A program made the translations under genes and the position numbers. From assembly GCF_020055635.1 (NCBI RefSeq), contig NZ_JAIPUT010000029.1, forward strand, positions 1 to 53,038: 53,038 nucleotides of DNA, in the 5' to 3' direction. Source of the stretch: Marivita sp. GTDB lineage: Bacteria; Pseudomonadota; Alphaproteobacteria; Rhodobacterales; Rhodobacteraceae. How positions within the stretch are numbered: position 1 is the first letter of the stretch; each line of letters starts with the position of its first letter. Under the pieces are notes generated by a model. That model made no database searches and was not told where the DNA came from. It saw only the letters and a program-made list of their open reading frames with translations. Positions 1 to 53,038 of this stretch are shown here, piece after piece.

Positions 1-79
1 AGAGGGGCAAATTCGGGGATATTGGGGCGTATTCCAGCGTAGCAGCATCCGCCGCCAACAGTTTGAAGATACACAAAAA

Positions 80-1078
80 ATGCAAATAAATCAACACGCT
101 AGATTATCCACGGCCCCTATGATGGACTGGACCGACCGCCATTGTCGGTATTTCCACCGACAGATCACGCGACAGGCGCTTTTATATACCGAGATGGTCA
201 CCGCGCCTGCGTTGGTGCGGGGGGGGGCGGTGCATCTGTTGCAGTTTCACGCCAACGAGCACCCGGTTGCCTTGCAGCTGGGGGGCTCGGATCCGCGGGA
301 GCTGGCGCAGGCGGCGCGCCTTGGGGCCGAGGCCGGGTATGACGAAATCAATCTCAATGTCGGCTGTCCCTCCGACAGGGTGCAATCGGGTACGTTTGGT
401 GCGGTTCTGATGAAATCGCCGGAGCTGGTGGCCAGGTGCGTGGTGGCGATGAAATCCGAGGTCGATGTTCCGGTGACGGTGAAATGCCGGATCGGCGTGG
501 ACAATCAGGAACCTGAGCAGATCCTTCCGGAGTTCATCAAGCAGGTTCAGGATGCGGGCTGCGACCACCTCGTCATCCATGCGCGCAAGGCCTGGCTTCA
601 GGGGCTATCGCCCAAGGAAAATCGCGACATCCCGCCGCTCGACTATGCGCTTGTCCTGGAGATGGCGCACCGGTTCCCGGATCTGCCGATGTCGATCAAT
701 GGCGGGATCGAGTCGCTTGACCTGGCCGAGGAGTTGATCGCGGGTGGCATGACCGGCGCGATGATCGGACGGGCGGCCTATCACCGCCCCTGGGATCTGC
801 TGTCCGAGGTCGATCGGCGGATCTTCGGGACTGAAACGCCACCTGTGTCACGCGAGGAGGTCATCGACCGGATGCGCCCCTACATCGCCGATCATCTTGA
901 GCAGGGCGGCAAGCTGCACCAGATCACGCGGCACATGCTGGGCCTTTTCGCCGGACAGCCCGGCGCGCGGACCTGGCGGCGGGTGCTGTCGGAAAAGGCA
1001 AACCGGCCCGAATCCGGCGTGGCGCTTCTCGATGAGGCGCTGGAGCGGATGCAGGATCCGGACAGGCTGGCGGGCTGA
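80..1078 (+). CDS. dusA: tRNA-dihydrouridine(20/20a) synthase DusA
   Basis: FMN- and NADPH-dependent reduction of uridine to dihydrouridine in the D-loop of tRNA, a cytosolic reaction. The 332-residue length fits the family. Seen: the N-terminal APMMDWTDRHCR signature (residues 12-23), the NLNVGCPS active-site segment with the catalytic Cys near residue 95, VKCRIGVD, VIHARKAWLQGLSPKENR typical of the DusA branch, and SINGGI plus MIGRAAYHRPW for phosphate and FMN binding. The ATG at 80 has only a weak ribosome binding site in an AT-rich leader, but it gives the usual short N-terminus. It is followed after 4 nt by the dioxygenase-like gene, so the two are probably cotranscribed. Confidence 0.93.
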   Translation: MQINQHARLSTAPMMDWTDRHCRYFHRQITRQALLYTEMVTAPALVRGGAVHLLQFHANEHPVALQLGGSDPRELAQAARLGAEAGYDEINLNVGCPSDRVQSGTFGAVLMKSPELVARCVVAMKSEVDVPVTVKCRIGVDNQEPEQILPEFIKQVQDAGCDHLVIHARKAWLQGLSPKENRDIPPLDYALVLEMAHRFPDLPMSINGGIESLDLAEELIAGGMTGAMIGRAAYHRPWDLLSEVDRRIFGTETPPVSREEVIDRMRPYIADHLEQGGKLHQITRHMLGLFAGQPGARTWRRVLSEKANRPESGVALLDEALERMQDPDRLAG

Positions 1079-1082
1079 TGGC

Positions 1083-1859
1083 ATGATCACCGACTGGCCG
1101 GACTGCGGCTACATCCGGTTCCCCTGGGATTCCGACACGTACCGATGGTCACAGGCGGCGCGGCGCATCGGTGGCGCGGTGGCGCAGGAGCCGGACATGA
1201 TCGACCGTTGGCTGCAATGCGAAGGCACCTGGTTCGTCGGGGTCGATGCGCTTCCGTCGATGCCGGACGGGTCGATATCCGGTGTGCCGCTGGCGGGCCC
1301 CGCTCTGAAACGGATTGGCCCGAGGTCCGATCTGCACCCGGCGCAGCTGTCGATCACCTATCCCGGCTATCCGCGCCCACGCAGGGGCGAGAGCGAGGCT
1401 GCCTTTCGCTACCGGCGGAACCGCGATGCGGCGCATATGGACGGGCTGTTGGCCGAGGGTACGCCGAAACGCCGGTTCCTGCGCGAGCGGCATGACTGGA
1501 TCCTGGGGCTTCCTCTTGCCGAAGCGTCCCCCGGGGCCAGCCCTCTGGTGGTGTGGCAAGGCAGCCACGAAATCCTTCAGCGCGCGATGAGGGGTGCTTT
1601 GGCTGACCGACCCGAGGCCGACTGGGCGCAGATTGATATCACCGATTTCTATCACGCCGCGAGGGCGCAGGTGTTTTCCTCCTGTCGCCGCGTTGCGCTG
1701 TTTTCCCGCCCGGGCGAGGCTGTCCTGCTCAACCCGTTCCTGTTGCATGGGGTGGCCCCGTGGCAGCCGCTGGCGACCGCATCCAGGCAAGGGCGCATGG
1801 TCGCATACCTGCGGCCTGAATCAGGTCAGACAGGGCCTGTCTGGATACGGCAAAAATAA
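1083..1859 (+). CDS. PhyH-like Fe(II)/2-oxoglutarate dioxygenase family protein
   Basis: 258 residues. Seen: an HMDG segment (candidate HxD iron-binding pair) near residue 120, then LLNPFLLHGVAPW with a second His, and an Arg about 20 residues later (GRMVAYLRPE). This is the HxD...H...R spacing of phytanoyl-CoA dioxygenase-like enzymes. Iron would be bound by the two His and the Asp, and 2-oxoglutarate by the Arg. The substrate cannot be read from the sequence. The ATG at 1083 lies 4 nt after dusA, which suggests translational coupling; a longer in-frame extension upstream overlaps dusA and is not needed. Function beyond the fold is unknown. Confidence 0.7.
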   Translation: MITDWPDCGYIRFPWDSDTYRWSQAARRIGGAVAQEPDMIDRWLQCEGTWFVGVDALPSMPDGSISGVPLAGPALKRIGPRSDLHPAQLSITYPGYPRPRRGESEAAFRYRRNRDAAHMDGLLAEGTPKRRFLRERHDWILGLPLAEASPGASPLVVWQGSHEILQRAMRGALADRPEADWAQIDITDFYHAARAQVFSSCRRVALFSRPGEAVLLNPFLLHGVAPWQPLATASRQGRMVAYLRPESGQTGPVWIRQK

Positions 1860-1921
1860 GGCACCGCCACATTCCAACGGGCAATCCGGGACAATGCCGC
1901 GTCGTCAAAAAAGACTGTCGC

Positions 1922-1953
1922 GCATTGTCGAACAATGCCTGTCAAATTGTCGA
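1922..1953. promoter_or_regulatory. Palindrome and paired ATTGTCGA motifs upstream of the RTX gene
   Basis: GCATTGT-CGA-ACAATGC (1922-1938) is a perfect 7-bp inverted repeat. The octamer ATTGTCGA occurs at 1924-1931 and again at 1946-1953, 22 nt apart start to start, about two helical turns. It sits about 70-100 nt before the RTX start codon, so a regulator binding site or a leader hairpin is plausible. No regulator is assigned. Confidence 0.3.
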
Positions 1954-2023
1954 TTTCATTATGAGCGGGTCGGGCGGAAGGGGTAGTTTGAGGGCTATTC
2001 GGTAATCTTGGGATTAACGTGCT

Positions 2024-3133
2024 ATGGAACTTGCAGCTCTTCTGGCTTTGACCCTTCTGGGTGTGGCCGCCAGTGTATTCGCCGACAGCGGCGATGATGA
2101 CGACGGGTCCGACACCGGCGGCGCCGGCGATGACGGAACCGATTCCGGCGATGGAACCGATACCGGCGACGGAACGGATACCGGCGATGGCGGAACCGGC
2201 GGGGCCGATGACGGCATCGTCACGTCGGACGGGGTGACCTTCGGATCGGAATCCGGTGACACCCTGAGCGCCACCGATGGCGCGGACACCGTGGTCGGTG
2301 CCGGTGGCGATGATGCGATTTCCGGCAGCGCCGCGGACAACATCCTCGATGGTCAGGAGGGTGACGACACCGTGCTGGGCGGCGATGGCGGCGACCAGGT
2401 CTTCGGCAGCGCGGGCAATGACCAGCTCAACGGCAATTCCGGCGATGATCTTGTCGCGGGCGGAACCGGCGATGACGAGCTGTTCGGCGGACTGGGCAAC
2501 GACACCATGTTCGGTGACGAAGGCAATGACGTGATCAGCGGCCAGGAGGGCGACGACCAGCTTGTCGGCGGGTTTGGTGACGACACGATGTTCGGCGGAT
2601 CCGGCAATGACACGATCTTCGGCAATGATGGCGACGACAGCATCATGGACGGCGAAGGCGACGATTCCCTTGTTGGTGGCGCCGGGGCCGACACGCTTGA
2701 TGGCGGAGCGGGCAATGACCAGATCTTCGGCATCTGGGACGGCAATGACGACGACGTGATCGAAGCACAGGATCTTCCTGATCCCGACGTGCTTCTGGGC
2801 GGCGACGGCAATGACGACATCCAGATGGGCAGCGGCGACGTCGCCTACGGTGAAGGCGGCAGCGATATCTTCTTTACCGGCACATGGGTCGACGCGGCCA
2901 ATGCGCCGCAGATCGTCGACCTTGAAGAGGACGAAGTGGTGATCGTTTCGGTTCCGGTCGGAACATCTGCCGAGACCGAAATCACGCTTGGAACCGATGC
3001 AGACTCCGGAGACACGCTGGTTCAGGCAAATGGCCAGACCGTCGCAACGGTTGCGGCCGGCGCCGGTACCGTCTCGCTCGAGCAGATCCTCGTGGTGGAA
3101 AGCATCAATATCGCTCAGGCATCGGCTGCTTGA
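2024..3133 (+). CDS. Short RTX (hemolysin-type calcium-binding repeat) protein
   Basis: 369 residues. Seen: a hydrophobic N-terminal segment (residues 1-20) that could be a signal peptide or membrane anchor, an acidic Asp/Gly/Thr linker (about 21-65), then more than a dozen GGxGxDxhx nonapeptide repeats (about 75-245) and a repeat-free C-terminal part ending in ASAA. The repeats are expected to bind calcium and fold as a beta-roll outside the cytoplasm. No protease, lipase or other catalytic domain is present. A classical type I secretion signal is not obvious, and the N-terminal hydrophobic segment argues for another export route. No type I exporter is adjacent. Role unknown; related small RTX proteins are common in roseobacters. 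Confidence 0.8.
   Translation: MELAALLALTLLGVAASVFADSGDDDDGSDTGGAGDDGTDSGDGTDTGDGTDTGDGGTGGADDGIVTSDGVTFGSESGDTLSATDGADTVVGAGGDDAISGSAADNILDGQEGDDTVLGGDGGDQVFGSAGNDQLNGNSGDDLVAGGTGDDELFGGLGNDTMFGDEGNDVISGQEGDDQLVGGFGDDTMFGGSGNDTIFGNDGDDSIMDGEGDDSLVGGAGADTLDGGAGNDQIFGIWDGNDDDVIEAQDLPDPDVLLGGDGNDDIQMGSGDVAYGEGGSDIFFTGTWVDAANAPQIVDLEEDEVVIVSVPVGTSAETEITLGTDADSGDTLVQANGQTVATVAAGAGTVSLEQILVVESINIAQASAA
2135..2188 (+). repeat. Three tandem 18-bp repeats encoding an acidic Gly/Asp/Thr linker
   Basis: Three in-frame copies of GGAACCGATWCCGGCGAY (2135-2152, 2153-2170, 2171-2188) with few substitutions encode the low-complexity linker between the N-terminal hydrophobic segment and the RTX repeats. Copy number may vary between strains by slippage. 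Confidence 0.7.
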
Positions 3134-3152
3134 TCCGACAGGGTGAACACTC

Positions 3153-3192
3153 TGCCCGTGCCCCGAGAAGTGATTTCTCCCGGGTAAGGGCA
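3153..3192 (+). terminator. Imperfect hairpin after the RTX gene
   Basis: Nested stem: outer TGCCC/GGGCA, middle CCC/GGG with a small bulge, inner GAGAA/TTCTC with loop GTGAT. There is no T-run after it, so it may act as an mRNA-end or processing structure rather than a canonical intrinsic terminator. Confidence 0.3.
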
Positions 3193-3239
3193 CATGGTAG
3201 ACAAGGCCGCAGCTCAAGCGGTCCGAAGAGGGAAATGAT

Positions 3240-3686
3240 ATGAGACTTGCCCTGCTGATTTTCGCGGTGATCGCGGCCCCGGCGTTCGCGCTGGATCTGC
3301 CTCCAGATCAGCCGACATACGAAAAGCCGACATTCGACCGCCCGACGACCCCGGATCGGCCGGAAAAACCCGAAGAGTCCGAGGAGTCCCGTGAACGGCG
3401 TGACATCACGCGCGCGCCGAAACCGGCCCCGGTGTCCTGTCCCAAGGTCAAATGTGTGACCGACGAAAACGGCCATCGCCGCGCGATGTTCACCGCGGAT
3501 GTGCAGCCCGATATGTATTACCTCGGCCGGAATTTTTGCGCCCAGGCCCCGAAAGACATCGAGGTGACCGCCTGTTGCCTGGCGAAACCGGATGACACCT
3601 ACCAGATCCTGTACAACGTCAAGGTCAGCAAAAAGGCGCATTGGAAAGCCAAGCAGTTCTGCACCTGTGTGCTCGAACTGGACTGA
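3240..3686 (+). CDS. Secreted Cys-rich protein of unknown function
   Basis: 148 residues with a clear signal peptide (MRLALLIFAVIAAPAFA, cleavage expected near residue 17). The mature protein begins with a Pro/Glu/Arg-rich linker (about 18-62) and continues into a compact domain with seven cysteines, including an adjacent CC pair and a C-terminal CxC. A periplasmic or extracellular disulfide-bonded domain is likely. A GAGGGAAATG-type ribosome binding site precedes the ATG. I do not recognise the family. The gene is monocistronic, with a strong terminator about 30 nt after the stop. Confidence 0.75.
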   Translation: MRLALLIFAVIAAPAFALDLPPDQPTYEKPTFDRPTTPDRPEKPEESEESRERRDITRAPKPAPVSCPKVKCVTDENGHRRAMFTADVQPDMYYLGRNFCAQAPKDIEVTACCLAKPDDTYQILYNVKVSKKAHWKAKQFCTCVLELD

Positions 3687-3717
3687 CGACACATTCCCAA
3701 GAGTAACGAGTGACATG

Positions 3718-3742
3718 CCGGGGCCTTGTGCCCCGGTTTTTT
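3718..3742 (+). terminator. Rho-independent terminator
   Basis: CCGGGGC (3718-3724), loop CTTGT, GCCCCGG (3730-3736), then six T (3737-3742). It ends the transcript of the secreted Cys-rich protein and acts only on the plus strand. Confidence 0.85.
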
Positions 3743-3775
3743 GTCCTGCGGAAAACCCTGCCCGACAGTCCCGCG

Positions 3776-4024
3776 CTAGCGCAGCAGGCGTGCGGCGCGA
3801 CCGCCACGACGTCTGGTCAATTGTCCGGCGCGCGAGGGCAGCTCCGCCATGATCGCGCGGCGCGCCTCCGGCGACATCTTCGACCACGCGCCGATCTCGT
3901 CGATGGTGCGCAGGCAGCCGGTGCACAGACGGCTTTCCGGATGCACGACGCAGACCTTCACACAGGGGCTTTCGATCTCGTTGCGGCTCCAAACGTCGTC
4001 TTTCATGCCTGTCGGCTCCTTCAT
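3776..4024 (-). CDS. DUF1289 domain protein (probable metal-binding Cys4)
   Basis: 82 residues. The core [12 protein letters not shown]...[15 protein letters not shown] contains four cysteines spaced as in DUF1289 proteins (Cx3C then Cx2C), which probably bind a metal or Fe-S centre. A basic Arg-rich tail follows. The ATG at 4024 overlaps the ruvX stop by 4 nt, so it is translated as the last gene of the ccmI-ruvX-DUF1289 unit. No specific biochemical role is established for the family as far as I know. Confidence 0.8.
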
Positions 4025-4497
4025 TGCCGGGCCTCGATATGGCGCAAGCGGTCAAGCGCCCCTTGCAGAATATAGCTTGCCGCGACGTGGTCGATCACTT
4101 CCGAGCGACGCTTGCGTGTCGTATCCGCCTCCAGCAGCGCCCTTTCTGCCGCAACCGTGGACAGGCGTTCGTCCCAGAACCCGATGGGCCGGTCCCACAG
4201 GACGGCGAAATTGCGGGCAAAGGCGCGGGTCGACTGGCACCGCGGCCCTTCGGATCCGTCCATGTTGCGCGGCAGGCCGAGCACCAGTCCGGCGATGTCG
4301 CGCTTGGCCAGGATCGCCAAAAGCGCCTCCGCATCCAGCCCGAACTTGCGCCGCGTCACGGTCTCGAGCGGGGTCGCCACGCTGCGCATCCCGTCCGACA
4401 CCGCCACGCCGATCGTCTTGGTGCCAAGGTCCAGCCCGGCAATCGCGCGCATCGGGGGCAGGGCGCCCGCGAACTCGATGATATCGTCATGGATCAA
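4021..4497 (-). CDS. ruvX: YqgF/RuvX-type putative pre-16S rRNA nuclease
   Basis: RNase H-fold nuclease family implicated in 16S rRNA 5' end maturation. Seen: [15 protein letters not shown] at the N-terminus with the catalytic Asp, [22 protein letters not shown] with the conserved Glu, and a C-terminal [12 protein letters not shown] containing the third acidic residue. I chose a TTG start at 4497, which gives an N-terminus resembling relatives (IHDDIIEFA...LPPMRA). It lies 4 nt after the ccmI stop, so translation is probably coupled. An ATG at 4452 would give a 143-residue protein and cannot be excluded. Length with TTG is 158 residues. Confidence 0.85.
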
Positions 4498-4501
4498 CGG
4501 C

Positions 4502-5740
4502 TTACAACACCAGTCCTGCGGCGCGCGCGCCTTCGCGCACAATCTCGAGCGCGTCCGGATTGTCGGCAAACACCTCCTGGGCGTTGTTCCACACCGCGAT
4601 GGCCTGCGCCTCGTCACCCAGAACACCCAGAGACGAGATCAACCGCGCCCAGTCTTCGGGCGGGCCGCCCTCGGTGGCCAACCGGTCCGACAATTGCGCG
4701 ACCATGCCGCGGATCATCTCCTGCCGCGCCTCCGGGCTCATCTCTTCGGCATTCTCCATGTCTTCGGCGGTCGGGCCGGGCATGCCGGCCCGCTGCGGCA
4801 CCTGGTAATTCGTCACCCCCGCGCGAAAGGCGATTTCCTCGATCTGCGCCAGGATCGGAGGCAGCCAGCTGGCATCGGCCGGGCTTTGCCGCAGCAGGCG
4901 GTCCCACAGGCGGAACGTGACATCGGGTCGGCCCGTCTGCGCCATCATCAGGCCCATGTAATACTGTGCCACGCCGTTCTGCGGATCGCGCGTCAGCGCC
5001 GCTTCCAGTGCCCGTTCGGCCTCGGGCGACACATAGCCGCCAGCCGCCAGCACCATCATGTCGGCCAGATCGGCGTAATCCTTGCCGGTGGCGGCCTCGC
5101 CCTTGATCGACAGGACACGCTGCTGCGCCTCGTAAGCCGCGACGAAATTGCCCAAGGCCGCCTCCGACCGCGCCAGCAGGATATGCCCCTGGAGATCATC
5201 CGGACGCTCGGCCACGGCGCCGCGCAGGCGCTGGACAAGGGCCGCATACTCCTCCTGCATCTCCGCGTCCTCGCTGACGGGAAGCTGCGCTTCGGCGTCC
5301 GCCTGCGAGGGCCGGGTCTCGCGCGCCGCCTCGGCCATTTCCATCCGGGCCGCCAGCCCGAGATCGCCGTAGCCGGGCGCGCCAAGCTGTGAATAGAGCC
5401 AATAACTGCCGCCGATCAGCGTGGCCGCCATCAATGCCGCCATCGCAAGGCCAAGGGTTTTCGGCTGTCCACCCGCTGCTCCGCCGCTCTGCGCCTTGGC
5501 ATCGGCAGACAGGATGCGCCGCGAAATTTCGGTGCGCAGGCGGTCCGCGTCTTCTTCCGAGATCACCCCGCGCTGTACCTCGCGGTCGACTTCGGCCAAT
5601 TGGTCCCGGTAGACCTGAACGTCGAACGCCTCTGCCGGTCCGGTCTGCCGATGGCCGCGCAACAGGGCCACCGCAAGAAGCCCCGCCATGCCGATGGCCA
5701 GAACGATGGTCGCGATCCAGAAAAACGTCATCTTGCGCAA
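4502..5740 (-). CDS. ccmI: Cytochrome c-type biogenesis protein CcmI
   Basis: 412 residues. CcmI is part of the apocytochrome-handling heme-lyase complex of system I cytochrome c maturation. Seen: an N-terminal transmembrane helix (about 5-28), a leucine-zipper-like cytoplasmic loop ([15 protein letters not shown]...EISRRIL), a second transmembrane helix (about 96-116, [21 protein letters not shown]), then a long periplasmic TPR region that binds apocytochromes. A second ATG three codons in is also possible as start. It is divergent from soxB. Several cytochrome c substrates are plausible, including the pentaheme protein at 41 kb. Confidence 0.9.
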
Positions 5741-5912
5741 AATCCACGAGTTGTTTCATAGCCATGTATAACCGCAAGCCGCTTGAAAAAAGGGCAAACC
5801 CCCGTGACAAAGCGCCATGTCGCAAAATCACGGTAAAAGGACGCTGAGCGTATCCTCACCCGGGCCAGTTCAGTCCACATATCCGTCAGATCACCCAAGC
5901 CCCGAGTCGCCC

Positions 5913-7157
5913 ATGAAACGCTATTCCGCCTTTGCCGTTGCCAGAGAAGCCCTGCGCTACCAGACCGGCTGGGAACGCGCCTGGCGCAAGCCCGAGCCGA
6001 AGAAGAAATACGACGTCATCATCGTCGGCGCCGGCGGCCACGGGCTTGCCACGGCCTATTACCTTGGCAAGAATTTCGGCATCACCAACGTGGCGGTGAT
6101 CGAGAAGGGCTGGCTGGGCGGCGGCAACACGGGCCGCAACACCACCATCATCCGCTCGAACTACCTGCAGGACCCGTCCGCCGCGATCTACGAAAAGGCG
6201 CGCAGCCTCTACGAGACCCTGAGCCAGGACCTGAACTACAACATCATGTTCAGCCCCCGCGGCGTGATGATGCTGGCCCAGACCGAACACGAGGTGCGCG
6301 GCTACCAGCGCACCGCGCATGCCAACAACCTGCAGGGCGTCGAGACGAAATTCATCGGCCCGTCCGAGGTCAAGCGCCTCTGCCCGATCATCGAACTCAA
6401 GGGCCCGCGCTACCCCGTCCTGGGCGCGCTCTGGCAATCCCGTGCCGGCACCGCGCGCCATGACGCGGTGGCCTGGGGCTATGCCCGCGCGTGCTCGGAC
6501 ATGGGCATGGACATCATCCAGCAATGCGCAGTCACCGCGATCCGCCAGGAAGGCGGCAAGGTGCAGGGCGTCACGACGACGAAGGGCGAGATCGACTGCG
6601 ACAAGCTGGGCATCGTCGTCGCCGGCCATTCCGGCGTGCTGGCCGAAATGGCGGGCTTCCGTCTGCCCATCGAATCCGTGGCGCTGCAGGCGCTTGTCTC
6701 CGAGCCGATCAAGCCCTGCATGGACGTGGTCGTCATGGCCAACACCGTGCACGGCTACATGAGCCAGTCCGACAAGGGCGAAATGGTCATCGGCGGCGGC
6801 GCGGATGGCTACAACAACTACACCCAGCGCGGCTCCTTCCACCACGTCGAGGAAACCGTCCGCGCGCTGGTCGAAACCTTCCCGATGATCTCGCGCCTCA
6901 AGATGCTGCGCTGGTGGGGCGGCATCGTCGACATGACAGGCGACCGCTCGCCCATCCTGTCGAAGACACCGCTTGACGGCTGCTTCATCAACTGCGGCTG
7001 GGGCACCGGCGGCTTCAAGGCGATCCCCGGCTCCGGCTGGGGCATGGCCGAGCTGATCGCCAAGGGCCACTCGCCGCTCACCGCCGAATTCGGCCTCGAC
7101 CGCTTCCGCGAAGGCCGCTTCATTGACGAATCCGTGGCCGCGGGGGTGGCGCATTGA
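5913..7157 (+). CDS. soxB: Sarcosine oxidase subunit beta
   Basis: Catalytic subunit of heterotetrameric sarcosine oxidase, which oxidatively demethylates sarcosine to glycine with transfer of the one-carbon unit to tetrahydrofolate and release of H2O2. 414 residues, usual length. Seen: the FAD-binding IIVGAGGHGLATAYYLG near residues 36-52, GGGNTGRNTTIIRSNY, and AGTARHDAVAW with His183, which corresponds to the histidine carrying covalent FMN in this family. WGTGGFKAIPGSG lies near the C-terminus. The ATG at 5913 gives the normal start; the upstream in-frame extension is not conserved-looking. First gene of the soxBDAG operon and divergent from ccmI. Confidence 0.95.
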   Translation: MKRYSAFAVAREALRYQTGWERAWRKPEPKKKYDVIIVGAGGHGLATAYYLGKNFGITNVAVIEKGWLGGGNTGRNTTIIRSNYLQDPSAAIYEKARSLYETLSQDLNYNIMFSPRGVMMLAQTEHEVRGYQRTAHANNLQGVETKFIGPSEVKRLCPIIELKGPRYPVLGALWQSRAGTARHDAVAWGYARACSDMGMDIIQQCAVTAIRQEGGKVQGVTTTKGEIDCDKLGIVVAGHSGVLAEMAGFRLPIESVALQALVSEPIKPCMDVVVMANTVHGYMSQSDKGEMVIGGGADGYNNYTQRGSFHHVEETVRALVETFPMISRLKMLRWWGGIVDMTGDRSPILSKTPLDGCFINCGWGTGGFKAIPGSGWGMAELIAKGHSPLTAEFGLDRFREGRFIDESVAAGVAH

Positions 7158-7287
7158 TGACGATCTCGCTGTCTGTCTCCGCCGGGCCTCTGTCTGGTCC
7201 CGGGTGTTTTGCCGCGCCTTGCCCCGACGCCTTGGAACGCATCGCGTCCGCCGCGATTGTTCCAACAGGCAAAACGGAGCAAAGCGC

Positions 7288-7434
7288 ATGTCGAAAATGT
7301 GGGCAATCATCGCATTGGTCGTCGTTCTCGGCCTTCTCGGGTGGAACCTTCTCAGGGACCCCGAACCCGCCGAGCGTTTCGACACGGAACCCGACACGGA
7401 AGCCGTCGACGAGACCGACAGCGAAGACGGCTGA
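7288..7434 (+). CDS. Small membrane protein with acidic tail, between soxB and soxD
   Basis: 48 residues: MSKMWAIIALVVVLGLLGW forms one transmembrane helix, followed by an Asp/Glu/Thr-rich tail ending in ETDSEDG. A good ribosome binding site (GGAG at 7276-7279) lies 8 nt before the ATG. It sits inside the sox operon but has no known role in the soluble oxidase. It may be a lineage-specific microprotein. Function unknown. Confidence 0.55.
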   Translation: MSKMWAIIALVVVLGLLGWNLLRDPEPAERFDTEPDTEAVDETDSEDG

Positions 7435-7593
7435 GCGCGACGGGTCGTCCGACCCGCGCCCGCTCACGTCTGCGCCCCGCGCCGCAACCGCGACGGGCCC
7501 TGTTTCGCGTGGCCCGATCCAGCGCACGCGCCCGACCCCCTGCCGGGCGCGTCTTTCCGCGTGCCCCTCCTTCTCTTCATTGGAGACCCCGAA

Positions 7594-7923
7594 ATGCTCC
7601 TGATCACCTGCCCCTATTGCGGCGTGGAGGCCGAGGAAACCGAACTCCATGCAGGCGGCGAAGCCCACCTGACGCGCTTTGGCCCGGACAGTTCGGACGC
7701 CGAGTTCACGAGCTACCTGTTCCACCGCGAAAACCCGAAAGGCGTACATTTCGAACGCTGGCGGCACGTGAACGGCTGCGGCAAGTGGTTCCATGCGGCG
7801 CGTGCGACCGACACGCTCGAAGTGTTCGGCACCTACAGCGCCCAGACGACCACGCCGCCGAAGGACATCCTCGACACGATCCGCGCCAAACGCCCCGGAT
7901 TCAGATGGAGGGATTTGACATGA
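7594..7923 (+). CDS. soxD: Sarcosine oxidase subunit delta
   Basis: 109 residues. The small delta subunit holds a structural zinc. Seen: CPYCG at residues 6-10, a His-rich loop (LHAGGEAHLTRFGP), and HVNGCGKWFHAARAT, giving Cys and His ligands as in the family. The ATG at 7594 has GGAG at 7582-7585. Its stop overlaps the start of a 22-codon ORF that fills the gap to soxA. Confidence 0.93.
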   Translation: MLLITCPYCGVEAEETELHAGGEAHLTRFGPDSSDAEFTSYLFHRENPKGVHFERWRHVNGCGKWFHAARATDTLEVFGTYSAQTTTPPKDILDTIRAKRPGFRWRDLT

Positions 7924-7988
7924 CCCTTCATCTTGCCAAGAAAACTCCCGCCGGAGGCTCCCACACCTCCGCCAGCGCCAAGGTCTGA
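7920..7988 (+). CDS. Possible 22-residue microprotein or coupling ORF between soxD and soxA
   Basis: The ATG overlaps the soxD stop (ATGA) and the ORF ends 3 nt before the soxA ATG. It encodes MTLHLAKKTPAGGSHTSASA plus two residues. It may be a real peptide or a device to keep ribosomes moving from soxD to soxA, and the soxA ribosome binding site (AAGG at 7979-7982) lies within it. No homolog is recognised; chance cannot be excluded for so short an ORF. Confidence 0.3.
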   Translation: MTLHLAKKTPAGGSHTSASAKV

Positions 7989-7991
7989 CTT

Positions 7992-10900
7992 ATGAGCACC
8001 CGCGTTCAAACCCAGGGCCGCCTGATCAATCGCGACCGTCCCGTGTCCTTCAAGTTCAACGGCGCGCTCCTGAAGGGTTGTCAGGGCGACACGCTCGCCT
8101 CCGCGCTACTGGCCAATGACCAGATGCTGATGGGCCGCAGCTTCAAGTACCACCGGCCGCGCGGCGTCGTGGCGTCGGGATCGGAAGAACCCAACGCCTT
8201 GGTGGGGCTGGGCGAGGGTAATCGCTTCGAGCCGAACCAGCGCGCCACCACAACCGAGATTTTCCACGGCCTGACCGCGACCAGCCAGAACCACTGGCCG
8301 TCGCTGAACTACGATGTGGGCATCGTCAACAACACGCTCTCGCGGTTCCTGAGCGCGGGCTTCTACTACAAGATGTTCATCCATCCGCGCCCGTTCTGGA
8401 AACACGTCTACGAGCCGTTCATCCGCCATTCCGCCGGTCTTGGCAAAGCGCCTGACAAAGACGCCCGCGATGCCGACCGCTACGAGCATTTCTATGCCTT
8501 CACCGACGTGCTGGTGATCGGCGGCGGTGTTGCCGGTCTGCAATCCGCGCTGACCGCGGCGCGCGCCGGGGCCAAGGTGTTGCTTTTGGAACAGACCGCC
8601 CATCTGGGAGGCCGCGCGCCGGTTGATGGCGGCACGATCGACGGGATGGATCCGGACGCATGGGTCACCAAGGCCCGCGAAGAACTGGACGCGCTGCCCA
8701 ATGCGCAGATCCGCACCCGCACCATGGGGGCCGGGGTTTACGATCACGGCTACGTGCTGGGCTATGAACGCCTGACCGATCACGCGCCTGAAATGGCGGG
8801 CCCGCGCCACCGCCTCTGGCGCATCCGCGCGGCACAGGTCATCACCGCGACAGGGGCCATCGAACGCCCGCTCTCCTTTGCGGGCAACGACATTCCCGGC
8901 GTGATGCTGGCCTCCGCCGTGCGCGACTACCTCGTCAATTTCGGCGTCAGCCCCGGCGATCGCACCGTTGTCGTGACCAACAACGACGACGCCTACCGCA
9001 CCGCCATCGCGCTGGTGCAGGCCGGTCTCAAGGTGCCCGCGATCCTCGATGCCCGTCCCGAAGGCGGCGGCGCGCTGATGGAGGAGGCCAAGGCGCTTGG
9101 CATCGGGGTCGAAACCGGCGCGGCGGCGGTCAAGGTCAAGGGCGCGAAACGCGTGCATTCCGTCTGTCGCGGTGTGCAGGCAGGCGAAGGCGAGGTGCTT
9201 GAAGAGATCTTCTGCGATGCTGTCGCCATGTCCGGCGGCTGGTCGCCCGTGGTGCATCTGTGGTCCCATTGCGGTGGCAAGCTGAATTGGGATGCGGCCC
9301 AGGCTGCCTTCCGCCCGGATCATACCCGCGCGCCGACCAGCCATGATGGCAACCCGTTCGTGATCACCGCTGGATCAGCGGATGGCGAAATGCATCTGAA
9401 CAACGTCCTGCAAAACGCTGCAAACGCCGGGAAAACCGCCGCCCAAAGGGCCGGTTTCGACAGCGGCGACATCGACGCCCCAGGTGCAGATGCGCCCGAT
9501 GAGGCACCCTTGGTCCCGGTCTGGATGATGCCGCAGGGCGCCAAGAAAGAGCTGCGCATGAAAGCGTGGCTGGATTACCAGAACGACGTCAAGGTGTCCG
9601 ATGTGCAGCTTGCTGCGCAGGAGGGCTTTGAATCCGTCGAGCATACCAAGCGGTATACCACGCTTGGCATGGCGACCGATCAGGGAAAGCTAAGCAACAT
9701 CAATGGCCTCGCGACACTTGCGAATGCATTGGGTGAAGATATCCCGCAGGTCGGCACCACCACGTTCCGGCCGCCCTATACCCCCATCTCGATGGGTGCG
9801 ATCGCAGGCGAGGCGCGCGGCGAGATCTTTCAGCCGATCCGCAAGACGCCGATGCACGACTGGCACGAAGCCAACGGCGCGCATTGGGAACCGGTCGGCC
9901 ATTGGCGGCGCCCCTATGCCTTCCCGAAATCGGGCGAGAGCGTCAAGGACGCGGTCCACCGCGAGGTGTTGGCCACCCGCAACAGCCTCGGTCTGCTCGA
10001 CGCCTCGACCCTTGGCAAGATCATCGTCAAGGGTCCCGACGCGGGCCGCTTCCTCGACATGCTCTACACCAACATGATGAGCACGCTGAAAGTCGGCAAA
10101 TGCCGCTACGGCCTGATGTGCACCGAAAACGGATTTCTGACCGATGACGGCGTGGTTGCGCGCATCGACGAGGACACGTTTCTTTGCCACACCACCACCG
10201 GCGGCGCGGATCGCATCCATGCCCATATGGAGGAATGGCTGCAAACCGAATGGTGGGATTTCAAGGTCTGGACCGTCAACGCGACCGAGCAATTGGCACA
10301 GGTCGCCGTTGTTGGCCCCAACGCCCGCAAGCTGCTGGAAAAACTGGGCGGCATGGACGTTTCGAAAGAAAACCTCGCCTTCATGGAATGGAAGGACGGC
10401 GAATTGGCCGGCTTCCCGGTGCGCGTCTACCGCATCTCCTTCTCGGGCGAACTCAGTTACGAAATCGCCGTGCCCGCCAATCTGGGCCGCGCCTTCTGGG
10501 ACAAGCTGCTCGAAGCCGGACAAGAGTGGAACATCACCCCCTATGGCACCGAGGCGCTGCACATCATGCGCGCCGAAAAGGGCTTTATCATGATCGGGGA
10601 TGAAACCGACGGCACGGTGATCCCGCAGGATCTGGGCCTCGACTGGGCGATCTCGAAGAAGAAAGACGACTATATCGGAAAGCGCGCGCAGGCGCGGTCG
10701 CACATGACCGATCCGAGGCGCTGGAAGCTGGTAGGTCTGGAAACACTGAACGGGTCGACCCTGATGGACGGGGCCTACGCGATTGCCGCAGGCACAAACG
10801 AAAACGGCCAGCGCAACACGCAAGGGCGCGTCACCTCGACATATCACAGCCCCACATTGGGCAAGGGCATCGCGATGGGTCTGGTGCTTGACGGTCCTGA

Positions 10901-11009
10901 TCGCATGGGCGAGGTGATCGAATTCACCGCTGGCGGTGACGACACCATCAAGGCGAAAATCGTGAACGCGGTCTTCTTTGATCCGGACGGGGAGAAGCAG
11001 AATGTCTGA
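7992..11009 (+). CDS. soxA: Sarcosine oxidase subunit alpha
   Basis: 1005 residues, normal for the alpha subunit. Domains in order: an N-terminal ferredoxin-like fold (about 10-95) without the four Fe-S cysteines, an NAD-binding pyridine nucleotide-disulfide-type domain with VIGGGVAGLQSA (about 175-186), an insert, and a C-terminal aminomethyltransferase (GcvT-like) folate-binding module (about 615-1000), including the MHDWHEANGAHWEPVGHW entry segment. It binds NAD and tetrahydrofolate and channels the methylene group. The stop overlaps the soxG start by 8 nt. Confidence 0.95.
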   Translation: MSTRVQTQGRLINRDRPVSFKFNGALLKGCQGDTLASALLANDQMLMGRSFKYHRPRGVVASGSEEPNALVGLGEGNRFEPNQRATTTEIFHGLTATSQNHWPSLNYDVGIVNNTLSRFLSAGFYYKMFIHPRPFWKHVYEPFIRHSAGLGKAPDKDARDADRYEHFYAFTDVLVIGGGVAGLQSALTAARAGAKVLLLEQTAHLGGRAPVDGGTIDGMDPDAWVTKAREELDALPNAQIRTRTMGAGVYDHGYVLGYERLTDHAPEMAGPRHRLWRIRAAQVITATGAIERPLSFAGNDIPGVMLASAVRDYLVNFGVSPGDRTVVVTNNDDAYRTAIALVQAGLKVPAILDARPEGGGALMEEAKALGIGVETGAAAVKVKGAKRVHSVCRGVQAGEGEVLEEIFCDAVAMSGGWSPVVHLWSHCGGKLNWDAAQAAFRPDHTRAPTSHDGNPFVITAGSADGEMHLNNVLQNAANAGKTAAQRAGFDSGDIDAPGADAPDEAPLVPVWMMPQGAKKELRMKAWLDYQNDVKVSDVQLAAQEGFESVEHTKRYTTLGMATDQGKLSNINGLATLANALGEDIPQVGTTTFRPPYTPISMGAIAGEARGEIFQPIRKTPMHDWHEANGAHWEPVGHWRRPYAFPKSGESVKDAVHREVLATRNSLGLLDASTLGKIIVKGPDAGRFLDMLYTNMMSTLKVGKCRYGLMCTENGFLTDDGVVARIDEDTFLCHTTTGGADRIHAHMEEWLQTEWWDFKVWTVNATEQLAQVAVVGPNARKLLEKLGGMDVSKENLAFMEWKDGELAGFPVRVYRISFSGELSYEIAVPANLGRAFWDKLLEAGQEWNITPYGTEALHIMRAEKGFIMIGDETDGTVIPQDLGLDWAISKKKDDYIGKRAQARSHMTDPRRWKLVGLETLNGSTLMDGAYAIAAGTNENGQRNTQGRVTSTYHSPTLGKGIAMGLVLDGPDRMGEVIEFTAGGDDTIKAKIVNAVFFDPDGEKQNV

Positions 11010-11574
11010 CGTGCAACTGGCGCTTGGCGGCGCATCTTTCGACGGTCTCGTGCAGGTCGAAGAACTGGCCGGGCAGGGCATGATCACCCTGCGAGGCGAC
11101 CTGACCGACGACGCCATCGTCACCGCCGTCAGGGACGTCTTCGGCGTGACCCTGCCGGGCATACGCGAAACCGCCATCGACGGTGCGCAGGGCGCGCTAT
11201 GGATGTCCCCCGACGAAGCCCTGTTGCTGTGCCCCGCTGACCTGGCCCGACAAAAAACCGATGACCTTTCGGCCAAACTGCAAGGCGCACATGCGCTGGT
11301 GGTCAATGTCTCGGACGCCCGCGCGGTGTTCCGGCTCAAGGGCACGATGCTGCGCGAGGTGATCGCCAAGCTGGCCCCGGTCGACATGAGCCCGGGCGCC
11401 TTTGGGCCCGGCATGGTCCGCCGGACCCGCATGGCACAGGTCGCTGCCGCGTTCTGGATGGACGATGCCAGCACGGCACGCATCGTCTGCTTCCGGTCGG
11501 TCGCGGCCTACATGTTCGGTCTTCTGAGCATATCGGCCGATGAGGCATCTGCCGTGAACCATTTCACCCGCTGA
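11002..11574 (+). CDS. soxG: Sarcosine oxidase subunit gamma
   Basis: 190 residues. The gamma subunit completes the alpha-beta-gamma-delta enzyme and resembles a GcvT-type fold. Seen: EALLLCPA, HALVVNVSDARAVFRLKG, LAPVDMSPGAFGPGMVRRTRMAQVAAAFW and VAAYMFGLL, all typical of SoxG. The start overlaps soxA by 8 nt, which implies strong translational coupling. It is the last gene of the sox operon; the usual folate genes of other species are not adjacent. Confidence 0.9.
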   Translation: MSDVQLALGGASFDGLVQVEELAGQGMITLRGDLTDDAIVTAVRDVFGVTLPGIRETAIDGAQGALWMSPDEALLLCPADLARQKTDDLSAKLQGAHALVVNVSDARAVFRLKGTMLREVIAKLAPVDMSPGAFGPGMVRRTRMAQVAAAFWMDDASTARIVCFRSVAAYMFGLLSISADEASAVNHFTR

Positions 11575-11612
11575 CGCGTTGACCGACGGACAGGCGGGTA
11601 AAATCCCCGATT

Positions 11613-11646
11613 GGTGCACCGGCGGGCTTGACCTTGCCGGTGCGCC
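11613..11646. promoter_or_regulatory. Inverted repeat between soxG and sodB
   Basis: GGTGCACCGGC (11613-11623) and GCCGGTGCGCC (11636-11646) match at 10 of 11 positions around a 12-nt loop that contains TTGACC, a possible -35 element of sodB. It could be an operator, or the 3' end structure of the sox transcript. There is no T-run. Confidence 0.35.
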
Positions 11647-11695
11647 ACATCAGGTATGCCTGTGTAATATGACGCACCAACGAGGGGACACCAAC

Positions 11696-12304
11696 ATGGC
11701 TTTCGAACTTCCTGATCTGCCCTACGCCCATGACGCGCTGGCAAACAAGGGCATGTCCAAAGAGACGCTCGAGTATCACCACGACATCCACCACAAGGCC
11801 TATGTCGATAATGGCAACAAGGCGCTGTCGGGCACCGAGTGGGAGGGAAAATCCCTCGAAGAGATCATCAAGGGAACCTATGATCCCAACGCCGTGGCGC
11901 AGAACGGCATCTTCAACAACATCAGCCAGCTTTGGAATCACAACCAATTCTGGGAAATGATGGGACCGGGCGACAACAAGATGCCCGGCGACCTGGAATC
12001 CCGCATTTCCGACGCGTTCGGCTCGGTCGAGAAGTTCAAGGAAGACTTTTCCGCCGCGGGTGCGGGGCAGTTCGGGTCCGGCTGGGCGTGGCTTGTCGTG
12101 GACAAGGACGGTTCGCTCAAGATCACCAAGACCGAAAACGGCGTGAACCCGGTCTGTTTCGACCAGACCGCGCTTCTGGGCTGCGACGTATGGGAACATT
12201 CCTACTACATCGATTTCCGCAACAAGCGCCCGGCCTACCTGGCGAACTTCCTCGACAACCTGGTCAACTGGGAAAACGTGGCAGAGCGTCTGTCCAAGGC
12301 CTGA
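11696..12304 (+). CDS. sodB: Iron superoxide dismutase
   Basis: 202 residues. Converts superoxide to H2O2 and O2 in the cytoplasm. Metal ligands by alignment to known FeSOD: His28 (EYHHDIHH), His82 (LWNHNQFW), Asp164 and His168 (DVWEHSYYIDF). Gln78 before the second ligand His is at the Fe-type position. A GAGGGGA ribosome binding site precedes the ATG. It follows the H2O2-producing sarcosine oxidase operon but has its own terminator and probably its own promoter. Confidence 0.93.
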   Translation: MAFELPDLPYAHDALANKGMSKETLEYHHDIHHKAYVDNGNKALSGTEWEGKSLEEIIKGTYDPNAVAQNGIFNNISQLWNHNQFWEMMGPGDNKMPGDLESRISDAFGSVEKFKEDFSAAGAGQFGSGWAWLVVDKDGSLKITKTENGVNPVCFDQTALLGCDVWEHSYYIDFRNKRPAYLANFLDNLVNWENVAERLSKA

Positions 12305-12325
12305 CCGGTTTAGAAATCTTGTTGG

Positions 12326-12352
12326 AAAGCCCTGCCACTCGGCGGGGCTTTT
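12326..12352 (+). terminator. Rho-independent terminator of sodB
   Basis: AAAGCCCTGCC (12326-12336), loop ACTC, GGCGGGGCTTT (12341-12351): an 11-bp stem with one G-T pair, ending in a short T tract. Confidence 0.85.
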
Positions 12353-12497
12353 CCGTTTCCGACCGTCAACGCGCCCTCTTGGGTGCTGCCGCGACGAAAC
12401 CGTACGCGCCGGAGTTGCGGGCTGGAACTTTTGTGTCGTCTCCCGTGTTCCCCCTCGCAAGCTTTGTTCGCAGGCGACCATTGCAAGCCATGGGGAG

Positions 12498-13202
12498 ATG
12501 CCGGTGCCGGTCATTCTGGAAAACCACAAGATAGCCTTTTTCAATGTTCCCAAGGCGGCAAGCACCTCCGTCAAACACGCCTTTCATGTTGTATTGTACG
12601 GCAAGCCCTATGATCCGGCCGATTATGGCGGACGCAATATCCACAAGCTCTACAAGGTGAAAATCCCGGTCACGCGCGAGGATATCGAGGCGCTGCACGG
12701 CTATTGGAAATTCACGATCGTGCGCGATCCGGCAAAACGTATCCTGTCGGCCTACAGCAACCGGGTTCTGCACCACCGGGACATGCAGAAGATGCCGCGG
12801 GCCCGATTGCGCGCGGCAATGCGTGGCCTGTCCCTGACCCCGTCGATCGACGTCTTTCTGCGCAAGCTCGAGAAGTACCGCGCGTTTTCGCACTCCATTC
12901 GCAGCCATACCGACCCGGTCAGCACCTATGTCGGCCCCGATCTTGCGCTTCTCGATGCGGTGTACCGCACGGACGAGCTTCCGCGCCTCGCCGCGGACCT
13001 GTCAGCGCGGATCGGGCAGACTGTCGAGATCCCGCATACCCAGACCGGCGGTCCGAAAATCGGGGTCGAAGATCTCGGCCCGGAGAGTTTTGAGCGCCTC
13101 ATGGCGTATACGGCACCGGAATATGATTTCCTCGACGGGTATTATGCGCGTCCGGTGCGCCACGAAACCGAGATGAACGCGCGCGTGAAAACGCCCGCCT
13201 GA
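12498..13202 (+). CDS. Sulfotransferase-family protein
   Basis: 234 residues. Transfers sulfate from PAPS to an unknown, probably carbohydrate or lipid, acceptor. Seen: the 5'-phosphosulfate-binding NVPKAASTSV (about 16-25) and the 3'-phosphate-binding IVRDPAKRILSAYSNRV (about 74-90), as in the Sulfotransfer_2 family; no transmembrane segment. The ATG at 12498 is very close to GGGGAG; a GTG at 12504 has better spacing and would only drop two residues. It is monocistronic between terminator-flanked sodB and a transporter gene, with no glycan cluster next to it. Confidence 0.8.
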   Translation: MPVPVILENHKIAFFNVPKAASTSVKHAFHVVLYGKPYDPADYGGRNIHKLYKVKIPVTREDIEALHGYWKFTIVRDPAKRILSAYSNRVLHHRDMQKMPRARLRAAMRGLSLTPSIDVFLRKLEKYRAFSHSIRSHTDPVSTYVGPDLALLDAVYRTDELPRLAADLSARIGQTVEIPHTQTGGPKIGVEDLGPESFERLMAYTAPEYDFLDGYYARPVRHETEMNARVKTPA

Positions 13203-13344
13203 CGCGCCTTCGCCGGTCACCGGCCGCGTCGCGCTGTCCGGGACCCATCCTGCAATAAAGAACCACGCAAAGCCTTCGAGGCTCAGGCTCGGTGCTCTTG
13301 CCCAATGCCGCGCATCCCAGTAGGGCGTGGGTGAAGGAGCCCCG

Positions 13345-14295
13345 ATGACCGAAACGAAAAAAGGCGTATTCGCCCTTGTCGCCGCCTGCACGATCTGGGG
13401 CCTGTCGCCGCTTTTCTACAAGGCGCTGAGCGATATCGCCCCGCTCGAGGTCCTGGCGCACCGCACCTTGTGGTCCTGCGCCTTCTTTACCGGGGTCCTG
13501 GCCCTGCAAGGGCGGCTTCGCGCCCTGTGGCATGCGGTTTCGTCCCTTGCATCGGTGCGCGTGATCGCGCTGGCGGCGGTGCTGATCTCGACCAACTGGT
13601 TCCTTTTCATCTATTCGGTCTTCGTGAGCCGGGCCACCGAAGCCTCGATGGGGTACTATATCTTTCCGCTTGTCGCCGTGCTGCTGGGGCGGATCGTGCT
13701 TGGCGAGACGCTCAGCCGCGCCCAGTGGATCGCCATCACGCTGGCGACGGTCGCCGTGCTGTCGCTGACCATCGGCCTGCAGATCGTGCCGTGGATTTCG
13801 CTGGTTCTGGCCACGACGTTCGGGCTTTACGGCCTGATCAAGAAACGGCTCGATCTGGGGCCCGTGGTGTCGGTCACGGCCGAGGTGCTGCTGCTGTCGC
13901 CGCTTGCCGCGGGGTGGTTGATCTTCCTGCATTCCGGGCAGGGCGGGGTCTACGGTGAAGACGCGGTTCAAACGGCGCTGCTGATGACCTCCGGGCCGAT
14001 CACCGCCTTGCCGCTGATCCTGTTCTCCTACGGCGCGCGGCGCTTGACGATGTCGACGGTGGGGATCGTGCAATACATCAATCCGACCTTGCAGTTCTTC
14101 TGTGCCGTGCTGATCTTCGGTGAACCCTTCGGCCCGATCCACCTGGTCGCCTTCGCCCTGATCTGGACCGCCCTCGCGATCTATTCCGGGAGCGCCTATG
14201 GTCAGGACAGGGCGCGGCGCAGGGCGGTCATGGTGTCGGAAGCCGAGGTGGTCGTCGCCACGAACTCGAGCAGCGATGCCCCGGCAAAACCCTGA
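13345..14295 (+). CDS. rarD: RarD-type EamA/DMT-family transporter
   Basis: 316 residues with about ten transmembrane segments. Seen: CTIWGLSPLFYKAL at the N-terminus, the EVLAHRTLWS motif typical of RarD proteins, TNWFLFIYSV and GIVQYINPTLQF. The substrate of RarD is not well established (the name comes from chloramphenicol phenotypes). The ATG at 13345 has AAGGAG 5 nt upstream. The last about 30 residues are hydrophilic and are read through the antisense of the convergent LOG gene, a 94-bp tail-to-tail overlap. Confidence 0.85.
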   Translation: MTETKKGVFALVAACTIWGLSPLFYKALSDIAPLEVLAHRTLWSCAFFTGVLALQGRLRALWHAVSSLASVRVIALAAVLISTNWFLFIYSVFVSRATEASMGYYIFPLVAVLLGRIVLGETLSRAQWIAITLATVAVLSLTIGLQIVPWISLVLATTFGLYGLIKKRLDLGPVVSVTAEVLLLSPLAAGWLIFLHSGQGGVYGEDAVQTALLMTSGPITALPLILFSYGARRLTMSTVGIVQYINPTLQFFCAVLIFGEPFGPIHLVAFALIWTALAIYSGSAYGQDRARRRAVMVSEAEVVVATNSSSDAPAKP

Positions 14296-14753
14296 TCGAC
14301 CACGTGATCCATCAACGCCGTGAGCGGTGCCCAGTAATTGTCGACACTCAGCAGGATGATCGGCTTGGCGTGAAGCCCAAGCTGGCGCCAGGTCAGCACC
14401 TCGAAGAATTCATCCAGCGATCCGGCCCCGCCGGGCAGCACCACGATGGCATCGGCATTCATCAGCATGACCTTCTTGCGCTCATGCATGGTTTCGGTAA
14501 CGATGAACCGCGTCAGATCGGTCTTGCCGACCTCCAGTTCCAGAAGATGCGTCGGAATCACTCCGAACGTGTCTCCGCCCGCGTCCTTGGCCGCCCGTGC
14601 AACGGTGCCCATCAGGCCGACATCGCCCGCGCCATAGACCAGGCGCCAGCCGGTTTCGGCGATGGCGCGCCCAAGGGTCTCTGCCTCGCGGGCATAAGCC
14701 GGATTCTGCCCCGGACGTGAGCCGCAATAGACACATATGGATTTCGAGATCAT
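14202..14753 (-). CDS. LOG-family protein (putative nucleotide phosphoribohydrolase)
   Basis: 183 residues. The family cleaves ribose 5'-phosphate from nucleoside monophosphates or cytokinin nucleotides. Seen: SICVYCGSRPG at the N-terminus, LVYGAGDVGLMG, TETMHERKKVM with the conserved Arg/Lys pair, and PGGAGSLDEFFEVLTW, the PGGxGTxxE signature with Ser for Thr. AAGGAT lies 8 nt before the ATG. It converges with and overlaps rarD, and it is divergent from the LysM gene. Confidence 0.88.
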   Translation of the reverse strand: MISKSICVYCGSRPGQNPAYAREAETLGRAIAETGWRLVYGAGDVGLMGTVARAAKDAGGDTFGVIPTHLLELEVGKTDLTRFIVTETMHERKKVMLMNADAIVVLPGGAGSLDEFFEVLTWRQLGLHAKPIILLSVDNYWAPLTALMDHVVDQGFAGASLLEFVATTTSASDTMTALRRALS

Positions 14754-14826
14754 GGGCGGTATCCTTGACAAGGCTTGGGAAGTTGCCTCGTGATACGCGC
14801 GTTGATAGAGACGCTCAACTGCGCGA

Positions 14827-16320
14827 ATGGCAAAACGCCGTTCGGTCATGGACATCTGGAGTGAGATGCGCAAATCCGATTTTGCATACGGCACGTCCGG
14901 GCTTGTTCTGGGCGGAGTGGCGGCGGTTGGGGCCGTTGTCCTGGGCCTGTACCTGAGCAGGTCCCTGTTCCCCGAGTCATCGCCAGAGGCGCGTGTCACG
15001 CAAACGCCTGCCGAACCTGAAACCGACCGCTCCGCGACAGCTCCCGCCACCACGACTGACCCAGCTGATCCCGCCCCCGAGACCGCCGCCCCGGCGGTGG
15101 ACCCGCGAACTTCGGATGCCGATGCTGCCAGCGCAGAGGAGACCGAGGGCCAGGGACCGGAGGAGGGCGCGCCGGAGCCTGTTGCGCCGGAGCCGGTTGC
15201 ACCGGCGTTCGACATCGTGCGCGTGTCTCCCGACGGCCAGACGCTTGTCGCCGGTCGCGCACCCGGCGCGCGCGAGGTGACGGTTCTGGTCGATGGACAG
15301 GAAATGGGCCGCGCAGAGGTCGATGGGTCGGGAAAATTCGTGGCCTTCCTCGACCTGCCGGACAGCACCGACCCGCGGGTTGTCAACCTTGTCTCGGACG
15401 GTGAGGCGGGGCGGATCGAAAGCGACGACCAGGTCATCCTTGCCCCGGTCACCCGTGTTGCCGATGCGCCGCTTCCCGCCGAGGACGCGCCGGTTGCCGA
15501 AGTCGCCGAACCGGACGGTCCCGTGAATACCGCGGCCTTGCCCGAAAACGGCGCCGCGGATCAGACCGCGGTCGAGCCCGCCCTGGACATGGCGCCGGCA
15601 GACATCGCGGATGCCGACCCGACCCTCCCTCGGGACAGGGATCCTGTGACACAACAAGAGGCGCCCGACGTCACAACGGCCCTTTCCCAGCCGAATGTCG
15701 CCGCGCCGCAATCCGCAGCACCGGAGGTGCCGGTACCCGGCAGCCGCGTTGTCGCTCCGGAAAGTCCCGATGCGCCTTCCGCCCCCGCCGTCATCCTGTC
15801 GACCGAAGCGGGCGTGAACGTGCTGCAACCGGGTGGCACGCCGGCGCAACCGCTCGATCAGATCGCGCTGGATGCGATCACCTACGAAGATGCGGGCGAC
15901 GTGGCGCTGTCGGGGCGCGGCACGGCGACGGAATTCGTGCGCATCTATCTCGACAACCAGCCGATCCAGACCACGCGGGTCGGCACCGACGGGCAATGGC
16001 GCGCCGAACTGCCGGATGTGGACACTGGCACCTACACGCTGCGCGTCGATGCCGTCGATTCAGCAGGCACCGTCACGTCGCGGGTGGAAAGCCCGTTCCG
16101 ACGCGAAGATCCAGTGGCCCTGTCCGAAGCGGCCCAGCGGTCGGGTGGCCGGTCGGTCATCCAGTTGGTCACGGTGCAGCCCGGCAACACGCTCTGGGCG
16201 ATCGCCCGCGACCGTTACGGCGAAGGGCTGGCCTATGTGAAGGTCTTCGAGGCCAATCGCGACAGCATCCGCGACCCCGATCTGATCTACCCCGGGCAGG
16301 TCTTTTCGATCCCGGAATGA
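14827..16320 (+). CDS. LysM peptidoglycan-binding envelope protein with Ig-like repeats
   Basis: 497 residues. Seen: a short cytoplasmic N-terminus, one transmembrane helix (about 24-45), a long Pro/Ala/Glu/Asp-rich low-complexity region (50-125), a bacterial Ig-like module (about 128-205), a second acidic linker, a further Ig-like module (about 345-425) and a C-terminal LysM domain (about 445-497) with the VQPGNTLWAIARDRYG start and DLIYPGQVFSIPE end. It is anchored in the inner membrane and probably reaches peptidoglycan. A GTG or ATG slightly downstream (14848) could also serve as start. Catalytic domains are absent. Confidence 0.85.
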   Translation: MAKRRSVMDIWSEMRKSDFAYGTSGLVLGGVAAVGAVVLGLYLSRSLFPESSPEARVTQTPAEPETDRSATAPATTTDPADPAPETAAPAVDPRTSDADAASAEETEGQGPEEGAPEPVAPEPVAPAFDIVRVSPDGQTLVAGRAPGAREVTVLVDGQEMGRAEVDGSGKFVAFLDLPDSTDPRVVNLVSDGEAGRIESDDQVILAPVTRVADAPLPAEDAPVAEVAEPDGPVNTAALPENGAADQTAVEPALDMAPADIADADPTLPRDRDPVTQQEAPDVTTALSQPNVAAPQSAAPEVPVPGSRVVAPESPDAPSAPAVILSTEAGVNVLQPGGTPAQPLDQIALDAITYEDAGDVALSGRGTATEFVRIYLDNQPIQTTRVGTDGQWRAELPDVDTGTYTLRVDAVDSAGTVTSRVESPFRREDPVALSEAAQRSGGRSVIQLVTVQPGNTLWAIARDRYGEGLAYVKVFEANRDSIRDPDLIYPGQVFSIPE

Positions 16321-16488
16321 CCGCTCTGTCATGATCTTGTGATTTTCACCGCGTACCGCTGCGACATACACTGCATATTGTTGGGGTTGCCCAATCACTT
16401 CCGCGATATATAGTGTTACACAGAGATTGGGGCGGGGCTCCCGTCCTGACGCTGAAACAGGCAGACAGGGCAGGAGACGAATCCCCCG

Positions 16489-17073
16489 ATGGATGGCACT
16501 TTCAGAACAGCTTTTGTGCGCGAACCGGGCGCGTTGCGACACCACCCGGCGCTTGTGCTGAACGCGGATTACAGGCCCTTGTCCTATTATCCGCTCTCGC
16601 TTTGGCCCTGGCAGGATGCGGTGAAGGCGGCATTCCTCGACAGGGTGGATATCGTCGCCGAGTATGACGAGGTGGTCCGCAGCCCGTCGATGACGCTTCG
16701 AATACCAAGCGTCGTGGTGCTCAAGGATTACGTAAAACCGCAAAAGCGCGTGGCCTTCACGCGCTTTAATCTTTTCTTGAGGGACGAATTCCTGTGCCAG
16801 TATTGCGGCGCCAAGGGGGATCTGACCTTCGATCACGTGGTGCCGCGCGCCTCGGGCGGGATCACGTCCTGGGAAAACGTCGTTGCGGCCTGCGCGCCCT
16901 GCAACCTGCGAAAGGGATCCAAGAGCCTGCGACAGGCCGGGCTGTCCCTGCGCAAACCGCCGCGCCGTCCGGGGGCGCAGGAACTGCTGAACATGGGCCG
17001 CAAGTTCCCGCCCAACCATCTGCATGACAGCTGGATGGACTTTCTGTATTGGGACGCCGAACTGGAGGCGTGA
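16489..17073 (+). CDS. HNH endonuclease family protein
   Basis: 194 residues. Seen: FLCQYCGAKGDLTFDHVVPRASGG...WENVVAACAPCN, the His-Asn-His nuclease core with two CxxC zinc pairs (residues about 102-105 and 139-142), preceded by an about 95-residue N-terminal part (LNADYRPLSYYPLSLWPWQDAVKA). This architecture is widespread in alphaproteobacteria as a single chromosomal gene, not linked here to a restriction or phage module. The natural DNA substrate is unknown. Confidence 0.88.
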   Translation: MDGTFRTAFVREPGALRHHPALVLNADYRPLSYYPLSLWPWQDAVKAAFLDRVDIVAEYDEVVRSPSMTLRIPSVVVLKDYVKPQKRVAFTRFNLFLRDEFLCQYCGAKGDLTFDHVVPRASGGITSWENVVAACAPCNLRKGSKSLRQAGLSLRKPPRRPGAQELLNMGRKFPPNHLHDSWMDFLYWDAELEA

Positions 17074-17106
17074 CGCCGCCGCTGGGCGGGGAGGTGTAAA
17101 TCGACC

Positions 17107-17129
17107 CAAAGCATGCATTGCTTGCTTTG
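17107..17129. repeat. Short inverted repeat downstream of the HNH gene
   Basis: CAAAGCA (17107-17113) and TGCTTTG (17123-17129) with a 9-nt loop. There is no T-run. It lies next to the transposase remnant and might be a leftover end of that element or an mRNA-end structure. Confidence 0.35.
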
Positions 17130-17138
17130 CTCGACACT

Positions 17139-17329
17139 TCACGCACTCGGCTTGATGGTGCGGTCAGTGCCGCCAGCGCCGAAGGCCATCGCACCCTGAA
17201 AGCCCACGGCTTCTCGGATACAGTGCGCCATGAACCACGCGCTCTTGTGCAGAATATCAGACCGCGGCGAAACTGGTGTGCAGGGATATCCTTCTTGCCG
17301 GACATCGTCAGGCGACTGGCTTGCAGCCA
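17139..17329 (-). pseudogene. Frameshifted fragment resembling an IS1595-family (ISXO2-like) transposase
   Basis: On the minus strand one frame reads WLQASRLTMSGKKDIPAHQF, followed after a 1-nt frame change by DILHKSAWFMAHCIREAVG. Together these resemble the KWL...SKKGISAHQLHR..G..YKTAWFMAHRIREAM stretch of ISXO2-like DDE transposases, from memory of that family. Only this inner part remains; the catalytic residues and most of the ORF are absent. It borders the 3' end of the LacI gene, at the edge of the carbohydrate island. Confidence 0.55.
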
Positions 17330-17356
17330 TTCGTGCCTTTCGACGCTGCCGTGATA

Positions 17357-18361
17357 TCACAAAGCAGCCCGTCCGGTGGATGCGCGGTCTACCAGCGTGG
17401 CTTTGATCGAGTCCTTCAAATCCGGTGCCGGTTCAGCATCTTCGCCTTGCGCGGCGCGCATCATCGCGATCACGCGTTTGGCGGCAGTACGCCCCATTTC
17501 GTTGCGCGGTTGGTGGATCGTGGTGAGTGATGGAAGAAAGCGGTCGGCGAAGTCGATGTCGTCAAAGCCGATGACCGAAACGTCGCCCGGAACCTCGAAC
17601 CCCATGTGGGCGCATTCCGAAATGAAACCGAGCGCGCATTCGTCCGAGGCACAGAACACTCCGGTCGGGCGATGCTGCATGGTGGACCAGAACCGCGCCG
17701 CCTCTGCGCCGGCCTCAAGCGTGAAGTCACCCGGAAACACCGACTGGTCGATCCCGCGCTTTTTCGCACCGGCCAGGAAGCCTTCCTGGCGCGTGACGGC
17801 AAGAACGTTCTCCTGCGGTCCGCTCACGTGCAGAATCCTGCGATGCCCCAACCCGGCGAGGTGTTCGACCGCAAGGTCTGCGGCGGCGTGATTGTCGATG
17901 CCAAGCCGTGGCGCATCATAGGCAATGTTCCATTCGCTCAACTGGATCAATGGCAGGTTCCAGCCGTTCACGACATCTGGATCAAGGCCGCCGTCAAGAA
18001 GCACGATCCCGTCGGCGCGGCCGTCCTGTCCCAGCGACAGAAGTCGGTCGCGACCGATGCGGCTGTCGGAGATCTGCACGGTCAGTCCGACCTCGCTTGC
18101 CTCTTCCTGGATGGCTGCGAAGATCTGACTGAAAAAGGTATTCGACAGGTTCGGCGCCAATATGAGGATGGACCGCGCGCGTCGCTGGCGCAGGTCACGG
18201 GCGGCTCCGTTGATGCGGTAGCCGGTGGCCTTGACCGCCTTGATGACCTTTTCCCGCGTCTTCTGGCCGACGGTCTCGGGCGAGGACAGCGTTCGGCTGA
18301 CGGTTGCGGTGGACACGCCAGCAAGCATCGCAACGTCCTTGATCCTCACCCTGGGTACCAT
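17357..18361 (-). CDS. LacI-family transcriptional regulator of the sugar island
   Basis: 334 residues. Seen: an N-terminal helix-turn-helix and hinge (VRIKDVAMLAGVSTATVSRTL, about residues 5-25; GYRINGAARDLRQRRARSI), then a periplasmic-binding-protein-like sensor domain (GIVLLDGG, RPTGVFCASDECALGFI, VSVIGFDDIDFADRFLPSLTTIHQP). It is divergent from the catabolic/transport genes and probably represses them and itself through the two operators in the shared 118-nt intergenic region. The inducer is unknown but is presumably the sugar imported by the adjacent ABC system, or a metabolite of it. Confidence 0.92.
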   Translation of the reverse strand: MVPRVRIKDVAMLAGVSTATVSRTLSSPETVGQKTREKVIKAVKATGYRINGAARDLRQRRARSILILAPNLSNTFFSQIFAAIQEEASEVGLTVQISDSRIGRDRLLSLGQDGRADGIVLLDGGLDPDVVNGWNLPLIQLSEWNIAYDAPRLGIDNHAAADLAVEHLAGLGHRRILHVSGPQENVLAVTRQEGFLAGAKKRGIDQSVFPGDFTLEAGAEAARFWSTMQHRPTGVFCASDECALGFISECAHMGFEVPGDVSVIGFDDIDFADRFLPSLTTIHQPRNEMGRTAAKRVIAMMRAAQGEDAEPAPDLKDSIKATLVDRASTGRAAL

Positions 18362-18385
18362 CTGTCCTCCAAAATTTCATCGACT

Positions 18386-18443
18386 GGTAATCGATTGCAA
18401 AATTCATTGCAATCGCGTGGTGAATCGGATGTAATCGATTTCA
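18386..18443. promoter_or_regulatory. Paired LacI-type operators
   Basis: GGTAATCGATTGCA (18386-18399) and TGTAATCGATTTCA (18430-18443) share the palindromic core AATCGATT, close to the LacI/GalR-family consensus TGnAAnCGnTTnCA. Their centres are 44 bp apart, about four helical turns, which would allow cooperative binding or a short loop. They lie between the divergent regulator and the first catabolic gene. Confidence 0.65.
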
Positions 18444-18479
18444 ATGGTGCCGGGGAGGATGGTGCCGTTGGGAGGTTTC

Positions 18480-19535
18480 ATGAAGACGATCAAGGGTCCG
18501 GCCCTGTTTCTGGCGCAATTCGCGTCGGACGAAGCGCCATTTGACGACTGGAATGCGATCACACGCTGGGCGGCAGATTGCGGCTATGACGGCGTGCAGG
18601 TGCCAAGCTGGGACAAACGTCTTTTCGACATCGAAACCGCCGCCACCTCGCGCGATTACTGCGACACGTTCAAAGGCACCGCAGCCGAGAACGGCGTGTC
18701 CGTGACAGAGCTTTCGGCGCATCTGCAAAGCCAGCTGGTCGCGGTTCACCCGGCCTATGACATCGCCTTCGACGGCTTCGCGGATCCTGACGTGCGCGGC
18801 GATCCGAAGGCGCGTCAGGCATGGGCCGTCCAGCAGGTGAGGCTCGCGCTTGATGCGTCGCGCAACCTTGGACTTTCGGCGCTCGGCGCGTTTTCGGGCG
18901 CGTTGGCCTGGCCTTATATCTATCCCTGGCCGCAACGGCCCGAGGGATTGATTGACGCCGCCTTCGACGAACTTGCCGCCCGCTGGCGTCCGATCCTCGA
19001 TCATGCCGAGGAAAACGGCATCGACATCTGTTACGAGATCCATCCCGGCGAGGATCTGCATGACGGGATCAGCTTCGAGATGTTCCTCGACCGCGTCGAA
19101 CAGCATCCGCGCGCGCGCATCCTGTATGATCCGTCGCATTACGTCCTGCAATGTCTCGACTACATCGCGCATCTTGACGATTACGCCGATCGGATCGGGA
19201 TGTTTCACGTCAAGGATGCCGAGTTCAATCCAACCGGAAAACAAGGCGTCTATGGCGGCTACCAGTCCTGGAAAGACCGCGCGGGCCGGTTCCGGAGTCC
19301 GGGCGACGGGCAGGTCGATTTCGGTGCGATCTTCTCCAAGCTGACGACACTGGGATTCGACGGCTGGGCGGTCGTGGAATGGGAATGTGCGCTCAAGCAT
19401 CCCGAGGACGGAGCCCGTGAAGGCGCGAAATTCGTGCGAGATCAGATCATCCGTGTGACGGAACGCGCCTTCGACGATTTCGCGGATGGCGGGTCGGACG
19501 ATGCGGCGAACCGCAGAATGCTGGGGCTGGAGTGA
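18480..19535 (+). CDS. TIM-barrel sugar (phosphate) isomerase/epimerase-type protein
   Basis: 351 residues, AP-endonuclease-2-like TIM barrel. Seen: the likely metal ligands in YEIHPGEDL (Glu), LYDPSHYVLQ (Asp), MFHVKDAEF (His) and VVEWECAL (Glu), in the right order for this superfamily. GGAGG precedes the ATG at 18480. First gene of the operon, overlapping the next by 1 nt (TGATG). It probably isomerises, epimerises or dehydrates an intermediate with the neighbouring dehydrogenase. The exact substrate cannot be stated. Confidence 0.8.
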   Translation: MKTIKGPALFLAQFASDEAPFDDWNAITRWAADCGYDGVQVPSWDKRLFDIETAATSRDYCDTFKGTAAENGVSVTELSAHLQSQLVAVHPAYDIAFDGFADPDVRGDPKARQAWAVQQVRLALDASRNLGLSALGAFSGALAWPYIYPWPQRPEGLIDAAFDELAARWRPILDHAEENGIDICYEIHPGEDLHDGISFEMFLDRVEQHPRARILYDPSHYVLQCLDYIAHLDDYADRIGMFHVKDAEFNPTGKQGVYGGYQSWKDRAGRFRSPGDGQVDFGAIFSKLTTLGFDGWAVVEWECALKHPEDGAREGAKFVRDQIIRVTERAFDDFADGGSDDAANRRMLGLE

Positions 19536-20665
19536 TGGCGGAAACACCGATCAGACTGGGAATGGTCGGCGGCGGTGCCGACGCGTTCATCGGGGCCGTG
19601 CACCGGATCGCGGCGCGGCTCGATGGCAAGTATATCCTGCTTGCGGGCGCCCTGAGTTCGACGCCCGAGAGGGCGCGCGCCAGCGCAGAGGCGCTGGGAG
19701 TGCCCCGCAGCTATGACAGTTTTGCGCAAATGGCCGAGGCCGAGGCCGCGCGCGATGACGGGGTCGAGGCGGTCGCGATCGTGACCCCGAACCATGTGCA
19801 CGCCGACGCGGCCATCGCGTTTCTGGAACGCGGTATCCACGTGATCTGCGACAAGCCCCTCACATCGACGATGGAGGATGCCGAAAGGCTGGCTGACGCC
19901 GCCCGCAGGTCGGGCGCGCTGTTCATGCTGACACATAATTACACCGGCTATCCGATGATCCGGCAGGCCCGGAGGATGGTTTGTGACGGCCAACTGGGCG
20001 ACGTGCGGCTGGTCAACGTGGAATATGCGCAGGACTGGATGACCGGCGGGGCCGAGGGCAAGCAGGCGGAATGGCGTGTGGACCCGGCCCGGTCGGGCGC
20101 AGGGGGCGCAATCGGCGATATCGGCACACATGCCTACAACCTCGCGTGTTTCGTGTCGGGTCTGACGCTCGACCGGCTGGCCGCGGATCTCGATGCCTTC
20201 GGCGCGGGGCACACGCTTGACGAAAATGCCCATGTCCTGCTGCGCTGGCAGGGAGGGGCCAAGGGGATGCTCTGGTGCAGCCAGATCGCGCCGGGCAACG
20301 AGAACGCGCTGCGGCTGCGCATCTACGGCGACAAGGGCGGGCTTGACTGGTCGCAGGAAGATCCGAACCGGCTGTGGTTCACGCCCCTGGGCGAACCCAA
20401 ACGCCTGCTGACGCGCAACGGTGCCGGAGCGACCGAGGACAACATCCGCATGAGCCGCGTTCCGGGTGGGCACCCCGAAGGCTATCTCGAGGCGTTCGCG
20501 AACCTCTATACCGAAGCCGCGCGGGCCATCCATGCGCATCGGAGCGGTGACGCGATGCCCGAAGACCTGCTGTTTCCGACGCTGGAGGACGGCATGGACG
20601 GGATGCGGTTCATCGACGCCTGTGTCCGGTCGTCCCGGCAGGACAGCGCGTGGGTTTCGCCATGA
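19535..20665 (+). CDS. Gfo/Idh/MocA-family oxidoreductase
   Basis: 376 residues. NAD(P)-dependent sugar or inositol dehydrogenase family. Seen: an N-terminal Rossmann motif LGMVGGGADAFIGAVH, VAIVTPNHVH, the conserved CDKPLT (EKP-type motif), and an alpha/beta C-terminal domain with GGAIGDIGTHAYNL carrying the usual Asp-x-x-x-His catalytic pair. The ATG at 19535 overlaps the upstream stop; an in-frame GTG one codon earlier is also possible. It overlaps the next gene by 4 nt. Confidence 0.88.
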   Translation: MAETPIRLGMVGGGADAFIGAVHRIAARLDGKYILLAGALSSTPERARASAEALGVPRSYDSFAQMAEAEAARDDGVEAVAIVTPNHVHADAAIAFLERGIHVICDKPLTSTMEDAERLADAARRSGALFMLTHNYTGYPMIRQARRMVCDGQLGDVRLVNVEYAQDWMTGGAEGKQAEWRVDPARSGAGGAIGDIGTHAYNLACFVSGLTLDRLAADLDAFGAGHTLDENAHVLLRWQGGAKGMLWCSQIAPGNENALRLRIYGDKGGLDWSQEDPNRLWFTPLGEPKRLLTRNGAGATEDNIRMSRVPGGHPEGYLEAFANLYTEAARAIHAHRSGDAMPEDLLFPTLEDGMDGMRFIDACVRSSRQDSAWVSP

Positions 20666-21510
20666 AGCTCGGGATCAACCTTCTCTGCCTCGCCGGGCAT
20701 ATCGACGAGAGCCATCTGCCGATGATCGAGCGGATCGCCGAGATCGGATACGATCATGTCGAGGTGCCGGTGATGCGGGGCACGCCGGATCACTATGCCT
20801 GGCTGGGTGAACGGCTTGCCGGGTTCGGATTGGGGCGCGCGCAGACATCCATCGTGCCGGACCCTTCGGCGAACCCGCTTTCGGGCGACCCCGCGATCCG
20901 GCAAGCCGGTCTCGATCACCTCGACTGGATACAGGATTGCGCCGAGGCGCTGGGGTCGCAGACCGTCGGTGGGCCGTTCCATGCCCCGATCGGGCATTTT
21001 ACCGGCGAAGGGCCAACCGAAAACGAGATCGCGAACGGGGTTCAGGCACATCGCGCGATGGCCGAACGGGCGGCGCGCGGCGGATACATTCTTGCTCTTG
21101 AGCATCTCAACCGGTTCGAGACCTATTTCCTCAACACGATGGATCAGGCGCGCGCCTATGCGGAGCGCGTCGATCATCCGGCCTTCGGCATCATGTATGA
21201 CACGTTCCACGCCAATATCGAGGAACGCGACCAGGCCGACGCGATCCGGCATCTGGGTGACAGGATGCACGTGCTGCATGTCTCGGAAAATGACCGGGGC
21301 ATTCCGGGGCGGGGTCAGATCGACTTTGCCGCCGTGTTCCGCGCCGTGAAGGCCACCGGTTTCGACGGGCCGGTCGTGGTGGAGGCGTTCGGCGCCGGTC
21401 TGCCAGAGCTTGCCGCCGCCACAAGGGTCTGGCGACCGCTGTTCCCGGATTTCGAAACGCTTTTCACCCAGGCGCATGACTTCATCCGCAGCAGCTGGGA
21501 GGCCGCATGA
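20662..21510 (+). CDS. D-tagatose/D-psicose 3-epimerase-like TIM-barrel enzyme
   Basis: 282 residues. Seen: INLLCLAGH and YDHVEVPV near the N-terminus; LALEHLNRFETYFLNT, IMYDTFHANIEE, HVLHVSENDRGIPGRG and VVVEAFG. The expected metal ligands Glu147, Asp180, His206 and Glu241 have exactly the spacing of the ketose 3-epimerase (DTE) active site (152, 185, 211, 246 in the Pseudomonas cichorii enzyme, from memory). An active C3 epimerase on a free ketose is therefore likely. It overlaps the genes on both sides by 4 nt. Confidence 0.82.
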   Translation: MKLGINLLCLAGHIDESHLPMIERIAEIGYDHVEVPVMRGTPDHYAWLGERLAGFGLGRAQTSIVPDPSANPLSGDPAIRQAGLDHLDWIQDCAEALGSQTVGGPFHAPIGHFTGEGPTENEIANGVQAHRAMAERAARGGYILALEHLNRFETYFLNTMDQARAYAERVDHPAFGIMYDTFHANIEERDQADAIRHLGDRMHVLHVSENDRGIPGRGQIDFAAVFRAVKATGFDGPVVVEAFGAGLPELAAATRVWRPLFPDFETLFTQAHDFIRSSWEAA

Positions 21511-23018
21511 CCGCTCCCATGATCGCGATGAACGGCATCACCAAGTCGTTCCCCGGCGTCCGCGCCCTGTCCGATGTCAGCTTCGATGTGCGCGCAGGCG
21601 AGGTCCAGGCGCTGGTTGGCGAGAACGGCGCGGGCAAGTCGACGCTCATCAAGATCCTGTCGGGGGTCTATCACGCCGATGCAGGCGAGGTGCACATGAA
21701 CGGCGAGGCGGTACATTTCGCCCATCCCGTCGAGTCGCTGCGCGCGGGGATCGCCGTCATTTACCAGGAATTTTCCCTGCTGCCGGAACGCAGCGTGGCG
21801 CAGAACCTCTTTCTCGGGCGCGAACCGCGGACCCGGCTGGGCCTGATCGACACATCCCGGATGCGCGCCGAGGCACGAGAGGTGCTGTCGCTTTTCGCCG
21901 CCGCCGGGCATATCGATCCGGACAGTCTTGTCGGGTCGTTGAACGTGGCGACACAGCAGGTTGTCGAAATCGCCAAGGCGGTGTCGACGGGCGCACGTGT
22001 GGTCGTGATGGACGAACCGACCGCCGCGCTGAACGAAACCGAATGCGAAGAGCTGTTCGCGACCGTCGATACGCTGCGGAACCGTGGTGTGGCCATCATC
22101 TATATTACCCACCGGATGCGCGAGATCGCGCGCCTTGCCGACCGCGTGACCGTGCTCAAGGACGGCGAGGTCGCGGCCTCTTTCGACACTCTGCCAAGCC
22201 CCGATGCGATCGTCCGGGCGATGGTGGGGCGCGACATCGAGGACTTTTTTGCGCCGAAGGCCAAACCGGATGAAATCGGCGACCCCGTTCTCACGGTCCG
22301 GGGCGCGGGCAATGACGTGCTGCGCGACATCGATCTGGACATTCGTGCCGGTGAGATCGTCGCCTTGGCCGGAATCCAGGGCGCGGGCCGCGTGGCGCTG
22401 GCCATGGCGCTGTTCGGCGAAGCGCCGTTCGCGACGGGCGACGTCACGCTGGCGGGCGAGGCGGTCTCTTTCCGCTCGGCACGCGCGGCGATCGCGGGCG
22501 GGATCGGGCTGCTGCCCGGCGACCGCAAGAGCGAAGGGCTCGTCCTGATGCAATCCGTCCGAGACAACGGCATGCTGACCTCGCGTGCCTTTGCGCCGCT
22601 CTGGACCAGTGACCAGCGCAACGACAACGCGGATACGACGCGCATGGATGCGTTGCTCGACCAGATGGAAATCCGCGCCGCCTCCTACGAACAGGACATC
22701 CGCGCGCTGTCGGGCGGCAACCAGCAGAAGGCCATCGTCGCCCGATGGCTGTCGATGCGTCCGAAGCTCTTGATCTTCATCGAACCGACACGCGGCATCG
22801 ACGTGAATTCCAAAGCGGGCATCTATCATTTGATGCGCGATCTGGCGCGCGAGGGGGCAGGGATCCTGATGATCTCGTCCGACCTGCCCGAGGTCATCGG
22901 CGTGGCCGACCGCGTGCTGGTCATGCAGTCGGGCCGGATCGTTGCCGAGTTCCCGCATGATGCATCCGAGCAGGACATCATGCACGCCGCCACCGCCGAA
23001 ACCGAGGTGGCCGCATGA
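21507..23018 (+). CDS. Sugar ABC transporter ATP-binding protein (two NBDs, RbsA/XylG type)
   Basis: 503 residues with two nucleotide-binding domains on one chain. NBD1: Walker A GENGAGKST (38-46), IYQEFSLLPE Q-loop, a signature-like LNVATQQVVEIAKA, Walker B VVVMDEPTAAL, and a THR switch. NBD2: a degenerate Walker A (GIQGAGRVALA, no GKS/T), as usual for this family, ALSGGNQQKAIVARWL, then LLIFIEPTRGID. In the second Walker B the Asp before the Glu is Ile425 (codon ATC at 22779-22781). It drives import with the two permeases that follow; 4-nt overlap on each side. Confidence 0.92.
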   Translation: MTAPMIAMNGITKSFPGVRALSDVSFDVRAGEVQALVGENGAGKSTLIKILSGVYHADAGEVHMNGEAVHFAHPVESLRAGIAVIYQEFSLLPERSVAQNLFLGREPRTRLGLIDTSRMRAEAREVLSLFAAAGHIDPDSLVGSLNVATQQVVEIAKAVSTGARVVVMDEPTAALNETECEELFATVDTLRNRGVAIIYITHRMREIARLADRVTVLKDGEVAASFDTLPSPDAIVRAMVGRDIEDFFAPKAKPDEIGDPVLTVRGAGNDVLRDIDLDIRAGEIVALAGIQGAGRVALAMALFGEAPFATGDVTLAGEAVSFRSARAAIAGGIGLLPGDRKSEGLVLMQSVRDNGMLTSRAFAPLWTSDQRNDNADTTRMDALLDQMEIRAASYEQDIRALSGGNQQKAIVARWLSMRPKLLIFIEPTRGIDVNSKAGIYHLMRDLAREGAGILMISSDLPEVIGVADRVLVMQSGRIVAEFPHDASEQDIMHAATAETEVAA

Positions 23019-24001
23019 GCATCGCAAGCGACACCCGACCAACCAGGAAGGGCTTCCGGTTCGATCGCTGGGCGCCGCTCCTGCTTCTGGGCGGAGCCTT
23101 TTCGATCTACGTCGCCGTTGCCATCGCGACGGGACAGACACAGTATCTGACCTTCGACAACCTGATCGCCATTCTCGGGCGGTCGATCGCGCTTGGCATC
23201 ACGGCCATCGGCCAGACCTTCGTCATTCTTGTCGCGTCCATCGATCTGAGCGTCGCCAGCCTGATTTCCGCAACCGCCGTGCTTGCCTCGGTTGTCATGG
23301 ATGGCTCACCGGCGATGATCTTGCCGGCGGTTCTGGCTGCCATCGCATTGGGCGGCATCGTCGGACTGGCGAACGGGCTGGTCATCATCGGCCTCAAGGT
23401 CAATCCGTTGATCGCGACGCTGGGGATGAGCCTGATCATCCAGGGCTGCCTGTCCGCCTTCGTTTCGAACTTCGCGGGCGAGGTGCCGTCGGCGTTTCAA
23501 GTGTTCGCCTATGGCGAGGTCGGGCCATTTCCCTTCGCCCTCCTGTTCCTTGCCGCCCTGGCCGTGCTCGCGTGGGGCGTGTTGCGGTTCACCAAGTTCG
23601 GGTCCGACATGTATGCCGTCGGCGGGAACGAGGAAGCGGCGCGTTTTGCGGGCATCAAGACCGGGCGCATCGTGATCCTGTCGCACATCATCTGCTCGGT
23701 CTGTGCGTCCATCGCTGGGCTCTACCTCGCATCCCGGCTGCGCTCCGGCGCGCCCTGGATCGGATCGGACGGCGTCTACGATCTTGAGAGCATCGCTGTC
23801 GTGGTGATCGGCGGGACGATTCTGGCCGGCGGGCGCGGCGGCATCTGGGGGACGATGGCGGGCATGCTGATCTTCTCGCTCATCGACTCGGTCTTCAACA
23901 TCGCGGGCGTCGACAGCTACGCCAAGCAGGTGCTGCGCGGCGTCATCATCGTGGCCGCCGTCGCGTTCTACGCCATCAACTCGAAGCGGATCGTGGCATG
24001 A
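23015..24001 (+). CDS. Sugar ABC transporter permease 1 (RbsC-like)
   Basis: 328 residues, 8-10 transmembrane segments. Seen: VILVASIDLSVAS, the conserved motif of ribose/xylose/galactose-type permeases, NPLIATLGMSLIIQG, MYAVGGNEEAARFAGI (EAA-type cytoplasmic loop contacting the ATPase), and VVIGGTILAGGRGGIWGT. The gene overlaps the ATPase gene and the second permease by 4 nt each. A heterodimer with the second permease is expected. Confidence 0.92.
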   Translation: MSIASDTRPTRKGFRFDRWAPLLLLGGAFSIYVAVAIATGQTQYLTFDNLIAILGRSIALGITAIGQTFVILVASIDLSVASLISATAVLASVVMDGSPAMILPAVLAAIALGGIVGLANGLVIIGLKVNPLIATLGMSLIIQGCLSAFVSNFAGEVPSAFQVFAYGEVGPFPFALLFLAALAVLAWGVLRFTKFGSDMYAVGGNEEAARFAGIKTGRIVILSHIICSVCASIAGLYLASRLRSGAPWIGSDGVYDLESIAVVVIGGTILAGGRGGIWGTMAGMLIFSLIDSVFNIAGVDSYAKQVLRGVIIVAAVAFYAINSKRIVA

Positions 24002-24984
24002 CCGACACCGGCTCCCCCCGAAGCTCCGCGCTGCGGCGCAGGCTGTCGCAGATCAACCCGGTCTGGGTACTGCTCGTTCTCCTGATCGCGGCGATCATCT
24101 TCATGAATCCGCGCTTCGTCGAACCGACCGGCTACATGAACTTCCTCAAGCGCGCGGCACCGCTTGCCATTCTTGCCGCCGGACAGGTCTATGTCATCGT
24201 GTCCGGCGGCTTCGACCTCTCAGTGGGGTCGCTCATCACGCTGGTCGTCGTCGGATCGTCGATGCTGACCAACAACGATCCCGCTGCAACCTACTGGGTC
24301 ATTCCCCTGATGCTGACGATGGGCCTCGGCGTCGGCGCGATCAACGGGCTGATCGTCTGCTTCCTACGGGTGCCGTCGCTCATCGCCACGCTTGGCATGA
24401 TGATCACTCTGAACGGCCTGGCGTTCCTGTGGTCGGGTGGGGCACCGCGCGGGTATCTGCCGGACACGTTCCGCTTTTTCGGGCGCGAACTGATACGTGA
24501 CGTGCCGCTGGTGCGGTTCATCCCCGTGTCTGTCCTCGTGCTGATCGTCGTGGTTGGCGTGTTCGCATGGGCGATGCACCGCACCAATCTGGGCCGCCAC
24601 ATCCATGCGATTGGCGACAACCCGGTGGCGGCGCGGCTTGCCGGTGTCCCTGTCAACCGTGTCCGCATCACCGCATTCATGATTTCGGGCCTGTCGGGTG
24701 CAATCGCGGGCATCCTGCTTGGCGGTTTCGCCGGTGTGTCCACCGATGTCGGTGCCGGCTACGAACTTCAGGCGATCACTGCCGCCGTGCTTGGCGGAGC
24801 GCAGCTTCTGGGCGGCAAGGGCTCGGTGCCGGCCGCATTTGGCGGCGCGCTCGCTTTGACCGCCATCTTCACGCTTCTGAACTTTCTTGGCCTGCCGCAA
24901 CCCGTCCGGCAGGTGGTGCAAGGTCTTATCCTGATCGCGGCTGTCGCGCTGGCCATGCACCGAAGGAAACAGACGGGAACTTGA
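23998..24984 (+). CDS. Sugar ABC transporter permease 2 (RbsC-like)
   Basis: 328 residues with the same family motifs as permease 1: VIVSGGFDLSVGSLITL, VPSLIATLGMMITLNG, HAIGDNPVAARLAGVPVNR and AVLGGAQLLGGKGSVPAAFGG. The sequence differs clearly from permease 1, so this is a heteromeric pore rather than a recent duplication. It is followed after 37 nt by the substrate-binding protein gene. Confidence 0.92.
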   Translation: MTDTGSPRSSALRRRLSQINPVWVLLVLLIAAIIFMNPRFVEPTGYMNFLKRAAPLAILAAGQVYVIVSGGFDLSVGSLITLVVVGSSMLTNNDPAATYWVIPLMLTMGLGVGAINGLIVCFLRVPSLIATLGMMITLNGLAFLWSGGAPRGYLPDTFRFFGRELIRDVPLVRFIPVSVLVLIVVVGVFAWAMHRTNLGRHIHAIGDNPVAARLAGVPVNRVRITAFMISGLSGAIAGILLGGFAGVSTDVGAGYELQAITAAVLGGAQLLGGKGSVPAAFGGALALTAIFTLLNFLGLPQPVRQVVQGLILIAAVALAMHRRKQTGT

Positions 24985-25021
24985 ATGGGTGCCATGTGGC
25001 CCCATCGCTAGGGAGAGAGAA

Positions 25022-26140
25022 ATGAGACATATCATCGTTGCGACAAGCGCGCTGGCCATCAGCGCCTTGCCCCTTCACGCCCAGAACTTCAACGACCCCG
25101 AGGAGTTCGCCAAGCAGCAGGAACAGCTTCAGGCCGAGCCGATGGGCCCTGAAGGCCAGCCCTGGCTTCAGCATATCGGCGACTCGATGGTCGAGACCGC
25201 GGACCTCGGGGTCGAGGCTCCGGCCACCGTCTGCTTCTCGAACGCGGGAGTGAACAATCCCTGGCGGGTCGTCGGCTATACCAACATGACCGAAGAGGTG
25301 GCCAACCACGAGTCGATCGAGAACTTCATTCACGTCGATGCCGAAGGCTCGGACGACAAGCAGATCGCCGATATCGACGATCTTCTGGCAGGCGGCGATT
25401 GTGACGTGATGATCGTCTCACCGAACACCACGGCCGCGCTGACCCCGGCCGTGGAGCGCGCCTGCGAAGCCATGCCGGTCATCGTGTTCGACCGCGGCGT
25501 CAACACCGACTGTCCCGTCACCTTCGTCCACCCCGTGGGCGGCTACGGCTTTGGCATCCAGGGTGCCGAATTCATCGTCGACAATGTCGAGGAAGGCTCC
25601 AACGTGCTGATGTTGCGGATCCTGCCGGGCGTCGATGTGCTCGAAACTCGTTATTCGGCCGGTCGCCGCATCCTGGACGAAGCGGGCATGAACATCGTCG
25701 GGGCTGAATTCACCGACGGCGACAACGCCAAGACCAAGTCCATCGTCGAGGATTACCTCCAGCGCGGCGAGATCGACGCGGTCTGGATGGATGCCGGCGC
25801 CACGGCGGTTGCCGCGATCGAGGCATTCGAGGATTCCGGCTACGACATCCCGGTTTTCGTCGGTGAGGACCAACAGGACTTCCTGCGCAAATGGCAGGAA
25901 GAGGACATGACGGCCATCGCGCCGACCTATCCGACCTACCAGTGGCGGACCGCCGTGATCGCCGCCGCGCGCGTGATCGAAGGCGAAGCGGTTCCGGGGC
26001 CGGAATGGGTGCTGCCGCAGCCCGCGATCACCCAGGACAACCTGGACGAGTTCGTGAACCCGGCGATGCCGCCGCTGCACTATGCGATGTGCGGCTGTGA
26101 AGAGATGGAGAACTATCCCGAAGCCTGGGGCGGGAACTGA
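25022..26140 (+). CDS. Sugar ABC transporter substrate-binding protein, periplasmic
   Basis: 372 residues. Signal peptide MRHIIVATSALAISALPLHA with cleavage before QNF. The mature protein is a type I periplasmic binding fold (PBP1, ribose-like): FSNAGVNNPWRVVGYTNM, DIDDLLAGGDCDVMIVSPN, PVIVFDRGV, MDAGATAVAAIEAFEDSGYDIPVFVGEDQQDFL. Six cysteines are present, two as CGC near the C-terminus, which is uncommon in this fold and may give disulfides. GGGAGAGAGAA precedes the ATG. It lies last in the transport block rather than first. Sugar specificity is unknown. Confidence 0.9.
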   Translation: MRHIIVATSALAISALPLHAQNFNDPEEFAKQQEQLQAEPMGPEGQPWLQHIGDSMVETADLGVEAPATVCFSNAGVNNPWRVVGYTNMTEEVANHESIENFIHVDAEGSDDKQIADIDDLLAGGDCDVMIVSPNTTAALTPAVERACEAMPVIVFDRGVNTDCPVTFVHPVGGYGFGIQGAEFIVDNVEEGSNVLMLRILPGVDVLETRYSAGRRILDEAGMNIVGAEFTDGDNAKTKSIVEDYLQRGEIDAVWMDAGATAVAAIEAFEDSGYDIPVFVGEDQQDFLRKWQEEDMTAIAPTYPTYQWRTAVIAAARVIEGEAVPGPEWVLPQPAITQDNLDEFVNPAMPPLHYAMCGCEEMENYPEAWGGN

Positions 26141-26150
26141 TCCGAGGGCA

Positions 26151-26174
26151 GGGGCGGCGCAAGCCGCCCCTTTT
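26151..26174 (+). terminator. Intrinsic terminator or attenuator after the binding-protein gene
   Basis: GGGGCGGC (26151-26158), loop GCAA (26159-26162), GCCGCCCC (26163-26170), then TTTT. It separates the ABC operon from the cupin gene and may set a lower level of the latter. Confidence 0.75.
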
Positions 26175-26211
26175 CACGTGCATGATGACCTTGCAACCAA
26201 GGAGAACGGGC

Positions 26212-26775
26212 ATGTCCGGACACATCGAAGAACTGACATCACATCCGAACGGACGCGTGCCGAACAGCCGCTTTCCGCTGCTCATCCATCGCGGCGGCGT
26301 GCCGGGCGGCGGCACCGACGCTGTGCGGGACCGCTTTCAGAAGAACGGATGGCTGAACAACTGGCAGTATCCGGGGATTTACCTCTATCACCACTTCCAT
26401 TCGACCAGCCATGAATGCCTGGGCGTCGCAGCGGGCTGGATGGAGCTCGAACTTTTCGGCAAGGGCGTCAAGACAGTCCGGGTCGAGGCCGGCGACGTGG
26501 TGGTGATGCCGGCAGGCGTGTCTCATGCCATGGTCGGCAATTCCGACGACGTGATGGTCGTCGGCGGCTACCCCGAGGGGCGCGACTGGGACAACATCCA
26601 GGAAGCCTTCCTGAGCGCCGAAGACTTCCGGGCCGCGGCCAAGCTGATCATGTCCCTGCCGATCCCGGCGACGGACCCGGTCACCGGCGGACCGCTGACG
26701 CAGTGGCGCGACGCGGCCTCGTCGGTGGATGCCGGATGGAACGATTTCCGCGACGGACTCGACGCGACGTCCTGA
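26212..26775 (+). CDS. Cupin-domain protein (YjlB-like)
   Basis: 187 residues. Seen: YHHFHSTSHECLGVAAGW, the HxH(x)3-4E(x)6G cupin motif 1, and AGDVVVMPAGVSHAMVG, motif 2 with the last His. A metal-binding small-molecule cupin is expected. AAGGAG lies 7 nt before the ATG. It follows the sugar operon and is probably part of the same pathway, for example as an isomerase or sensor. Convergent with the carboxynorspermidine dehydrogenase gene, with a 28-nt gap. Confidence 0.8.
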   Translation: MSGHIEELTSHPNGRVPNSRFPLLIHRGGVPGGGTDAVRDRFQKNGWLNNWQYPGIYLYHHFHSTSHECLGVAAGWMELELFGKGVKTVRVEAGDVVVMPAGVSHAMVGNSDDVMVVGGYPEGRDWDNIQEAFLSAEDFRAAAKLIMSLPIPATDPVTGGPLTQWRDAASSVDAGWNDFRDGLDATS

Positions 26776-26803
26776 CTCAGGTGGTTTTCATCGCTGACGG
26801 CGG

Positions 26804-28060
26804 TCACCCGGATTCGTAATCGCTCCAGGCCATGTCCTCGCCGCCCAGACCTCCCTTGAGCACACGGGTCGGCAGGCCGATGCGGTCCAGCAGGGTGAAG
26901 AATGGCTTTGGATCCAGTTCCTCGACATTCTTCATCGTCTTGGCATCCCATTCCCCGGTGGCCACCAGCATGGCGGCGGCCACGGGCGGCACACCGGCGG
27001 TGTAGGAAATGCCCTGGCTGCCGACCTCTTCATAGGCGTCCTTGTGGTCGGCCACGTTGTAGACAAAGAGCTCGAAGTCTTGGCCGTCCTTGGTGCCTGT
27101 GACCAGATCCCCAATGCAGGTCTTGCCGGTGTAATCGGGTGCAAGGCTGGCCGGGTCGGGCAGGCAGGCCTTGACCACCTTGAGCGGGACCACCTCCTGG
27201 CCCTCGGCGGTGGTGACGGGCTGTTCGGACAGCAGACCGATGTTCTTCAGCACGGTGAAGACGTTGATATAATGATCGCCGAACCCCATCCAGAACCGCA
27301 CATCCGCCTGCGGGTAGTTCACCGCGAGGGAATGCACCTCGTCATGGCCCGACTGGTAGGCCTTGGACGGTCCCACCACGGGCAGATCCCAGGTGCGCCC
27401 GCTCTCGAACATCGACAGCTCTTTCCAGGTCTGGTCTTCCCAGTAATAGACGGTGCCGGTGAATTCGCGGAAATTGATCTCGGGGTCGAAATTCGTCGCG
27501 AAATACTTGCCGTGGCTGCCTGCATTGATGTCGACGATGTCGATGCTTTTGACCTCGTCCATCTGGTCGATGGCAAAGCGCGCATAGGCGTTCACCACGC
27601 CGGGATCGAACCCCGCGCCCAGGATTGCGGTCACGCCTTTTTCGGCGCAGGCATCCCGCCGTTTCCATTCGTAGTTCGCGTACCAGGGCGGGGTTTCGCA
27701 GATCTTGTCGGGCTCTTCGTGGATCGCGGTGTCGATATAGGCGACCCCCGTGGCGATGCAGGCATCCAGCACATGCATGTTCACAAAGGCCGTGCCCACG
27801 TTGATGACGATCTCTGCACCGGTGTCATTGATCAGCGCGGCCACGGCATCGGTATCGGTGGCGTCGACGCCATGGGCGTCAAAACGGCCCTCGACCTTCA
27901 TCGCGCCCTTCTCGTGGACGCTGGCGATGATCTCGTCGCATTTCGATTTCGTCCGGCTGGCGATATGCAGATCGCCCAGCACGTCGTTGTTCTGCGCACA
28001 TTTATGCGCGACAACCTGGGCCACGCCGCCGGCGCCGATGATAAGTATGGTCTTCTTCAA
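26804..28060 (-). CDS. Carboxynorspermidine dehydrogenase (saccharopine dehydrogenase family)
   Basis: 418 residues. Makes carboxy(nor)spermidine from aspartate semialdehyde and a diamine with NADPH, in the alternative spermidine route. Seen: N-terminal Rossmann motif IIGAGGVAQVVAHKCAQ, IASRTKSKCDEI, ILGAGFDPGVVNAYARFA, DINAGSHGKYFATNFDPEIN, all characteristic of the CANSDH branch. The start is TTG at 28060, chosen because AAGGGAG lies 7 nt upstream (28068-28074) and the resulting KKTILIIGAGG N-terminus fits relatives; earlier in-frame codons give an unlikely extension. It is preceded by the decarboxylase gene, with a 48-nt gap. Confidence 0.88.
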   Translation of the reverse strand: MKKTILIIGAGGVAQVVAHKCAQNNDVLGDLHIASRTKSKCDEIIASVHEKGAMKVEGRFDAHGVDATDTDAVAALINDTGAEIVINVGTAFVNMHVLDACIATGVAYIDTAIHEEPDKICETPPWYANYEWKRRDACAEKGVTAILGAGFDPGVVNAYARFAIDQMDEVKSIDIVDINAGSHGKYFATNFDPEINFREFTGTVYYWEDQTWKELSMFESGRTWDLPVVGPSKAYQSGHDEVHSLAVNYPQADVRFWMGFGDHYINVFTVLKNIGLLSEQPVTTAEGQEVVPLKVVKACLPDPASLAPDYTGKTCIGDLVTGTKDGQDFELFVYNVADHKDAYEEVGSQGISYTAGVPPVAAAMLVATGEWDAKTMKNVEELDPKPFFTLLDRIGLPTRVLKGGLGGEDMAWSDYESG

Positions 28061-28108
28061 GACAGAACTCCCTTGAGATGATGAGGCGCCCATCAGGGCG
28101 CGGTCAGA

Positions 28109-29200
28109 TCACGACAGGGCCGCCGCGAAATCGTCATAGGTGAAGCCGCGCACGAGGCGCTCGGTTCCATCGAGCTCGCGCACCGCGATGGCGGGCATCT
28201 GTACGCCATTGAACCAGTTTTTCTTGACCATTGTGTAACCGGCCGCGTCCTGCATGGACAAACGGTCACCGGGTTCGAGGTCTTGCGGAAAGCGGAACTC
28301 GCCGAAGATATCGCCCGCAAGGCAGGACTTGCCGCAGATCATCCAGTCGCGATCGCCGCTCTCATCCATCTTGGCGCTTTCGCGGTAAATCAGCAGATCG
28401 AGCATATGCGCTTCGATCGAACTGTCGACGATAGCAAGGTTCTTGCCGTTGTAGAGCGTGTCGAGCACCGTCACCTCGAGCGTGGTGGAGTTGGTGATCG
28501 CCGCCTCGCCCGGCTCGAGATAGACCTGCACCTCGTTCTCGCCGGCAAAGCGTTTCAACCGCTCCGCCAGACGATCAAGCGGGTAGCCCTCGCCGGTGAA
28601 ATGGATGCCACCGCCAAGCGAAATCCATTTCATCCGGCGGATCAGATGTCCGAAACGCGTCTCGATCTGGCCCAGCATCTCGTCGAACCGCTCAAAGCTG
28701 TCGTTCTCGCAATTGTTGTGGAACATGAATCCGCTGACCAGATCCACCACCGGTTCGATCCCCTCGGCGCTGTGTTCCCCCAGCCGCGAAAAGGGCCGCG
28801 CCGGATCGGCCAGATCAAAGCCCGAGGTCGACACACCCGGATTGACCCGCAACCCGCGCACATGGTCCCGGCTCACCTCTTCAAAGCGCAACAACTGCTG
28901 CGCGGTGTTGAAGATAACCTTGTCGGACCCAGCCAGCACCTCGTCGATCTCATGCGGTGCCCAGGCCACCGAATAGGCATGGGTCTCACCGGGAAATTTC
29001 TCGCGCCCCAGCTTCATCTCGAAAAGCGAGGAGGACGTGGTGCCGTCCATGTACTCGGACATCAAGTCGAAGACCGACCAGGTGGCAAAACACTTGAGCG
29101 CCAGCAAGGACTTCGCGCCGGAGTGCTCGCGCAGCCACGCGATTTTTTCCATGTTCGGAAGAAGACGGGATTTGTCGATCAGGTAATAGGGCGTCTGCAT
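28109..29200 (-). CDS. nspC: Carboxynorspermidine decarboxylase
   Basis: 363 residues. PLP-dependent alanine-racemase-fold decarboxylase that finishes (nor)spermidine synthesis from the carboxy intermediate. Seen: SLLALKCFATWSVF with the PLP Lys, VNPGVSTSGFDLADP, FMFHNNCENDSFERF, GGGIHFTGEGYPLDRL and CGKSCLAGDIFGEFRF. The ATG at 29200 gives the TPYYLIDKSRLLPN N-terminus usual for this enzyme. It is the first gene of a two-gene polyamine unit. Confidence 0.9.
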   Translation of the reverse strand: MQTPYYLIDKSRLLPNMEKIAWLREHSGAKSLLALKCFATWSVFDLMSEYMDGTTSSSLFEMKLGREKFPGETHAYSVAWAPHEIDEVLAGSDKVIFNTAQQLLRFEEVSRDHVRGLRVNPGVSTSGFDLADPARPFSRLGEHSAEGIEPVVDLVSGFMFHNNCENDSFERFDEMLGQIETRFGHLIRRMKWISLGGGIHFTGEGYPLDRLAERLKRFAGENEVQVYLEPGEAAITNSTTLEVTVLDTLYNGKNLAIVDSSIEAHMLDLLIYRESAKMDESGDRDWMICGKSCLAGDIFGEFRFPQDLEPGDRLSMQDAAGYTMVKKNWFNGVQMPAIAVRELDGTERLVRGFTYDDFAAALS

Positions 29201-29252
29201 GCGCGTCGAGCCTTTCACGGGTCGCAACGGGAATGCATCGGACCGGTCGATG

Positions 29253-29281
29253 CCGGGGCCGTTTATTCGGATCGGCCCCGG
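29253..29281. repeat. GC-rich stem-loop in the gap between the TRAP permease and nspC genes
   Basis: CCGGGGCCG (29253-29261) and CGGCCCCGG (29273-29281) form a perfect 9-bp stem around an 11-nt loop. There is no T-run on either side. It lies in a 261-nt stretch (29201-29461) with no recognisable gene; nspC promoter or TRAP 3' end structures are the likely contents. Confidence 0.4.
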
Positions 29282-29461
29282 TGCGCAATGCACCTGTCAG
29301 GAAAATGTCGCCTGCGACGGGCCGCGGGCCCAGGGCCGTTCCCTGTGGGTCACGATCAGATGCGTTCGTCGGGGCGGCTGTTGTGATGGAACAGGCGGGC
29401 CGCCCGGCTGCGCAAACGCGCGTGGCCATTGGCCAGCAAATCGCAGTCGCGCGGCTTGGTC

Positions 29462-31537
29462 CTATGTCGACTCCCGGTACGACACGGACTTGCCGATAAG
29501 GGGCAATTGCCGGATCACAGCGGGCAGGACCAGCAGGATCCCGATCACCGTCGGCCAGACGCTGGGCACGACCAGCAACAGTGCCGAGATCGTCAGCAGA
29601 AGCCGCTCGTACCCGCGCAGCGGTGCAAAAAGCCAGCCGGCAAAGACCGAGGACAGCATCCAGATGCCCGCCATCGCGCCCAGCGTGGAGAGGAAGAATT
29701 CCGACCACGTGAAGCCTTCCGTGACCAGCAGCATCGACGGCGAGAAGACAAAGACGAACGGCACCAGCGCCTTGCCCATGCCCAGCCGGAAGGCCGTGTT
29801 GCCCGCCTTGAAGGCATTGGCGTCGGCGATCCCGGCCGCCGCATAGGCGGCCAGCGCGACAGGCGGCGTGATGTCCGCCAGGACCCCGAAGTAGAAGACG
29901 AAGAAATGCGCCACGATCGGCTCGACCCCGAGCAGCCCGAGGATCGGCGCCGCGACGGCGATCATGATCAGGTAGTTCGCCGTTGTCGGGATGCCGCAGC
30001 CCATCAGGACGCAGACAATCGCCGTCATGATGAGGGTGAACAGCAGCGTCAGCGAGGTCACGGACATGACAGCGAAAGGCAGGAAGGAAAAGCCGGCGGA
30101 AACCGTCTCGGCCCATTGCCCGGCGACAGAGGTGACCATGTAGGCGATCTTGAAGCCGACGCCGGTTAGCGTGACGACCCCGATGACGACACCCACGAGG
30201 GCGGCGGCGGCTGTCACAGAAAGCGAATATTTCGCGCCGAGCACGAAGGCATCCCAGAGCCCGACGACGAACTCGGTGACCGCGCCGCGGATGTCGGTTC
30301 CATGCTTGACCAGCGACTGGATCGCGAGCACGCCGATACAGGCGGTGATCCCCCAGAAGGCGGCAAGATAGGGCGTCTTGCCGGACAGCAGGATCGCCAC
30401 CAGCACGAAAAGCGGCAGGGTGGTCAGCCAGCCGGCCTTGAACACGGTCCAGGCGACCGGCAGTTCGTCCTTGGTCAGACCGCGCAGCCCCCGGCGGCGC
30501 GCCTCGAGGTGGACCTGCACGAGGACACCGAAGAAGTGCATGAAGGCCGGGACCAGCGCGGCCGTCAGGATCGTCGTCAGCGGCACGCCGAGGTACTCGA
30601 TCATCAGGAAGGCGACCGCTCCCATGACCGGTGGCGTGATCTGCCCGCCGGTGGAGCTTGCCGCCTCGACCGCCGCCGCGAAGTGGCGGGGATAGCCGAT
30701 CCGGATCATCGCGGGGATGGTCAGTGACCCGGTGGTCACGGTGTTGGCGATGGACGAGCCCGAGATCGACCCCAGCATCGCCGAGGACAGGACCGAGACC
30801 TTGGCCGGTCCGCCCGCGAACCGTCCCGCGAGCGACGAGGCGAGGTCGATGAAGAGCTGCCCCAGCCCGATCCGTGTGGCCATCACACCGAACAGCACGA
30901 AGTGGAACACATAGGTCGAGATCACGCCGAGCGCGGTGCCGTAGATGCCCTGGCTGGTCAAGTAGAGGTGGTTGACGATCCCGGTCCAGTCGGACCCCGG
31001 ATGGGTCAGCACGCCGGGCATCGACTGCCCGAAATAGGCATAGGCGATAAAGAGGCAGGCAATCACCGGCAGGGGCCAGCCCATGGCGCGCCGGGTCGCC
31101 TCGAGAAGGGTGACGATGAGGATCGTGCCCATGACGACGTCGATGGGAAGCGGGTTGCCCACCCGGAAGGCAAGATCCTCGAAGATCCACGGCACGTAGA
31201 GCGCCGAGACAAGGGCCGCGATGGCAAGGACCCAGTCGATCAGCGGCAGGCCGAACGGGGCAAGGATGCCGGGCTTGACGGCGCGGGGCCGGCCGAAGGC
31301 CATGAATGAGAAATAGACCAGCGCCAGCGTCACGCCCATGTGGACGCCGCGATGCGTGGTCGCGCGTGGAATGCCGTAGCCGGCGGTGTAGTAGTGATAA
31401 CAGGCCAGCGCGAAGAGTGTCCCGGCGACGAGCCATCCGAGGGCCGGCGGGAGTGGCCGGAAGCGGACCTCGGCGTCGAACTCCTCTTCGAGGGCCTTCA
31501 TTTCCTCTTCGGTCAGGCTCTCACTACGGCTGGACAT
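29462..31537 (-). CDS. TRAP transporter fused permease (4TM plus 12TM, TAXI type)
   Basis: 691 residues. The small (DctQ-like) and large (DctM-like) permease domains are fused, which is usual for TAXI TRAP systems. Seen: multiple transmembrane helices throughout, SISGSSIANTVTTGSLTIP and SSTGGQITPPVMGAVAFLM, typical of the DctM domain, later GCGIPTTANYLIM and GVLADITPPVALAAY. It imports an organic acid or amino acid with Na+ or H+ gradients. It is preceded by the TAXI binding protein gene, with a strong hairpin between them. Substrate unknown. Confidence 0.92.
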   Translation of the reverse strand: MSSRSESLTEEEMKALEEEFDAEVRFRPLPPALGWLVAGTLFALACYHYYTAGYGIPRATTHRGVHMGVTLALVYFSFMAFGRPRAVKPGILAPFGLPLIDWVLAIAALVSALYVPWIFEDLAFRVGNPLPIDVVMGTILIVTLLEATRRAMGWPLPVIACLFIAYAYFGQSMPGVLTHPGSDWTGIVNHLYLTSQGIYGTALGVISTYVFHFVLFGVMATRIGLGQLFIDLASSLAGRFAGGPAKVSVLSSAMLGSISGSSIANTVTTGSLTIPAMIRIGYPRHFAAAVEAASSTGGQITPPVMGAVAFLMIEYLGVPLTTILTAALVPAFMHFFGVLVQVHLEARRRGLRGLTKDELPVAWTVFKAGWLTTLPLFVLVAILLSGKTPYLAAFWGITACIGVLAIQSLVKHGTDIRGAVTEFVVGLWDAFVLGAKYSLSVTAAAALVGVVIGVVTLTGVGFKIAYMVTSVAGQWAETVSAGFSFLPFAVMSVTSLTLLFTLIMTAIVCVLMGCGIPTTANYLIMIAVAAPILGLLGVEPIVAHFFVFYFGVLADITPPVALAAYAAAGIADANAFKAGNTAFRLGMGKALVPFVFVFSPSMLLVTEGFTWSEFFLSTLGAMAGIWMLSSVFAGWLFAPLRGYERLLLTISALLLVVPSVWPTVIGILLVLPAVIRQLPLIGKSVSYREST

Positions 31538-31563
31538 GTCTGCTTGCTCCCGGTTCTCATGCG

Positions 31564-31587
31564 CCGCGGCCGGATGACCGGCCGCGG
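31564..31587 (-). promoter_or_regulatory. Intercistronic hairpin between TAXI binding protein and permease genes
   Basis: CCGCGGCCGG (31564-31573), loop ATGA, CCGGCCGCGG (31578-31587): a perfect 10-bp GC stem, no T-run. It probably stabilises the upstream binding-protein mRNA or causes partial termination, so that the binding protein is made in excess over the permease. Confidence 0.6.
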
Positions 31588-31627
31588 CAGTCAGCTGTCG
31601 GGCGGCACGGGGGCCGCAGCCGGAGAT

Positions 31628-32632
31628 TTACTCTTCGAGAAGTCCTGCTTCGCGGTAGAAGCGCTCCGCGCCGGCGTGCAGCGGAATGCCGATCCCGTCG
31701 AGCGCCGTCTCTGCGGTGATCGCCGCGCCCTTCTGGTGTCCGGCGTCAAGCAATGCACGGGTGCTGTCGTTCCAGAGCGCCTTGGTGATCTCGTAGATCA
31801 GATCATCGGGCTGCTCCGCGCTGGTGACCCACTGGGCGCCGACCGAGAGCGTGGTGACATCGTCGCTCACGCCTTCATAGGTGCCGCCGGGGACCGTGTT
31901 CTCTGCGAAGAAGGTGTATTCGTTCAGAATACCCTCGGCCGGGTCACCATTGATCGGCACGATGGTGATGTCGGTCTGGCTGGCCAGTTCGGCAATGGCG
32001 CCGGCGGGGAAGCCGCCCACGAAGAAGAACGCGTCCATGGCACCGTCGCGCATCCGCTCGCCGGCCTGGTCGGGCTTGAGATACTCGGCCTCGATGTCAT
32101 CTTCCGAAAGCCCATAGGCATCGAGGATGATGCGGGCGTCGACCAGGGTACCCGATCCCGGCTCGTCGAGGGACACGGTCTTGCCGGCGAGGTCGGCCGG
32201 ACTGCTGATCCCGGACTCTGCGGACGCCACGAGGTGAATGGTTTCGGGGTAGAGGCTGGCGATGGCGCGCAGTTCCTCGACCGCTTGCCGATCTTCCCAG
32301 ATGCCGGTGCCCGTCTGGGCCCAGGTTGCCACGTCCGACTGGGCAAAGCCCGACTCGAGCGTGCCGCCGGCGATGGCGTTGACATTGGCGACCGATCCGT
32401 TCGCCGACAGCGCGGTGGCGATCAGGCCGGGAACCCCGCAGGAGCCGCCTTCCTCGCAGGGGCGCGAGCCCGGCGGGCTTGAGATCGCGTTCGCGATGAG
32501 ACCGCCAATCGGGTAGTAGGTACCGGCGGTGCCGCCGGTCCCGATCCGGAAGAACTGCGGCTCTTGGGCCGTGGCCACGGTACCCAGTACGGCTGCGGCG
32601 GCAGCGAGCATTGCTGTCTTGAAAGACGACAT
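31628..32632 (-). CDS. TAXI-family TRAP transporter solute-binding protein
   Basis: 334 residues. Signal peptide (MSSFKTAMLAAAAAVLGTVA, cleavage near TAQ/EP). The mature protein begins FFRIGTGGTAGTYYPIGGLIANAIS, the signature of the TAXI family, with GGTLESGFAQSDVATWAQTGTG and VSLDEPGSGTLVDARIIL. It delivers a solute to the fused permease encoded next. Probably the most highly expressed gene of the pair. Confidence 0.92.
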   Translation of the reverse strand: MSSFKTAMLAAAAAVLGTVATAQEPQFFRIGTGGTAGTYYPIGGLIANAISSPPGSRPCEEGGSCGVPGLIATALSANGSVANVNAIAGGTLESGFAQSDVATWAQTGTGIWEDRQAVEELRAIASLYPETIHLVASAESGISSPADLAGKTVSLDEPGSGTLVDARIILDAYGLSEDDIEAEYLKPDQAGERMRDGAMDAFFFVGGFPAGAIAELASQTDITIVPINGDPAEGILNEYTFFAENTVPGGTYEGVSDDVTTLSVGAQWVTSAEQPDDLIYEITKALWNDSTRALLDAGHQKGAAITAETALDGIGIPLHAGAERFYREAGLLEE

Positions 32633-32964
32633 AATAGCCTCCTGAATGATTGGTGTATCGGACAGCTAACCTAGGATAAACCTGAAAGACAACGGCATTT
32701 TTTTGCAAGATCTTGGGAACCGAATCGGGAAACCAAAAGCGTGGGCGACCCGAGTTGGAAAAATTCAAGGACACCAAGGGGGTCTGCAATCCACGCCCTC
32801 GACACTCATGGCCCGGCTGCAAAACCCCGTCATGTTTGAGCGGAAAGCAGCTTAAATGAACGCCCGGAGCGGCACGAAACGTTGACAGGCTCGCCGCAGA
32901 CGAAATCGGTTGGCCGTCAAATTGACGGGTTGCGGACCTTGCCAAAGCCCGCAGCTCGGTCGGC
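32633..32964. other. Intergenic stretch upstream of the TAXI binding-protein gene
   Basis: 332 nt without a gene I can support. It should hold the TAXI operon promoter, and it lies downstream of the minus-strand CDF gene's 3' end. A perfect palindrome CCGTCAAATTGACGG (32914-32928, 7-bp arms around one A) is near the CDF stop codon and could be an operator or an RNA end structure. I see no tRNA or other RNA gene. Confidence 0.5.
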
Positions 32965-33855
32965 TCAGTCGAGCACCACGATACCCGAGTGTTTCCGTTT
33001 GTGCTCGGGCTCGACGTGAATGGTGATCCGGGCACCCTCGACAGCCTCTTTCAGCGCAATTTCCACCCGATCGCAAATTTCATGCGCATCGAATACCGTG
33101 GTGTCCCCGGGCACGACGAGGTGAAAATCGATGAAGGTGGCCTGGCCCGCGTGACGGGTCCGGAGGTCATGTGCCTCGACCGCGCCACCGGCTTCTTTCG
33201 AGATGATGTCGCGCACCAGGCCCAGCGTTTCCTCCGAGACCGCTTCGTCCATCAGCCCGCTCAGGGACTCGCGCACCACCTTGGAGCCCGACCACAGGAT
33301 GTTGACCGCGACCAGCGCCGCCATGAGGGGATCGAGGATCCACCACCCCGTGACAACGGCAAGCAGGACACCGACCGCCACGCCCACGGACGTGACCACG
33401 TCGGTGAAAAGATGCCTGCCATCCGCCACCAGTGCCGGCGATCGCGCGGCGCGGCCCCGGCTTGTCAGCACCCAGGCCCACAAGGCGTTGATCATCGTGG
33501 CCGTCCCGTTGACGAGCAGCCCTTCGATGGGCAGGTCCAAAGCGCGGGGGGACAGGAACCCCAGGTAGGCCTCGCGCAGGATCAGCAGGGCGGCCACGAT
33601 GATCATCACGCCTTCAAGGACCGCGCTGAAGAACTCGGCCTTGTGGTGCCCATAGGGGTGGGACGCATCGGCAGGCCGGGCGGCGATGCGGATGGCGATG
33701 AGCGCGGCGATGGCCGTGGCGACGTTGACCGTGCTTTCGAAGGCGTCCGCCAGAAGAGCCACCGACCCCGTCAGCCACCACGCCAGCGTCTTGATGCCCA
33801 GGACGAGGGCGCCGACGAAGATGCTGGCGATGGCCAGCCGGATGGTATTGGACAT
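32965..33855 (-). CDS. Cation diffusion facilitator (CDF) family efflux protein
   Basis: 296 residues, six transmembrane segments and a C-terminal cytoplasmic domain. Exports divalent metals such as Zn, Fe, Mn or Co in exchange for protons. Seen: LLADAFESTVNVATAIAA, HPYGHHKAEFFSAVLEG, DGRHLFTDVVTSVGVAVG, and a C-terminal LRTRHAGQATFIDFHLVVPGD with ITIHVEPEH. The ATG at 33855 was chosen since it leads directly into the first transmembrane helix. It is downstream of the NQR operon on the same strand, separated by 133 nt from the CBS gene. Confidence 0.9.
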   Translation of the reverse strand: MSNTIRLAIASIFVGALVLGIKTLAWWLTGSVALLADAFESTVNVATAIAALIAIRIAARPADASHPYGHHKAEFFSAVLEGVMIIVAALLILREAYLGFLSPRALDLPIEGLLVNGTATMINALWAWVLTSRGRAARSPALVADGRHLFTDVVTSVGVAVGVLLAVVTGWWILDPLMAALVAVNILWSGSKVVRESLSGLMDEAVSEETLGLVRDIISKEAGGAVEAHDLRTRHAGQATFIDFHLVVPGDTTVFDAHEICDRVEIALKEAVEGARITIHVEPEHKRKHSGIVVLD

Positions 33856-33988
33856 TGTGATGCCCCGCGCATGGTGGGTGGTCCGGTTATCCCCAACCTT
33901 GCGCAAGAGCAAGCCATTCCACGCGCAGCGACCGTTCGGTTCCCGCCTTGCGCTTTGCGGAAGGCCCCTTGGCCCTGACGGATCAATC

Positions 33989-34381
33989 CTATCCCAGGCG
34001 GATCAATTCGGCGAGGATGTCGGAACGATGGACAAGCCCCAGAACCTGTCCCGCATCGCAGACCGGGAAAACCCGGTGGGGATGCGACAGGAACATCCCG
34101 GCGACGTGGATCAGGTCATCCTCGGGCTCCACGCTTATGATCGTGCGGCTCATGTGATCGCTCACGGTGCCCGTCCATTCGCGATAGTAGCTTGCGTGCA
34201 GGGCAGAGCGAAAGCAGTCCTTCTGGGTGAGGAAGCCGGCAAGCCGATCGTCCTGTCCAAGCACGGGGGCCGCCGCCGCGCGCGCCTCGACCAGAAGGGC
34301 GGCGGCGCGGCGGATCGGCGTGTCCGGCGTCAGCACAAGGACATCCTTGCGCATGACCGATGTGACGCGTTTCGTTGTCAT
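33989..34381 (-). CDS. CBS-domain-pair protein at the end of the NQR operon
   Basis: 130 residues consisting of two CBS domains (about 5-60 and 70-127): VTSVMRKDVLVLTPDTPIRRAA, GFLTQKDCF, VSDHMSRTIISVEPEDDLIHVA, GLVHRSDILAEL. CBS pairs bind adenosyl nucleotides such as AMP, ATP or SAM, so an energy-sensing regulatory role is plausible. No other domain is present. Its start overlaps the nqrM-like gene by 4 nt, which places it in the same transcript as the NQR genes. Confidence 0.85.
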   Translation of the reverse strand: MTTKRVTSVMRKDVLVLTPDTPIRRAAALLVEARAAAAPVLGQDDRLAGFLTQKDCFRSALHASYYREWTGTVSDHMSRTIISVEPEDDLIHVAGMFLSHPHRVFPVCDAGQVLGLVHRSDILAELIRLG

Positions 34382-34557
34382 CGCGTATCTTCCCCCCCGA
34401 TGCGCCGGCGCAGGGGGCAGTCTGCGCAGCGTCCCTCGGGGCGGTTGGCGGCGGCGCTGCATGTCGTGAGCACGGGGCCGCGACCGAGAAGCAGGCCCAG
34501 CCCCAGCCCGCCGACGGCCAGCGCAATGATCGCCACGGCAAGGATCACTTCGAGCAT
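34378..34557 (-). CDS. nqrM: NqrM-like Na+-NQR maturation protein
   Basis: 59 residues. One transmembrane helix (VILAVAIIALAVGGLGLGLLLG) followed by a short tail with three cysteines in the pattern Cx9Cx2C (VLTTCSAAANRPEGRCADC) and a basic end. NqrM (DUF539 family) is known to be required to mature NQR, probably by supplying iron to the intramembrane Fe-S site, and its cysteines are important. This one is shorter and has three cysteines rather than the four I remember. Its place after apbE supports the assignment. Confidence 0.65.
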   Translation of the reverse strand: MLEVILAVAIIALAVGGLGLGLLLGRGPVLTTCSAAANRPEGRCADCPLRRRIGGEDTR

Positions 34558-34570
34558 CGGATTGCCTTTC

Positions 34571-35539
34571 TCATGCCAGCACCGCGCCAATCCCGCCGGT
34601 CCGCAACTGGCGGAGTGATGACGCGCCTTCAAAGAGGAAGAGCGCGGCGATGTCATGCGTGCGCGCCAGCGCGGGTCCGGCCGCATCGCCCGCGGCGAAG
34701 AGGGCAGTGGCCCAGCCGTCGGCGGTCATGGCGTCATGTGCCAGCACGGTGACCGACCGCAGGTTCCCTTCAACCGGGCGAGCGCTGGCGGGATTCATGA
34801 TATGGCCCCAGACACGCCCGTTCAGCATGTAACTCTGCGCGCCAAGGCCCGAAGTTGCAACCGCCATGCCCTCGGGCAGGTGCAGGATCGCCGGAACGGG
34901 CTGGCCCGGCGCGGGAGGCTCGACCGCCACCTGCCAGTCGCGGCCTTCAGGGTGTCGGCCCAGCGCGCGCAGTTCACCGCCGACATCGAAAAGCAGGTTG
35001 GACACGCCGTGATCCCGCGCAAGTTGCCATGCGCGGTCGAGCGCGCGGCCCTTGGCGATACCGCAAAGGTCGAGCGTCAGATCGGCCTGGCCCTTGGTCA
35101 GCCGTCCTGTGCCAATTGTCACTTTCCGCCAATCCGGGGCCGCACCCCGTTCGATCGGCCCGAAGCCCCAGCGCGCGACAAGCGGCCCGACCGTCGGGTC
35201 GAACGCGCCTTCGCTTTCGCGGGCCAGCCGAAGCGCCGATTGCGTAACCCGGATCATCTCGGAACTCGCGGGCGAGCCGGACTGGCTTGCGTTGAAACGG
35301 CTGATGGCGCTGTCTGCGCGCCATGGCGACATGTCCCGGTCGATCTCCGCAAAAAGCGCGTCTATCTTGGGGCGCAGCCGCTCAAGCCCGGCCCCCTCCG
35401 GGCCGGTGATGCTCCACCGCGTCCCGAATGCCGCACCCGACAGATGGTCGGACGCCGCTGCGCGGGCAAGGGACGGGGCGGCCAGGGCTGCGCCCAGACC
35501 GGTCAGAAAAGCGCGTCTCGAAGGGAAAACTATGTGCAT
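34571..35539 (-). CDS. apbE: FAD:protein FMN transferase ApbE
   Basis: 322 residues. Attaches FMN covalently to Thr in NqrC and NqrB-type subunits. Seen: a twin-arginine-like leader (SRRAFLTGLGAALAAPSLARAA), GTRWSITG, MSPWRADSAISRFN, LDLCGIAKGRALDRAW, FDVGGELRALG and GHIMNPASARPVEG. The ATG at 35539 is 1 nt after the nqrF stop. It acts in the periplasm on the NQR complex encoded just upstream. In this operon the NqrC motif is present but the NqrB motif is not. Confidence 0.9.
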   Translation of the reverse strand: MHIVFPSRRAFLTGLGAALAAPSLARAAASDHLSGAAFGTRWSITGPEGAGLERLRPKIDALFAEIDRDMSPWRADSAISRFNASQSGSPASSEMIRVTQSALRLARESEGAFDPTVGPLVARWGFGPIERGAAPDWRKVTIGTGRLTKGQADLTLDLCGIAKGRALDRAWQLARDHGVSNLLFDVGGELRALGRHPEGRDWQVAVEPPAPGQPVPAILHLPEGMAVATSGLGAQSYMLNGRVWGHIMNPASARPVEGNLRSVTVLAHDAMTADGWATALFAAGDAAGPALARTHDIAALFLFEGASSLRQLRTGGIGAVLA

Positions 35540-35540
35540 G

Positions 35541-36764
35541 TCAGGCTCCGAAATCGTCGTAGAAGATGGCGTCGGGCTCCACACCCAAACGTTCCAAGGT
35601 CGCCAGCACCGCCGAAATCATCACCGGCGGCCCGCAGAGGTAGTATTCGCAGTCTTCGGGTGCGGGATGACCAGCCATCTCTGCGCGCAGGATCTCGTGG
35701 ATGAAGCCGGTTGGCCCGGTCCAGCGGTCGCCGGGGGCGGGATCGGACAGGGCAGGTGTCCAACTGAAATTGGCGTTGTCACGGGCAAGTGCCTCGAATT
35801 CCTCGGTATAGAACAGGTCGGCAGCGGTGCGGGCGCCGTAGAAATACCGGATACGCCGGGGGGTGTTCTGCCCCAGTTCCTGGTGGATCATCGCGCGCAG
35901 CGGGGCCATGCCGACGCCGCCTCCGATATAAACCATCTCGCGGTCGGTGGGCTGGACGTGGAACTCGCCGAACGGGCCCGAAGCCGTGACCGTGTCGCCG
36001 GGGTCCAGCATGAACAGCCAGGACGACACGATGCCCGGCGGGACTTCGCGCTCGCGCCCCGCGGGCGGCACGGCGAGGCGGATGTTGAAGACGGCGGTGC
36101 CTGCGTCTTCGGGGCGGCTGGCCAGCGAATAGGCGCGCGTCACCTCTGTGTCGGACGCGACGTGCATGTTGCGCCAGCCGGCGATCTGCCAGGCATCGCG
36201 GAAAGCCTCCGGCAGGTCGAGCTTTGAGAAGTCAAGGCTGTAGGGCGGCGCGGTGATCTGCATGAAATCGCCGGCATGAAAGGCGGTGGGACGGTCGCTG
36301 GGCAGCTCCAGCACGATCTCGCGGATCAGTGGCGCCAGCATCCGGGTCGAACGGACCGTGCAGGCAAAACCGCCCCCCGCGCTGAGGATGCCTTCGGGCA
36401 CCTCGACGGCGCAATCGCCGCGCAGGCTGGTCTGGCAGGCAAGTCGCACATGGTCGCGCCGCTCTTTCGGCGACAGCACCCCGCGTTCGGTCGCTTGCGC
36501 CGTGCCCGCGCCGTCGCCCGTGACGGTGACGCGGCACAGCCCGCAGGTTCCCTTGCCTCCGCAGGCCGCCGGGATCGGGATGGCCGCATTGTGCAGCGCA
36601 TCGAGCAGCTTCTCGCCACGTTGCGCCGGAATATGCCGCGCGCCGTTCAGCGAAATGTCGAGAGCCTCTGCCGGGATCAGACGCTGCCGAAGCACCACCA
36701 GCCCGATCGCCAGCCCGAGCATCAGCGTCACGATCACCAGGGAACCGACCGCGATCTCCGTCAT
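35541..36764 (-). CDS. nqrF: Na+-translocating NADH:quinone reductase subunit F
   Basis: 407 residues. NADH-oxidising subunit. Domains: N-terminal transmembrane helix (about 5-25), a 2Fe-2S ferredoxin domain with ACGGKGTCGLC and RLACQTSL giving the four Cys ligands, then a ferredoxin-reductase domain with FAD-binding TRAYSLAS, NADH-binding GGGVGMAPLRAM, YYLCGPPVM and a C-terminal DDFGA. All expected NqrF hallmarks are intact. The start overlaps the nqrE stop by 4 nt. Confidence 0.94.
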   Translation of the reverse strand: MTEIAVGSLVIVTLMLGLAIGLVVLRQRLIPAEALDISLNGARHIPAQRGEKLLDALHNAAIPIPAACGGKGTCGLCRVTVTGDGAGTAQATERGVLSPKERRDHVRLACQTSLRGDCAVEVPEGILSAGGGFACTVRSTRMLAPLIREIVLELPSDRPTAFHAGDFMQITAPPYSLDFSKLDLPEAFRDAWQIAGWRNMHVASDTEVTRAYSLASRPEDAGTAVFNIRLAVPPAGREREVPPGIVSSWLFMLDPGDTVTASGPFGEFHVQPTDREMVYIGGGVGMAPLRAMIHQELGQNTPRRIRYFYGARTAADLFYTEEFEALARDNANFSWTPALSDPAPGDRWTGPTGFIHEILRAEMAGHPAPEDCEYYLCGPPVMISAVLATLERLGVEPDAIFYDDFGA

Positions 36765-37375
36765 TGCGACACCGCCATCTGGGCAAAGGACGCAAATCCC
36801 AGCGACATCAGCCCGGTCATGACAAAGGCGATGCCCAGCCCGCGAAGTCCCGCGGGCAGGTCCGCATAGGCCAGCCGGGTGCGCAATGCGCCAAGCATCA
36901 CGACCGCGACGGCAAAGCCCAGCCCGCTGCCAAGCCCGAACACCGCCGATTCCGCCAGCGTATACGCCCTGTCCACCATGAAAAGGCTCCCCGCGAGGAT
37001 CGCGCATTGCACCGTCAGAAGTGGCAGAAAGACCCCGAAGGCGGCATGGACTGCGGGAAAGAAGCGGTCCAGCAGCATTTCGAGCACCTGCACCGTCGCT
37101 GCGATCACGCCAATAAAGGCGATGAGCGAGAGGTAGGACAGGTCAAGATCGGGCATCCCGGCCCAGGTCCACGCGCCGGGGGCCAGCACGCCCTGATAGA
37201 TCAGCCAGTTGAGCGGCACCGTCACGCCCAGGACGCCGGTCATTGCGATGCCAAGGCCGATGGCGCTTTCGGGGCGTTTGGAGAGCGCAAGGAAGGTGCA
37301 CAGCCCGAGGAACAGCGTCAGCGGCATGTTGTCCACAAATGCGGCAGACAGGAAAAGCGCCCAGAGACCCGTCAT
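36761..37375 (-). CDS. nqrE: Na+-translocating NADH:quinone reductase subunit E
   Basis: 204 residues, six transmembrane segments. Shares an intramembrane 2Fe-2S centre with NqrD. Seen: LFLGLCTFLALSKRPESAIGLG with the first conserved Cys, and FLPLLTVQCAILAGSLFM with the second. Both Cys that form the shared cluster are kept. 4-nt overlaps with nqrD and nqrF. Confidence 0.93.
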   Translation of the reverse strand: MTGLWALFLSAAFVDNMPLTLFLGLCTFLALSKRPESAIGLGIAMTGVLGVTVPLNWLIYQGVLAPGAWTWAGMPDLDLSYLSLIAFIGVIAATVQVLEMLLDRFFPAVHAAFGVFLPLLTVQCAILAGSLFMVDRAYTLAESAVFGLGSGLGFAVAVVMLGALRTRLAYADLPAGLRGLGIAFVMTGLMSLGFASFAQMAVSQ

Positions 37376-38037
37376 TCGGCGGGCCTCACGTCTGCGGGGG
37401 GCTCATGCTCGGGGGCTTCGGCCTGTTCCGGCAGAAGGGCCCGGATCGCCCAGACAAGGCCGCCCAGCAGGAAAAAGGCCGATGGGGCCAGCAGCATCAG
37501 GCTCAGCGGTGTGAACCAGCCGCCCGCATCCGCCAGAGGCAGCGCCTGCCAGCCGAAAAGCTGCCCTCGGCCAAAAAGTTCACGCAGGCCGCCGATGATC
37601 AGCAGGATCAGCGAATACCCCAGCCCGTTGCCGAACGCGTCGACCGCCGCCGGGACCGGCGCATGGTGACGCGCATAGGCTTCGGTGCGGCCCAGCACGA
37701 GACAGTTGGTGGTGATCAGGCTGACATAGATCGACAGCGCGCGGCTGATATCGGCGAAGAAGGCTTGCAGCACCTGGTCGATCACGATCACCAGCGAGGC
37801 GACGATGACGATCTGCACGATCAGGCGGATGGTATCGGGAATGTGGCGGCGGATCAGGCTGATGATCCCCGCCGACAGGGTCAGCACGACGGTCAGCGAC
37901 ACCGACATGGTCAGCGCCGTTGCGAGCGAAGTGGTCACCGCCAGCGCCGAACAGATCCCGAGGATCTGCAACGTCACCGGGTTCTGCCGGATCAGCGGTT
38001 CGGTCAGGGTGGTCCAGAGGTCGAAACGCGCGGCCAT
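37372..38037 (-). CDS. nqrD: Na+-translocating NADH:quinone reductase subunit D
   Basis: 221 residues, six transmembrane segments. Seen: LILGICSALAVTTSL-like motif (LQILGICSALAVTT) with the first cluster Cys and SLITTNCLVLGRTEAYA with the second, LLIIGGLRELFGRG, and a hydrophilic C-terminal tail. Partner of NqrE in the intramembrane Fe-S cluster. It overlaps nqrE by 4 nt and is 3 nt after nqrC. Confidence 0.93.
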   Translation of the reverse strand: MAARFDLWTTLTEPLIRQNPVTLQILGICSALAVTTSLATALTMSVSLTVVLTLSAGIISLIRRHIPDTIRLIVQIVIVASLVIVIDQVLQAFFADISRALSIYVSLITTNCLVLGRTEAYARHHAPVPAAVDAFGNGLGYSLILLIIGGLRELFGRGQLFGWQALPLADAGGWFTPLSLMLLAPSAFFLLGGLVWAIRALLPEQAEAPEHEPPADVRPAE

Positions 38038-38040
38038 GGA

Positions 38041-38835
38041 TCAGAACTCCCCTCTCTGAATGGCGCGGATCAGCGGGCCGTAGCCGTCGGGGCCAAGCCA
38101 GAAGCGCACCATGTTCGAGATGCCCCGCGTGGTGCGCGTGGCCCCGGTGATGCCGTCGACCTGGTAGGCGGTCGATGCGTCGCCCCGCGCCACGTTGAAG
38201 CGCAGATCGCCGGTATCGTCGTGCAATTCGGTGCCCGGGAAGCTGGATTGCCACGAGGGATCCTCGATCCGTCCGCCCAGGCCGGGGGTTTCGGAATGGC
38301 TGGTGATGGCGATCCCGGCGATGGTGTTCATGTCGCCCTCGACGGCCAGGATCGCGTCGATCCGCCCGCCATAGCCCTGTCCGGTCATCGGCAGCAGCAC
38401 CAGGGAAATCGAATCGTTCCGGCGCAGCAGGAAGATCTGGGCGTAATCCGGTCGCTGGCCCAGACCGGCGATGTCGGCCCCGGCCTCCAGCGCGGTCCAG
38501 TTCACGGTGTCGGCCAAGGCGGCGTCAAGCGTGTCGGTGGTCACGTCCTGCGCGGCGCGCCCCTCGTCAAGGTCGATCACCACCGTCGACAAGGTGCCGC
38601 CCGATTGCTCCAGAAGATCGCCCATGCCGGGAATGCCGCGCACCAGCGCCTCGATCCGGGCCTGTTCCTCGGCGGCGCGGTTGGCGGTCTGGATCGGGCG
38701 CAGCAACACGGTCGCGCCGCTGACCAGCAGGGCGCAGACCGCCGCCACGACGAATGCCATGACAAGCGTCTTGGTCCGGCTTTCGTTCGGCAGCGCAAGG
38801 AATCGTCGCCAGGGATTGCGCTCAGTGTCGGCCAT
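38041..38835 (-). CDS. nqrC: Na+-translocating NADH:quinone reductase subunit C
   Basis: 264 residues. One N-terminal transmembrane helix and a periplasmic FMN-binding domain. Seen: GYGGRIDAILAVEGDMNTI, HSETPGLGGRIEDPSW, and VDGITGATRTT, the [ST]GAT-type flavinylation motif near the C-terminus where ApbE attaches FMN to the Thr. The ATG at 38835 overlaps the nqrB stop by 14 nt. Confidence 0.92.
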   Translation of the reverse strand: MADTERNPWRRFLALPNESRTKTLVMAFVVAAVCALLVSGATVLLRPIQTANRAAEEQARIEALVRGIPGMGDLLEQSGGTLSTVVIDLDEGRAAQDVTTDTLDAALADTVNWTALEAGADIAGLGQRPDYAQIFLLRRNDSISLVLLPMTGQGYGGRIDAILAVEGDMNTIAGIAITSHSETPGLGGRIEDPSWQSSFPGTELHDDTGDLRFNVARGDASTAYQVDGITGATRTTRGISNMVRFWLGPDGYGPLIRAIQRGEF

Positions 38836-39604
38836 GTCGCCTCCGTCTTCGGGCATACCAGAGCGCCAGCGCCACCTCGTCGAGGACCGGCGCGGCGAGC
38901 GATGTGAGCAGCGCTGCGGCCACCGCGAACTGTACCGGCGCCGCCCCGTGCCATGCATTTGCAAAAAGGATCACCAGCGCGAGAAAGAGCAGCCCATTGA
39001 GCCAGCGGCCCAACCGTGTCGTCGCGCTGGTGACAGGATCGGCCACCAGCAAGACCAGCACGACACCCGCCGCGGGCAGGGCGAAACCCGGCAGCACGCC
39101 GATCGCCACCGCACCCGTCGCACCCAGCGCCGCGCTGAGCAGAACACCGGCAGGCATCACCCCGGTCATCAGGCCGATCGCTGCCGCCGGGATCGCGGCC
39201 CATGCGACCGGCAACAGGATCTCGGGCCAGGCGAAGCCGGGGAAACCGAATCCGAGGAAGGAAAGCGCCACCGTCGCCGGGTTGACCACGTTGCGCCCCC
39301 AGCCGCCGAAGACCAGCTCTCCCATCACCGCGCCAAAGCTGATGCCGAGGATGAGCCGGACCCCCCCAAGGCCTTCGGGCGCCAGCATCGCGATTGCCAA
39401 AGCCGTGATCCCCGCCGAGAGCGAGACCGGCTGCGCTCGGGCCAGCAGAAAGACAAGCTGCCAGATCGCCAGGACCAGCAGCGCCAGCGCCAGGCGGTGC
39501 ATGTCCTGAATGTTGCCGAACCACAGCCAGAAAAGGGCGAGCGGCAGATAGGCCAGCAACAGCAGGACCACCACTGTCTCGCGGGTCCAGATTCCCCTGT
39601 TCAT
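38822..39604 (-). CDS. nqrB: Compact NqrB-like subunit lacking the covalent-FMN segment
   Basis: 260 residues, whereas known NqrB is about 400-415. The retained part matches the NqrB core: ILGISFGAVMGELVFGGWGRNVVNPATVALSF (like the GITFG...EVFGGTGRNFLNPAL stretch) and LLVADPVTSATTRLGRWLNG (like FMATDPVSA...GKW). The roughly 140 N-terminal residues are missing, and so is the stretch after NPA that carries DGYSGAT and IGE in normal NqrB, so no Thr for FMN is present there. The ORF is intact and overlaps nqrA by 4 nt, which argues against a sequencing error. RnfD normally also carries the motif. Confidence 0.8.
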   Translation of the reverse strand: MNRGIWTRETVVVLLLLAYLPLALFWLWFGNIQDMHRLALALLVLAIWQLVFLLARAQPVSLSAGITALAIAMLAPEGLGGVRLILGISFGAVMGELVFGGWGRNVVNPATVALSFLGFGFPGFAWPEILLPVAWAAIPAAAIGLMTGVMPAGVLLSAALGATGAVAIGVLPGFALPAAGVVLVLLVADPVTSATTRLGRWLNGLLFLALVILFANAWHGAAPVQFAVAAALLTSLAAPVLDEVALALWYARRRRRHGRH

Positions 39605-40857
39605 GCAGCGAACTCCGTCCGGATCCGCTCCAGCATGCCGCGCAGAAGCTGCCGCAGATGGCCGTCGTCCCCCAGGACGTAGTCGGCCAGCGCGCAATCC
39701 TCTTCCAGCAGCGACAGGACCCCCATCTTCATCGCCGTTTCATCGTCGCCCGCACTGAGCACGCGGGTGAATGCGGCCGCGGGCAAGGCACCGCCAAAGG
39801 CCTGGTCAAGTGCCGCACTAGGGATCACCGGCCTGGCGCTGGCCGAGCGGGTGAGCGCGGCGGTCAGCCAATGTCGCGTGGGGCGCGACGGGTCGCGTGG
39901 CAAAGCGGTGACCTGCCTGTCGCGCGGGAGCAGCCAATGCTCGGCGTGGCCGTCCAGGGGCGATCCGGACAGGAGCCTGTGCGCTCCGGGCAGAACGCTG
40001 CGATAGGTCAGGCCCCGCAGATCGGCACCGGCTTGCGTTCGCACCAGACGGCTTTCCCGCAAGGCCGATCCGGCGATGCTGACCAGCCGGGTCAGCGGCA
40101 GTTGCCCGGTCTCCAGCAGGGTGCCAAGTGCCGCCACATCCTCGGCATGGATATCCCAGACAGGCGTGTCGAGCCCGGCGGGACAAAGCGCGTGAATGCG
40201 CAATCCCGCGGCACCCTGCGGATGACGTGCCCCGATTGATACGACATGTGCCTTCTGCCCGTCGGCGCTGTCGATCAAGGCGGGGCCCGGCTGTTGACAC
40301 AGAAACGGAGCTTCGTCCGTCAGCAACGCCAAGGCGCGAAGTCCACGGCCGAACGCCTCTTCCAGCCCATCGAGGGCAAGGCGCGGATCGGGCGCGAAAG
40401 GGCGGGTGTCTGCCGCCATGACCACGATGGCGGCCGGGCGCTCCTTGGCATCGGGCATCCCTCCGAACGGCCGCCGCCGGAGCCACGGCCAGAATCCGGC
40501 CCGCTGCATCAGACGTCGCAAGCCCGCTTCGGTGTCGGCCCCTGACGTGTCATGAACGATGGCATCGCCGCCGGTTTCCCGGAAAACCACGATTTCGGAC
40601 AGCCGGTGCCCCTGCAACAGCGAGACCCGTGCGACGCGGGCCGCCATCGGCGCCACGAAACAGACATTTGGCGCGTCGCGCAACCGGGCCAGTGGCGCGC
40701 CCGCCGCCACAACCGCGTCATCCTTCGCTTCGATCGACACACGCGGCGCGGTGCCACGCGGCGGGCGAAGGCCTGCCTCCTCCGTCATGACCTCCTCGAT
40801 GCCATGCGCAGTGCGTGGCGGCGAGGGGAAAGGAATTGTGAGACCCGAGCGGGACAT
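39601..40857 (-). CDS. nqrA: Na+-translocating NADH:quinone reductase subunit A
   Basis: 418 residues, slightly shorter than usual (about 446) and divergent. Seen: AAGAPLARLRDAPNVCFVAPMAARV (barrel-sandwich-like entry), RRPFGGMPDAKERPAAIVVMAADTRPFAPDP, VWDIHAEDVAALGTLLETGQLPLTRLVSIAG, and a C-terminal EEDCALADYVLG, each corresponding to known NqrA blocks. The start at 40857 was taken because it precedes SGLTIPF; ATG at 40869 is also possible. It is the first gene of the NQR operon and divergent from the pentaheme cytochrome. Confidence 0.85.
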   Translation of the reverse strand: MSRSGLTIPFPSPPRTAHGIEEVMTEEAGLRPPRGTAPRVSIEAKDDAVVAAGAPLARLRDAPNVCFVAPMAARVARVSLLQGHRLSEIVVFRETGGDAIVHDTSGADTEAGLRRLMQRAGFWPWLRRRPFGGMPDAKERPAAIVVMAADTRPFAPDPRLALDGLEEAFGRGLRALALLTDEAPFLCQQPGPALIDSADGQKAHVVSIGARHPQGAAGLRIHALCPAGLDTPVWDIHAEDVAALGTLLETGQLPLTRLVSIAGSALRESRLVRTQAGADLRGLTYRSVLPGAHRLLSGSPLDGHAEHWLLPRDRQVTALPRDPSRPTRHWLTAALTRSASARPVIPSAALDQAFGGALPAAAFTRVLSAGDDETAMKMGVLSLLEEDCALADYVLGDDGHLRQLLRGMLERIRTEFAA

Positions 40858-40987
40858 AGCCTGGAACATGCGGCATCGGTACCACGGAACCGCGGCACGT
40901 CGTTTGATCTGCCGCAATCCGCCGCCGGGTAAGTCGTGGTAATCTTCGAACGAGTTTCCCGCTGGCATACACACCGGAGTAGACGCG

Positions 40988-42166
40988 ATGTCCCACACGC
41001 CCAAAGCCACCTGGCTCGTTCTCGCCGCCGCATCTTGTGCAATCCTGCTGATCGGCGCCCCGTCCGTGCCGGGCCAGAACGACCAGGCCGGGTCCGAAGA
41101 GGCCGAGACAATCGTGCCCTTTGCACTGCCCAAATCCGGTCCCTTCAATCCGGCCGATATCGAGATCAAGAACGACCAATCCATCACCGACTGGTTTCGC
41201 TCGGCCCATGCCGACGCGGCGGCCGAAGCGTTCCGCCACTGGGACGAGGAAGAGGAAATCACCGCCGTCTGCGCCACCTGCCATTCCGGCGAGGGCTTTC
41301 GCGACTACCACGGGCTTGATGGCACAACGGCAGGCAAGGTCGACGGCCCGATCAACACCGGTGGCGTGGTCGATTGCGGCACCTGCCACAATGCGGGGCT
41401 TGCGGATATCGAAGAGATCGCCTTCCCCAGCGGCCTCATGCATCCGGTTCAGGGGGTCGAGGCGTCCTGCATGACCTGCCACCAGGGCCGGACCGCGGGC
41501 AGCAACGTCGTCAAGGCGATGGGCGATCTGGATCTTGATGAACCCAACGCCGACCTGCGCTTCATCAACCCGCATTATGCCACCGCCGCCGCGACATGGC
41601 TCGGCGGCTATGGCGGGTCGGGATATCATTACGACGGCAAGGACTATTCCGGTCGGTTCTTCCATGCCCGGCCGGTGTCGAGTTGCGTGTCCTGCCACGA
41701 ACCTCACACGCTCGAGGTCGCGTTCGAGCCGTGTCTCACCTGCCACCAGGCAGATTCCACCGAAGGCATCCGCATCGCCCGGCAAAGCTATGACGGCAGC
41801 GGCAATACATCGAAAGGGATCAAGTCCGACCTCGAGGCGAATGCCGCAACGCTTCTGGACATGATCAAGGCCTACGCCGCCGAGGTCGCGGACGCGCCGA
41901 TCCTCTATGACGGAACGCGCTATCCCTACTTCTTCGCCGATTCGAATGGCGACGGGGCGGTCGACCAAAGCGATGGAAAAGCCGTCGCCTACACGTCGTG
42001 GACGCCGCGCAGCCTGCGTGCCGCCTATAACTGGAAACTGGTCACCGCCGATCCCGGCAACTACGTCCACAACCCGCCTTACATGCTCGAACTTCTCTAC
42101 GACTCAATCGAGGATCTGGGCGGCCCGCTGGGGACCGATATGGAGGCTTTGAACCTGCTGCGGTAA
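40988..42166 (+). CDS. Periplasmic pentaheme cytochrome c with an EF-hand-like loop
   Basis: 392 residues. An N-terminal hydrophobic segment (9-26) is a signal peptide or anchor. Five CxxCH heme-attachment motifs: CATCH 95-99, CGTCH 130-134, CMTCH 161-165, CVSCH 233-237 and CLTCH 249-253. An EF-hand/dockerin-like Ca-binding loop DSNGDGAVDQSD is at 318-329. Several extra His could be distal ligands. GGAG lies 8 nt before the ATG. Divergent from nqrA with a shared 130-nt region. A role as electron donor or acceptor of the NQR-like complex is possible. The exact family is not recognised; a short conserved tail follows. Confidence 0.8.
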   Translation: MSHTPKATWLVLAAASCAILLIGAPSVPGQNDQAGSEEAETIVPFALPKSGPFNPADIEIKNDQSITDWFRSAHADAAAEAFRHWDEEEEITAVCATCHSGEGFRDYHGLDGTTAGKVDGPINTGGVVDCGTCHNAGLADIEEIAFPSGLMHPVQGVEASCMTCHQGRTAGSNVVKAMGDLDLDEPNADLRFINPHYATAAATWLGGYGGSGYHYDGKDYSGRFFHARPVSSCVSCHEPHTLEVAFEPCLTCHQADSTEGIRIARQSYDGSGNTSKGIKSDLEANAATLLDMIKAYAAEVADAPILYDGTRYPYFFADSNGDGAVDQSDGKAVAYTSWTPRSLRAAYNWKLVTADPGNYVHNPPYMLELLYDSIEDLGGPLGTDMEALNLLR

Positions 42167-42198
42167 ACCGGACGCCTCGGGGGGGTGCCACGCCGGCT

Positions 42199-43377
42199 TC
42201 AGTCGGCTCGGTCCGCCGAAGTTGCCTCGGCATCGACGTAACGCAGAGCCATCAGGGTGACCGGTGGGCCGATGATCTCGAAAACCACGGTGGCCGCGAC
42301 AGTCAGCGTCATGATTGTCGCGTCCCATTGCGGGATCGCTTCCGCCGCGACCAGCGCCATGCCGACTGCGACCCCCGCTTGGGGAAGAAGCGCAGGTCCG
42401 TAGGCGTGGCGCTCTCTGACAGGCACATGCCCCAGCCGCGCGCCGATCTCGCCCGCCAGCAACCGCGACATGATGCGCAGCGCCACATAGGCCGCTGTGA
42501 GCCACCCAAGGGACCACAGGGCATCCAGTTCAAGCGACGCCCCGGCGAGCAGGAAAAAAAGGAGCATGAACGGCCATTCGATATGCTCGATTTCATTGAA
42601 GGCGCGCTCGTGATGCTGCGCGAAATTGGCGATGACGGCGCCGGCGGTCATGCCGGCCACCAGGAATGACATTTCCATCCAGAGCGACACCCCCGCAGTG
42701 ATGAAGACCACGCCGATGGCTTCGGTCTGCAACGGCTCGCCCGGCTTGAGCCGCCCGGTGAGATACGCCGCGGGCATGCCTATGGCGAGGCCAAGAAGAA
42801 CGGCGCCCCCGATATCGAAGCCGACCGCCAGCAAGGGCTCGGTCCAGCCGTTGAACGGGTGCACCAGGGCCAGACAAAGGCTGAACATGATCAGGCCCCA
42901 GACATCGTCGATCGCCACGATGCCGCTCAGGGTTTCCGAAAATCCGTTCCGGATGCCGGATTGATGGATGACGTCCGAGATCGCCGCCGGTGCCGTCGCT
43001 GTCGCGATTGCCCCCAGCAAAAGGGCAAGTCCCGGGTCGACGCCCAACAGCGCCAGGCCCGCCCAGACGACAACCGTGGTCCCGGCAACGACACAAAGGG
43101 AAATCGAAAAGATCGCCCGTCCATGACGTGCCAGGTTCTCCCGGGTCAACTCCCCGCCCAGCAGAAAGGCGACCATCGTGAGCGCAATGTAGGACAGCGG
43201 CGCAAACCAGTCCGCCGAGGCTTCAGGCAGAATGCCGAAACCGGATTGCCCGAACAGCAGACCCAGGAGCAAAAGCACCGTCACCCGCGGCAGGCGTGTC
43301 GCGCGACCGAACTGGTCGGCCGCCAATCCTGCCAGAAACAGGGCCCCCAGCGCAGTGATCACAAGGCCATCGTCCAC
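42199..43377 (-). CDS. CPA-type cation:proton antiporter
   Basis: 392 residues, about 12 transmembrane helices. Exchanges Na+ or K+ for protons across the membrane. Seen: a Leu-rich N-terminal helix, LLGAIATATAPAAISDVIHQSG, the conserved TxxAPAAISDV-type segment carrying the ion-site Asp, and SGIVAIDDVWGLIMFSL with the second acidic pair (AIDD). No C-terminal TrkA domain. Convergent with the cytochrome gene (32-nt gap). Na+ exchange would complement an NQR-type pump, but the ion is not determined. Confidence 0.85.
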   Translation of the reverse strand: MDDGLVITALGALFLAGLAADQFGRATRLPRVTVLLLLGLLFGQSGFGILPEASADWFAPLSYIALTMVAFLLGGELTRENLARHGRAIFSISLCVVAGTTVVVWAGLALLGVDPGLALLLGAIATATAPAAISDVIHQSGIRNGFSETLSGIVAIDDVWGLIMFSLCLALVHPFNGWTEPLLAVGFDIGGAVLLGLAIGMPAAYLTGRLKPGEPLQTEAIGVVFITAGVSLWMEMSFLVAGMTAGAVIANFAQHHERAFNEIEHIEWPFMLLFFLLAGASLELDALWSLGWLTAAYVALRIMSRLLAGEIGARLGHVPVRERHAYGPALLPQAGVAVGMALVAAEAIPQWDATIMTLTVAATVVFEIIGPPVTLMALRYVDAEATSADRAD

Positions 43378-43480
43378 GCTGTCATTCCCCTGATGAACGC
43401 CGTGCTCGCAGGTACTCTACTGAAACGGCTTCCGAAAACCAGATAATGTGCAGGGCAATTTCGGCTTGGGCGATATCGGT

Positions 43481-43509
43481 GGTGATGGGGACACCATCCC
43501 AAGATCACC
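43481..43509. promoter_or_regulatory. Inverted repeat in the antiporter/thiM intergenic region
   Basis: GGTGAT (43481-43486) and ATCACC (43504-43509) flank an inner GATGG/CCATC pair, about 50 nt upstream of the riboswitch. It may be an operator for the divergent antiporter gene or belong to the thi promoter. The 335-nt gap 43378-43712 contains this repeat, the riboswitch, a possible -35 TTGACT at 43521 and the SD-sequestering stem, and no gene. Confidence 0.35.
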
Positions 43510-43557
43510 CAGGTGTGGTCTTGACTTCCCGGTCCGGGATGGCGACACGTGTCGGCG

Positions 43558-43632
43558 CGACAGGGGCGTCCGGGCAACCGGGCTGAGAAGCACCCTTTGA
43601 ACCTGAACCAGATCATGCTGGCGGAGGGAGTC
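43558..43632 (+). promoter_or_regulatory. TPP riboswitch (THI element)
   Basis: Seen: CAGGGGCG at the 5' side, the P3 hairpin CCGG-GCAA-CCGG, GGCTGAGA (43580-43587), CACCCTTTGAACCTGAACC and CAGATCATGCTGGCGGAGGG. The CTGAGA and GAACCTGA blocks are the invariant pyrimidine and pyrophosphate sensor loops of the thiamine pyrophosphate aptamer. It lies directly upstream of thiM-thiE-thiD. Thiamine pyrophosphate binding should lower expression of this operon. Confidence 0.92.
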
Positions 43633-43687
43633 TGCGGTGGACATCTTTCCCGGCCCCCTGCACGCGGCAACCGGGCGTCCTCCGAAG

Positions 43688-43707
43688 CCTCCTGTGCCAG
43701 CCGGAGG
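43688..43707 (+). promoter_or_regulatory. Shine-Dalgarno-sequestering stem of thiM
   Basis: CCTCC (43688-43692) can pair with the thiM Shine-Dalgarno GGAGG (43703-43707) across a 10-nt loop; a further CCTCC is at 43679-43683. The 3' strand of the TPP aptamer contains GGAGG (43623-43627), which could pair with CCTCC instead. A translational on/off switch by exchange of these pairings is therefore plausible. Confidence 0.55.
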
Positions 43708-43712
43708 ATATG

Positions 43713-44501
43713 ATGGAAGACACCGGACTTTATCTGCGGCACATGCGCGAGACGGCGCCTCTTGTCCACAACATCACCAATTACGTGGCGATGAACATCA
43801 TGGCGAATGTCGTGTTGGCGGCAGGGGCCTCTCCGGCGATGGTGCATGCGCGCGAAGAGGTCGGCGAATTCGCCGGGCTGGCGCAGGCGCTGACCGTGAA
43901 TATCGGCACGCTCGACAGCGATTGGGCCGACGCGATGGAAACCGCGGCGCGGGTCATGTCGGGGCAGGGCAGGCCGTGGGTGCTTGATCCGGTCGGCGTC
44001 GGAGCGACGTCGTTCCGGCAGGATGTCTGCGCCCGCTTGCTTGACCTGCGGCCAGACGTGATCCGCGGAAATGCCTCGGAAATCCTCGCGCTCGCCGGAG
44101 TCGCATCGACCGGGCGCGGAGCCGATGCCGCCGATCCCGTCGAAGCCGCGGAGGCGGCGGCGCGCGAGCTGTCGCACCAGACCGGCGCTGTGGTCGCGGT
44201 GTCTGGGCCGGTGGATTACATCACCGACGGCGCGGTGGCGTACCGGGTCCGCAACGGACACGCTCTGATGCCGCGTATCACGGCGCTGGGCTGTTCGCTA
44301 AACGGGGTGATCGCCGCATTCCTTGTGGGTCAGCCCGCGCTGCCCGCGACCGTGGCGGCATTGGCCTATTACGGGGTCGCGGGCGAACGCGCCGCGCAGG
44401 CCGCGCAAGGGCCGGGCAGCTTTCAGGTGGGATTTCTCGATGCGCTGCACGCGCTGACACCCGAAGAGGTGACGGCTGGGGCACGCGTGGAGGCGGCATG
44501 A
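43713..44501 (+). CDS. thiM: Hydroxyethylthiazole kinase ThiM
   Basis: 262 residues. Phosphorylates the thiazole moiety for thiamine salvage. Seen: TAPLVHNITNYVAMN, GASPAMVHAREEVGEF, VLDPVGVGAT, NASEILALAG and a C-terminal ITALGCSLNGVIAAF, the ribokinase-like anion hole (usual GTGC, here ALGC). ATGATG at 43710-43715; I chose 43713 because the SD GGAGG lies 5 nt upstream. Overlaps thiE by 4 nt. TPP-regulated. Confidence 0.92.
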   Translation: MEDTGLYLRHMRETAPLVHNITNYVAMNIMANVVLAAGASPAMVHAREEVGEFAGLAQALTVNIGTLDSDWADAMETAARVMSGQGRPWVLDPVGVGATSFRQDVCARLLDLRPDVIRGNASEILALAGVASTGRGADAADPVEAAEAAARELSHQTGAVVAVSGPVDYITDGAVAYRVRNGHALMPRITALGCSLNGVIAAFLVGQPALPATVAALAYYGVAGERAAQAAQGPGSFQVGFLDALHALTPEEVTAGARVEAA

Positions 44502-45109
44502 TGGGGCCGGTCTATGTCGTGACCGATCCCGACGCGCCGCTCGGGGTGGTTGAACAGGCGCTTGCGGCGGCGCGGGGCGGGGCTGCGTTCGTGCAATTGC
44601 GCGACAAGACCATTTCCGATGCCGCGTTTGCCGCGCTGGTGGCCGAGCTTCTGCCACGGATCGAGGTGCTGGGCGCGCGGTTGATCGTCAACGACCGCGT
44701 GGAGGTGGCGCACGCGACGCGCCCGCACGGGTTGCATATCGGTCAGGGCGATGGCGATCCGGCCGACATTCGGCGGCGTCTGCCCCCCGACATGATCCTT
44801 GGCCTGTCCGTCGAGACGGTGGAGCATGCGCGCCACGTCCCGGCGGGCGTCGATTACATCGGCGCGGGCCCTGTGCGGGCGACCCCCACCAAACCCGATC
44901 ACGCAGCCCCCATCGGCTTCGAAGGTCTGGCCCGGATCGTCGAGGCGTCGGCTGTGCCGGCCTATGCCATCGGCGGCCTCAAGCCGGGCGATGCGGCAGC
45001 GGTCAGGGCCACGGGCGCCATCGGCATGGCGGTGGTCACCGCGGTGACCCGTGCCGCTGATCCGCAGGCCGCGACCCGGGCGCTTTTCGATGAATGGAGA
45101 GCGGCATGA
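44498..45109 (+). CDS. thiE: Thiamine phosphate synthase ThiE
   Basis: 203 residues. Joins HMP-PP and thiazole phosphate to make thiamine monophosphate. Seen: FVQLRDKTISD, RLIVNDRVEVAHA, GLHIGQGDGDPADIR, YIGAGPVRATPTKPDH and AYAIGGLKPGDAAAV, the full set of active-site motifs. 4-nt overlaps with thiM and thiD. Confidence 0.94.
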   Translation: MMGPVYVVTDPDAPLGVVEQALAAARGGAAFVQLRDKTISDAAFAALVAELLPRIEVLGARLIVNDRVEVAHATRPHGLHIGQGDGDPADIRRRLPPDMILGLSVETVEHARHVPAGVDYIGAGPVRATPTKPDHAAPIGFEGLARIVEASAVPAYAIGGLKPGDAAAVRATGAIGMAVVTAVTRAADPQAATRALFDEWRAA

Positions 45110-45918
45110 TCCCCAATATCCTGTCGATCGCAGGCTCCGACCCGTCTGGCGGGGCCGGAATACAGGCCGACATCAAGGCAATCTCGGCGAATGGCGGCTA
45201 TGCCATGGCGGCCATCACCGCCCTGACGGCGCAGAACACCCAGGGCGTGCGCGGGGTCCGGATGGTCGACGCCGATTTCATCGCATCGCAGATCGCGGCA
45301 ATCCGGGAAGACATCCGGATCGACGCCGTCAAGATCGGCATGCTGGGCAGCGCCGAGGTCGTGACTGCGGTCTTCACGGCGCTCCACGGCCTGAATGCGC
45401 CGATCGTTCTGGACCCGGTCATGGTCGCCAAGAGTGGTGACCGCCTGCTGCATGCCGATGCGGTGGCCGCGCTTCGGGACCATTTCGGGTCTGCCTGTGT
45501 CATCACGCCAAACCTGCCGGAAGCGGCGGATCTGCTGAACCAACCCGAAGCCCGCAATTCCGACGAGATGGAGGCGCAGGCGCGTGCGCTGCTCGACCTT
45601 AAACCCGGCGCGGTGTTGCTCAAGGGCGGTCATCTGTCCGGTGGCGACTGCCCCGATCTGCTGGCGTCCGATGAAGGGCTGATCTGGCTGCCGGGCCGAC
45701 GTCATCCGACGCGCAAGACGCATGGCACGGGCTGCACCCTGTCCTCGGCGCTGGCAACGCAACTGGGACGTGGGCTGAGCCTCGGGGACGCGGCGACACG
45801 GGCAAAGGCCTATGTCGCCGGGGCCATCGCCAATGCCGACGCGCTGTCGGTCGGGCAGGGCCACGGCCCGACCCATCATTTCCACACATTCACAAGGGAC
45901 CAGACCCATGACACGTAA
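45106..45918 (+). CDS. thiD: Hydroxymethylpyrimidine/phosphomethylpyrimidine kinase ThiD
   Basis: 270 residues. Two-step phosphorylation of HMP to HMP-PP. Seen: SIAGSDPSGGAGIQADIKAI, ALTAQNTQGV, VLDPVMVAKSG, NLPEAADLL, and HGTGCTLSSALATQ with the anion-hole GTGC. The ATG at 45106 overlaps the thiE stop (ATGA). The 3' end overlaps the SDR gene by 11 nt. Confidence 0.94.
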   Translation: MIPNILSIAGSDPSGGAGIQADIKAISANGGYAMAAITALTAQNTQGVRGVRMVDADFIASQIAAIREDIRIDAVKIGMLGSAEVVTAVFTALHGLNAPIVLDPVMVAKSGDRLLHADAVAALRDHFGSACVITPNLPEAADLLNQPEARNSDEMEAQARALLDLKPGAVLLKGGHLSGGDCPDLLASDEGLIWLPGRRHPTRKTHGTGCTLSSALATQLGRGLSLGDAATRAKAYVAGAIANADALSVGQGHGPTHHFHTFTRDQTHDT

Positions 45919-46672
45919 CATCTCCGACCTGACCGTGCTGGTGACCGGCGCAGGCCGTGGCCTTGGCGCCGCGATCGCGCGGGCCTTTGCCCGCGAGGGC
46001 GCGCAGGTCGCCATCAACTACCGGAACAGCCGTGACAATGCCGAGGCGCTGGCGGCCGAGCTTGGACCCCGCACCGCCGCCTTCCGGGCGGATGTGACCG
46101 ACCCGGCACAGGTCGCCGCCATGGTCGACCGCATTTCGACCCGCCTTTCCGCGCCGAATGTGCTGGTCCACAACGCTTTGGCCGATTTCAGCTTCAACGG
46201 CGATGCCCGCGCAACGCTCGACAGGTTGAGCTGGGACGAGATCGCGCGCCAGACCGAAACGGCGGTCGGCGGCGCGCTGACCTGCATGCAGGCGCTGCGG
46301 CCCGGCTTCGAAGCGCACGGCTTCGGGCGGATCATCACGATCGGCACCAATCTGGTGCAGAACCCGGTGGTGCCCTATCACGACTATACCGCTGCCAAGG
46401 GCGCGCTGCTGGCGCTGACCCGCACCGCCGCCAAGGAGCTTGGACCATCGGGGGTGACCGTCAACATGGTCTCGGGCGGGCTGTTGCGCACCACCGATGC
46501 CAGCCGGGCCACCCCCGAGATGGTGTTCGACCTGATTGCGGGCCAGACGCCGCTTGGCCGCGTCACCACGCCCGAAGACCTCGCCGATGCGGTGCTGTTC
46601 TTCGCCTCGCCCTGGGCGCGGGCCGTGACCGGACAGAACCTGATCGTCGATGGTGGCCTCGTCTTCGGCTGA
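45908..46672 (+). CDS. Short-chain dehydrogenase/reductase at the end of the thi operon
   Basis: 254 residues, classical SDR fold. Seen: TGAGRGLGAAIARAF (cofactor binding), HNAL in place of NNAG, YTAAK with the catalytic Tyr and Lys, and a C-terminal GQNLIVDGG. The position 13 residues before the Tyr, where Ser is expected, is Thr (in IGTNLVQNP). Annotated relatives are often called 3-oxoacyl-ACP reductase, but its place in a thiamine operon suggests another role. It overlaps thiD by 11 nt and is cotranscribed. Confidence 0.85.
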   Translation: MTRNISDLTVLVTGAGRGLGAAIARAFAREGAQVAINYRNSRDNAEALAAELGPRTAAFRADVTDPAQVAAMVDRISTRLSAPNVLVHNALADFSFNGDARATLDRLSWDEIARQTETAVGGALTCMQALRPGFEAHGFGRIITIGTNLVQNPVVPYHDYTAAKGALLALTRTAAKELGPSGVTVNMVSGGLLRTTDASRATPEMVFDLIAGQTPLGRVTTPEDLADAVLFFASPWARAVTGQNLIVDGGLVFG

Positions 46673-46736
46673 CACCGGACGGTCCGCGCATCTGTGCCTT
46701 CGGCGCCTGATGCCACCACCATTGCCGACGCTGCGA

Positions 46737-46770
46737 CAGCGCGCCCCTCGACGGGCGGGCTGTTTGTCTT
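46737..46770 (+). terminator. Intrinsic terminator of the thi operon
   Basis: CAGCGCGCCC (46737-46746), loop CTCGAC, GGGCGGGCTG (46753-46762): 10-bp stem with one mismatch, followed by TTTGTCTT. Confidence 0.6.
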
Positions 46771-46817
46771 AGCTACCTCTCCACCGCGAAGAGGAAACAA
46801 GGAATGGGCAGGGCCAC

Positions 46818-47741
46818 ATGGACATTGCGATTATCGGCTCGGGGATCACGGGGCTGGCCTGTGCGCGGCGGCTGGCCCAGGCCGGCCTGGCTCCAAGGGT
46901 GTTCGACAAGGGACGCGGGATCGGCGGTCGGGTCGCCACCCGCCTGGCCGCAGGCGGAGTGCAGTTCGATCATGGCGCGCAGGGGATCTCTTGCGAGAGC
47001 GATGGGTTTCGCACGGTTCTGGATCAGGCAGAGGCGGCGGGTCATGTCGCGGCATGGGAACCGGGCACGGCAAGCACCACCCATGTCGGCACTCCGGGCA
47101 TGACCGGCCTTGCCAAGTACCTTGGCCACGGCCTCGACCTGCACCAGGGTACGGAAATCACCGCGCTGACCCGAACCGCCGATGGCTGGGATCTCAAGGC
47201 AGGCGAACCGCTTGGCACATTCGACCACGTGGTCTGTACCGCCCCGGCGCCCCAGACGACCCGGCTGGCCGGTCCTGCGCTGACCCGGCCACTGGACGCG
47301 GTGACCTACGAGCCGAGCCTCACGCTGATGGTTGCCCTGCACCGGGACCTCGAGGCGCCCGCGACACGCTCCAACCCGACGGATGCGCTCGCCTGGATCG
47401 CCCATGACAGCGTCAAACCCGGTCGCCCGACGCAGAATTGCTGGGTGGCACAGGCCAGCGCCGACTGGAGCATCGCGCATCTGGAATTGTCCAGGGACGA
47501 GATCGCGACCTTGATGCTCGACCTGTTTCTGGGCCTTCACGGCCTCGATCCAACCGATGTCGCGTATGCGACCGCCCATCGCTGGCGTTATGCGCTGGTG
47601 GACACGTCGCTGGGCCAACCCTTTGTCACGTCACGGGACAAGACGCTTCATGCAGGCGGCGACTGGTGCCTTGGCCCCCGGATCGAACACGCCTGGCAAA
47701 GCGGCACCGCCATCGCCGACGACATCCTCCGGACCGCATGA
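46818..47741 (+). CDS. FAD-dependent oxidoreductase (renalase/NAD(P)-binding amine-oxidase-like)
   Basis: 307 residues. Seen: the N-terminal FAD-binding IAIIGSGITGLACARRLAQAG and VFDKGRGIGGRVATR, HGAQGI, and a C-terminal GGDWCLGPRIEHAWQSG, typical of renalase-like NAD(P)-binding monooxygenases. The substrate is unknown. A GGAATG-type ribosome binding site is about 16 nt upstream and weak. First gene of an overlapping four-gene unit (46818-49654), with 4-nt overlap to the next. Confidence 0.78.
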   Translation: MDIAIIGSGITGLACARRLAQAGLAPRVFDKGRGIGGRVATRLAAGGVQFDHGAQGISCESDGFRTVLDQAEAAGHVAAWEPGTASTTHVGTPGMTGLAKYLGHGLDLHQGTEITALTRTADGWDLKAGEPLGTFDHVVCTAPAPQTTRLAGPALTRPLDAVTYEPSLTLMVALHRDLEAPATRSNPTDALAWIAHDSVKPGRPTQNCWVAQASADWSIAHLELSRDEIATLMLDLFLGLHGLDPTDVAYATAHRWRYALVDTSLGQPFVTSRDKTLHAGGDWCLGPRIEHAWQSGTAIADDILRTA

Positions 47742-48577
47742 CGCTGGACGATTCCCGCATTGCACGGCTGATCATGCTGATGCGCGCCGCAGCGACCCCG
47801 CCACCCGGCAAGGGGCGCATCGCGCTGGCGCTGGTCATGGGCGCGCTCTGCCACCTGATCTTTGCCATAGCGGTGCTGTCGATGATGGTCGCGATGTTCT
47901 TCGGCCTGAGCGAAAGCTTCGGGTCCGTCCCGTGGCCTTGGGCGGCGCTTGCCAACGCCGCGCTAATCCTGCAATTTCCGCTGCTGCACTCCTTCCTGCT
48001 GACGAAACGCGGCACACGCCTCGTCGCCCGCCTGATCCCCGGACCACATGGCGGCACGCTGGCAACGACCACCTACGCCATCATCGCCTCGGTCCAACTG
48101 GCGGCGCTGTTCCTGCTCTGGACGCCAAGCGGGATCGTCTGGTACCGCGCCGAAGGCGGCGCGTTCGCCGCATTGTGCACGCTCTACGCCGCCACATGGC
48201 TCTTGCTCATCAAGGCCAGCTTTGACGCCGGCGCCGAGGTGCAATCGGGCGCGCTGGGCTGGATGTCGCTTCTGGGCAGGATCAGGCCCGTCTTCCCGGA
48301 CATGCCCACGCGGGGCCTCTTCCGCCATATCCGCCAGCCGATCTACGTGGCCTTCGCGCTCACGCTCTGGGCGGTGCCGGTCTGGACGCCGGATCAACTG
48401 GCGCTGGCGATCAGCTACACCGCCTATTGCCTGCTGGCCCCGCGACTGAAAGAGAAGCGCTTTCAACAGCGCTACGGTGCCGCGTTTGATCGCTATCGCG
48501 AAACGGTGCCCTATGTCCTGCCGAAACTCACCACGAAGGAGCGCAAGAATGGCGCAGACCCTGCGGAACAACCTTGA
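47738..48577 (+). CDS. Integral membrane methyltransferase-like protein (ICMT/NnrU/MddA-type fold)
   Basis: 279 residues, about six transmembrane helices. The C-terminal part has FRHIRQPIYVAFALTLWAVPVWT, a cytoplasmic RLKEKRFQQRYGAAFDRYRETVPYVLP, which is the SAM-binding end of the isoprenylcysteine carboxyl methyltransferase superfamily. It resembles methanethiol S-methyltransferase (MddA) and NnrU-like proteins. MddA would make dimethyl sulfide from methanethiol; I cannot confirm that specificity. Start overlaps the upstream stop (ATGA). Its 3' end overlaps the next gene by 29 nt. Confidence 0.65.
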   Translation: MTLDDSRIARLIMLMRAAATPPPGKGRIALALVMGALCHLIFAIAVLSMMVAMFFGLSESFGSVPWPWAALANAALILQFPLLHSFLLTKRGTRLVARLIPGPHGGTLATTTYAIIASVQLAALFLLWTPSGIVWYRAEGGAFAALCTLYAATWLLLIKASFDAGAEVQSGALGWMSLLGRIRPVFPDMPTRGLFRHIRQPIYVAFALTLWAVPVWTPDQLALAISYTAYCLLAPRLKEKRFQQRYGAAFDRYRETVPYVLPKLTTKERKNGADPAEQP

Positions 48578-49262
48578 GATTTACGACCACGTTGCGGCGC
48601 AATGGTGGTCCGACGACATCCGCTGGGTCCGCACGCTCAAGAACATGGTGCCGGGGCGGCTGGGCTGGTTCGACAGGCATATCGACTGGCAGGGCAAGAA
48701 CGTGCTCGATCTGGGCAGCGCCGGGGGTTTCATGGCCGAGGCTCTGGATGACCGCGGCGCGCATGTCACCGGCATCGACCCCGCGAAAGACGCCATCGCG
48801 GCCGCAACCGCCCATGCCGACGCCGCAGGACGGTCGATCCGCTATGACGTGGGCGTGGGCGAGGCGCTGCCCTATTCCGATGCCAGCTTCGACGCGGTGG
48901 TCTGCGTCGATGTGCTGGAGCATGTCCAAAGCCTGCCCACCGTCATCTCCGAGGTCTCTCGCGTCCTGCGCCCCGGCGGGCTGTTCCTGTTCGACACGAT
49001 CAACCGCAACCCGATTGCGCGTCTGGTCACGATCACGATGGCGGAAGATGTGCTGAAACTGCTGCCCGGGGGCACCCATGATCCGGCATTGTTCATCAAG
49101 CCCGCCGAGCTGCGCACCGAATTGCAAGACGCCGGGTTCGCCGTGGGCAAGATGGTCGGCCTCGGCCCGCGCGGCATCAACGGGCGTGGCGATTTCACCT
49201 TTGGCCGCGTGCCGGGCACGATGATCATCTACATGGGCACCGCCCGGAAACCGGAGGCATGA
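48549..49262 (+). CDS. UbiG-like class I SAM methyltransferase
   Basis: 237 residues. Seen: VLDLGSAGGFMAEALDDRG (SAM-binding motif I), VTGIDPAKDAIAAA, VCVDVLEHVQ, VLRPGGLFLFDTINR and LPGGTHDPALFIKPAEL, which match UbiG-type 3-demethylubiquinol O-methyltransferases. AAGGAG lies 7 nt before the ATG. It may be an extra UbiG paralog acting on another substrate, as it lies in an unusual neighbourhood next to a membrane methyltransferase. Overlaps upstream by 29 nt and downstream by 1 nt. Confidence 0.8.
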   Translation: MAQTLRNNLEIYDHVAAQWWSDDIRWVRTLKNMVPGRLGWFDRHIDWQGKNVLDLGSAGGFMAEALDDRGAHVTGIDPAKDAIAAATAHADAAGRSIRYDVGVGEALPYSDASFDAVVCVDVLEHVQSLPTVISEVSRVLRPGGLFLFDTINRNPIARLVTITMAEDVLKLLPGGTHDPALFIKPAELRTELQDAGFAVGKMVGLGPRGINGRGDFTFGRVPGTMIIYMGTARKPEA

Positions 49263-49654
49263 TGACGACACTGGCCTTGCTGACAACCGCGCTGCTCTTC
49301 GGCGGCATGGTGCTCTATTCCTTCGGCTTCGCGGCGTTCCTGTTCACGGCCCTTCCCGCCGAGACCGCAGGCCCCACGATCCGCCGTGCCTTCCCGCATT
49401 TCTACCTCTTCGTCATCGCCGGGGCAGGGCTGTCGGCGGTCTTCCTCGCCCCCACCGACCCGACCAGCGCCGCGATCATGGTGGCCATTGCCCTGACCAC
49501 GATCCCGACCCGGCAAATCCTGATGCCCGCGATCAACGCCGCCACCGACTCCGGCGACAAGCGCCGCTTCGGCATGCTGCACGCTCTGTCGGTTGTGATC
49601 ACTTTGATCCACATTGTCGCCGCCGCGACCGTGCTGCACCGCTTTATCGGTTGA
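49262..49654 (+). CDS. DUF4149-domain membrane protein
   Basis: 130 residues with four transmembrane segments. Seen: GGMVLYSFGFAAFLFTALP near the N-terminus and HFYLFVIAGAG. Function unknown; a TMEM205-like domain. ATGATG at 49259: I use 49262, which is 4 nt from GGAGG. Last gene of the overlapping unit. Confidence 0.7.
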   Translation: MTTLALLTTALLFGGMVLYSFGFAAFLFTALPAETAGPTIRRAFPHFYLFVIAGAGLSAVFLAPTDPTSAAIMVAIALTTIPTRQILMPAINAATDSGDKRRFGMLHALSVVITLIHIVAAATVLHRFIG

Positions 49655-49902
49655 CTTGCCGGGCTTAAGGCCCCATGTGCTCCCTATCGCCGCGCAGCCG
49701 CGTGAGCTTGCCGCGCCCGTCATCTTGGGCGCACCGGCGATACATGAATTCAGTTCCCCATCACGCAGGGTCCCTGACGCAGTACCAGACGGTGCGAGGC
49801 GCTCTCGTGATGTCTTAAGGTCCTGCGACACCCTCGTTTGCCGCGATGATGCGGCAGAACCTCATCCATTGGCATGATGCCTGTGGACGCAAAGGATAGC
49901 TT
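49655..49902 (+). other. Leader region of the DEAD-box helicase gene
   Basis: 248 nt without a gene I can support. It probably holds the helicase promoter and a long 5' leader. Short GC-rich inverted repeats occur but nothing matches a known RNA family by eye. RNA-helicase genes in this group are often cold-controlled; that is only a suggestion here. Confidence 0.4.
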
Positions 49903-51177
49903 TTGTCTGATTTTGACACCCTGGGCCTCAAGCCCGTTCTCCTCGCCGCTCTCAAAGACGCCGGCCTCACCACCCCGACCCCGATCCAGGACAAGGCGAT
50001 TCCGCTGGCGATGGCGGGCAACGACGTTCTGGGTCTCGCCCAGACCGGCACCGGCAAGACGATGGCCTTCGGCATCCCGCTGGTCAGCCACCTGATGGAC
50101 AGCCCTGACCGCCCCGCCGCGAAGACCGCGAAATCGCTGATCCTCGCGCCGACCCGCGAACTGGTCAACCAGATCGCCGAGGCGCTGCGCACCCTGACCA
50201 AGAAAACTCATCTCAAGGTCAATGTCGTCGTTGGTGGCCAGTCCATCAACAAGCAGATCCACCACCTGCTCAAGGGCACCGACATCCTTGTCGCGACACC
50301 CGGACGCCTGATCGACCTGATGGACCGCAAGGCGGTTGATCTGCGCACCGTCAAGCATCTTGTGCTGGACGAGGCCGACCAGATGCTCGACATGGGCTTC
50401 ATCCACGCCCTGCGCCGCATCGCGCCGAAACTCGGCACGCCGCGCCAGACCATGCTGTTCTCGGCCACCATGCCGAAACAGATGGAAGACCTGAGCAAGG
50501 CGTACCTCACCAACCCGCAGCGCGTTCAGGTCGCCCCTCCGGGCAAGGCCGCCGACAAGGTCACGCAATCGGTGCATCACCTGGCCAGCAAGGGCGAAAA
50601 GCCCGGCAAGCTGCGCGAAATCCTGTCGCGCGACATGGACGCGCTGACGCTGGTCTTCTCGCGCACCAAGCATGGTGCCGAAAAGCTGATGAAGGGCCTT
50701 GTCGCTGATGGCTACAACGCCGCGTCCATTCACGGCAACAAAAGCCAGGGTCAGCGCGACCGCGCCATCAAGGCGTTCCGCGACGGTGACATCAAGGTGC
50801 TGGTCGCCACAGATGTGGCCGCCCGCGGCATCGACATTCCCGGCGTGGCTTACGTGATCAACTACGATCTGCCAGACGTGCCCGACAACTATGTCCACCG
50901 CATCGGCCGGACGGCACGTGCCGGTCGTGAAGGCGAGGCGATCGCCTTCTGCGCGCCCGACGAGGCCGATCTGCTGCGCCAGATCGAAAAGCTGATGAAG
51001 ATCGAAGTGCCGGTCGCCAGCGGCACGGCTCCCAAGGATCCGGTTGCCCGGCCAGCACAGCAATCGCGCGGGCGCGGTCGCGGTGGTCAGGGGCAAGGCG
51101 GCAAGCCACGTCAGGCCAATGCCGGTGCCAAACCCGGCGGCCAACGCCGCCGCAGCCGGTCGCGCAAAGCGGCCTGA
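49903..51177 (+). CDS. DEAD-box RNA helicase (RhlE-like)
   Basis: 424 residues. Seen in order: Q motif (PTPIQDKAIPLAM), motif I AQTGTGKT, PTREL, TPGR, motif II DEAD, SAT, IHGNKSQGQRDRAI, and motif VI HRIGRTARAGREGE; then a basic Arg/Gly-rich C-terminal tail (about 375-424) that binds RNA. The start is TTG at 49903, supported by AAGGA 6 nt upstream and a sensible SDFDTLGLKP N-terminus. It remodels RNA, possibly in ribosome assembly or RNA decay. Confidence 0.93.
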   Translation: MSDFDTLGLKPVLLAALKDAGLTTPTPIQDKAIPLAMAGNDVLGLAQTGTGKTMAFGIPLVSHLMDSPDRPAAKTAKSLILAPTRELVNQIAEALRTLTKKTHLKVNVVVGGQSINKQIHHLLKGTDILVATPGRLIDLMDRKAVDLRTVKHLVLDEADQMLDMGFIHALRRIAPKLGTPRQTMLFSATMPKQMEDLSKAYLTNPQRVQVAPPGKAADKVTQSVHHLASKGEKPGKLREILSRDMDALTLVFSRTKHGAEKLMKGLVADGYNAASIHGNKSQGQRDRAIKAFRDGDIKVLVATDVAARGIDIPGVAYVINYDLPDVPDNYVHRIGRTARAGREGEAIAFCAPDEADLLRQIEKLMKIEVPVASGTAPKDPVARPAQQSRGRGRGGQGQGGKPRQANAGAKPGGQRRRSRSRKAA

Positions 51178-51198
51178 TCCCGGTCCGATGATCTTGCA

Positions 51199-51236
51199 AA
51201 CGGCCTGCCCTATCGGCGGGCCGTTTTGCATTTTTG
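51199..51236 (+). terminator. Rho-independent terminator of the helicase gene
   Basis: AACGGCCTGCC (51199-51209), loop CTATC, GGCGGGCCGTT (51215-51225), then TTTGCATTTTT. Eleven-bp stem with one G-T pair. Confidence 0.85.
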
Positions 51237-51333
51237 CAGGCTCGTTGTGCATGACCCAAGGTCAATGCTCCATCGCGCAACCGGGCACCTATGTGATACC
51301 CTGTTCACAAGCTGACAGGCGGAGCGTGACAGG

Positions 51334-51792
51334 ATGCAACTCAGGATCAACGGAACCGTTCACGAGGTCGATGTCGAAGACGACATGCCGCTGCTCTGGG
51401 TCCTGCGCGACGAGCTGGGCCTGACCGGCACCAAATATGGCTGCGGCATCGCGCAATGTGGCGCCTGTACCGTACATCTGGATGGCGTTGCAGTACGGTC
51501 CTGCCAGACTTGGGCGGTCGACGCGGAAGGCGCCGAGATCACCACCATCGAAGGTCTGGGCACGCCGGATGCGCTCAACGCCGTGCAGGCCGCATGGCTG
51601 ACAGAACAGGTCGCGCAATGCGGCTATTGCCAGTCCGGTCAAATCATGCAGGCCGCCTCGCTGCTGGCCGAAAACCCAAACCCCACGGACCCCGAAATCG
51701 ACGACGCCATGTCCGGCAATCTCTGCCGCTGCGGCACCTATCCGCGCATCCGTGCCGCCGTGAAACGTGCCGCCCGCGTGATGGAGGGCTGA
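51334..51792 (+). CDS. iorA: Small 2Fe-2S subunit of an isoquinoline 1-oxidoreductase-type molybdoenzyme
   Basis: 152 residues. Seen: the plant-ferredoxin-like cluster [17 protein letters not shown]...SC (first 2Fe-2S) and the second cluster domain with CGYCQSGQ and [12 protein letters not shown]. The size and motifs fit the IorA/CoxS family. It passes electrons from the Mo site of the large subunit encoded 2 nt downstream. Substrate not known; isoquinoline is only the name-giving case. Confidence 0.88.
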
Positions 51793-51794
51793 TC

Positions 51795-53038
51795 ATGGGA
51801 CGCCTCAAGACCATTGCCCGCCGCACGTTTCTTGTCGGCTCGGCCGCTGTTGTCGGCGGCGTTGCCTTTGGCGTCTACACAGTGCGCAAACCGCACGAGA
51901 ACCCGCTGACCGCCGAAGCGGGTGAGGCGGTGCTGACGCCTTACGTCAAGATCACGGGGGACGGCATCACCCTGATCACGCCGCGCGCAGATTCGGGGCA
52001 GGGCGTCTATCACGTCCAAGCCGCCCTGATCGCCGAGGAACTGGATGTCGACCTTGACCAGATCAAGACCGATCCCGGCCCGCCCAGCCCCGCCTATTGG
52101 AACACCGCGCTTGCCGCCGAGGCCGCCGATTTCATGGTGCCCGCCGCAGGTATGATGCACAACATCGCCGAAGGTGCCGTGAACAGCGTGATGAAGGTCA
52201 TGGGCCTTCAGATCACCGGCGGATCGACCACCGTTCCGGATCAGTTCGACAAGCTGCGTCTGGCGGGGGCATCTGCCCGCGAGACGATCAAGGCTTTGGT
52301 GGCCGAGCGCGAAGGCGTGGCGGTGTCCGACCTGACCACCCGCGCGGGTCGCGTGATTTTACCGGATGGTCAAAAAATCCCCTACACCAGTCTCGCCACC
52401 AATTTGGCAGAGGCTGAGGTGGTGCAGGACGTCCCCCTCCGCGATCCGTCGCAATGGCGCTATATCGGCAAGCCGATGCAGCGGATCGACATGCTGGCGA
52501 AAAGCACCGGCACGCAGGATTATGGCATCGACGCAGCGGTCGGGGGCATGGTGCACGCCACCGTCCTGATGAACCCGGCACAGGGCGGCGGGATGGCAGA
52601 CTATGATGCGTCCGAAGCGCTCGCCATGCGCGGAGTGCAGGCGGTTGTTCCGATTACCGGGGGCTTGGGCATCGTCGCCGACAATACGTGGCGCGCCTTC
52701 CGCGCGGCAGAAGCTGTGCAGGTGACGTGGGAAGACCCCGCATACCCTCTCGAACAAACCGACCATTGGGCCGCGCTCGAAGCCGCCTTCACCCCCGACG
52801 CGATGGACAGCCGGAAACGCGATGATGGCGATGTGGAAACCGCACTGGGCGAGGGCGATATCCTCACCGCCGGGTACCGCGCGCCTTATCTGGCCCATGC
52901 GCCGCTGGAGCCGATCAACGCCATCGTGCGCGTCGACGACAACCGTGCCGAGGTCTGGACCGGCACGCAGATCCCGCGCTTCATTCAGGCCAATGTCAGC
53001 CGCATCACCGGCATTCCTGCGGACAACGTCACCGTACA
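51795..53038 (+). CDS. iorB: Large molybdopterin-binding subunit of the IorB type, partial
   Basis: Runs off the window; 414 codons seen of a family of about 700-750. It begins with ARRTFLVGSAAVVGG, a twin-arginine signal peptide, so the enzyme is exported folded to the periplasm. Seen: YVKITGDGITLITPRADSGQGV, GGMVHATVLMNP, and APLEPINAIVRV, typical of xanthine-dehydrogenase-family Mo-binding subunits of the IorB branch. It follows the Fe-S subunit by 2 nt. The C-terminal Mo-cofactor residues are outside the window. Confidence 0.88.
   Translation, partial: MGRLKTIARRTFLVGSAAVVGGVAFGVYTVRKPHENPLTAEAGEAVLTPYVKITGDGITLITPRADSGQGVYHVQAALIAEELDVDLDQIKTDPGPPSPAYWNTALAAEAADFMVPAAGMMHNIAEGAVNSVMKVMGLQITGGSTTVPDQFDKLRLAGASARETIKALVAEREGVAVSDLTTRAGRVILPDGQKIPYTSLATNLAEAEVVQDVPLRDPSQWRYIGKPMQRIDMLAKSTGTQDYGIDAAVGGMVHATVLMNPAQGGGMADYDASEALAMRGVQAVVPITGGLGIVADNTWRAFRAAEAVQVTWEDPAYPLEQTDHWAALEAAFTPDAMDSRKRDDGDVETALGEGDILTAGYRAPYLAHAPLEPINAIVRVDDNRAEVWTGTQIPRFIQANVSRITGIPADNVTV

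Follow-up and report, generated by a model that had tools for sequence, protein, structure and literature searches.

In a 53,038-nt stretch of Marivita sp. DNA (GCF_020055635.1, contig NZ_JAIPUT010000029.1; hereafter the window), we found an NQR gene cluster whose NqrB subunit is cut down to 260 residues and lacks the covalent-FMN loop, and we favor the reading that this cluster encodes an NQR-derived NADH dehydrogenase that has become detached from quinone and acts as a conduit to a periplasmic pentaheme cytochrome. In known NQR, electrons pass from NADH to the FAD and 2Fe-2S center of NqrF, then to the NqrD/E cluster, the FMN of NqrC, the FMN of NqrB, riboflavin and finally quinone. The riboflavin of NqrB lies ~8 Å from the NqrB FMN (PMC12174285), this semicircular electron path is thought to be coupled to Na+ transport, and reduction of the NqrB FMN has been proposed to open the ion path (PMC10643135). 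The genes of the cluster (order nqrA-nqrB-nqrC-nqrD-nqrE-nqrF-apbE) and their neighbors are:

33989-34381, minus strand: protein with a CBS domain, present at 21 of 21 short-NqrB loci examined; start codon set by hand
34378-34557, minus strand: small Cys-rich membrane protein that resembles NqrM in position and in its Cys pattern; no Pfam match
34571-35539, minus strand: apbE, FMN transferase (PF02424); start codon chosen by hand
35541-36764, minus strand: nqrF, 407 aa, with four ferredoxin Cys and FAD and NADH domains
36761-37375, minus strand: nqrE, 204 aa, both cluster Cys kept
37372-38037, minus strand: nqrD, 221 aa, both cluster Cys kept
38041-38835, minus strand: nqrC, 264 aa, FMN site DGITGAT kept
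38822-39604, minus strand: short nqrB, 260 aa, retaining the ten-helix NqrB fold but lacking the N-terminal amphipathic helices, the covalent-FMN loop and the GxxGE segment
39601-40857, minus strand: nqrA, 418 aa, divergent, with NQRA_N under the cut-off and the C-terminal [AG]K[YH][ED][YF]G motif lost
40858-40987, no strand assigned: divergent promoter region; an imperfect FNR/CRP-type box, TTGATCTGCCGCAA, lies at 40904-40917
40988-42166, plus strand: pentaheme cytochrome c, secreted, 392 aa, with five CXXCH and a predicted fold that may be NrfA/OcwA-like; putative redox partner
42199-43377, minus strand: Na+/H+ exchanger family protein, with relatives at 13 of 21 short-NqrB loci checked

The first-pass annotation had described the nqrB product as a 260-residue protein that keeps the GRN-type and ADPV blocks and has lost its N-terminal region and the SGAT/IGE segment, and each of these points was borne out. 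The open reading frame runs from ATG to TGA through 260 codons in a clean frame and shares 4 nt with nqrA and 14 nt with nqrC, as annotated. Its product matches PF03116 (NQR2_RnfD_RnfE) with 65 bits against a cut-off of 27.7, this being its sole Pfam domain (PF00175 sits in the separate NqrF), and scores 55.4 with the NCBIfam nqrB model, far under the cut-off of 349.9. V. cholerae NqrB aligns to it on either side of the missing stretch; GELVFGGWGRNVVNPA and ADPVTSATT are retained and the DGxSGAT...GxxGE loop is missing. We aligned with MAFFT 40 short NqrBs, the window copy included (40 distinct sequences of 253-278 residues, many relatives' start codons having been picked by script), and 28 full NqrBs, a reference set from which L118 (314 aa) and L144 were excluded. 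The column of the FMN threonine was a gap in all 40 short proteins and T in 28/28 full ones, and the loop region held 4 residues in the former versus 46-62 in the latter. An SGAT motif was not found at the FMN site of short NqrB by alignment or fold; a GGTGAT string in one short protein (L089) lies near the C-terminus, with the match starting at position 217, and was not counted, nor was a looser SGAT-like pattern in another (L090). The covalent flavin of short NqrB is thus almost certainly lost, in line with the prediction of one covalent flavin fewer.

Judged from the alignment, the loss extends beyond the FMN loop: the quinone helices at the N-terminus, most residues of the quinone pocket and conserved Na+-path acids are gone as well. 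The N-terminal stretch holding the quinone helices AH-I and AH-II is absent, and the quinone-site residues G141 and F159 are altered in 30 and 39 of the 40 short NqrBs, respectively, the window having A at both. At the Na+-path acids D52, E157 and the GxxGE glutamate the window copy carries T, L and L; among the 40 proteins, 10 keep D at D52, none keeps E at E157 and 2 have E in the GxxGE column. The riboflavin site (T162, N200 and D346) reads T, N and D in the window, and position 346 is D or E in 39/40. The predicted model of short NqrB is confident and keeps the ten-helix NqrB fold. We consider it likely that quinone reduction has been lost, and Na+ pumping in the known manner is probably lost as well.

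Given that both the length and the loss of the FMN loop are conserved in 40/40 short NqrBs, that dN/dS between the window gene and its relatives is 0.11-0.15 (0.06-0.13 for nqrC and nqrD) and that the model shows a ten-helix fold, we concluded that short NqrB is neither decayed nor frameshifted, in agreement with the earlier view that a simple frameshift does not account for it; as gauged by these substitution ratios, the gene is under purifying selection. A decaying operon or an assembly artefact would find a parallel in one relative (G029) with broken nqrC, nqrE and cytochrome genes, but is hardly credible in light of these ratios, the confident fold, the cofactor residues kept in nqrC-F and the presence of a short NqrB in 36 of the 295 family genomes sampled, no two of which share a genus; for the window, conservation across independent genomes rules out frameshift, decay or artefact. 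That a complete NqrB is supplied from elsewhere, short NqrB being an accessory, has a precedent in two genomes (G139 and G165) that possess both forms. However, the 4.9-Mb genome to which the window belongs, 99.99% complete with 4.91% contamination, yielded no second NqrB/RnfD-family (PF03116) gene, a result that refutes this reading unless the assembly misses a piece and leaves it a very slim prospect. Neither of the two findings that the first-pass annotation had named as refuting it, an SGAT-like motif in short NqrB or a second, complete nqrB, was made.

Examination of the other subunits revealed that the description of the operon as otherwise intact holds only in part, NqrA being divergent too. 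The part concerning NqrC-F stands: the window copies retain C29/C112 of NqrD, C26/C124 of NqrE, all four ferredoxin Cys of NqrF and the TGAT of NqrC, and apbE is present as annotated. Across the short clusters, the NqrC FMN threonine is T in 19/20 and S in one, and the cluster Cys are conserved in 20/20 for NqrD and NqrF and in 19/20 and 20/20 for the two of NqrE (one match being truncated). NqrD, NqrE and NqrF exceed their NCBIfam cut-offs, and NqrA, NqrB and NqrC fall under theirs. NqrA of the window scores 17.9 bits with NQRA_N, below the cut-off of 25; the scores in two short clusters were 17.9 and 18.6 versus 107.6 and 118.5 in two full-length clusters, and the C-terminal [AG]K[YH][ED][YF]G motif occurs in 17/17 full-length and 0/20 short clusters. 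Since NqrA and NqrB have diverged and the cofactor residues of NqrC-F are conserved, the change is concentrated at the output end of the complex, whereas the input half (NqrF, D/E and C) is kept. The suggestion that electron flow and ion coupling may differ is probably right but understated the change, for it did not take in the quinone-site and Na+-path residues that are also gone or the co-conserved cytochrome. apbE was not found at 2/21 related loci: a MAG locus, L024, which has GAS for GAT at the NqrC FMN site, and L112, in which the NqrC GAT is retained.

The window's genome also encodes a complex I subunit (PF00346), indicating that NADH-driven quinone reduction need not depend on the nqr cluster. 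The presence of complex I bears on the possibility that the short NQR continues to work as an NADH:quinone oxidoreductase, one flavin short, in which electrons would go from the NqrC FMN directly to the NqrB riboflavin and then to quinone bound in a remodelled pocket, a view close to that of the first-pass annotation. The preserved riboflavin aspartate and NqrB fold and the retention of nqrA and nqrB in the clusters are consistent with such a route, as is the proposal, in PMC11334425, that an NqrC-type FMN samples a non-covalent flavin site directly in two-subunit Nqr/Rnf-like complexes. Nevertheless, with the AH-I/AH-II stretch missing, G141 and F159 mostly replaced, E157 changed in 40/40 and NqrA diverged, and with the conserved neighbor cytochrome left unexplained, we regard continued quinone reduction as unlikely.

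To define the spread of the short form, we searched 295 same-family genomes, one per genus, with the alignment of short NqrBs and obtained two distinct kinds of match: short single-match proteins in 36 genomes (including the fragments G285 and G199 and the stop-marked G147, G148 and G180) and partial or two-piece matches within ~400-residue proteins in 41. The latter number comes from manual reading of the listings: from the 78 genomes with a match we subtracted the 36 short ones and the weak G259, G271 and G292, and then added back G139 and G165 as carriers of both forms. The family was taken as Rhodobacteraceae from the named relatives, while NCBI taxonomy places Marivita in Roseobacteraceae, and genomes recur between the relative searches and the family sample (e.g. 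L018 is G010). The closest named relative of short NqrB found was that of Marivita lacus (94% identity), others coming from Cognatishimia, Aliiroseovarius and Defluviimonas. A phylum sample of 398 genomes gave some match in 214; among the matches listed, one-piece short-form coverage fell in the same family (G000, G226, G290, G334 and G686, the last with an internal stop) and the other rows were mainly partial or two-piece in frames of ~400 residues. A class sample (289 genomes, E <= 1e-25) returned G000, G334 and an odd protein of G792 (L144), from another family of the class and with a 442-residue frame without SGAT, GRN or DPV motifs, which we did not count as a member. Among the matches listed for these 398 phylum and 289 class genomes, the short form was not convincingly found outside the family. 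The short-NqrB variant of NQR occurs across one, mostly marine, bacterial family. A tree of NqrC/D/E/F from 37 loci separated all 20 short-NqrB clusters from all 17 full-length clusters with a bipartition support of 100 and a branch of 0.54 substitutions per site. Two loci of irregular structure were seen. In L118 (G686), a 314-residue frame resembles short NqrB at its start and the FMN region of NqrC (DGISGAT) at its end, the appearance expected if the two genes had been joined by an internal deletion. In L031 (G029), nqrC is in two pieces 1.4 kb apart, nqrE is partial and the cytochrome, on the same strand as nqr, is in two pieces with a stop.

The pentaheme cytochrome gene adjoins nqrA in 31 of the 36 same-family genomes with short NqrB. 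In 30 of these 31 it is divergent from the cluster, across 1.3-1.7 kb holding nqrA, the sole same-strand case being the broken-looking cluster of G029; of the five genomes without an adjoining copy, one (G199) has it on another contig and in four (G028, G076, G148 and G285) none was found in the genome. By manual reading of the family-sample listings, the cytochrome was beside full nqrB in 0/41 genomes, and in four of these (G023, G027, G139 and G165) it is on another contig. The N-terminus of the window protein is signal-like by eye. The five CXXCH motifs are invariant in 42/42 pentaheme cytochromes, whose members are 38-95% identical to the window copy and <20% identical to the structures compared. 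Typical NrfA carries CXXCK at heme 1, whereas here all five motifs are CXXCH and none is CXXCK. A PDB search with the window sequence alone gave nothing below E 0.27, and a profile search gave weak matches, the best being a nonaheme cytochrome c (6.6e-5) and an NrfA-type c-552 (1.6e-4). A search of the window's genome for cytochrome d1 nitrite reductase yielded just one weak partial PF02239 match. The placement of its gene beside the short-NqrB clusters suggests that the pentaheme cytochrome is, with fair probability, the partner of the short NQR.

The cytochrome was also present in 14 genomes with no short NqrB, and 12 of these loci were inspected (G159 and G221 were left out). In 9/12, relatives of FRE/NOX-type transmembrane NAD(P)H reductases occupy the same divergent position as nqr (L097-L102, L104, L107 and L108), giving a pair of FRE/NOX-type reductase and pentaheme cytochrome, the latter tentatively NrfA/OcwA-like, of which we found no description in the literature searched. 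The protein of L101, the one scanned with Pfam, has Ferric_reduct, FAD_binding_8 and NAD_binding_1 domains and shares 61-70% identity with the other eight. Thus, two unrelated membrane systems, both expected to oxidise NAD(P)H, alternate beside the same cytochrome. In FRE/NOX-type proteins electrons run from NAD(P)H outward, and it is chiefly from this alternation that we argue for outward electron flow in the short NQR too. A third kind of neighbor was observed at L103 (6863-10510), where the pentaheme cytochrome lies with a nonaheme cytochrome and a b561-type membrane cytochrome; L113 and L114 have neither this pair nor a FRE/NOX-type gene beside the cytochrome.

Electrons could instead flow in reverse, from the periplasmic cytochrome through NqrC, NqrD/E and NqrF to NAD+, driven by the ion gradient. 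RNF is described as running backwards on an ion gradient (PMC12174285), and a Na+/H+ exchanger gene is near 13/21 short-NqrB loci. However, the FRE/NOX-type proteins found in the same place operate in the opposite direction, and the Na+-path acids are largely lost, so that ion-driven uphill flow is hard to envisage; we consider reverse flow quite improbable. For the outward conduit, we propose that NADH electrons would enter at NqrF (FAD, 2Fe-2S) and proceed via NqrD/E (2Fe-2S) to the covalent FMN of NqrC, which faces the periplasm and, in the simplest reading, would hand the electron to the pentaheme cytochrome. The path through the NqrB FMN and riboflavin back to quinone would no longer be taken; short NqrB would remain as a scaffold on which NqrC and NqrA dock, and might continue to hold riboflavin within reach of the NqrC FMN. 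The cytochrome may itself act as a terminal reductase, of nitrogen oxides or metals if its tentatively NrfA/OcwA-like fold is a guide, or may relay electrons. The fullest form of the proposal, in which the semicircular NQR path has become a one-way conduit of NADH, NqrC FMN and pentaheme cytochrome, NqrB has become a non-pumping, quinone-blind scaffold and the FRE/NOX-type reductase is its equivalent in other genomes of the family, could equally prove right or wrong.

Compared with the Na+-NQR of V. cholerae, the cluster is alike in its six genes in one cluster with apbE, its NqrC-F cofactor residues and its ten-helix NqrB, and differs in an NqrB that lacks the covalent-FMN threonine and quinone helices and has few Na+-path acids, in a divergent NqrA and in the pentaheme cytochrome next door. 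Two-subunit Nqr/Rnf-like complexes, as presented in PMC8238504 and PMC11334425, also place an NqrB-like protein without a flavinylation site beside an NqrC-like FMN protein, and outward electron flow has been proposed for them. In those complexes, however, an NAD-binding domain is joined to the NqrB-like one in a single protein, only two subunits are apparent and the distribution is mainly in Actinobacteria and CPR, whereas here all six subunits are encoded, there is no PF00175 fusion and the hosts belong to the Marivita family. The RNF of Methanosarcina acetivorans (PMC12174285) resembles the present system as an RNF/NQR-type complex working with a multiheme cytochrome c, the partner here being a proposed one; it differs in being an RNF fed by ferredoxin. 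As to RNF membership, the present cluster has NqrA and NqrF in place of the RnfB and RnfC subunits. Both precedents lack the six NQR subunits, and in the open-access literature searched we recognised no description of a six-subunit NQR whose NqrB is short and devoid of the FMN, or of such an NqrB paired with a pentaheme cytochrome. A natural NQR without the NqrB FMN and quinone pocket and with few conserved Na+-path acids, but with the other cofactor sites kept, is a ready test of the parts that make the pump and, if the cytochrome is the acceptor, would constitute an NADH-fed entry to periplasmic electron transfer that bypasses quinone.

The box TTGATCTGCCGCAA in the divergent promoter region has two mismatches to TTGATNNNNATCAA, and the case for it rests on conservation; the promoter comparison covered 34 loci, a chosen subset of the cytochrome loci with 7 near relatives of the window, and some start codons were set by hand (those of L032 and L110 roughly). 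Scanning the whole window for the FNR-type consensus TTGAYNNNNRTCAA with <=1 mismatch gave 2 matches, neither in the divergent promoter, with 3.1 expected by chance. Elsewhere in the window, positions 26804-31537 carry saccharopine-dehydrogenase-like and carboxynorspermidine-decarboxylase-like genes and a fused TRAP transporter gene, all named by eye.
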